Of a DNA stretch of 34,931 bases, positions 1 through 34,931 are shown in pieces. The translations under genes and the position numbers were made by a program. The notes under the pieces are model-generated. The model had not been told where the DNA came from and did no database searches. It saw only the letters and a program-made list of their open reading frames with translations. Positions within the stretch are counted from its first letter, which is position 1. Every line of letters starts with the position of its first letter. The DNA comes from a bacterium (GTDB lineage: Bacteria; Cyanobacteriota; Sericytochromatia; S15B-MN24; VGJW01), in assembly GCA_021781555.1 (NCBI GenBank), contig JAJXWQ010000026.1, positions 7,787-42,717 on the forward strand, written 5' to 3'.

Positions 1-1
1 G

Positions 2-1960
<1,959 letters not shown>

Positions 1961-2091
1961 GCAGCAGCCCTCCCCTTCTCCGGTCTGGCAGTCCCTTCCA
2001 TCGCGCCGCGGGACCCGTTCGCACTGCAAGGGTATAAACTCGATTTATCGGTTGCTTAATACGACCTTTGCATGGTCTTATTACTTGAGCT

Positions 2092-2105
2092 GGACTTCGA
2101 AGTCC
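2092..2105. promoter_or_regulatory. 14-bp perfect palindrome upstream of lipoprotein gene
   Basis: GGACTTCGAAGTCC is a perfect palindrome about 68 bases before the lipoprotein start. It lies in an AT-richer patch (about 2030-2090) containing TATAAA at 2033-2038 and TTGCTT at 2052-2057. It could be an operator for a dimeric repressor or just a short hairpin. No regulator gene is adjacent. Confidence 0.35.
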
Positions 2106-2172
2106 GAGCTTCGAGCGCAATGGTGCAGCCGTGGCAACGTCGCCGTCCCGTTCAGTTCCCTGCGAGGACGCC

Positions 2173-2700
2173 ATGCGAACGCCCCTCACCTTCGCCCTTC
2201 TCACGGTCGTGCTGGCTGGCTGCGGCCAGGTCGGTGCGGCGAGTTCCGCCCTGAGTCTTGCGGCAAGCGATGGCCCGCTCGAGGCCGCCAAGGTCTATTC
2301 GCTGCCGGTCACCATCTTGCAGCTGGTGAACCCCGCGGACAAGCCGGCCGATGGCCTCATCATAGCCCTGGACGGTTCCTTCCAGAGGACCAGCTTCCAG
2401 GACCTCGACGGCCAGTGGCTCCAGGGGTACCGCCTGTGGGACCACGCCGGACACTCCGTCCTCGTTTCTAACGTCTTCGCCGCTCCGGATGTCGAGCGTC
2501 AGGCTCGTTTCGGGCCCATGGAGGACTTCACGCCCGCGACCCGGTCCTGGCTTCTGTCCTACGGAACCTTCGTCAAGGTCGAAGGCCGCTTCCATCCGGC
2601 AGGCAGCCCGCTCACGCGCCTCGCAGGCCCTGCCGTGGACGTCTACACCATCGCCGGCACCCCCATCGACAACCTCGTGAGTTCAAGCAGTGTGCAGTAG
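2173..2700 (+). CDS. Small secreted lipoprotein of unknown function
   Basis: Predicted 175-residue envelope lipoprotein. I chose the ATG at 2173 because it places a type II signal peptide directly at the N-terminus: MRTP, a hydrophobic core, then the lipobox LAGC with the acylated Cys at residue 17. A GAGGA ribosome site lies about 4 bases upstream. An in-frame ATG at 2131 would bury the signal peptide. The mature part has no motif I recognise; it looks like a soluble beta-rich domain with several Trp and aromatic residues (DGQWLQGYRLWD, TRSWLLSYGTFVKVEGRF). It converges with the helicase gene, with only 10 bases between the two stop codons. Function unknown. Confidence 0.8.
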   Translation: MRTPLTFALLTVVLAGCGQVGAASSALSLAASDGPLEAAKVYSLPVTILQLVNPADKPADGLIIALDGSFQRTSFQDLDGQWLQGYRLWDHAGHSVLVSNVFAAPDVERQARFGPMEDFTPATRSWLLSYGTFVKVEGRFHPAGSPLTRLAGPAVDVYTIAGTPIDNLVSSSSVQ

Positions 2701-2710
2701 TCGCTACCCG

Positions 2711-5617
2711 TCAACCGGCGGCACCAGGCCCTGTGGGACCCTCGGTCCGGCGGATCGCCATCGCCCCCTGGACGATGGCCTCGACCGAGTCCACCCGGTA
2801 CCGGCGCACGGCACCATGCTCGGAGCCCGCTCGGGGCCCGAAAAACCGCAGCAAGACGCGCAGGATCTGGCCATCGGGCTGCGGGAATGCCAGCGGCTCG
2901 CCGCGATCGTTCTCGAACAGTGACCTGAAGCCCGCGAGCTTCGCGTCGATCTGCGAGAACCGCGCGGGTCTCGACTCGACGAAGACCACGAAGGCATCCG
3001 TTCCCCGGGCAAACCACAGGACGAACCCCGGCTTGAAACGCCAAAGGGCACCGGTCGCAACGTCGTGATACGGCACGTAAACCTCGTCCAGGCTAGCGTC
3101 GATCCGGCTCCAGGCGAACCGCTCGAGCCCCGGACCATGGGCCAGGTACTGGCGCAAGCTGCCGAGGAACTGGACCTCGCTGGGTGTCTCGATCACGTGT
3201 CGAACACCCGGAATCGGTCGATCTGCGTACAGGAGCGGCCGGTAATAGTGGCCCTCGAACGCCTCGACGTTCAACCGAGAACCCTCGCTTTCGACCTCGA
3301 CGAACGGTGTCGAAGGATCCTGGCCAGGGTCCGAAACGGCGGCCACGGCCTCTCGAATCCGCGCGTTCGTGCTCTCGGGGACGCGGATGTGGCGATGATG
3401 CCGGATGCAGTCCTGGACGGGCACGAACCCGGCCAGGACCACAAGGGCCGTTCGAAAGTACGCCAGGACGCGGGACACCAGCAGCTCGACCGGGCCCTCG
3501 GTCGGCTGTCCCTCCCGCAGACCCGCCTCCGGGTCGCTCGCGAGTCGCCGCAGAAACGCTACCTCGGCGGGCAAGGCGTCGAAGAGCGCCTGCACCACGC
3601 GATCGTCGGGCACCGCCGCGAGAAAGCCGGCCAAGCGCTGGCGATCCGCCCCGGCCAGGGGAAACCTTGCTCTGGCCGATGCGAGGGCCTCGCGCGTCAG
3701 AATCGGAGCGGATTCCCGGTATACCGGCAGGCGAAGCTCGAGATCCCTGACCGCGCGGGCCACCGGAAGCGCCAGCTCCACCCCTTCCGCGCTGCGCCCG
3801 GCCGCCTCCAGGGTCGACAGGACCAGCTCCAGCGCCTTGGGGTTGGTGCCCATCACGTAGAGCGACTCGAGGGGAGCGGCGCGATCCCGCAAGCTCTCGA
3901 AAAGCTCCCCAGAAACCGTGCCAGCTTGCGCCAGGGCCGCAAGGCGCTGGCGCTGGCCAGGAAGAGGCTGGATGCGCACCCCGCGGCCCACGGCTTGCAA
4001 GATGAACTTCCTGGCGTCCGTACCGGTGCCGATGTTGATGAACAGCGCGACGTTTGGACGACAGGAGTCCCAGCCCTCATAGAAGGCCCGCGAGCCTAGC
4101 AGGATGTTCACATCTGAGTGCTCGATTTCGCTGAAGAAGCTCTCGTCGCCCGCTCGCACCGAGAGCTCGGCGCCGGCCTGCAGGAGCTCGTCCTGGACCC
4201 AGGATTGCGCCTCGCCGATCCGCACCAGCGCATAGGGACGGCTGGCCGACTTGAGCTTGAGGGCGAACTCGCCGTTCGAGCGCGAGATCAGGATCTCCGT
4301 GTCTGCCGGCGAGCGGCTGTTGAAGACCGCCTCCAGTACGTCCGCCAAGGCCAGCTGCTCGAGCAGCCGACGATCGCAAGCCGCCGCCCCGCCTTCCCCG
4401 AAGAGGAGTCCCGAGCCGGCTTCAAGATCCTCGCCGAGGTCTGCCCTGGCCATCTCCAGGATCTCCTCTGGCAGGTTTCCGGTCCCGAATTGCGCAAGCT
4501 CCCGGAAGAATCGCTTGAGATCCGCATCCCTGGCGTTGACGCTGTTTACCAGGCACAGCAAGAGCGGCCGATGGTAGTACCCCGCGGGCAGGTCGGCAGC
4601 CTTCCGGCGCAGGTAGGTGAGAAGAAGCAACGCCTTCGCCACCACGATCCGCTTGGCCCGATCGTCCCAGTCCGTGCCAGAAAATCCCGCGATGGCCCGC
4701 TTCAGGACGCAAACTCGCTTCCCGAAGCCCGCACGCGTGTACTCCGCGAGGTTGAAGTTCGCAACCGTCGTCAATATATCGGTGTGCTCGGTGAACGTGG
4801 CCGAGAAATTGAACAGGAATCCGTTCCTTGCCAGGATGTTGACGATCTGTTGCGGGCGGGAGCTATCCTTTCCGCCCTTGTGGGCCTCGTCTAGCAGCAA
4901 GTACCAGTTTCCTCCGGATTCGTAGTTCCGAAAATCGACGATACGTTCCTTTTGCTCCTCGCCCAGGTTATCCGACCGGTACAGGAAGACCTGGACCTCC
5001 GCCGGATCCAGCAACGACGGACTGTGGCGCCGCACCTCGGGATGCTCCCGCAGCTCGCGGATCTTGAGGAAAAGATCGCGGTGGGCTGCATTGAATTCCG
5101 AGATATGAGCACGGACCTGCTCCAGCAAGTCGTCTCGACTGCACAGGATGAGGATCTCTCGGGGAGGAATTGCCCCGCGCCTTATCAGTCGGGCAAGTAT
5201 CTCCACCATCTTGACGATCAGGAGCGTCTTTCCACTGCCTGTGGCCATCCAGAAGCCGGCGCGGTTGCAGACGGAAGAAAACGGCAGGGTGGTATCACGC
5301 AACGGCAGGAATTCGCCGACCCGTTCCGCCAGGTCCGCCTTCAGCTCGATATCGGCGGCGTCAGTCCGGGCGCCACCGGATCGGTACCACTCGATCATCC
5401 ATCGTTGGGCCGCGGCGGCATCGAATCCTGAGCTTGCGGCGTCATGACCTGCAAAGTACTTCCACAAGGCCTTCGTCGCTGCCTCCAGCGCCCGGCGCTG
5501 GTAGGTATACAGGCGCTTGGTCCCGGAAAAACTTTCAAGGTCCAGCATTTTCCAGGCGTCAGGAAGATCAGAGTACTCGAGGTCTTCGACCAGCTCGGCC
5601 AGGGTGGCAGATGGCAC
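2711..5617 (-). CDS. DEAD/DEAH helicase, type III restriction (Res)-like subunit
   Basis: 968-residue superfamily 2 helicase, the second gene of a methyltransferase-helicase pair. Motifs in order: Q-like YTYQRRAL (about 38-45), Walker A MATGSGKT (124-131), Walker B LLDEAHKG (about 241-248), motif III FSATFTE (271-277) and a motif VI-like LQAVGRGVRIQP near residue 540. Length and layout match the restriction subunit of type III systems, which use ATP to move along DNA and cut through a C-terminal PD-(D/E)XK nuclease. Here the equivalent C-terminal stretch reads FKPGFVLWF then FVVFVESRPAR (about 861-886): the expected PD is PG and the ExK is ESR, so the nuclease site looks degenerate or strongly diverged. 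The start is a GTG with a weak CAGG site; it begins 70 bases after the methyltransferase stop. It could act in defence without cutting. The restriction role is inferred. Confidence 0.88.
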   Translation of the reverse strand: MPSATLAELVEDLEYSDLPDAWKMLDLESFSGTKRLYTYQRRALEAATKALWKYFAGHDAASSGFDAAAAQRWMIEWYRSGGARTDAADIELKADLAERVGEFLPLRDTTLPFSSVCNRAGFWMATGSGKTLLIVKMVEILARLIRRGAIPPREILILCSRDDLLEQVRAHISEFNAAHRDLFLKIRELREHPEVRRHSPSLLDPAEVQVFLYRSDNLGEEQKERIVDFRNYESGGNWYLLLDEAHKGGKDSSRPQQIVNILARNGFLFNFSATFTEHTDILTTVANFNLAEYTRAGFGKRVCVLKRAIAGFSGTDWDDRAKRIVVAKALLLLTYLRRKAADLPAGYYHRPLLLCLVNSVNARDADLKRFFRELAQFGTGNLPEEILEMARADLGEDLEAGSGLLFGEGGAAACDRRLLEQLALADVLEAVFNSRSPADTEILISRSNGEFALKLKSASRPYALVRIGEAQSWVQDELLQAGAELSVRAGDESFFSEIEHSDVNILLGSRAFYEGWDSCRPNVALFINIGTGTDARKFILQAVGRGVRIQPLPGQRQRLAALAQAGTVSGELFESLRDRAAPLESLYVMGTNPKALELVLSTLEAAGRSAEGVELALPVARAVRDLELRLPVYRESAPILTREALASARARFPLAGADRQRLAGFLAAVPDDRVVQALFDALPAEVAFLRRLASDPEAGLREGQPTEGPVELLVSRVLAYFRTALVVLAGFVPVQDCIRHHRHIRVPESTNARIREAVAAVSDPGQDPSTPFVEVESEGSRLNVEAFEGHYYRPLLYADRPIPGVRHVIETPSEVQFLGSLRQYLAHGPGLERFAWSRIDASLDEVYVPYHDVATGALWRFKPGFVLWFARGTDAFVVFVESRPARFSQIDAKLAGFRSLFENDRGEPLAFPQPDGQILRVLLRFFGPRAGSEHGAVRRYRVDSVEAIVQGAMAIRRTEGPTGPGAAG

Positions 5618-5687
5618 GTTATACCTGACTCACTTCAAACGGGTATCGTCGACTCCCTGGTCCCGATTTCTCCAAGCAGCGAGCACC

Positions 5688-8192
5688 CTAGCGCCACCAC
5701 AGCAGGGGCTTCACGAGCGTCAGGCCGAGATTCCCGGGAGATATGGATGTTCCGTCCGCAAATCCCACGCTTTCGGTCCTCACGCAGGACAAGCGCTTCC
5801 CCAGGAGCCAGGAGAGGGTCTCGGCCACGTCGACCTCCGGATACAGCCGGGTGAACTCGGCCTGGCCGGTCCCGGCGTCGAGGCCCTCGAGGAGCTTGGT
5901 ATCGGCCATGAAGACATAGGCGCTGAAGGGATCGCCCTGCGGATCGGCAAGGACTTCGCCAGCGGAGAACTGCGCCCTCCGCAAGACATCCTCGTACTGC
6001 TCGACCCGGAAGTACTTGAAGAAGCCGCCTCCCTGCCAGCCGACGGATCGTGAGATGCCGCACGGCTCGTGGAATTTCTTGCCGAGGCGACTCGCTCCCT
6101 CGATACTGCTGGCAGCCAGGACCGTCTTCATCCGATCCAGGGCCTTGCCGAACGCAACCTCCCCCTGTTCGACGCCGATCCATCTGCGGCCGAGCTTCTG
6201 CGCCGTGGCAAGCGTCGTTCCGGTGCCGGCGAAAAAGTCGACCACGAGATCCCCCGGTTGGCTGCTGGCCGAAATGATCCGAGCGACCATCGCCTCGGGC
6301 TTCTGGGTGGAGTTCTTGCCCTCCGCATCGGCGAGCTTCTCCCCCGCGAAGCTCATGATCTTGATGCTGTTGAGTTCATCCCACTCGCTGGAGTTCCACG
6401 TATCCTCCAGTGCATAGGCTCCGGGTCCATCCTCGGCATCGGTCTCGCCACGTCCGTCATCCGTGTCGCCTCCGTGCGCCGGTTCCCGGATCCTGAGCGG
6501 AAAACGTAGCAAGGTACCGTCCTGCGTCTCGGCCATGACCTTGAAGGCCTTGACGGGGCCACCGGCACCCCTGCGGATCAGGCCAGCGAGCTCCGCCTCG
6601 TCCTCATTCGAGAGCTTGAGAGCGCCCTTGCGTATCGCAAGCGGATCCTTGTCGAATTTGTAGTCCGGCCCCATGGCGTAGGCCCAGATCGTGTCGTGGT
6701 TGCGTACGAACCGCTTGCCCTTTGTCTTGAATCCAGAAACCCAGCCGATGCGCCAGATGATCTCGTTCAGCAAGTTCTCCTTGCCGAAGTGGCGGTCGAG
6801 CAGGAGCTTCAGTGTGGCTGTCTCGTTCAGATCTGCCTGCACGTACACGGTTGCATCGGATCGCAGCATCTTCTTGGCCAGGTCCAGGCGGTTGTCCAGC
6901 AAGGTAAGCCAAGCAGCCGAGTTGAAGCTGTCTACGTAGCTGAACGAGTCATTATCCGTGTTGTATGGCGGATCGATGTAGCACGTCTGGGCCATCCCCT
7001 GGAACTTGGAACTCAAACCAAGAAGGGCCTGGAAATTGTCGCTCTTGGCCAGCCAGCCATCGAGTTCGTCGTCCAGGGCCTCGAACCGTGCCACGAGGTC
7101 GGCCTCCAGCTCAAGAAAGTGCCGGGTATCCACCGGCAGGTGCGATCCGCCGGGCGCGGCCAGTGTGGCGGATGCAAGCTTGGCGGGGTCGACATCGCGA
7201 GCCACGATGCCCAGCGCCTTCCACTCCTCGACCTGCGCCTGCCAGCCAGGGGATGTGGTCAGGAGCTCCAAGAAGGCGGGGTCCCGGAGCGCGAGGCGAT
7301 CGAGGGTCACGACGTAATGCGAGTCGAGAACGAACTTGGGCTTGAGCCAGATCCGCGCCAGCTCGGCCTCGAACTGGCTGACAAAATCGATGATCGCCAT
7401 CGCCACCCGCCGGAGAACGTGGAGCTGCTGGAGCCTCCGGCTATCCCAGCCAGACTCCGTATCGAAGAGGTAGCGGTGGAGCCAGAGATCGAACTGTTCG
7501 CGCAGGAAGGCTGCCGCATCCTTGGAGATGTAATAATCGACCTCGCCTTGCTTCTCGAAGGTTCGCATGGCACGGGTCAGGATCCTGTCGCTGATTTCGG
7601 CCCCGGTTGCACGGATCGCTCTTGCGAGTTCCGATACCTTGCTCCTTCGTCCGTGTTCCGGGTAGCTCACGACAAAGACGAGCTTCCCGTCGTGTTCCTT
7701 GTGATCGAAGGCGTAGAAGACGCCACGCTTCTCGGTCGAGCGGCGGTGTTCGAGCTTCGATGCGTCGAAATGGCAGCGGACGCCGTCCACCTCGACCGTC
7801 AGGCTCTTGAAAAGGCGATCGCTCTTCACGTAGTACAGCATGTGGGTCTTCCAGAAGAGCGTGACGTCTTCGTCTGCGGTGTAGACCCGATCGTAAACGT
7901 TCTGGAACAGAGGGGTGTGGCGGAGGTAGATCGATCCGTTCTCTGCGAAATAGCGCCCGAAGAAGGTGTAAAGGTGGTCGCAGAGCTCCTCCCGGAAATC
8001 GGAGAAGGGTTCGGTGGCGTCCTGGATGAGGGCTCGGAGCGCTGGAAGGACGCGGCTTTCGAAGTAGCGGTGCTTGATTGCCAGCAGGTTGATGAACCCG
8101 GAATCGCCTTCGACCGCCTCACCCACGAACATGTGCTCCAGCGCCGAAAAAAACCGCCTCTCCTTCTCGACAGGCAGGATAGCTGGCTGCAT
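5688..8192 (-). CDS. DNA methyltransferase, type III modification (Mod)-like with long N-terminal domain
   Basis: 834-residue S-adenosylmethionine-dependent DNA methyltransferase. The catalytic motif DPPYNT is at about 407-412 and the AdoMet-binding motif FAGTGTT at about 654-660, preceded by TQKPEAM. DPPY before FxGxG is the beta-class order used by type III Mod and related N6-adenine enzymes. About 370-400 residues precede the catalytic half and contain many aromatic residues (for example YLRHTPLFQNVYDRVY and EVDYYISKDAAAFLREQFDLWLHRYLF). This is longer than typical Mod proteins and I do not recognise it as a standard target-recognition domain. I chose the ATG at 8192; the frame stays open to 8294 but that leader looks non-coding. 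AAAAGG lies about 6 bases before the ATG. It probably pairs with the helicase downstream in one transcript. Confidence 0.9.
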   Translation of the reverse strand: MQPAILPVEKERRFFSALEHMFVGEAVEGDSGFINLLAIKHRYFESRVLPALRALIQDATEPFSDFREELCDHLYTFFGRYFAENGSIYLRHTPLFQNVYDRVYTADEDVTLFWKTHMLYYVKSDRLFKSLTVEVDGVRCHFDASKLEHRRSTEKRGVFYAFDHKEHDGKLVFVVSYPEHGRRSKVSELARAIRATGAEISDRILTRAMRTFEKQGEVDYYISKDAAAFLREQFDLWLHRYLFDTESGWDSRRLQQLHVLRRVAMAIIDFVSQFEAELARIWLKPKFVLDSHYVVTLDRLALRDPAFLELLTTSPGWQAQVEEWKALGIVARDVDPAKLASATLAAPGGSHLPVDTRHFLELEADLVARFEALDDELDGWLAKSDNFQALLGLSSKFQGMAQTCYIDPPYNTDNDSFSYVDSFNSAAWLTLLDNRLDLAKKMLRSDATVYVQADLNETATLKLLLDRHFGKENLLNEIIWRIGWVSGFKTKGKRFVRNHDTIWAYAMGPDYKFDKDPLAIRKGALKLSNEDEAELAGLIRRGAGGPVKAFKVMAETQDGTLLRFPLRIREPAHGGDTDDGRGETDAEDGPGAYALEDTWNSSEWDELNSIKIMSFAGEKLADAEGKNSTQKPEAMVARIISASSQPGDLVVDFFAGTGTTLATAQKLGRRWIGVEQGEVAFGKALDRMKTVLAASSIEGASRLGKKFHEPCGISRSVGWQGGGFFKYFRVEQYEDVLRRAQFSAGEVLADPQGDPFSAYVFMADTKLLEGLDAGTGQAEFTRLYPEVDVAETLSWLLGKRLSCVRTESVGFADGTSISPGNLGLTLVKPLLWWR

Positions 8193-8250
8193 CGGACCTT
8201 TTCTGGAGTTACGCACGGCCAAGGCATGAGCGCGAGGTGGATGGATCCAG

Positions 8251-8278
8251 GACAAGCTCGAGCACGTCCGAACTTGTC
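8251..8278. promoter_or_regulatory. 28-bp interrupted dyad upstream of methyltransferase gene
   Basis: GACAAG-c-TCG and CGA-a-CTTGTC form an inverted repeat with 9 of 10 positions paired around an 8-base centre, about 60 bases upstream of the methyltransferase ATG. Restriction-modification loci are often controlled by dyad operators in this position, but no controller (C) protein gene is visible. It may be a binding site or a hairpin. Confidence 0.35.
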
Positions 8279-8466
8279 GACATGCAGGTCGCACGAGGGG
8301 ATCGAGGCGCTTTACCCCGGGTACCGGACCCTGTGCACGGAGACAGGCTGATGGAAACAGGCTCTCGGCTCACGATACCTCAGCTCCGGTTTCAGGTACA
8401 AGGATCACGCAGGAGCACCCTGGGATCGCCGTCAGCGCCATCGTGCGTACGAAAGGACTCGTCCCC

Positions 8467-8832
8467 ATGCCCCTGGATTCTTCGACCTCTATCGCCCCCG
8501 ACCTCGAGCAGATCGTGGGCCCCGTGCTAGCCGAGATTCCTGCCGTGGCCAAGGTGGAACAGATCCTCAAGGGCAATCCCTGGATCACGGCCGAAACCGT
8601 AGACGACATCAAATTGGCGATCGATGTGCTGACCGGCAAGACCGCCGCGATCGAGCCGGACATCAAAGCCGCGATCGCGGCCGCCCCCATCCCGGCTCCG
8701 TGGAACCTGATCGCGGATTCCGAACCGGTCGCCCAGGCGATTGCCGCCGAGGTGGTCAAGCTCATGCAGGAGCGGCTCGCCGGAAAGAAGACCGGGAAGG
8801 TAGGGGGAAACTCTACGCCGGCGGCGAGCTGA
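8467..8832 (+). CDS. Small hypothetical protein, 121 aa
   Basis: No family recognised. The ATG at 8467 is preferred over the in-frame ATG at 8443 because AAGGA at 8453-8457 sits 9 bases before it. The product is Ala- and Pro-rich, mostly helical in appearance, with no signal peptide or membrane segment. It shows a short N-terminal acidic stretch (SIAPDLEQIVGPVLAEIP), an internal segment DDIKLAIDVLTGKTAAIEPDIKAAI and a basic C-terminus (ERLAGKKTGK). It lies between the divergently transcribed methyltransferase and tRNA-Asn, so it may be cargo of the same accessory segment. Small phage-type accessory proteins can look similar, but nothing specific supports that. Confidence 0.6.
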   Translation: MPLDSSTSIAPDLEQIVGPVLAEIPAVAKVEQILKGNPWITAETVDDIKLAIDVLTGKTAAIEPDIKAAIAAAPIPAPWNLIADSEPVAQAIAAEVVKLMQERLAGKKTGKVGGNSTPAAS

Positions 8833-8915
8833 CGCCGCACGAGAGCCAGCCGGACGGGACGATCGAAGAACTGTCGTTCGCGTTCACGCCCGAGCGGCTC
8901 CCAGGGCCGGAGGTC

Positions 8916-8937
8916 AATGGCTGTCAAATGGCTGTCA
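8916..8937 (+). repeat. 11-bp tandem duplication
   Basis: AATGGCTGTCA occurs twice back to back with no mismatch, in the non-coding stretch between the 121-aa gene and tRNA-Asn. Confidence 0.7.
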
Positions 8938-8952
8938 TCGAGCCCTAACGCG

Positions 8953-8980
8953 ACTGGACCAGAGTTGCCTCTGGTCCAGT
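8953..8980. terminator. Perfect 12-bp hairpin between tRNA-Asn and the 121-aa gene
   Basis: ACTGGACCAGAG, loop TTGC, CTCTGGTCCAGT: a perfect stem with a tetraloop. It lies 12 bases beyond the 3' end of tRNA-Asn and about 120 bases after the stop of the converging gene. Neither side has a good T-run, so termination is inferred from position and stem strength. Confidence 0.6.
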
Positions 8981-8992
8981 CTTCGTGCGAGG

Positions 8993-9065
8993 CTCCGGCA
9001 ACTGGACTCGAACCAGTGACCCGCTGATTAACAGTCAGCTGCTCTACCAACTGAGCTATGCCGGA
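8993..9065 (-). tRNA. tRNA-Asn (GTT)
   Basis: A 73-nt cloverleaf on the minus strand. Acceptor arms TCCGGCA and TGCCGGA pair perfectly. The D arm is AGCTCAGTTGGTAGAGC, the anticodon loop reads CTGTTAA with anticodon GTT, and the T arm is CTGGTTCGAGTCCAG. The discriminator is G. The genome continues CCT rather than CCA, so the CCA tail must be added enzymatically. The tRNA 3' end faces the restriction-modification-like module; tRNA 3' ends are common integrase targets, but I found no second copy of it in the window. Confidence 0.97.
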
Positions 9066-9083
9066 ACGATGCGGTAGGCCAGG

Positions 9084-9113
9084 ATGGTAGCAACTGCCGG
9101 ATGCGATTGTCAA
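9084..9113 (-). promoter_or_regulatory. Sigma-70-type promoter of tRNA-Asn
   Basis: On the minus strand, a -35 box TTGACA (9113-9108), an 18-base spacer and a -10 box TACCAT (9089-9084) lie 18 bases before the mature tRNA 5' end. This is one of the best consensus promoters in the window. Confidence 0.75.
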
Positions 9114-9116
9114 TTC

Positions 9117-9125
9117 TGGTACGAT
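9117..9125 (+). promoter_or_regulatory. Extended -10 promoter of the LCP-like gene
   Basis: TGGTACGAT fits an extended -10 (TGnTACGAT). It ends 15 bases before the ATG at 9141, giving an expected leader of only about 9 bases. The gene has no clear Shine-Dalgarno site, so its message may be nearly leaderless. The site lies just beside the divergent tRNA-Asn promoter. Confidence 0.5.
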
Positions 9126-9140
9126 CTTCAAGAGATCCCG

Positions 9141-10316
9141 ATGGCCAACAAGATTCCAACCCATCCGCTCGCCGGCCTTTCCCGGCAGGCCGCCCTGGTC
9201 CGACGCCGGCAGTCCGTCGTTTGGGGGACGCTGCTTGTTGGCCTGGCGGCGATCGGGGCGGGGGTCGATCTCGGGATTCGATCCTTCTGGCCGCACGGCA
9301 GCGGGATCGACAGCCGTCTCACTTCGCCTCGCAACGTTCTGGTGGTCGGGCTCGATCGCTCGGGCCGGAACTCGGCCGGGAACCTCTTCGTCGTCGCTCG
9401 CCTGGATCCCCGGGGCGGTCACGTCACCCTGCTGTCGCTTCCGGCGCGCACGCAGACGACGATCGTGGGATACGGCGTCAGCAGCCTTGCGCAGGCTCCG
9501 GCGCTGGGAGGCCTCGGACTTGCCAAGGAAGCCGCCCAGGAACTCATCGGGGCTCCTGTCGATGCGGCGATCGCCCTGCCCCCCACGGCGGAGACCGCGA
9601 TGATCGATGCGGTAGGCGGTCTCGAAGTCTACGTTCCAACCGCTCGCCGGATCGCTGGAGCTGCGGGCAAGGCAGACGTCGTGATCCCGGCCGGAAATCA
9701 GCACCTAAACGGCAAGACGGCGGCGAGTTACGCGGCGGCTCCGCCGGATGGCACGGGGGACCTTGGCCGCGTCACCCGGCAGCAGTTTTTGATCTGGGCC
9801 CTCGCCCGGCAGATCGGAGATCAGGGGTCCAAGATCGCCGCGGTGACCCACGTGCTTGGCCACGATGCGAGCGGAGACGTACAACCAGCAGAACTTTCGG
9901 CGCTCGCTGGTTTCCTGGCGTCGCACCCCGATCTGGAGTTTGCCACTCTGCCCGGTGATGCGGGCTTCGACGGCGCCTGGATTCCGAACCCGCTGCGGAT
10001 CTCGGCCCTCATGAAGCAGATCGTCCGGGTGACCAGGACCCGGGGCACCTCCGCTCCGCTTGCAGAGATCCTCTTCGATCCGCTGAAGGACAAGCAGGCC
10101 TCGAAGCTCGCCAACGAGCTGGAGGACCGCGGAATGACGGTCGTCCGCACTGCTCCACTGCGGCACGCGGAGCCGACCAGCATCGTGAGCCGGCGCGGGG
10201 ATCGGAGGCTGGATGGCGCCATTCGCGGGCTGTTGCCCGGCGCGCCCTGGTTCCTGTCGGACGATCCCTCGCCGTACTCGGCCGATTACACCTTTACCAT
10301 CGGGTCGTCGCGGTGA
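9141..10316 (+). CDS. LytR-CpsA-Psr (LCP)-like envelope protein with degenerate active site
   Basis: 391-residue predicted inner-membrane protein with a large extracytoplasmic part. It has a short cytoplasmic N-terminus, a membrane segment (about residues 27-47, VVWGTLLVGLAAIGAGVDLGI), an LCP-like domain (about 60-235) and a LytR_C-like C-terminal domain (about 300-391; AEILFDP...ASKLANELEDRGMTVVRTA). LCP enzymes transfer undecaprenyl-linked glycopolymers to peptidoglycan. The framework is visible (NVLVVGLDRSG, DAVGGLEVYVP, IPAGNQHLNGKTAASYA, GDLGRVTRQQFLIWALARQ), but the RSDT block reads AGNLFVV, the IPRDT block reads LPARTQT and the Arg-X-Arg near the Asp is missing. It may have lost transferase activity and kept lipid or glycan binding. 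I chose the ATG at 9141; 9084 would start upstream of the promoter. Its stop overlaps the next start by 4 bases. Confidence 0.78.
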   Translation: MANKIPTHPLAGLSRQAALVRRRQSVVWGTLLVGLAAIGAGVDLGIRSFWPHGSGIDSRLTSPRNVLVVGLDRSGRNSAGNLFVVARLDPRGGHVTLLSLPARTQTTIVGYGVSSLAQAPALGGLGLAKEAAQELIGAPVDAAIALPPTAETAMIDAVGGLEVYVPTARRIAGAAGKADVVIPAGNQHLNGKTAASYAAAPPDGTGDLGRVTRQQFLIWALARQIGDQGSKIAAVTHVLGHDASGDVQPAELSALAGFLASHPDLEFATLPGDAGFDGAWIPNPLRISALMKQIVRVTRTRGTSAPLAEILFDPLKDKQASKLANELEDRGMTVVRTAPLRHAEPTSIVSRRGDRRLDGAIRGLLPGAPWFLSDDPSPYSADYTFTIGSSR

Positions 10317-11017
10317 ACCGACCGATCGTCGAGGCGCATGGCGTGCGCAAGGTGTTCGAGCGGAACGGTCGTGCGGTCGAGGCACTGTGCGGGATCGACC
10401 TGGAAGTGCGGTCGGGTGAGTTCGTCGCGATCACCGGCCCCTCGGGGAGCGGGAAGTCGACGCTTCTGTACCTTCTCGGAGCGCTCGATCGCCCCAGCAG
10501 CGGCGATATCCATCTTCTGGGCGACACCACTGGCCAGATGCGCGACATCGATCTCGCCAGCATTCGAAGCCGCGTGGTCGGGTTCGTTTTCCAGTTCCAC
10601 TTCTTGATGATGGAGCTTTCGGCGATCGAGAACGTGATGGTGCCAGCTTTGGTGGCCGGCAAATCGCCATCGGAGGTTACCCGCCGAGCCAGAGAACTGC
10701 TCGAACGGGTCGGCCTGGCGGACCGCGTCGATCACCGGCCCGCCCAGCTCTCCGGTGGCGAACAGCAGCGCGTTGCGATCGCCCGCGCCCTCATCAACCA
10801 ACCGGCTCTGCTCCTGGGCGACGAGCCCACCGGCAATCTGGATACCGCGACGGGAGAGGCCATCTACCAGCTCTTGCGAGAGCATAACCGAGAGCACGGC
10901 CAGACCATCGTGGTCGTTACCCATAACCCGGTCCTCGCCCAGCACGCGGACCGAGTTGTCAATGTGGTCGACGGCCGGATCGCCACTGGATCCGACCTGG
11001 CCGAGGAGATCCGATAG
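10313..11017 (+). CDS. ABC transporter ATP-binding protein, LolD/MacB type
   Basis: 234-residue nucleotide-binding subunit. It shows Walker [10 protein letters not shown] (about 42-50), a Q-loop in FVFQFHFLM, the ABC signature LSGGEQQRV (about 144-152), Walker [14 protein letters not shown] and the H-loop VVVTHN. The GDEPTGNLD and short-linker pattern fits the type VII/LolD-MacB-FtsE group, which power lipoprotein sorting or substrate extrusion from the membrane rather than import. The GTG start lies inside GTGA, overlapping the stop of the LCP-like gene by 4 bases, so translation is probably coupled. No LolC/E-like permease follows; recA comes next. Its membrane partner is either encoded elsewhere or is the upstream LCP-like protein, which would be unusual. 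Confidence 0.92.
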
Positions 11018-11155
11018 GGGCGCCGGCCCCGAGCCGAGAGACCTCTGGCGGGCAGGGTCTGTTTCGAACTGGGGATGGGCGCGAGAATTGAAGATCGCGG
11101 CCGGCATGCCGTCGCAGGTGGCCTGCGGCAGTGGATACGATGGCTGGGAAAACGA

Positions 11156-11189
11156 TTGTTCAAATGTTATGGCGTCGAACAAATGCTTG
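11156..11189 (+). promoter_or_regulatory. Possible SOS/LexA-like operator at recA
   Basis: CGAACAAATGCTTG (11176-11189) resembles the Gram-positive-type LexA box CGAAC-N4-GTTCG with two mismatches in the right half, and it overlaps the recA -35 box. TTGTTC (11156-11161) and GAACAA (11177-11182) also form an inverted pair across it. LexA control of recA is well known, but this exact site is inferred. Confidence 0.4.
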
Positions 11190-11216
11190 ACTTCCGGCAG
11201 CTCGATCGCCTATTCT
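11187..11216 (+). promoter_or_regulatory. recA promoter
   Basis: The -35 box TTGACT (11187-11192), an 18-base spacer and the -10 box TATTCT (11211-11216) precede the recA ribosome site by about 25 bases. Spacing and match are good for a housekeeping sigma factor. Confidence 0.65.
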
Positions 11217-11255
11217 GGCTTTGTCGAACAACCAATCGAAAGGAGCTCGCCGCCA

Positions 11256-12365
11256 ATGCCTGCTGCATCCCCCAAAGAGACCTCGACTGCCACGGCTGAT
11301 CGTGCCCAGCGCCGCGACTCGAAAGACGAGTTCGCCAGCAAGGAGGTCCAGGCGAGCGAGCGCATCAAGGCCCTGGACAGTGCGATGGCTGCCATCGAGA
11401 AGCAGTTCGGCAAGGGCTCCATCATGAAGCTCGGTGACAACGCTCGGATGCGGGTGGCAACCATCTCTACAGGTATTCTGCCGCTTGATGTCGCCCTGGG
11501 GGTGGGCGGCCTTCCCCGGGGAAGGGTTGTCGAAATTTACGGACCCGAGTCGGGAGGCAAGACCACCGTCAGTCTCCAGGTCGTCGCGGAGGTCCAGAGG
11601 GGTGGCGGCATCGCGGCCTTCATCGATGCCGAGCATGCCCTTGATCCGGTTTACGCGCGTAGGCTAGGCGTGGACATCGATAACCTCCTGGTGTCGCAGC
11701 CCGATACGGGCGAGCAGGCGCTCGAGATCGCCGAGGCCTTGGTCCGTTCGGGGGCCGTCGATCTGGTGGTCGTGGACTCCGTCGCTGCCCTGGTGCCCAA
11801 GGCGGAGCTTGAGGGCGAGATGGGCGACTCCCACGTGGGGTTGCAAGCGCGTCTGATGAGCCAGGCCCTTCGCAAGCTCACGGCGGCGATCAGCAAGAGC
11901 GCGTGCACCGTGATCTTCATCAACCAGCTTCGGGAGAAGGTCGGTGTCATGTTCGGCAACCCCGAGGTGACGACAGGCGGACGAGCCCTCCGCTTTTACG
12001 CATCGATCCGGATCGAGGTTCGACGCGTCGAGACCCTCAAGAAGGACGGCGTCGAGATCGGAAACCGGGTCAAGGCCAAGGTCGTCAAGAACAAGGTCGC
12101 TCCTCCGTTCAAGATCGCCGAGTTTGACCTTCAGTTCGGAGAGGGTATCTCGCGCGAGGGCTGTATCCTCGATATGGCGACCGATATGGGCGTCGTAACG
12201 AAGACCGGGGCCTGGTACTCGTACGGAGATACTCGCCTCGGCCAAGGACGGGATGGCGCAAGGCAGTATCTCATCGCCAATCCCGAGCTTTGTGAGGAAT
12301 TCGATCGCCTGGTCAGGACCAAGCTCTCTCTAATCAATTCCGAGAGCCAGTCCGAGGAGAGCTAG
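11256..12365 (+). CDS. recA: Recombinase A
   Basis: 369-residue DNA strand-exchange ATPase for homologous recombination and SOS induction. The start is fixed by GAAAGGAG, 10 bases before the ATG; the frame stays open far upstream but that part is shadow. Residues 1-33 are a polar, charged N-terminal extension before the usual core ([23 protein letters not shown]). Walker A is GPESGGKT (96-103), the Gly variant also known from Deinococcus RecA rather than the commoner ESSGKT. Walker B is [21 protein letters not shown], followed by loop-2 region [21 protein letters not shown]. The gene converges on the sigma factor gene. Confidence 0.99.
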
Positions 12366-12377
12366 CCCCCTTGGGGC

Positions 12378-12412
12378 CGAGGAGGGTCCGTTGCTGAAGC
12401 AGACCCTCCTCG
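12378..12412. terminator. Hairpin between convergent recA and sigma factor genes
   Basis: CGAGGAGGGTC (12378-12388) pairs perfectly with GACCCTCCTCG (12402-12412). The 13-base loop holds an inner TGC/GCA stem. It sits between two converging stop codons, so it probably serves both directions. There is no T-run on either side. Confidence 0.6.
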
Positions 12413-12429
12413 ACAGGGCAGATCGAATC

Positions 12430-13491
12430 TCAGTCCATATACTCGGCGATGTGCCGCTCGATCATCGTTTGCCGCAGCTTATTGAGGGCCTTTCCCTCGA
12501 TTTGACGAACTCGCTCGCGAGTAACGCCGAAGCGCTTGCCGATCTCTTCCAGGGTGTGCACCTGGCCGTCCTCGAGGCCGAATCGAAGCACCACGACGTC
12601 TCTCTCTCGATTCGAGAGGACCGAAAGCACCGATTGCACGTCCTCTCTCAGGAGGATCTGCGCCACGGTTGACGCAGGTCCCGGAGATTCCCGGTCGACG
12701 ATAAAGTCGCCCAGCCGGCTCTCTTCTTCCTTGCCAATCGGTGTCTCCAGCGAAATCGTATCCTTCACGACGCGCTTGATGTCCTTGATCTTTTCAAGCG
12801 GAACGTTGGCAGCCTCTGCGACTTCCTCGTCGGAGGGTCGTCGCCCCAGCTTCTGCGTGAGTCGCTGCGAGATCGCGCGCAGCCGGTTGATCGTCTCGAC
12901 CAGATGAACCGGGATGCGAATGGTGCGCGCCTTGTCTGCCAAGGCTCGGGTGATTGCCTGGCGAATCCACCACGTGGCATAAGTCGAGAACTTGTAGCCT
13001 CGGCGGTAGTCGAACTTCTCTACGGCGCGAATCAACCCCAGGTTCCCCTCCTGGATCAGGTCCAGGAACGAGAGTCCCCGCCCCAGATACTTCTTCGCCA
13101 CGCTCACGACCAGGCGCAAGTTCGCCTCGATCATCCGTCGTCTGGCCTGAGCTCCCAGGTTTCCATTCTCGGCCATCTGGCGTGCCAGCTGGATCTCTTC
13201 CTGTGGCGTCAGCAGGGGAATGGAGCCGATGCTCCGCAGGTAGGCCTGCACCGGATCGGCCGTGGCCGGTCCACGTTCGGCCTTTTTCTCGCGTGTCTTG
13301 GTTTCTTCTTCCTCCTCGGGAAGCTCCTCGCCCTCTAGAGCGGCTTCTGTCGGAACCTCTTCATACATCGTCACGCGAAGTGGCGATTCTTCCTCCTCCG
13401 GAAGGTGTGAAAGCTCCTCTTCGGCTGGCTCCGAAAGGTCCGCCAAGAGCTCCTTCAGGAGCGGCTGCTCCTCGCCACCACGAACGGCCAT
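12430..13491 (-). CDS. rpoD: Primary RNA polymerase sigma factor (RpoD/SigA)
   Basis: 353-residue housekeeping sigma factor. A strongly acidic linker (about 11-66, runs of Glu) replaces a long region 1.1. Region 1.2 is [21 protein letters not shown] (79-99). Region 2 contains [24 protein letters not shown] and the -10 recognition helix [13 protein letters not shown] (about 168-180). Region 3 is about 195-270. Region 4 ends with the helix-turn-helix [28 protein letters not shown]. The length matches SigA of Bacillota and Cyanobacteria rather than the 600-residue proteobacterial RpoD. I chose the ATG at 13491 because GGGGGAGG lies about 7 bases upstream; the open frame continues to 13806 but overlaps the divergent Hsp20 gene. 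Confidence 0.97.
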
Positions 13492-13619
13492 CTCTCGCCT
13501 CCCCCCATAGCCAACAGTCCCCCACGCCACCCTAGATCGTCGCGGCGGACCCATCAAGCGGCGAGGGACCGTTTTCGGGTCAGTACTTAAAAAAAGTTTT
13601 CCACAATCGTGTCGAAAGA

Positions 13620-13648
13620 TTGACAAGCCGTCGGCTGTCTGCTTTACT
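13620..13648 (+). promoter_or_regulatory. Promoter of first Hsp20-like gene
   Basis: A perfect -35 TTGACA (13620-13625), a 17-base spacer and a -10-like TTTACT (13643-13648) lie about 87 bases before the ATG at 13736. The long leader contrasts with other genes here. No CIRCE-type inverted repeat (TTAGCACTC-N9-GAGTGCTAA) is present, so HrcA control is not supported. Confidence 0.6.
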
Positions 13649-13735
13649 TTACTTAACTTCGGTTTGTTGCACGACGGCGCCGCGGAAACAGACGGCGCAT
13701 CCATCGGAACGAGACTCGGGAGAAAGGAATTCCAA

Positions 13736-14251
13736 ATGCTGCAACCTGGATACAGCGCGGGCCCAATGGCTGGCTTTGGTGTCGAGCCTGCGACACAGCT
13801 CAACAACGTGTTCTACAACGAGCTTTCCTTCACCGGGCAGGTCGATCCCGCCACGCAGATGGCCACGGGCAGCATGCCGAGCGGTCTGCCATACGCCGTT
13901 CCGACCTCCAACTTTGCCGAGATGCCCGATGCCTATGCCGTGATCGTCGAACTTCCGGGAGTGGAACTCAAGGACGTCACGCTACAGCTTCAGGGCCACC
14001 AACTCGTTCTCACCGCCTTCCGTAAGCCGATCTTTGCTTATGGGCCCAGCAATTATGGTTATCTGGCCACTGAAGGCCGTTTCGGTTCGCTGAGCCGCGC
14101 CTTCGTGCTGCCTGCGACCGTCAATCGGACTGCGATTCGTGCCCAGTTCGGCCATGGGGTCCTGACGATCTTCCTGCCCAAGGTGACGCAACAGCAGGGT
14201 GTCGCCCAGATGCCCACAGTGTCCGAAGTCGCCATCAACGCCGCCCTCTAG
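13736..14251 (+). CDS. Hsp20/alpha-crystallin family small heat-shock-like protein
   Basis: 171-residue Hsp20-family protein. Such proteins form ATP-independent oligomers that hold unfolding proteins. The start is set by AAAGGA 7 bases before the ATG. The N-terminal about 60 residues are Gly-, Pro- and Gln-rich and not conserved. The alpha-crystallin domain (about 61-155) shows [25 protein letters not shown]-like beta strands, the LVLTAFRKP block, [14 protein letters not shown] and the diagnostic end VLTIFLPK (Hsp20 proteins usually have GVLxIxxPK). A closely similar paralog follows 123 bases downstream; the intergenic region has only a weak GGGGT/ACCCC hairpin, so both may be read from one promoter. 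Confidence 0.9.
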
Positions 14252-14374
14252 ACGGGACGGCATCTGGGGTTCAGACCCCGATTCCCGGAGGCGCAGGGGG
14301 CCGCAGACGCGGTCCGGCCCGGTGCCATTCGGTGTGATCCCCCCGATCGAGCCTTTTAGGAGGAACCTTCCCTC

Positions 14375-15241
14375 ATGATGATGAGCCAGAGCTACGCCCC
14401 CTACCTCACCGGCTATCCGACGATCGATGCCGTCCGCACCGATCTTAACCGACTCTTCTACAGTGACGTGCGCCCCGAGCAAATCAGCACGCTGCCGATC
14501 AGCCCGGTGTGGAGCAACCTCCCGATCTACCAGCCTTCCTACCTCGGCCAGGGCCTCTACCAGCCCGTCGTGGGCGGCTATCCGACCTGGCAGCAGGGCT
14601 ACAACTGGCCGGTCCTCGGGACCCATCAAACCTGGCAGGGCTACAACCAGCCGGTGTTCGGAGGATCGCCCGAGTCGAGCTGGTTCGAGTTCCCCCGGCA
14701 GGACGCCCGCTACTTTGATCCTCGGGCCTCGTACCCGATGGTGGATCCCCGGAACACGATGGATCCGCGCTACACGATGGATCCCCGCTACACGATGGAT
14801 CCTCGGTACGTCGCAGATCCCCGCTATGGTGACTATCGCTGGGCGAATCCGAACTCCTCGGCCCACCTCTACAGCTCGCTGGCCCCGGCCCTGAACGTCG
14901 CCGAGACGCCAGACGCTCATCTTCTGGTCATCGAGCTGCCCGGCGTGGACGTCCGTGACGTCAGTCTCCAGGTCGCAGGCAACCAGCTGATCCTCACGGC
15001 CTTCCGCAAGCCAATCTGGCACAACGGCACCGTCACCCTGGGCTACCACGCGACCGAGGGCCGGTTCGGCACCCTGCGCCGTGTCTTCCAGGTCCCGGGG
15101 GGCTACCCGACCAGCCAGATCCAGGCCAGCTTCGTCAACGGCCAGTTGACCATCGTGCTGCCCAAGGCGGGCGTGCCGATGGGCGCCGCGATGCCGACGG
15201 CTAGCATCGCCATCAATGCGCCGATCCCCGCGGGGGTCTAG
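14375..15241 (+). CDS. Hsp20-family protein with long repetitive N-terminal region
   Basis: 288 residues: a second Hsp20-like protein, with an alpha-crystallin domain at about 165-270 ([57 protein letters not shown]). Unlike its neighbour it carries about 160 extra N-terminal residues rich in Tyr, Gln, Pro and Trp. These include YQP/YNQP motifs and a run of exact hexapeptide repeats (consensus DPRYTM) encoded by an 18-bp tandem repeat. Such aromatic, low-complexity arms can drive assembly or condensate behaviour in small heat-shock proteins; that role here is inference. A strong AGGAGGAA site lies 9 bases before the ATG. Confidence 0.9.
   Translation: MMMSQSYAPYLTGYPTIDAVRTDLNRLFYSDVRPEQISTLPISPVWSNLPIYQPSYLGQGLYQPVVGGYPTWQQGYNWPVLGTHQTWQGYNQPVFGGSPESSWFEFPRQDARYFDPRASYPMVDPRNTMDPRYTMDPRYTMDPRYVADPRYGDYRWANPNSSAHLYSSLAPALNVAETPDAHLLVIELPGVDVRDVSLQVAGNQLILTAFRKPIWHNGTVTLGYHATEGRFGTLRRVFQVPGGYPTSQIQASFVNGQLTIVLPKAGVPMGAAMPTASIAINAPIPAGV
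14744..14833 (+). repeat. 18-bp in-frame tandem repeat encoding DPR(Y/N)TM units
   Basis: Five consecutive 18-bp units begin at 14744, 14762, 14780, 14798 and 14816. Each starts GATCC and encodes DPR. Units 2 and 3 differ only at one synonymous base; units 4 and 5 have drifted. A related DPR unit lies just upstream at 14717. The high identity of the central units suggests recent slippage or unequal exchange. Confidence 0.9.
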
Positions 15242-15260
15242 GCTACCGGACCTGGGGTCT

Positions 15261-15294
15261 TCCCTGGCGGGGGCGTGAAGCCCTCCGCCAGGGA
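15261..15294 (+). terminator. Strong hairpin downstream of second Hsp20-like gene
   Basis: TCCCTGGCGG (15261-15270) pairs with CCGCCAGGGA (15285-15294), with an inner GGG/CCC stem. It lies 20 bases after the stop codon but has no T-run. It may be a processing or protective 3' stem before the stronger terminator at 15388. Confidence 0.5.
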
Positions 15295-15387
15295 GCCAGT
15301 CAAGATTCACCCGCGAACGAGATCGCGCCGGAGCGACCGATTGGTTCCGGCCAACAGGCAACTGACAACCGCGGGACAGAGGATAAG

Positions 15388-15410
15388 GGGCTCCCTGGGG
15401 GAGCCCTTTT
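15388..15410 (+). terminator. Rho-independent terminator
   Basis: GGGCTCCC, loop TGG, GGGAGCCC then TTTT: the most typical intrinsic terminator in the window. It ends the Hsp20 transcript and may also stop priA transcription from the other side. Confidence 0.8.
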
Positions 15411-15439
15411 CCTCGATCGGGGGAGGATGTCGGGTATCC

Positions 15440-17614
15440 CTACAGGACCGTGAGGGGGTCGACGTCGACGATCACCTTGACGTTCCGATCCCCGTTTCCG
15501 AGGACGGCCTCTCGGGTCTTGGCGATCGTGGTACGGATGTCCATCGTCAGTGCGAGGAGGTGCACCCGGTGCTGGCCCGAGACGAAGGCCAGCGGTGCAG
15601 CGACCGGCCCGAGGAGCGTTCCCGCGTCTTTCAGGGCGGCCTGCAGCCGGGCGGCGACAGCAAGCGCCCGGTCCTCATGCTCGGCTGCGACCACGATCCT
15701 CACGACCCGGCGGTACGGGGGGTATCCCAGGGGGCGACGGCCGTCGAGTTCTTGCGCAGCGAAGGTCCGGTAATCGTGGGCGGCTGCAAGGGCGATCGCC
15801 GGATGGTCGGGTGCGAAGGTCTGGACGATCACGCGCCCCGGCCCGGCTCTACCGGCCCTCCCGGCAACCTGGGTCACGAGCTGGAAGGTCCGTTCGGCAG
15901 CCCTGAAGTCCGGTAGCCGCAAGGCCGCATCCGCATTCAGCACCCCGACCAGGCTGACCCGCGGAAAGTCGAGGCCCTTGGCAACCATCTGGGTGCCGAC
16001 CAGCACGTCGGCGTCGCCCCTGGCAAAGGCGTCAAGGATCTGGTGGTGTGAATCCTTTCGGGCCGTGGCGTCCCGATCGAGCCGCAGCACCCGGGCGGTC
16101 GGGAGCAGGCTCGCCAGGGCCTCGACGACCTTCTGCGTCCCGGCGCCGACATAGCGAGTGACCGGGCCGCCACAGGCATCGCAGCTCGGACCGGCGGAGC
16201 GGCTGTAGTCACAGTAATGACAGACCAGGGCTTCTCTTGCCCGGTGGTAGGTGAGGCAGACCTGGCAGGTCGGGCAGACGATGGCCTGGCCGCAGGAGCG
16301 GCAGAGTACCACGGGGGCGTAACCGCGCCGGTTTAGCAGGAGGATCGCCTGCTCGCCCGCCTCGAGTACCTGGTCGAGCGCCGATCGCAGGGCCCGGCTG
16401 AACAGTCCGTGGTTTCCGTCGCTGGCCTCCTTTCGCATGTCGACGCGGATGACCTCGGGCATGGGCAAGCCCGCCACCCGGTGTTCGAGTTCGAGGAGGT
16501 GAAAACGCCCCTGGCGCGCAGCGTGGTAGGACTCGAGCGATGGCGTGGCGCTCCCAAGGACGACCTTGGCGCCCTCGAGCGCGGCGCGTTTCAGGGCTAC
16601 GGCGCGCGCGTGGTAGCGAGGGGTGCTCTCTTGCTTGTAGGCGCCGTCGTGCTCCTCGTCCACGATGATCAGGCCCAAGGTCGGCACCGGAGCGAAGATC
16701 GCGCTGCGTGCGCCCACGACGACGTCAGCGTGGCCCGAACGGACCCGGCTCCATTCGTCGAAGCGCTCTCCATCCGACAGGCCGCTGTGCAGGACCGCCA
16801 CACGATCGCCGAACCTCCCGGCAAAGCGGGCGATGGCCTGGGGCGTGAGGGATATCTCCGGCACCAGGACGATGGCTCCCTTGCCCTGGCTCAGGGCCGA
16901 CGAGATCGCTCGCAGGTAGACCTCTGTCTTGCCACTGCCCGTGACCCCGTGGAGCAAGAACACCGCGCCTGCGCTTCCTGCCTGGATCACCCGGACTGCG
17001 GCGGCTTGCTCCGGCGTGAGATCGCAAAGCGGCTGTTCCGTTGCGTGGCGAACCGGTGTCCTGCGCACGGCCCTGCGCTCGAGGCGTATCGCACCCGCCG
17101 TTGCCAGGGCAGCCAGGACCGTGCGCGTCGTGCGGGCCTCGCGCTCGAGATCTACGGCCCGCATGCTCTGGCCCTGGCGGGCCAGCACCGCGAGGACTTC
17201 CCGTTGACGCGCTGTGAGCCCCTCGGGAGTCCGATCCGCGAGGCGGTCGACGTGGAGCTGCATCCGAACCGGTTCGTCTCCTGCGAGCAAGCCCGCCGGC
17301 ACCGCGGCCTGGTAGACCTGATAGCGACTGGCCAGGTAGTGCTCCGAGATCCAGTCGAGCAGGCGTTCCATCGCGGGGGGCAGGAGCTTTCCGGGCGACA
17401 CGCTGACCACGGGCCGCGCCCTGGCCTCCGGGGCCGGAACGCCGACCTCGACCACGAAGCCTCCCACGCTCGGCCGCGAGCCGAAGGGAACCCTGACCGC
17501 GACGCCCGGTTCGACGAAGGGTTCCAGGTGGGCGGGCACCAGATAGGTGTAGGGGTGGCTGGCCGATGGAACATCCACCAGCACCTCGACGTAGGTCACG
17601 AGCTTGCCTGGCAT
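15440..17614 (-). CDS. priA: Primosomal replication restart helicase PriA
   Basis: 724-residue 3'-5' helicase that reloads the replisome at collapsed forks. Residues 1-100 match the DNA-binding 3'BD domain (VEVLVDVPSASHPYTYLVP, FGSRPSVGGFVVEV). Walker A is GVTGSGKT (about 223-230) and Walker B is DEEH (319-322). Two zinc-binding units of paired cysteines (CRSC, CPTC, CHYC, CDAC; about 438-481) are intact, followed by the motif V/VI region GTQMVAKGLDFPRV and QVAGRAGR. It is the last gene of the remA-gmk-rpoZ-coaBC operon. Start uncertain: ATG 17614 is used; a TTG at 17626 directly abuts the coaBC stop, and a GTG at 17599, preceded by AGG, gives a length close to B. subtilis PriA. Confidence 0.97.
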   Translation of the reverse strand: MPGKLVTYVEVLVDVPSASHPYTYLVPAHLEPFVEPGVAVRVPFGSRPSVGGFVVEVGVPAPEARARPVVSVSPGKLLPPAMERLLDWISEHYLASRYQVYQAAVPAGLLAGDEPVRMQLHVDRLADRTPEGLTARQREVLAVLARQGQSMRAVDLEREARTTRTVLAALATAGAIRLERRAVRRTPVRHATEQPLCDLTPEQAAAVRVIQAGSAGAVFLLHGVTGSGKTEVYLRAISSALSQGKGAIVLVPEISLTPQAIARFAGRFGDRVAVLHSGLSDGERFDEWSRVRSGHADVVVGARSAIFAPVPTLGLIIVDEEHDGAYKQESTPRYHARAVALKRAALEGAKVVLGSATPSLESYHAARQGRFHLLELEHRVAGLPMPEVIRVDMRKEASDGNHGLFSRALRSALDQVLEAGEQAILLLNRRGYAPVVLCRSCGQAIVCPTCQVCLTYHRAREALVCHYCDYSRSAGPSCDACGGPVTRYVGAGTQKVVEALASLLPTARVLRLDRDATARKDSHHQILDAFARGDADVLVGTQMVAKGLDFPRVSLVGVLNADAALRLPDFRAAERTFQLVTQVAGRAGRAGPGRVIVQTFAPDHPAIALAAAHDYRTFAAQELDGRRPLGYPPYRRVVRIVVAAEHEDRALAVAARLQAALKDAGTLLGPVAAPLAFVSGQHRVHLLALTMDIRTTIAKTREAVLGNGDRNVKVIVDVDPLTVL

Positions 17615-17626
17615 GGCGCCAGGCAA

Positions 17627-18835
17627 CTATGCGCCCCGGCGATCGTGGGCTTGCCCCTCGGGTGCTCGGGATAGCCGTGATGCCAGGATGTCCCACAGTC
17701 CGGCGGCCAGGGCGGTCTTGGGCTGGCGCGGGAGGTCCGCGACGACGCCGTTCCGGTCCAGGATCACGGCCGCGTTGTCATCCGCCTCCATGGCGCTGGC
17801 GGCATCGTTGGCCACGATCAGGTCCGCGTTCTTGGCCTCGAGCTTGGCGCGGGCATGCACCAGCAGATCGTCCGTCTCGGCGGCAAAACCCACCAAAAGA
17901 AGTTCGGGCCGCCGTCTGCGCCCGGCTTCGGCCAGCACGTCCACGGTGGGCTCGAGGACCATTTCCGGAGCCCCGGTCGACTTCTTGAGCTTGCTCGAGC
18001 TGGGGTGGGCCGGCCGCCAGTCCGCGACGGCCGCCGCCATGATCAGGGCATCGAGACCCTCGAGTCGATCCAGAACAGCGGTTGCCAGCTCGGCGGCTGT
18101 CTCGACCTGGATCTCTTGGATGCCGGGATGTGCTGGCGCCGCCGCGGTCGTCACCAGCAAGACCCGTGCGCCGCGCTGCGCGGCTTCAAGGGCGAGCGCG
18201 TGGCCCATCTTGCCACTGGAGCGGTTGCCGATGTAGCGGACCGGATCGATGGGCTCGCGGGTTCCTCCGGCGGTGACCATAATGGTCCGTCCACTGAGCT
18301 GCCGAGTGCGACCCCAGGCCGCCTCCATGTGGGCGTAGATCGTCTCGATCCGGGCCAGCTTACCTTCGCCGATCTCGCCGCACGCCAGTTCGCCGGATCG
18401 GGGTTGCACCACGTCGATCCCGCGGCCGCGCAAGCGCGCCACGTTCTCCTGTGTGGCCGGGTTACGCCACATCTCGACGTTCATCGCCGGCGCGACGACC
18501 ACCGGGGCCGTGGTGGCCAGGATGACCGTGGACAGGAGGTCGTCTGCCAGGCCGCAGGACATCTTGGCCAGGAAATCGGCCGATGCGGGCACGATCGCCA
18601 CGACGTCGGCCTGGCGTGCCAGATCGATGTGGAGGATCGAGGGGCCTGGCGCGAAGCCGTCGACGTGGGCGGGGTGATGGGTCAGGCCCTCGAAGGTCAA
18701 GGGCGCGATGAAGCGGGTCGCATTCCGGGTCAAGACCGTGTGGGTTTCCCAGCCCCGCTTGCGGAGCAAACTCGCGAGTTCGGCGGCCTTGAAGGCCGCG
18801 ATTCCTCCCGTGACCCCGAGCAGAGCCGTTCTCAC
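17627..18835 (-). CDS. coaBC: Bifunctional phosphopantothenoylcysteine synthetase/decarboxylase
   Basis: 402-residue coenzyme A biosynthesis enzyme. The N-terminal CoaC half (about 1-175) is the FMN flavoprotein decarboxylase: GITGG-type start (GVTGGIAAFKA), the catalytic His in ILHIDLA (His69), the PAMNVEMW motif (116-123) and the lid Cys in ACGEIGEG (Cys152). The C-terminal CoaB half (about 181-402) joins cysteine to 4'-phosphopantothenate using CTP: TAGGTREPIDPVRYIGNRSSGKMG, then AAAVADWRP and KLKKSTG. The GTG start is preceded by AGGG and lies 9 bases after the rpoZ stop. CoaA and CoaD are not in the window. Confidence 0.97.
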   Translation of the reverse strand: MRTALLGVTGGIAAFKAAELASLLRKRGWETHTVLTRNATRFIAPLTFEGLTHHPAHVDGFAPGPSILHIDLARQADVVAIVPASADFLAKMSCGLADDLLSTVILATTAPVVVAPAMNVEMWRNPATQENVARLRGRGIDVVQPRSGELACGEIGEGKLARIETIYAHMEAAWGRTRQLSGRTIMVTAGGTREPIDPVRYIGNRSSGKMGHALALEAAQRGARVLLVTTAAAPAHPGIQEIQVETAAELATAVLDRLEGLDALIMAAAVADWRPAHPSSSKLKKSTGAPEMVLEPTVDVLAEAGRRRRPELLLVGFAAETDDLLVHARAKLEAKNADLIVANDAASAMEADDNAAVILDRNGVVADLPRQPKTALAAGLWDILASRLSRAPEGQAHDRRGA

Positions 18836-18844
18836 GGATCTGCC

Positions 18845-19054
18845 CTACGCGTTGGCCCCTTCCGGAACCTCCGCGAGCATCTCGGTGATGGCCATCGGAA
18901 TCGGCTTCGTGGTCTCGCCGGTGGACATGCGGGATAGCTCATCTTTGAGCTGTTTGGCCCGTCGGGCGACCTTGAGCACGAGCTCGTAGCGATTGGGATT
19001 GGTGGCCAGAAGTTCGGAATGGTCGGAAGCAGGGGCGAATTCGCGGGTTTCCAA
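18845..19054 (-). CDS. rpoZ: RNA polymerase omega subunit
   Basis: 69-residue omega subunit, which helps fold and assemble the beta-prime subunit. The conserved core NRYELVLKVARRAKQLKDE (about 21-39) is followed by TGETTKPIPMAITEML. The start is a TTG with AGGAG about 9 bases upstream. The product has the short form seen in Bacillota and Cyanobacteria. It sits 35 bases after gmk in the same operon. Confidence 0.92.
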   Translation of the reverse strand: METREFAPASDHSELLATNPNRYELVLKVARRAKQLKDELSRMSTGETTKPIPMAITEMLAEVPEGANA

Positions 19055-19089
19055 CAGGGAATCTCCTCTTAACTCAATGCCCTATTCTA

Positions 19090-19743
19090 TCACCCATGCC
19101 GCAGGTGCCGCCCCACGCGGCAGCGCTCGGCCCTGATGATGCACTGCAGCTTTTCCACGGCAGCATCGAGATCGTCGTTGACCACCTGGTAGTCGTAGAG
19201 GGGAAGGAAATTGAGCTCGTCGACGGCAACCGAGAGCCGCTGGCGGATCGCTTCGGCCGCTTCGGTCTGGCGCTTGATCAGGCGGGCCTCCAGTTCCTCC
19301 ATCGAGGGCGGCAGCAAGAAGATGTACACGCCGTCCGGCCAGCGCTCCTTGACCTGGATCGCCCCCTTGACGTCGATCTCGAGGATGACGTCCTGGCGGC
19401 GCGCCACGGCATCTTCGACGAGCGCACGCGGCGTGCCGTAATAGAGGCCGTTGACGAACTGGGCGTATTCGAGCAGTTCTCCCCCCGCGACCATGCGCAT
19501 GAAGGCGTCCTCGTCCCGGAAGAAGTACTCGTGGCCGTCGATTTCTCCCGGCCGTGGCTGCCGTGTCGTCACGCTCACCGACACGAGAAGCTCGGATTGC
19601 CGCCGCACGAGTTCCTTGACGATGGTGCCCTTGCCCACCCCGGACGGACCGCTGACCACGATGAGGAGGCCTTGCTTGAGGCTGCGCGTAGCGCGTGCCA
19701 GCGGGCCGGTGCCTCCGGTGTTCTCAGTCGTCTTGATTTCCAC
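19090..19743 (-). CDS. gmk: Guanylate kinase
   Basis: 217-residue enzyme that phosphorylates GMP to GDP with ATP. P-loop GPSGVGKGT (about 32-40), the GMP-binding block [35 protein letters not shown] and [12 protein letters not shown] are all intact. The start is a GTG with AAGGA about 11 bases upstream; this makes its 5' end overlap the remA 3' end by 20 bases, suggesting coupled translation. The longer open frame up to 19890 is a remA shadow. The N-terminal about 25 residues before the core are slightly longer than usual. Confidence 0.96.
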
Positions 19744-19996
19744 TTTCGGGCACTTCCTTGCTGTGGAACCGAGCCGCCACGGTCTCGGGCTGGATGGCCG
19801 ACAGGATGACATTCTGGGTGTCGGTGATGATGACGGCTCGCGTGCGTCGGCCATACGTGGCATCCACGAGACGGCTGGCATCGCGGGCATCCTGGATGAT
19901 CCGCTTGATCGGTGCGGATTCGGGGCTGATGATGGCGATCACGCGACTTGCCGACACGAAATTGCCGAACCCGATATTGATGAGCCGAAGTTCCAC
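19724..19996 (-). CDS. remA: DUF370/RemA family regulatory protein
   Basis: 90-residue protein matching RemA along nearly its whole length: [28 protein letters not shown], then [15 protein letters not shown] and [12 protein letters not shown]. In Bacillus subtilis RemA is a DNA-binding activator of biofilm matrix and osmoprotection genes and forms ring-like oligomers. In other phyla its targets are unknown, so matrix control is only a possibility here. The start is a GTG matching the family N-terminus (VELRLINIG); the frame stays open to 20074 but that part is not conserved. First gene of the gmk-rpoZ-coaBC-priA operon. Residues after the core ([12 protein letters not shown]) are variable. 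Confidence 0.92.
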
Positions 19997-20062
19997 AAGC
20001 CAAGCCAGACCAACTGTACAAACCGCCGCTCGGCACCCGGAGGAAGCGGGCGCCAGGGGGGC

Positions 20063-20091
20063 ATGATACGCCAAGGCAGCCTACTTGGAAA
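20063..20091 (-). promoter_or_regulatory. Putative promoter of the remA-priA operon
   Basis: On the minus strand, TTTCCA (20091-20086), a 17-base spacer and TATCAT (20068-20063; 5 of 6 to TATAAT) lie about 67 bases before the remA GTG. Confidence 0.5.
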
Positions 20092-20138
20092 TACCCGGGC
20101 CGGTGGCTAAACGACGGCGCTGACGGTCGGTTGAACCT

Positions 20139-20169
20139 TTGAAATCCGTACGCGCCGTGCTATACGCCG
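20139..20169 (+). promoter_or_regulatory. Promoter of the HU gene
   Basis: TTGAAA (20139-20144), a 16-base spacer and an extended -10 TGCTATACG (20158-20166) lie about 85 bases before the HU GTG. It is divergent from the remA promoter. Confidence 0.6.
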
Positions 20170-20251
20170 TCTCGGGATACGTCGAGGCAGCCTCGACAGG
20201 CAGGTTCTCGCCGGTCGGACGGGCTACCCGCGTTGCAGACGGGAGAGCATC

Positions 20252-20530
20252 GTGAACAAGGAAGAGCTGGTGGCTCAAGTCAGCCGAAAGACCAACGTGC
20301 CGCGCAAAGTCGCCGATACCGTGGTCAACGGCCTGTTCGAGACGATATCTGATGCGCTCGGAAACGAAGAGAAGGTGACGATTGTGGGGTTCGGAACCTT
20401 TGATGTGCGCGAGCGGGGAGAGCGGACCGGGCGAAATCCTCGTACCGGCGAGCTGATCCAGATCCAGTCCCGCAAGGTGGCGACCTTCGTCGCGGGCAAG
20501 GGCCTCAAGGAGCGCCTCATCGAGGAGTGA
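20252..20530 (+). CDS. HU family DNA-binding protein
   Basis: 92-residue nucleoid protein that bends DNA as a dimer. The N-terminal helices (NKEELVAQVSRKTNVPRKVADTVV) are followed by the hallmark turn VGFGTFDVRERGERTGRNPRTGE (about 45-67), which forms the beta arm with the proline that intercalates at kinks (NPRTG). The C-terminal segment is ATFVAGKGLKERL. The GTG start is supported by GGGAG 6 bases upstream. The stop codon lies inside the 3' end of the converging agmatinase gene, with 14 bases of overlap. HU or IHF identity is not separable from sequence alone; the homodimeric HU form is likelier. Confidence 0.95.
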   Translation: MNKEELVAQVSRKTNVPRKVADTVVNGLFETISDALGNEEKVTIVGFGTFDVRERGERTGRNPRTGELIQIQSRKVATFVAGKGLKERLIEE

Positions 20531-21404
20531 AGAAGCGGTAACCGACGAGCTTGTAGACGAGTTTGGCGCACAGGAAGTCCGGGGCAACGTTGCCCGGGAT
20601 GGGGGCGAGTTCGAGGATATCCGCGCCCACGACCGTGTGCCGTGCGAAGACCGGGCGCAGGATGTCGAGGAGGTCGTACCAGAACAGGCCGCCAGGCTCG
20701 GGCGTGCCCGTGGCGGGCATGATTGCGGGATCGAGGCCATCCACGTCGATCGTCACGAAGACGTGGTCGGTCAAGGTCGCGGCGATCTCCTCGGGAGCGT
20801 GGCGCCCTGCGTTCAGATCGCGGGCCCAGAAGATCGCCGAGGGACGTTCTTGCCTCCAAAAGGCCATTTCCTCGGCGCAAAGGTTCCGGATGCCAACCTG
20901 GGTGATCGGGATCTTGAGTTCGCAGACCCGGCGCATCACGCTGGCGTGGCTCAGCGGTGAGTCTTCGTAGGAGTCGCGCAGATCGGCGTGGGCGTCAATC
21001 TGCAGGACCGAGAGATCCGGATAGAGCTCGCGGGCGGCCCGGATCGCGCCCGCGCTGATGGAATGCTCGCCGCCAAGCACGATGGGGAACCGGTCCCGAA
21101 CCAGCACCTCGCGCACCGCTTCGTAGGTCTGGGCGATCGGTGCCGCATAGTCGCGCCGGGAAGGCTGGATCTCGGCCATCGTGGCGATGCCCGCGGTGAA
21201 GGGCTCGGCATCGAGCTCTTCGTCGTAGAGCTCGACCTGCCGGGATGCCAGCAAGATGGCAGCCGGTCCCTCTTTGGTGCCCGACCGATAGGACGTCGTG
21301 CCCTCGTAGGGCATCGGAATCACGACCGCCTTCGCGGTGGCCGGATCGCAGTACTCGGGTTCCAGGCCGCCAAAGCCGAGCGTCGGCGCGTTGGCGTGGT
21401 TCAT
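20517..21404 (-). CDS. speB: Agmatinase (ureohydrolase family)
   Basis: 295-residue manganese enzyme hydrolysing agmatine to putrescine and urea in polyamine synthesis. The metal ligands are present: GGEHS (111-115), DAHADLRD (137-144) with SHAS, and TIDVDGLDPA (about 218-227). ATGTPEPGG fits agmatinase better than arginase. I chose the second ATG, because the first (21419) begins the sequence ATGAAGGAGG, which is the ribosome site of the second. An upstream arginine decarboxylase would be needed to supply agmatine; none is in the window. The 3' end overlaps the HU gene. Confidence 0.93.
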   Translation of the reverse strand: MNHANAPTLGFGGLEPEYCDPATAKAVVIPMPYEGTTSYRSGTKEGPAAILLASRQVELYDEELDAEPFTAGIATMAEIQPSRRDYAAPIAQTYEAVREVLVRDRFPIVLGGEHSISAGAIRAARELYPDLSVLQIDAHADLRDSYEDSPLSHASVMRRVCELKIPITQVGIRNLCAEEMAFWRQERPSAIFWARDLNAGRHAPEEIAATLTDHVFVTIDVDGLDPAIMPATGTPEPGGLFWYDLLDILRPVFARHTVVGADILELAPIPGNVAPDFLCAKLVYKLVGYRFFTPR

Positions 21405-21441
21405 CGAAGCCTCCTTCATGACCCGGCGGTAACGTCGAGAA

Positions 21442-22962
21442 TCATCTGCGTGTCAGCGTTCGCGCCCTTAGCGCAGCGAGAAAATCCTGCCCCACGATGA
21501 CCACGTAATCGACCTCAGCGAGGTCGATCGAACCGGGCCGCCGTGGCTGCCTCCAGGCCGACTGGATCGACGGGGCGACCCCGAGGACCCTGCCGATGGC
21601 GCCAGCCTCGGCCGCATCGTCCGTCTCGGCCTCGACCTCGGTCGTCTGGTAGTCGAATCGATCTGCGTCGCCGACCTGCCAGATCGTCCACCCTGCGGCC
21701 CTGAGCCGTCGAGCCGCCTCGCTGGCCAGCCCCACTCGCCGCGTACCGTTCAGCACGACGACGTGGGTCGCCAGCCGACGGGCGGCTGGCAAGCCCTTTA
21801 CGGGCGGGCGGGGTGCGCCGAAGAGGGCGGCCGTGACCCGTCCGGCCTGGCCCGGATTCACCTGCCAGGCCCCGTGCGGCCCGGTTCTTCCAGGTAGCAC
21901 GGCCATCTGGATGCGAGTGGCTGCGAGCGTCCGTGCCCATGCGGCCAGCTGCGCGATCTGGCGGTCGCTCAGGTCCGTCTCGACCACCTCGCCGAACACG
22001 CGGAGCCATCGGGGAAGCGTCGCCGGGCCCGCCTTGGACAGGAAGCTGGCTGCAACCGCCCGGAGGAAGAGCTGCTGGCGGCCCACCCTGCCGATGTCCC
22101 CCATGGCGTCATGGCGGAAGCTGACCAGTTCCTGCGCCTGCTCGCCATCGAGGTGCTGGTAGCCGCGCTCGAGATCGATGTGCAGGCTCGCGGCGTGGTC
22201 GGTGTAACGCATGGGTTCGGGCACGTCGAGGTCGACCCCGCCCAGGGCGTCGACCAGCTTGGCCAGCCCGTCGGGGCGCAGCAGGATCCAGTGATCGATG
22301 GGCACTTGGATGAGGTCGGAGACGGCTTGCAGAGTCAGCCTGGGGCCGCCCAGCGCGAGCGCGGCGTCGATCCGCATCGAACCGTGGCCCGGAATCGAGC
22401 ACAGCGTGGCGCGGGGGATCGACAGGATCTCCAGACGGTGTCCCGGCCCGTCCACGGCCACCGCCAGGAGCGTGTCCGAGCGAGCCGGAGAGTGCGGGGC
22501 AGGGCGCCCGTGCTTGTACGAGACGTCGCTGCCCAGGACGAGGAGAACCTGACGGGGCACTGCGGCCGTGGCGGCGCCTTGCCATGCCGAAGAAAATCGG
22601 GCGGCGGGGCGAGACGATCGCGCCTGGAACGGCAGGCTCGTCGCACGGCCCGAGGGGGCTCCGAGGGCGCCCGGAACCCCGGAGTGCCGCGCTCCGGCCA
22701 GCGTCTCGAGATACCTCGGCGGGACGACCAGCGCCATGGTCGCCCCGAGCACGAAAGCCACCACGCACGTCACGATCAGGCCGAAGACGGCCAAGACGAC
22801 GCGACCGACGTCCACCGAAGCAGGGTCGCGAGAAGGCGGGCGCGAGGGTCGGCGAGGCAAAGGAACTCGCTTCTGGAGCGGGAGACGGTCCCCTTTGTAG
22901 CAGGCCCGCACCTTCGCGGCAAGAGCGAATCCGGCATCCGCGGGCCTGACGAGGGTTGCCAA
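21442..22962 (-). CDS. LytR-CpsA-Psr (LCP) family glycopolymer transferase
   Basis: Up to 506 residues. Basic cytoplasmic N-terminus, a membrane segment (about 53-80), a Ser/Pro/Ala-rich linker, an LCP domain (about 136-330) and a LytR_C domain (about 397-495; VVVLNGTRRVGLASEAARRLRAAGW). The LCP core is much better conserved than in the gene at 9141: VLLVLGSDVS, the key ARSDTLLAVAVD, SIPRATLCSIP (the usual Asp of IPRDT is Ala), MRIDAALALGG, VDALGGVDLDVP, and FRHDAMGDIGRVGRQQ. LCP enzymes attach teichoic-acid-like or polysaccharide polymers to peptidoglycan. Start unclear: TTG 22962 is the longest; a GTG at 22911 would leave more room for the divergent promoter. Neither has a good ribosome site. 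Confidence 0.9.
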   Translation of the reverse strand: MATLVRPADAGFALAAKVRACYKGDRLPLQKRVPLPRRPSRPPSRDPASVDVGRVVLAVFGLIVTCVVAFVLGATMALVVPPRYLETLAGARHSGVPGALGAPSGRATSLPFQARSSRPAARFSSAWQGAATAAVPRQVLLVLGSDVSYKHGRPAPHSPARSDTLLAVAVDGPGHRLEILSIPRATLCSIPGHGSMRIDAALALGGPRLTLQAVSDLIQVPIDHWILLRPDGLAKLVDALGGVDLDVPEPMRYTDHAASLHIDLERGYQHLDGEQAQELVSFRHDAMGDIGRVGRQQLFLRAVAASFLSKAGPATLPRWLRVFGEVVETDLSDRQIAQLAAWARTLAATRIQMAVLPGRTGPHGAWQVNPGQAGRVTAALFGAPRPPVKGLPAARRLATHVVVLNGTRRVGLASEAARRLRAAGWTIWQVGDADRFDYQTTEVEAETDDAAEAGAIGRVLGVAPSIQSAWRQPRRPGSIDLAEVDYVVIVGQDFLAALRARTLTRR

Positions 22963-22983
22963 GGCTCAGCTGGCCGCTTATCC
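22956..22983 (+). promoter_or_regulatory. Promoter for the proline-rich membrane protein gene
   Basis: TTGCCA (22956-22961), a 16-base spacer and TTATCC (22978-22983) end only 7 bases before the GTG at 22991, implying a leaderless or nearly leaderless mRNA. The gene lacks a Shine-Dalgarno site, which fits. Confidence 0.45.
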
Positions 22984-22990
22984 TTGGCTT

Positions 22991-23947
22991 GTGAAGCGCA
23001 TCCTGGTTGCCATGGCCGCTGCGTTGCTCGCTGCGCCGCCCGCGCTTGCCAAAGCGCAGGGCGCCCGGGAAGCGCCCCCGCCACCACCGAGCCTGGCTGG
23101 CGCGTTGCTGTCCTTGCTGTATCCGGGAGGCGGGCAGTTCTACGCTGGCGATCCCGTTCGCGGTTTCGTCTACCTCGGTCTGGGGGTCGGCGCCGGCCTC
23201 GCGGGTTTTGGCTTGATGATGGCGCAGCTCCCCGGCGGCGTGCAGCCTTCGGCAGAGGAAACCGCGCTGTCCGGTATCGTCGGCTACGGGGCCCTGCTGG
23301 TGGTCGAATCGATCAGCTCGGTCGATGCGTTGCTCGAGATCTCGAGCCAGCAGGGCGCGGCCGTGGCCTCGACACCTCTTGGCAGCGCTCCGGTGCCCGG
23401 GATGCTCATCGCCAGCCCCGTTCCAGTGCAGCCATCGGCCGCGTCGCCCCCGGTTGCGCCGGCCCTGACGTCGATCCCGGGCCGAGCCACGTCCTCTTTG
23501 CTGCCTGCCGTCCCCGCGCCAGCAGGGCCCGGAGCGATCCCAGGCCCAGGGCTGCTTCTGGCGCCCGTGAACCCATTGCCTGGGGTCCGGTCGATCCCGG
23601 CCCCGATCCGGCCGGATCTGGATAGCCAGCGCATCTTGCAGGCCTACGAGCTGGCGGGGGCAGGTGATCCTGCCGGGGCGATCCAGGTTCTGAGGGCGGT
23701 GCAATCGCCAGGGTTCGCGCCCAAGGTTCGCGCCCTCGTCCGGCAATGGGGCCCTTCGGCGGCCGACGAACTGGTGGCCAAAGCCAATCGCCTGGCCTGG
23801 CAGGGCAGAGCCTCGGAGGCGCTCGCCAGCATCGACCAGGCCCTGGCCCTCCCGGCCAGCGCGGCGACCCGCGCGGCCGCGTTGCGGCTTCAGGCGCGAC
23901 TCGTCGCGGCCTCGTCCCGGCCGCCGTCCGGGGCTTTGCCGCGCTGA
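22991..23947 (+). CDS. Secreted/membrane protein with TM2-like N-terminus, proline-rich linker and helical repeat C-terminus
   Basis: 318 residues, function unknown. It starts with a signal peptide (cleavage likely after ALA near residue 20), then PPPPP and a TM2-like hydrophobic pair (about 35-70): LLYPGGGQFYAGDPVRGFVYL. The GGGQFYAG element before a membrane hairpin is typical of TM2/DUF5683-like envelope proteins. Residues about 115-205 are Pro/Ala/Ser-rich and probably extended. Residues 210-305 look like two or three TPR-like helical pairs (ILQAYELAGAGDPAGAIQVL; DELVAKANRLAWQGRASEALASIDQAL). It probably spans the wall or periplasm and binds a partner protein. Confidence 0.75.
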   Translation: MKRILVAMAAALLAAPPALAKAQGAREAPPPPPSLAGALLSLLYPGGGQFYAGDPVRGFVYLGLGVGAGLAGFGLMMAQLPGGVQPSAEETALSGIVGYGALLVVESISSVDALLEISSQQGAAVASTPLGSAPVPGMLIASPVPVQPSAASPPVAPALTSIPGRATSSLLPAVPAPAGPGAIPGPGLLLAPVNPLPGVRSIPAPIRPDLDSQRILQAYELAGAGDPAGAIQVLRAVQSPGFAPKVRALVRQWGPSAADELVAKANRLAWQGRASEALASIDQALALPASAATRAAALRLQARLVAASSRPPSGALPR

Positions 23948-23968
23948 TCCGAGGCGACTTCCAAAACG

Positions 23969-24016
23969 CCCACGGCCCTTCTCGATGCAGATTGCGGGAT
24001 CGAGAAGGACCGTGGG
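23969..24016 (-). terminator. Long hairpin between convergent genes
   Basis: Two 18-base arms pair at 17 of 18 positions around a 12-base loop. On the minus strand the stem is followed by CGTTTTGG, so it probably terminates the protease transcript. It may also stop readthrough from the plus strand. Confidence 0.7.
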
Positions 24017-24084
24017 CTGTAGGGAGGAGGGGGATTGGGAGGGGGAGACTCCTCTCTACGGGTTCGGGTCAGTAAGCTCGTGGA

Positions 24085-25623
24085 CTATTGCTGGGGGGTC
24101 GTGAAGGAGTACAGGGTCGATTTGAGATCCTGTCCGCTCGTCGTCCTGGATTCGAGCTGCACGTAGTACTCGCTGCCCGCGCTGAGGCCCGAGAGCGTGA
24201 CGGAGTGATCCAAAGACGAGGGGTTGGAATCCTTGGCGGTCCACCAGTAGCCATACTCGTAGTAGTAGGGAGTGGTGTAGTTGGCCTGGCCAGCGGCGGC
24301 GGAGCTGGTGCTCCACGTGATGGTCGCAGAACTGGCCGTCAGGCTCTGCAGCGTGACGTTCTGGAAGCCGGTAGCCGGTGCCGGGGTGGGTGTCGGGGCC
24401 GGAACCTTGCCCGACTGGACGTCTTCGAGAGCATGGAAAACATTGATGCGGTTGACGGTACCGTCCGGGAAGCCGGTCGTAGGATCGCCGGTCTGCTCGA
24501 GGATGGTGCGGCACTGGGCCGGGGTCAGGTTGGGGTTGACCGAAAGCATGAGGGCCACGGCACCGGTAACGTGGGGTGAAGCCATGCTGGTGCCCGATTC
24601 GGTCTTGTAGGTGCCCTCGGTGGAAGAGAGGATGTTGACGCCGGGAGCGGCCACGTTGACGTAAGAACCGTAGTTGGAGAAACTCGCCCGGGCATCGTTC
24701 TGGTCCGTGGCACCGACCGACAGCACGTCCGGGTAGGCGGCGGGATAGTCATCCTCTTCGTCGCCGCTGTTTCCCGCCGCCGCGACGACGACCACGCCCT
24801 TGTTCACCGCGTTGTCCACGGCCTGCTGCAAGGTGTCGGATGCCTCGGGTCCGCCCAGGGATAGGTTGATGACCCTGGCGCCCATCTGCACGGCGGCGTT
24901 GATGCCGTCGGCGATGTTGGAGATGCTCCCCGACCCGTCCTTGCCCAGGACCTTGATGGCGATCAGCTTGCACTTGTAGGCCTCGCCTACCACGCCGATC
25001 CCGTCGTCACCCGCCGCGCCGATGGTTCCGGCAACATGCGTGCCATGGCCCATGTCGTCCATCGGGTCGTCGTTGTTATCGGCAAAGTTGTAGCCCTTGA
25101 TGACCCGACCGTCCTTGAAGGCCTCGTGGTTGTAATCGATGCCGGTGTCGACCACGGCGATCTTGAGGTTGGGGTTGCCCTTGGTGATATTCCAGGCATC
25201 CGGGGCGTCGATCTTGAACATGCCCCAGAGCTTGGGCAGCAGGGGATTGTTGGGCATGTACAGCGCATGCATGGCGGCCAGCGAGTGGTAGATGTAATCG
25301 GGCTCGGCGTGGGCAACGGCGGGGTTCTTCATGAGGCGAAGCGCGGCCGCTTCCTCCGTCTCGCCCGGGCGGGTCTTTACCATGATCACGTGCGGAACGG
25401 CTACCTTTGCCATCACGTCCTGCACCGAGCGGACGCTGTACCCGGGCTTGAGGCGCACCAGGACGCGACCGGGAACGCGGGGCAAGGCGGAGGCGGGAAC
25501 CAGGGTGTAGGAACTCGGGGCAGCCGGACTCTTCACGGAGGTGGTCGGAACCGTGCTGCAGCCAGCGAGGACGGCGATGCTGGTGGCCAGGATCGCAGAC
25601 GAGCGACGTTTACCGGAATTCAA
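24085..25623 (-). CDS. Subtilisin-like serine protease (S8), lipoprotein with fibronectin III-like C-terminus
   Basis: 512-residue exported protease. I chose the TTG at 25623 because GAGGGAGAG lies about 8 bases upstream and it places a lipoprotein signal at the N-terminus (lipobox LAGC, Cys22). An I9-like propeptide follows (about 51-113; PGRVLVRLKPGYSV to HAEPDYIYH). In the catalytic domain the triad is Asp159 (AVVDTGID), His196 (GHGTHVAG) and Ser346 (GTSMASPHVTG), with oxyanion Asn285 (AAAGNSG). After a Pro/Thr linker (PAPTPTPAPA), a fibronectin type III-like domain runs to the end, with a Tyr/Trp-rich insert. It is probably anchored in the outer or inner membrane leaflet and acts on extracytoplasmic proteins. 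It is not in an operon. Confidence 0.95.
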   Translation of the reverse strand: MNSGKRRSSAILATSIAVLAGCSTVPTTSVKSPAAPSSYTLVPASALPRVPGRVLVRLKPGYSVRSVQDVMAKVAVPHVIMVKTRPGETEEAAALRLMKNPAVAHAEPDYIYHSLAAMHALYMPNNPLLPKLWGMFKIDAPDAWNITKGNPNLKIAVVDTGIDYNHEAFKDGRVIKGYNFADNNDDPMDDMGHGTHVAGTIGAAGDDGIGVVGEAYKCKLIAIKVLGKDGSGSISNIADGINAAVQMGARVINLSLGGPEASDTLQQAVDNAVNKGVVVVAAAGNSGDEEDDYPAAYPDVLSVGATDQNDARASFSNYGSYVNVAAPGVNILSSTEGTYKTESGTSMASPHVTGAVALMLSVNPNLTPAQCRTILEQTGDPTTGFPDGTVNRINVFHALEDVQSGKVPAPTPTPAPATGFQNVTLQSLTASSATITWSTSSAAAGQANYTTPYYYEYGYWWTAKDSNPSSLDHSVTLSGLSAGSEYYVQLESRTTSGQDLKSTLYSFTTPQQ

Positions 25624-25812
25624 AGTCGGACTCTCCCTCGAAATCAGCGGATTTGAGCATCTAACTGGGGCTGGACCTTGCTCACCTAACGTTCCTACCA
25701 CTGTGCTACCGTGATGTTACGGAGCAAGCGAAGGGTCGCAGGCGTTACGTCTTATTAAGGTCCAGGAAACACGGGCCCTTGCTGGATGCCGAGGGCGCGA
25801 GGCCGGTGACGC

Positions 25813-26775
25813 TCAGCGTGCGGCTGCGCGTGCCTGGATGATCCTACATGCCAGGCTCCAGGCGGATTTCAGGCTGCCTGGGTTGCTGGTTCCGGACCCG
25901 GCTATGTCGAGGGCGGTTCCGTGATCAACGGATGTCCGTACGAAGGGAAGTCCAACCGTCATGTTGATGCCGCGGTCAAAACCCAGGAGTTTGAGCGGAA
26001 CGTGGCCCTGGTCGTGATACATGCAGACGACGAGAGCGAAGTCCCCACGGGCCGCCCGCATGAAGGCCGTATCTGGAGGAAGCGGTCCGAGCGCCGCGAT
26101 GTTGCGCCGGCGCGCCGCGGCGATCGCAGGAGCGATGATCCGGAGCTCCTCGTCGCCGAAGGCCCCGTCCTCTCCTGCATGTGGGTTGAGACCACAAACC
26201 CCGATCGTCCCGCCGGGCTCTCCCAGCTGCACCAGAGCCAGGTTTGCCAGGGCGATCGTGTCTTCGATGCGCTCCACGGAGAGGGCTGCCGGCACGTCCT
26301 TCAGGGCAATATGGGTCGTGACGTGCAGGGCGCGCAAGGGCTCGACGATCAGCAGCATGCCGAACCGGGTGGTGCCCGAGAGCTCCGCGAAGAACTCGGT
26401 GTGTCCGATGAATCCCGGGCGCACCTGCTGGACGGCCGCCTTCTGGATGGGACCCGTGACAACGCCTGCAAGCCTTTGCGAGAGCAGATCCTCGCCCAGG
26501 CGTTCGAGTACGGCGAGGGCGTGCGCACCGGTTTGCCCGGAAACCCGGCCCGGGACCGGGAGCTTTCCTGGAAACTCGACCGGAACGATCGCGAGATCCG
26601 GGGGCAGCGCTACCTTGGCGATCTCGGCCCCGCGCCAAACGACGCGAGCGTCGCCGTACACGACAGGCTGCGCCCCCGTCAGGCCAGAAAAAAGCGCCTG
26701 TGCGAGGATCTCGGGCCCGATTCCGGCCGGATCTCCGTAGGTAAGAGCCAGCTGCGGAGCAAGTTCCTTGGTCAT
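25813..26775 (-). CDS. pdxA: 4-hydroxythreonine-4-phosphate dehydrogenase
   Basis: 320-residue enzyme of the DXP-dependent pyridoxal phosphate pathway. It oxidises 4-phosphohydroxy-L-threonine with NAD and needs a divalent metal held by three His. Visible blocks: LTYGDPAGIGPEI at the N-terminus, VTGPIQKAAV, the first metal-ligand region PGFIGHTEFFAE, HVTTHIALKDVPAAL, CGLNPHAGEDGAFGDEE and MYHDQGHVPLKLLGFDRGINMTVGLPFVRTSVDHGTALDIAG. All are intact. I chose the ATG at 26775; the open frame continues to 26970 through the duplicated hairpin element and is not conserved. There is no ribosome site, but a promoter ends 11 bases upstream. Nothing else of the B6 pathway is nearby. Confidence 0.96.
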   Translation of the reverse strand: MTKELAPQLALTYGDPAGIGPEILAQALFSGLTGAQPVVYGDARVVWRGAEIAKVALPPDLAIVPVEFPGKLPVPGRVSGQTGAHALAVLERLGEDLLSQRLAGVVTGPIQKAAVQQVRPGFIGHTEFFAELSGTTRFGMLLIVEPLRALHVTTHIALKDVPAALSVERIEDTIALANLALVQLGEPGGTIGVCGLNPHAGEDGAFGDEELRIIAPAIAAARRRNIAALGPLPPDTAFMRAARGDFALVVCMYHDQGHVPLKLLGFDRGINMTVGLPFVRTSVDHGTALDIAGSGTSNPGSLKSAWSLACRIIQARAAAR

Positions 26776-26786
26776 GGTCGAATTCG

Positions 26787-26815
26787 AGGATAATCCCGCG
26801 CAAGCGCGTGGACAA
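26787..26815 (-). promoter_or_regulatory. pdxA promoter, near-leaderless
   Basis: On the minus strand, TTGTCC (26815-26810), a 17-base spacer and TATCCT (26792-26787) end 11 bases before the pdxA ATG, leaving a leader of about 5 bases and no Shine-Dalgarno site. Confidence 0.5.
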
Positions 26816-26832
26816 GCTTTTCGGCTGGCCAG

Positions 26833-26890
26833 CCGGGCCCCGTTTGACTCCCCGGACCCGAGCCACTCAAACCGGGAGCTCCCTAGAACT
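26833..26890. repeat. 58-bp hairpin element, copy 1
   Basis: Identical over 58 bases to the copy at 26937-26994, same orientation, 104 bases apart start to start. Within it CCCCGTTTGA and TCAAACCGGG form a stem (9 of 10 paired) with a further CTC/GAG inside, next to the palindrome GGGAGCTCCC. The 46-bp spacer between copies is not duplicated on either outer flank. Confidence 0.9.
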
Positions 26891-26936
26891 TTTGCATTTG
26901 AGACGGGTCCCTCTGCGCGGTCGCTGCGCTGCGCAA

Positions 26937-26994
26937 CCGGGCCCCGTTTGACTCCCCGGACCCGAGCCACTCAAACCGGGAGCTCCCTAGAACT
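26937..26994. repeat. 58-bp hairpin element, copy 2
   Basis: The second identical copy carries the stop codon and last Phe codon of the converging beta-barrel-like gene (stop at 26987-26989). On that gene's strand the stem follows the stop directly, so it probably acts as its terminator; copy 1 would then be a duplicated 3' end or an independent insertion of a dispersed element. Confidence 0.9.
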
Positions 26995-27670
26995 CCTCGT
27001 CGAGAACGAGGGTGCCGCGTATCTCGTTGCCCCCCCCGAAAAGGAGACCGCCGATGGCCGAAGTGTGGCCGACGCTGGCCTTCACCGAGGCGCCTCCGAA
27101 GAGCGCGTTGCCGTAGGCATCTTCCAGCTCGGTGTCCCCGTATACGACCTGGATGCCCGGCTCGATCGCTGCGTTCACCCGGTAGCCGAGGCCCCAGCTC
27201 GCCCCGTACCGGGGCCCGCCCGGCGCGAGGGCCCCCCCGAGGACGAGGTTGCCGTCCGAGACGAACTTCCCGAGGTCCTTTTCGAGGACGAGGATCCCTT
27301 GCAGATCCAACGGGCCCCCCCCGGCCATGGGGCGTTCGAGTTCCACGACCAGACCGGTATCGACGGGCCATTGCCCGGCCTTGGCGAACCGCGCGGCGCC
27401 TTCGAGGCTCAGGGCGTCGAGCCCGGTCGCCTGCACGACGTTGGCCTTGACCCCGACGCTCAGCTGATCCGTGACGCCGTACCCGAGTTCGGCCCGGCCC
27501 CCGGGTTCGCGATCGAAGTCGCCCCGGAGTTCGATTCCGAACCCGCCGGCAGGTTCCGCGGCATAGCCGTAGGTATAGGCAAAATTGCGGCCCTCGGCCA
27601 GCGCCGGAGAGCCGACGGCCACGACGAGCGCCATCGCGGTTGCGAGGATGGCGAGAGGCCTGGCGTCCAT
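26987..27670 (-). CDS. Probable small outer-membrane beta-barrel protein
   Basis: 227 residues. The ATG at 27670 has GGAG 5 bases upstream and starts a signal peptide (hydrophobic core LAILATAMALVVAVG, cleavage after ALA near residue 25). The frame stays open to 27931 but that part overlaps the PepSY gene. The mature protein alternates Gly-rich amphipathic stretches (RAELGYGVTDQLSVGVKANV, GLGYRVNAAIEPGIQVVYGD, IGGLLFGGGNEIRGTLVL) and ends in Phe, a usual signal for outer-membrane barrel insertion. No specific family is recognised. It follows the PepSY gene by 44 bases and is probably cotranscribed. A role in uptake or export beside the RND pump is inferred from position only. Confidence 0.7.
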   Translation of the reverse strand: MDARPLAILATAMALVVAVGSPALAEGRNFAYTYGYAAEPAGGFGIELRGDFDREPGGRAELGYGVTDQLSVGVKANVVQATGLDALSLEGAARFAKAGQWPVDTGLVVELERPMAGGGPLDLQGILVLEKDLGKFVSDGNLVLGGALAPGGPRYGASWGLGYRVNAAIEPGIQVVYGDTELEDAYGNALFGGASVKASVGHTSAIGGLLFGGGNEIRGTLVLDEEF

Positions 27671-27714
27671 CGAGGCTCCATTCAAGGACAGCAAACCGAG
27701 GTCAGCGGCAGGGC

Positions 27715-28377
27715 TCAAACGGGCCGCTCGCTGGCGCCTTTCTCGGGTGGCAGCGGGGCCGTCTCGGCCACCTTCCGAGTCCTCCAGGTGCCGCCCTTCC
27801 TGCGCGCACTCATGATCTGGCCGTACATCGCCAGCCCGGTCAAGATCAGGAAGAGGAAAACGATCCCGAGGATCAAGTTGAAGGCAACGCCGTAGTCGCC
27901 CCAGATCTCGCCGCCGTGAAGGGTTTCCCACAGGGACTTCTCGTTACTGTCCCCACCCACGATGGCGCCGGTGTCGGCGTTCACGACGAACTGGCGCATG
28001 TCGTCCGGATCGTTCCCCTGCAGGGTGTAGAGCACGACGATCGGATGCTTCCCCTCGAGTTCGAGCTCGACGCGACCGAGTTTGGCATCGCCGGTCCGGG
28101 CACGAACGGCGGCCTGCGCCTGCGCGATCGCGGGGAAGAACCTGGAAAGGGAGGAGTCGAGGTGGTACTTCGAGCCCACCGCCTCCCGGGCTTCCCGGGC
28201 ATTGTCGGCCACGCCCATGAGCTTCTGGGTGCTCAGGCCGATGCCCGTGATCGTCAGGAACAAGAGGAAAACCGCCGACACCACGGCGGCCTGGCGGTGC
28301 GCCTTGCGCGAGAAGGTCCCGACCTTTTTCCAAATGCCTCCTGGCAGACTTCGGCGCTTTTCGGTAGTTTGTCCCAT
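27715..28377 (-). CDS. PepSY-associated membrane protein
   Basis: 220 residues. A basic N-terminus leads into a first membrane helix (about 28-48; AAVVSAVFLLFLTITGIGLS). A periplasmic part follows with a PepSY-like unit (IAQAQAAVRARTGDAKLGRVELELEGKHPIVVLYTL, DDMRQFVVNADTGAIVGGD), then a second membrane helix near the C-terminus (VAFNLILGIVFLFLILTGLAMY) and a basic tail. The W-ETLHGGEIWGDYG segment before TM2 is typical of the PepSY-TM family, found near iron or heavy-metal transport and reductase genes. The ATG at 28377 has no ribosome site and lies inside an 8-bp inverted repeat. It is divergent from the pump operon. Confidence 0.85.
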   Translation of the reverse strand: MGQTTEKRRSLPGGIWKKVGTFSRKAHRQAAVVSAVFLLFLTITGIGLSTQKLMGVADNAREAREAVGSKYHLDSSLSRFFPAIAQAQAAVRARTGDAKLGRVELELEGKHPIVVLYTLQGNDPDDMRQFVVNADTGAIVGGDSNEKSLWETLHGGEIWGDYGVAFNLILGIVFLFLILTGLAMYGQIMSARRKGGTWRTRKVAETAPLPPEKGASERPV

Positions 28378-28398
28378 AGAACGAGGATTTACTACCGA
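28361..28398. promoter_or_regulatory. 8-bp inverted repeat over the divergent PepSY / pump-operon intergenic region
   Basis: TCGGTAGT (28361-28368) and ACTACCGA (28391-28398) are perfect inverted copies 22 bases apart. They flank the PepSY start codon (28375-28377) and lie 56-93 bases before the lipoprotein ATG at 28454. The position between two divergent units suits a shared operator for a metal- or stress-responsive regulator. No regulator gene is nearby. Confidence 0.45.
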
Positions 28399-28453
28399 GC
28401 CACCGAGCGCTTCCGTGTTGAATACTGGGATCGCCGCGGAGTCGAGGAGCAGC

Positions 28454-28879
28454 ATGGGCAAAGGGGCCGATCTCGGGCTTGCCGCCGTCGCCCTGACGGG
28501 CCTTCTGGTGAGTTGCACGCCAACCGGCGGCTCGACCGCAAATCCATCAGGGGCGAATCCCGGTTCTAGCAGCTCCCTCACTCCCGTCACGATCTCGGCC
28601 TCTCCGACCCAGGTGGCCCAAAGGAGCGAAGCCATGACGTTCACGGCCCACTCCCCCGCAGCGGGCGACAGCTCGATCCGCTACCGGTGGGTGGCATCCA
28701 AGGGTTATCTCAAGTCCAACATCGGTCCGGTCGTCTCGTGGACCCCGCTCGAGTTCGACCAGGACATCGAACCGGGGCCCGGGCTCATCCGGCTCGTCGT
28801 TTCGGATAGCACGGGCGAAACCGCGCAGGCCACCATGGGCGTGTTCGTGAATACCGACGGATCTGCGTTGGCCCAGTGA
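28454..28879 (+). CDS. Small lipoprotein, first gene of the RND efflux operon
   Basis: 141 residues. GAGGAG lies 4 bases before the ATG. The N-terminus is a lipoprotein signal (LTGLLVSC, acylated Cys near residue 21), followed by a Ser/Gly/Asn linker. The mature domain looks like an immunoglobulin-like fold: TPVTISASPTQVAQRSEAMTFTAHSP, SSIRYRWVASKGYL, GLIRLVVSDSTGETAQATMGVFV, as in PKD-like domains. The stop overlaps the TolC-like start by 4 bases, so it is cotranslated with the pump. A lipoprotein of this kind could stabilise the channel or sit as an accessory on the outer membrane; this is inferred from the operon. Confidence 0.8.
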   Translation: MGKGADLGLAAVALTGLLVSCTPTGGSTANPSGANPGSSSSLTPVTISASPTQVAQRSEAMTFTAHSPAAGDSSIRYRWVASKGYLKSNIGPVVSWTPLEFDQDIEPGPGLIRLVVSDSTGETAQATMGVFVNTDGSALAQ

Positions 28880-30165
28880 GTTCTGGAATTCGCATCGTCA
28901 AGCTCTCGTCGCTCCCCTTGGCGTTGCTGCTCGTGTGGGCGAGCGCCGCATATGCGATGAGCGGTCCCTTCAGCCTGGCCGACTGCATACGCATCGCCCT
29001 CGCCCGCAATCCGGCGTACCAGGGATCTCGACTCGCAGCCGAGGCGGCTACCAAGGAAATCGGCAGCGCCAGAGCCGCCTTTCTCCCCCAGATCGGGTTC
29101 GACGGCAGTTTCCTGGAGACCTCCCCGACCAGCCTGGTGCCGACCTGGGCGGCCATCAGCGTCGGCAAGGAGTACGAACCGCTCATCCTGGATCAGCCTC
29201 TCTACGATCGCGGTATCGCCGGCAAGTTCGAGGCCGCGAAGGCCAACGGAGAGGTTGCGCGAGCGGATGCGCAGGTCGCCGGCGGAAACCTGGTGGACCT
29301 GGTCATGACAGACTACTTTCAGGTCCTGCAGGCGAGTGATAGCGTCGCGATCGCTCGCCTGAACCGAGCTGGGATGCAAAGTCAGCTCGCAGCGGCGATC
29401 GAGCGAAATCGCACCGGCGACACTCCCCGGATCGATGTCAGCCGCGCAGAACTTGCCCTGGACAATGCGTCCGCAGAGCTCGAAGGCGCCGAGGGCGCCC
29501 TGGCTTCCGCCAGGATCGCCCTCGGGTCGCTCCTGGGCATGGGACCGGAGTTCGAGATTCAGCCGATGGGCCGCCGATCCCTGGCGCCGCTGGCGGCTTC
29601 GCTCCCGTCCCTGTTGCTCGAGGCCGAGAGCCACCGCCCCGAGCTCGTGGCCGCCAAGGCCAGGCTCAAGAGGGCCCATGCCGATCTGGCCGTCGCCGAA
29701 TCGGCGCGGTACCCCAAGGTTTATCTGGAGGGGGCCTATGGTTGGTATGCCAACAACCCGGACCTCAGTTACCTGGGCTGGGAGGCCGAGATCAACGTCA
29801 AGGTCCCCCTGATCGACTGGGACCACTCGCGGGATCAGATCGACGCCGCCAGGCTCCAGTATGCCCAGGTTCGAAAGGACTTCGACGGGCAGAAGCTGGC
29901 CATCGATCAAGAGGTTCGCGAGGCTGCCGCACAGCTGCAGACGGCCGCGGCTCAGGTCAAATATGCCTCCAGGAGCGTGGACGAAGCCCAACAGACCGTT
30001 CGGATGGCCGAAAAGGGCTTTCTGGCGGGCAACGTCAGCAACCTGGATCTGCTGCTTTCGGATCGGCAATGGATGCAAGCCCGGCTGCAGGAATCGAGCG
30101 TCTACTACCAGTCCTTGGTGGCCCAGGCGAAGCTGCGCTGGGCGATAGGAGAACTCACGCCATGA
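28876..30165 (+). CDS. TolC-family outer-membrane efflux channel
   Basis: 429 residues. The GTG start lies within GTGA of the preceding stop. A signal peptide ends near AYA (about 27). Two TolC repeats follow: the first from SLADCIRIALARNPAYQGSR with LPQIGFDGSF, and the second with ARYPKVYLEGAYGWYANNPD near residues 275-295. Long coiled helices rich in Ala, Gln and Glu lie between. The usual N-terminal motif (ALxxNPxL) is present. The channel would connect the RND pump downstream, through the adaptor, to the outside. It resembles CzcC/CusC-type channels by operon order; it lacks an N-terminal lipidation Cys. Stop and next start overlap as ATGA. Confidence 0.94.
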   Translation: MSSGIRIVKLSSLPLALLLVWASAAYAMSGPFSLADCIRIALARNPAYQGSRLAAEAATKEIGSARAAFLPQIGFDGSFLETSPTSLVPTWAAISVGKEYEPLILDQPLYDRGIAGKFEAAKANGEVARADAQVAGGNLVDLVMTDYFQVLQASDSVAIARLNRAGMQSQLAAAIERNRTGDTPRIDVSRAELALDNASAELEGAEGALASARIALGSLLGMGPEFEIQPMGRRSLAPLAASLPSLLLEAESHRPELVAAKARLKRAHADLAVAESARYPKVYLEGAYGWYANNPDLSYLGWEAEINVKVPLIDWDHSRDQIDAARLQYAQVRKDFDGQKLAIDQEVREAAAQLQTAAAQVKYASRSVDEAQQTVRMAEKGFLAGNVSNLDLLLSDRQWMQARLQESSVYYQSLVAQAKLRWAIGELTP

Positions 30166-31628
30166 GGGTCCGTCTGCCGGTGCCTGGCCGCCGATCTCGC
30201 CTTGCGATCCCCGTCCTCGCCCTGATCCTCCTGGTGGGTCTCCGCCTCTCTCCGGCCCGTGCCGACGATGACGGGGACGATGGCAGCCAGGCCTTCGCGC
30301 CGGCCCAGCGCGGAGTTCCCGACGCGATCGAGGTCACCCGGGAAGGCCAGCTGGCCATCGGCTTGCAGACCCTTCGCGTCTCCAAGCGTCCGCTGGCTCG
30401 GGAGCTCGTGGCCCCGGGTCGGATCGAAGCCGATGCGCTCACGAGCTACGACATCACCTCCCAGGTGCCCGCTCGGATCGTCAAGATCTTGATCCAATCC
30501 GGGGATCGCGTGACAGCCGGCGAGCCCCTCGCCGAGCTTTCGGCCCCGGAGCTCGGGCAGGCTCAGGCGGATCTGATGGGCCAGCTCTCGCAGGCCTGGG
30601 GCGATGTCGAATCGGCCGAGAGTGCCCTGCACCTCGCCCGGGCGAACCTCAGACGCCAGCGCCAGCTCCTGGCGGCGGGAACCGCGGCGGTCAAGGACCT
30701 CCAGGCAGCTCGGGACGGAGTCGCTCGGGCGCAAGCCGTGCTTGAGACGGCGCAGCGGCAAGAGGCCCTTGCTGCGCAGACCTTCCGGACGCGACTGCAG
30801 ACGCTCGGCGTGGCCGATGCCCAGATCGACCGGATGCTGAACCGCCGTCAGATCTCGGATAGCCTCACCATCGACAGTCCCGGGCCGGGAGTCGTGACGG
30901 GCCAGTCGCTCACCGTCGGGCAGAACGTCGCTCCGGCCGACACGCTGTTCACCGTCACCGACACCCGGCACATCTGGGCGGTGGCGGATGTCTACCCGAC
31001 CGATCTGGGCCGGGTCCACCTCGGTGAGCCGATGGAGATCCGGCTTCCTGACGGGACGCGAGAAGTCCGAGGGACGATCGATTACGTCGGCGAGACCGTC
31101 GACCCGGTGCGCCACACCGTGCCCGTGCGGGCGACCCTGGATGCGCCTGGCGGCGAGTTCAGACCCGGGATGTACGTCAGCGCCACGATCGTCACGGGTC
31201 GGACGACGCCCGTGCTGGCCATTCCGGAAACCGGGATCGTGACGATCGCCGGTGTCCCGAATGCCTGGCTCGAGGTGGGACCTACCCGCTTTCGTCGAAC
31301 CCCGCTCGTGCTCGGGCGGCACAGCGAGGGCTGGGTCGAGGTCAAGGATGGCCTGAGCGCAGGGGACTCCGTGGTCACGGTGGGGAGCTTCATGCTCGAG
31401 GCCCAGGCCATCAAGACGGGCGGGGCAGCGGGCGCGACGGATGGCGGCGGCCCGGATAGGAACGTAACCGCCGCTGGCGGGGATCATGACGGGGATCACG
31501 ACAGGGTTCCCGGTTTTCTTGGCCACATCCCGGGTTGGGGCTTTGCCCTGGCGGGGCTTCTGATTCTCCTGGGGGTCGGCACCCTCGTCTTTCGCCTCGA
31601 GGCCTCGAGCGCGGATCGAGACGTTTAG
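30162..31628 (+). CDS. RND efflux periplasmic adaptor (CusB/CzcB type) with C-terminal membrane segment
   Basis: 488 residues. An N-terminal signal or anchor helix (about 13-28) is followed by an acidic stretch DDDGDDG. The adaptor core has a barrel-sandwich half (DITSQVPARIVKILIQSGDRVTAGEPLAEL), a helical hairpin (about 128-215), the second half-lipoyl part (TIDSPGPGVVTGQSLTVGQNV) and the beta-barrel with DTRHIWAVADVYPTDLGRV, GETVDPVRHTVPVRATL and FRPGMYVSATI. The last two blocks are hallmarks of heavy-metal adaptors. Unusual: the C-terminus has a His/Asp stretch (GGDHDGDHDR) and then a hydrophobic helix (about 457-478, GFALAGLLILLGVGTLVF), so it may be anchored at both ends. Its start overlaps the TolC stop by 4 bases. 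Confidence 0.94.
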   Translation: MRVRLPVPGRRSRLAIPVLALILLVGLRLSPARADDDGDDGSQAFAPAQRGVPDAIEVTREGQLAIGLQTLRVSKRPLARELVAPGRIEADALTSYDITSQVPARIVKILIQSGDRVTAGEPLAELSAPELGQAQADLMGQLSQAWGDVESAESALHLARANLRRQRQLLAAGTAAVKDLQAARDGVARAQAVLETAQRQEALAAQTFRTRLQTLGVADAQIDRMLNRRQISDSLTIDSPGPGVVTGQSLTVGQNVAPADTLFTVTDTRHIWAVADVYPTDLGRVHLGEPMEIRLPDGTREVRGTIDYVGETVDPVRHTVPVRATLDAPGGEFRPGMYVSATIVTGRTTPVLAIPETGIVTIAGVPNAWLEVGPTRFRRTPLVLGRHSEGWVEVKDGLSAGDSVVTVGSFMLEAQAIKTGGAAGATDGGGPDRNVTAAGGDHDGDHDRVPGFLGHIPGWGFALAGLLILLGVGTLVFRLEASSADRDV

Positions 31629-31631
31629 CCC

Positions 31632-34600
31632 GTGTTCAATCGATTGATTCGCTGGTCCCTGGATCATCGCTGGCTGGTGGTCCTCGGCGCGGCGCTTTTG
31701 CTCCTGTCCGGCACGATCGCTGCGATGGGAATGCCCGTGGACGTCTTGCCTGAATTCGCGCCTTACCAGGCGGTCGTCCAGACCGAGGCTCCGGGGCTGG
31801 CCCCCGAGGACGTCGAAGCCCTGGTCACGATCCCCCTGGAATCGGCCCTGAACGGTGCTACCAACGTCACCGATGTGCGCTCTGAATCGCAGATCGGCCT
31901 TTCGGTCGTGACCGTGGTCTTCAAGCCGGGAACCGACATCTACACCGATCGCCAGATCGTCGACGAGAAGCTCAGCGCGGTGGCGCCGCACTTGCCTCCG
32001 GGAGTCGGCACGCCGGCCATGTCTCCCATGACCTCACCGGTCGGAAAGATCCTCGAGATCGGACTGACTGCCGACAAGACCTCGATGCAGGATCTGCGGA
32101 CGCTCGCGGACACGACGATCCGCGACCGCTTGCTGGCCGTGCCCGGAGTGAGCCAGGTGCTGGTGCTGGGCGGTGACAAGGCGCAGTACCAGGTCCTGGT
32201 GCATCCCGAGGCGATGGCGGAGTATGGCGTGACGCTGAATCAGGTCGCCACGGCAGTCCAGAACGCCAACGTCGACGCCGCTGGCGGTTTTTATCGGACC
32301 CCGGAACGAGAGTATCTCATTCGCGGATTGGGCCGGGTCCATTCCGTGGGGGATCTCGCCCGATCCGTCGTCGCCGAGGCCAGCGGGACTCCTGTCAGCC
32401 TGGCTCAGGTGGCCACGGTCCGGATCGGCTCGGCGCCGCCCCTCGGGATGGGCAGCGTGAACGGCCGACCGGCGGTCATTCTCGCCATCTCGAAGATGCC
32501 TGGAGCCAACACGTTGCGGACGACCGCGGCTGTCGAGCGGGCGCTCGCCGAGGTGAAGAACGGCCTGCCCAAAGACGTTCGCATCACCACCATCCTCCGC
32601 CAGGCCGATTTCATCCAGTCGGCCATCCGAGGCGTACTGGCCGCCATGTGCGACGGCGCCCTGCTGGTCATCGTCATCCTGTTCGTGTTCCTTTTCAACT
32701 GGCGGACGGCGCTGATCAGCTGTCTGGCGATCCCGCTGTCGCTGCTGATCGGCGTGTTCAGCCTCAAGCTGCTCGGCATCTCCTTGAACACCATGACCCT
32801 GGGCGGACTCACCATCGCCATCGGCGTCGTGGTGGACGATGCGATCGTGGACGTGGAGAACGTCCATCGTCGCCTTCGCGAGCACGCCAAGATGGGGGCG
32901 CTCGCGCGCGCCAAGGAGGTCGTCTACGCGGCTTCCTCGGAGATCCGGGGCTCCATCGTCTATGCAACCGGGATCCTGATCCTGGTCCTGATCCCCATCT
33001 TCACGCTCTCGGGGCTCGAGGGAAAGATTTTCGGCCCCCTGGGCATCGCCTTCATGGCCGCCATCGGAGCGTCCTTGCTCATCGCCCTCACGGTGACCCC
33101 GGCTCTGTGCCATATCCTCCTGGCGCGCACCGACCTGAGGCCGCACGACAGCAAGACGGTCGAATGGCTGAAGAATCGCTACGAACGGCTTCTCGATAGA
33201 GCGGTGTTTCCCCACGCGAAGGCGATCCTCGGCACCAGCGCGGTGCTGGTACTGGGCACCTTTGCGATCCTGCCTTTCCTCGGACACAGCTTCCTCCCCG
33301 AGTTCCAGGAGGGAAACGTCGTCGTCGGGATGACCGGAATGCCCGGCATGAGCCTGGCCATGAACAACCAGATCGGGCTCTTTGCCGAGCGCAGCCTCCT
33401 GCGAATTCCCGGCGTGAAGGTCGCCGCACAGCGGGCGGGCCGAGCCAAGGGAGACGATGACGCCGGAGGCTCGAACTTCAGCGAGATGGATGTCGCCGTC
33501 GCTCCCGCCGATCGGGCTCCGGCGCTGCGGGCCATTCGGAAGGATCTCGACGCCATCCCGGGTGTCTCGGTGAACATCGGATCGTTCATCTCGGACCGCG
33601 TGAACGAGGTGCTCTCAGGCTCGCGGGCGGCGATCGCCGTCAAGCTCTTTGGTCCCGACCTTTCGACCCTGCGCGAGAAAGCCGGGGAGATCCGGGCGGC
33701 GATGGCACAGGTAAAGGGCGTCGTCGATCTCCAGGTCGAACCGCAGGTCCCGGTGGAACAGCTGGACATCGCCTTCGATCGATCCGCCGCCGCCCGCTAC
33801 GGACTTTCCGTGGGCCAGATCGCCGGGGATGTGGAGACCTTGTTCAACGGCCGGGTCGTTTCCCAGGTGGTCAGCCAGGGACGGAGCTTCGACCTCGTCG
33901 TGTGGTCGGATGAGGCCTCGCGCGCGAGCCCGGGAACTCTGGCGCGCACGCTCATCGACACCCCGTCCGGCAGCCAAATCCCGCTATCCTCGGTGGCCAA
34001 GATCCGCTTCGGTTCGGGGCCGACGACCATCTACCGCGAGAACGTCTCCCGCCGGATCGTCGTGCAGGCCAACGTGGCTGGCAGGGATCTCGGCAGCACC
34101 GTGGCCGAGATTCAGCACCGGCTAGCCTCCGAGGTCAAGCTGCCCCGCGGCTATTTCGTGGTCTACGGTGGTCAGTTCAAGAACATGCAGGAGGCCTCGC
34201 ACCAGCTTCAGCTGTTCGGCTCCGTGGCAATCCTGGGCGCCTTCGCGCTGCTCTGGATGGCCTTCCGATCCTGGCGATCCGCTATTTTGGTGCTACTGAA
34301 CCTGCCGCTGGCGATGGTCGGAGGCGTACTGGCCATCCTCTGTACGGGCGGGGTGATGAGCGTGGCCAGTATGATTGGCTTCATCGCGCTGTTCGGAATA
34401 TCGACGAGAAATGGCATCCTGCTCGTGTCGCATTACAACCGACTGGCAAGTGAGGGAAAGCCCCTGATCGACGTTCTGCGCCGCGGGTCACTCGATCGCC
34501 TGAGCCCCGTGCTCATGACCGCCCTCGCCGCGACGCTGGGCATGCTACCGCTGGCGCTTCTGGGTGGGGCTGGCCGGGAGATCGAGCGGCCCCTTGCCAT

Positions 34601-34754
34601 CGTGGTCCTCGGTGGCATGGTGACCTCGACGGTCTTGACGCTCCTGGTCATTCCCGCGCTCTACAAGCTCGTGGGCCGCAGCGCGATCCAGGAGGCCACG
34701 GAGCAGCTGCCCGCAAGCGAGGCGATCGGGGTGGGGAGCCTCGGGGCGCTCTAG
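31632..34754 (+). CDS. RND efflux pump inner-membrane permease, CusA/CzcA-related
   Basis: 1040 residues, full RND length with 12 expected membrane helices. Start GTG, 3 bases after the adaptor stop. N-terminal WSLDHRWLVVLGAALLLLSGTIAAMGMPVDVLPEF and the EAPGLAPEDVEALVTIPLE porter segment fit the heavy-metal (HME) class. The TM4 proton-relay motif reads AIGVVVDDAIVDVEN (about 396-410) instead of the classical DFGxxVDGAVxxVEN of CzcA/CusA: it keeps the second Asp and the Glu, lacks the first Asp, and has the DD of drug pumps. A Met-rich stretch VGMTGMPGMSLAM (about 564-576) and GRAKGDDDAGGSNFSEMDV follow. It exports metal ions or another cation by proton antiport; the substrate cannot be assigned. 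Confidence 0.95.
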   Translation: MFNRLIRWSLDHRWLVVLGAALLLLSGTIAAMGMPVDVLPEFAPYQAVVQTEAPGLAPEDVEALVTIPLESALNGATNVTDVRSESQIGLSVVTVVFKPGTDIYTDRQIVDEKLSAVAPHLPPGVGTPAMSPMTSPVGKILEIGLTADKTSMQDLRTLADTTIRDRLLAVPGVSQVLVLGGDKAQYQVLVHPEAMAEYGVTLNQVATAVQNANVDAAGGFYRTPEREYLIRGLGRVHSVGDLARSVVAEASGTPVSLAQVATVRIGSAPPLGMGSVNGRPAVILAISKMPGANTLRTTAAVERALAEVKNGLPKDVRITTILRQADFIQSAIRGVLAAMCDGALLVIVILFVFLFNWRTALISCLAIPLSLLIGVFSLKLLGISLNTMTLGGLTIAIGVVVDDAIVDVENVHRRLREHAKMGALARAKEVVYAASSEIRGSIVYATGILILVLIPIFTLSGLEGKIFGPLGIAFMAAIGASLLIALTVTPALCHILLARTDLRPHDSKTVEWLKNRYERLLDRAVFPHAKAILGTSAVLVLGTFAILPFLGHSFLPEFQEGNVVVGMTGMPGMSLAMNNQIGLFAERSLLRIPGVKVAAQRAGRAKGDDDAGGSNFSEMDVAVAPADRAPALRAIRKDLDAIPGVSVNIGSFISDRVNEVLSGSRAAIAVKLFGPDLSTLREKAGEIRAAMAQVKGVVDLQVEPQVPVEQLDIAFDRSAAARYGLSVGQIAGDVETLFNGRVVSQVVSQGRSFDLVVWSDEASRASPGTLARTLIDTPSGSQIPLSSVAKIRFGSGPTTIYRENVSRRIVVQANVAGRDLGSTVAEIQHRLASEVKLPRGYFVVYGGQFKNMQEASHQLQLFGSVAILGAFALLWMAFRSWRSAILVLLNLPLAMVGGVLAILCTGGVMSVASMIGFIALFGISTRNGILLVSHYNRLASEGKPLIDVLRRGSLDRLSPVLMTALAATLGMLPLALLGGAGREIERPLAIVVLGGMVTSTVLTLLVIPALYKLVGRSAIQEATEQLPASEAIGVGSLGAL

Positions 34755-34771
34755 AGACGCAATCAGGTTAA

Positions 34772-34931
34772 TCAAGCAACGGGCCTCTGGGACTCCCTGG
34801 AGGCCCGTTGCAGCGCCTGGAGGTTGAGTATTGCCGCCACTCTACGGACGTCCAGGGTGTTCTTCCTGGCGCCTTTGTAGCGTGCGCGGTTCCCCTGTAC
34901 CCCTGAAACGGACGCCAGGGAATGCTCGACG
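34772..34931 (-). CDS. Transposase, C-terminal end only (cut by window edge)
   Basis: The minus-strand frame is open from the window edge to a TGA at 34772-34774 and encodes 52 residues: VEHSLASVSGVQGNRARYKGARKNTLDVRRVAAILNLQAL followed by a variable tail. The VEH...RARYxGxRKNxLDxRRxAAxxNL pattern is the conserved C-terminal end of DDE transposases of the IS1182/IS5-like groups. No other feature explains this stretch. The rest of the element lies beyond the window. The stop is only 17 bases from the RND stop, so the insertion sequence end must lie very close to or within the pump gene's 3' border. Whether the transposase is intact cannot be seen. Confidence 0.75.
   Translation of the reverse strand, partial: VEHSLASVSGVQGNRARYKGARKNTLDVRRVAAILNLQALQRASRESQRPVA
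34776..34811. terminator. 12-bp hairpin downstream of the RND gene
   Basis: GCAACGGGCCTC (34776-34787) and GAGGCCCGTTGC (34800-34811) pair perfectly around a 12-base loop. There is no T-run. It lies 22 bases after the RND stop and overlaps the last codons of the converging transposase fragment, so it may be a shared terminator or part of the insertion sequence end. Confidence 0.5.

Follow-up and report, generated by a model that had tools for sequence, protein, structure and literature searches.

A recently expanded 104-bp repeat in CTAG sites, many of them stop codons, in a genome of the phylum Cyanobacteriota

Two identical 58-bp sequences (positions 26833-26890 and 26937-26994) lie 104 bp apart between pdxA and a neighbouring gene in the window, the whole stretch of 34,931 nucleotides that was analysed, and one of them carries the stop codon of that gene. 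The preliminary description took them for copies of a hairpin element that had either grown out of the gene's terminator or inserted at that place, by recent duplication or as part of a mobile, REP-like family. Three questions follow: (i) what the repeating unit is, (ii) how it came to lie on a stop codon, and (iii) what moves it. The answer preferred on balance is that the feature is a non-coding, MITE-like element of 104 bp, present one and a half times, mobilised in trans by a DDE transposase of the IS630/Tc1-mariner type and multiplied locally by slippage at its hairpin. Besides the genome of the window (G000), the comparison draws on a genome of the same genus (G001) and three of the same family (G002, G003 and G004).

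The duplication is real, and its unit is 104 bp instead of 58. The longer alignment of the two window copies covers 67 bp at 96% identity. Copies elsewhere in the genome define the true unit, which lies on the minus strand of the window and has CTAG as its first four bases and a further CTAG just after its end. The 46-bp 'spacer' between the 58-bp copies is part of this unit, and the 58-bp limit is the point at which the second unit is cut off, not a boundary of the element. One complete and one truncated unit lie head to tail on the minus strand, in the following setting:

25813-26775, minus strand: pdxA, beyond the truncated unit (PF04166, E 1e-90).
26834-26886, minus strand: unit 2, cut after about 53 bp and joined to DNA upstream of pdxA (HMM match 26824-26881, model positions 2-59; homology with G001 on the pdxA side up to 26833).
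26883-26886, no strand: CTAG between the two units (direct reading; elsewhere CTAG stands at 22 of 25 internal right junctions).
26887-26990, minus strand: unit 1, complete at 104 bp including its left CTAG (26987-26990); 88% identical to the family consensus over 102 positions (26889-26990); HMM match 26890-26984, 84 bits.
26897-26902, minus strand: right arm CTCAAA of the subterminal inverted repeat (direct reading), altered jointly with the left arm relative to the consensus.
26904-26946, minus strand: core hairpin of unit 1, outer stem CGGGGCCC/GGGACCCG, inner stem TTGCGC/GCGCAG (from the fold; compensatory changes between genera).
26970-26975, minus strand: left arm TTTGAG of the subterminal inverted repeat, pairing with CTCAAA at 26897-26902 (consensus TTTGAA/TTCAAA).
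26987-26990, no strand: CTAG target, with the TAG stop codon belonging to the minus-strand gene at 26987-26989; the gene end reads GAGTTCTAG in the window and GATTTCTAG in G001, where the element is absent.
26987-27694, minus strand: the flanking gene, earlier called 'beta-barrel-like', with its stop in the CTAG target (gene call; orthologue in G001 at L265).

The flanking gene has no Pfam match at E 0.01. A tRNA origin, suggested by a minus-strand translation that resembled a mistranslated tRNA, was dropped: ARAGORN finds no tRNA at the site, and Rfam gives no match there up to E 1. An intrinsic terminator at the window site was likewise considered and dropped, none being found.

The 104-bp family is dispersed, specific to its lineage and recently expanded, with roughly 400 units in this genome. 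A 171-bp query has 47 matches in the window's own genome, and a 37-bp core with up to three mismatches has 422 in 3.82 Mb (214 forward, 208 reverse), against 0 for the reversed pattern. An HMM run over 20 stretches (242,405 bases) taken from contigs absent from the earlier hit lists, a sample whose bias, if any, would be towards too low a count, yields 25 whole or partial units, or about 103 per Mb, in agreement with the core count. Across all 41 sources (662,865 bases: the window, 20 stretches partly chosen for their copies and the 20 hit-list-free stretches), 105 HMM hits fall into 78 arrays, of which 57 are single units and 21 hold two to four; deletion forms shortened to about 50 bp occur at L074:13177 and L216:2527. 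Among full-length units, 16 of 68 equal the consensus and 18 of 68 differ from it by one base. Close copies are favoured in this set, 57 of the 68 coming from loci found by similarity; even so, many identical copies at separate places point to a recent burst.

Outside this genome the family is sparse. In a phylum sample of 386 genomes, a 26-bp core with at most one mismatch occurs in only four, all of one family (G000 420 matches, G001 8, G004 7, G002 1), and G003, of the same family, has none. A T-variant pattern searched in the GTDB species collection finds three contigs, belonging to the MAG DBS2-1.bin124 and to Cyanobacteria bacterium NC_groundwater_1444, and the match positions in them equal those in G001 and G004. 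Neither plasmids and phages (distant blastn) nor viral contigs (exact pattern) hold a match to the repeat, and none of the titles and abstract beginnings covered describes such a family in this lineage.

A second, different dispersed repeat, with a GAGGGAAC/GTTCCCTC hairpin, is seen at L078:14474-14555 and in the left flank of the L020 unit. It lies behind 56 of the 63 matches that one search returned in G001.

How the unit enters DNA can be read from G001, from which it is absent at all 11 sites compared (three in L078, two in L070, and one each in L079, L017, L015, L205, L215 and the window). At two of them both flanks are clean and the empty sequence has one CTAG or one TTAA: at L070:3108 the empty site is GGGCTAGTGGG, with a net difference of about 105 bp, and at L205:13778 the empty site GGTTAAGGACA corresponds to the filled GGTTAG..CTGAGGACA, one substitution being required under a TA model. 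Six further sites (L078:3015, L070:4778, L079:11785, the window, L215 and L017) keep CTAG, CTA or TTA at the target, and at three (L078:9793, L078:16105 and L015) the junction is uninterpretable. Four loci outside the 11 (L020, L207, L023 and L027), with partial or no matches in G001, were left unaligned.

In the family as a whole, counted from the ungapped match with one internal end (L015) left out, the outer left four bases (n=46) are CTAG in 32 cases, TTAG in 8 and other in 6, and the outer right four (n=43) are CTAG in 29, CTAA in 5 and other in 9; CTAG stands on both sides in 27 of the 49 hits with both ends scored. Single-base departures from CTAG fall on the outermost base in 14 of 18 cases (p 4e-6), and this variation, YTAG on the left and CTAR on the right, is what an element would leave if the TA of YTAR were duplicated and the element lay between the two copies. 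The end pattern and the two clean empty sites fit TA duplication, and blunt insertion between T and A gives the same sequences. These comparisons show that the unit inserts into a pre-existing CTAG, more loosely YTAR, and that the site is restored on both sides. The tetranucleotide CTAG is scarce in the genome: 329 are seen, against 628 expected from trinucleotides and 2,028 from base composition.

The hairpin is not where it was first placed. The 67-nt stretches around the 58-bp copies, folded as RNA on both strands, do no better than shuffles (z -0.11 to 0.63), and the stem described within each 58-mer is not confirmed; the real hairpin lies mostly in the former spacer. For the full 108-nt family consensus, folding gives z -2.4 (DNA) and -2.5 (RNA); the window's own diverged unit does hardly better than shuffles, with z -0.9 (DNA) and -0.4 (RNA), or -1.7 for the other strand as RNA. 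Between the cores of G000/G001 and G004, five outer-stem pairs have changed on both sides and still pair, a number reached in 8 of 500 shuffles and never above 1 in slid controls; 91.7% of cells are paired, against 81.8% in shuffles, in what is a small comparison of 6 distinct rows. Within G000 and G001 only (30 rows), the covariation score exceeds all shuffles (0/500), yet the control slid by +1 gives 14 two-sided changes against 11. In G004 the same core hairpin, with a different but paired outer stem, forms tandem arrays:

L034:753-954, L043:22-123 and L109:7480-7700: core-hairpin tandem arrays of G004.

The G004 copies have no CTAG in the stretches read, and the hairpin core is therefore more widely kept than the CTAG ends. 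The unit's candidate terminal inverted repeats, with GTTTGAAYGG at the same offset from both ends, are weak and agree at 11 of 22 anchored positions in the consensus (p 0.02) and at 12 of 22 (p 0.002) in an older form written by eye.

Like bacterial MITEs, the unit is short (104 bp), non-autonomous, present in about 400 copies and located mostly outside genes; among the 662,865 bases there are no convincing lone ends of a longer autonomous element. The genome has one PF13358 match, an IS630-type transposase of 386 aa, whose element of about 1.5 kb runs from CTAGTACCTCTGCACAGAGG to its inverse and sits in CTAG with TA at both ends:

L248:610-2131 and L249:608-2131: IS630-family element, in CTAG.

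At L079:11785, G000 has a unit in the very CTAG where G001 has the IS630 element, and units abut IS630 ends at two further G000 loci, C13 and C173. The IS630 ends (TAGTACCTCTGCACAGAGG) and the unit ends (CTAGAGTGCTCCCGG ... CTGCAAAAGGYCTAG) resemble each other no more than expected by chance (p 0.07 to 0.95 when anchored at the ends, 0.09 to 0.68 in local comparison). For this reason the resident IS630 was dropped as the source of the unit ends and is unproven as the mover, and the unit is named MITE-like and not an IS630 derivative. A transposase of the IS630/Tc1-mariner type, whether this resident one or one since lost, is nevertheless the probable mover, if by no wide measure. It would cut and paste the unit in trans, inserting at TA and duplicating the TA, and tandem copies would then arise via slippage at the strong hairpin.

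IS481 is specific for CTAG, and another CTAG-specific class, such as an IS481-like element making a four-base CTAG duplication or a serine recombinase, would account for the CTAG found on both sides of so many hits. This is improbable. A four-base duplication should repeat the left tetranucleotide, and in the six young arrays that have TTAG on the left and show both outer ends the right end reads CTAG (3), CTAA, CTGA or CCGA, never TTAG.

Equally improbable is movement of the REP/RAYT type, in which the core hairpin would be a REP-like sequence carried in single-stranded form by the sole Y1 (IS200-type) transposase, with CTAG as the cleavage tetranucleotide. The genome has one Y1_Tnp gene, of 142 aa (L031:1456-1884; G000 C155:45260-45613). 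An orthologue that is 91% identical has matching surroundings in G001, G004 and G002 carry homologues (63%), and G003, which also lacks the core, has none. Presence of the gene thus tracks the core in five genomes, G000 has a degenerate 37-bp piece of the core some 160 bp upstream of the gene, and the compensatory changes show a hairpin kept across genera. Against this, IS630 is present in and absent from the same ones among the five genomes. No intact units flank the Y1 gene in G000, and in G001 none is detected in the 3.35 kb that surround it, so that the check for a REP-associated transposase yields a single gene unaccompanied by intact repeats. The residue that we take to be the first His of the HUH motif, placed by alignment to ISDra2 TnpA, is Gln in G000, G001 and G002 (QLH, QVH; three of four homologues), and on this sequence the protein looks domesticated. 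A TA target accounts better than a left-only tetranucleotide for the CTAR variation at the right end and for the TTAA empty site. Left ends of scored hits (n=70) are CTAG in 38 cases and GTAG in one, unlike the GTAG (or CGTC) tag of REP/RAYT; with CTAG at both ends and a 104-bp unit that moves whole, the REP-like reading of the preliminary description is weak.

A variant of this reading is a shade less likely still: the old hairpin core would be the true replicating module, spread by a domesticated Y1 protein with an altered (QUH) site, and the CTAG/TA ends would have been captured in one genus. If so, a Y1-spread core would, through its captured ends, enter stop codons and leave the genes unharmed.

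The preferred reading, insertion at TA by a transposase of the IS630/Tc1-mariner type, also bears on why the unit lies at gene ends. The window gene ends GAG TTC TAG, with the TAG inside the unit's CTAG; its G001 orthologue ends GAT TTC TAG and has no element after it in the stretch read, and the stop codon is therefore older than the element. The 58-bp copy does hold TTC and TAG, as first described, but it did not supply them. By the same comparison, insertion at this place is supported and an origin from the gene's terminator is not, since G001 has the stop without the element and the window site has no intrinsic terminator. Across the family, a terminal CTAG contains the stop of a gene in 13 of 28 young arrays, those with an HMM score of at least 94 (6 at the left end, 7 at the right). 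Of 492 called genes, 80 have CTAG as their last four bases. Away from elements, CTAG forms a stop in 60 of its 180 non-coding occurrences, and 81 more CTAGs lie in coding sequence. The excess in young arrays is not significant (13/28 vs 60/180, p 0.20), and the location at stop codons is therefore treated as a by-product of the target. None of the 78 arrays is called within a gene body, in a test that a gene cut by a unit would escape, with gene calls that come from our own codon model and are approximate. What these counts show is that the target CTAG is often a TAG stop in this genome, and that the stop is kept after insertion.

It is very unlikely, in view of these numbers, that the unit is a functional 3' end element, a terminator or mRNA-stabilising hairpin that spread by serving genes. 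The 13 stops held by young arrays, with either end serving, are what such an element would leave; they do not clearly exceed the background, the window site has no terminator, and the unit is missing from all 11 sister-species sites.

The head-to-tail arrangement of the window is common in the family: 27 pairs of neighbouring hits share an orientation and 2 do not. Full-length neighbour pairs (n=18) differ by a mean of 2.6 bases within loci and 5.3 between loci; when tandem pairs are re-paired, none of 10,000 permutations is as low as 2.6, and several pairs have rare private variants in common. Duplication in place fits better than repeated arrival, because independent insertions into a palindromic CTAG should take either orientation, and the tandem copies probably arose in place. 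Core-only arrays with 59- to 63-bp spacing occur among the other copies. For the window, the dispersed family foreseen by the preliminary description is borne out by the 422 core matches, the four genomes in 386 and the young arrays at stops, and the recent duplication also proposed there probably came on top of it, as a local tandem event. A simple local duplication with no family behind it, for which the head-to-tail copies and their common variants might speak, is refuted by the same genome-wide matches.

The truncation has a history of its own. In G001, pdxA and the orthologue of the flanking gene lie on separate contigs with other neighbours, which places a synteny break at 26833/26834 of the window, and homology with G001 on the pdxA side ends at 26833, the cut point of unit 2. 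Since G001 places the two genes apart and homology stops at this point, the element appears to lie at a rearrangement joint. The element would have inserted at the minus-strand gene's stop codon and then duplicated, and the second copy would have been cut by the rearrangement that joined pdxA.

The mobile repeat at this locus is very young and of high copy number, in a lineage of the Cyanobacteria phylum that has received little study, and its empty sites can be seen in a sufficiently close relative. The repeat offers a simple mechanism for elements at gene ends, in which a scarce CTAG is often a stop and TA insertion restores it, and it illustrates the in-place tandem growth of mobile units. 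Repeats of this kind break assemblies and can sit at rearrangement joints. Core matches lie within about 70 bases of the start of the G000 contigs C9, C15, C16, C23, C24, C35, C38 and C39, and the copy number of arrays is therefore probably underestimated by the assembly.

Among known systems, REP/RAYT and REPIN families are alike in their hundreds of palindromic copies, a single Y1 gene and a compensatory hairpin; the 104-bp family differs in its CTAG at both ends, its 104-bp unit and the lack of intact copies beside the transposase gene. Correia/NEMIS and ERIC elements, in the outline given by PMC2229807, are 100-200 bp long with TA ends and a stem-loop, and their copy number is described as high (PMC10969869). 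Compared by description only, the 104-bp unit has weaker terminal repeats, a strong CTAG context and use of stop codons. Insertion of ISY100 is almost entirely confined to TA, which is duplicated, according to PMC2170065, which also cites a paper whose title gives the preference of IS630 for TA in 5'-CTAG-3'. Both belong to the Tc1/mariner family and are autonomous, with a transposase, unlike the 104-bp unit; a TA target with duplication would be alike. A further parallel is RUP, the repeat unit of pneumococcus, a 107-bp sequence in 108 copies that inserts at TA, is linked to IS630 and is also found within IS elements (PMC2229807). Both are short units, insertion at TA and a link to IS630 would be further features in common, and the 104-bp unit abuts IS630 ends at some loci. 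RUP ends match those of IS630-Spn1, whereas the resident IS630 ends here do not match the unit, and relative to RUP as so described the 104-bp family is more numerous, often forms head-to-tail arrays and targets CTAG.
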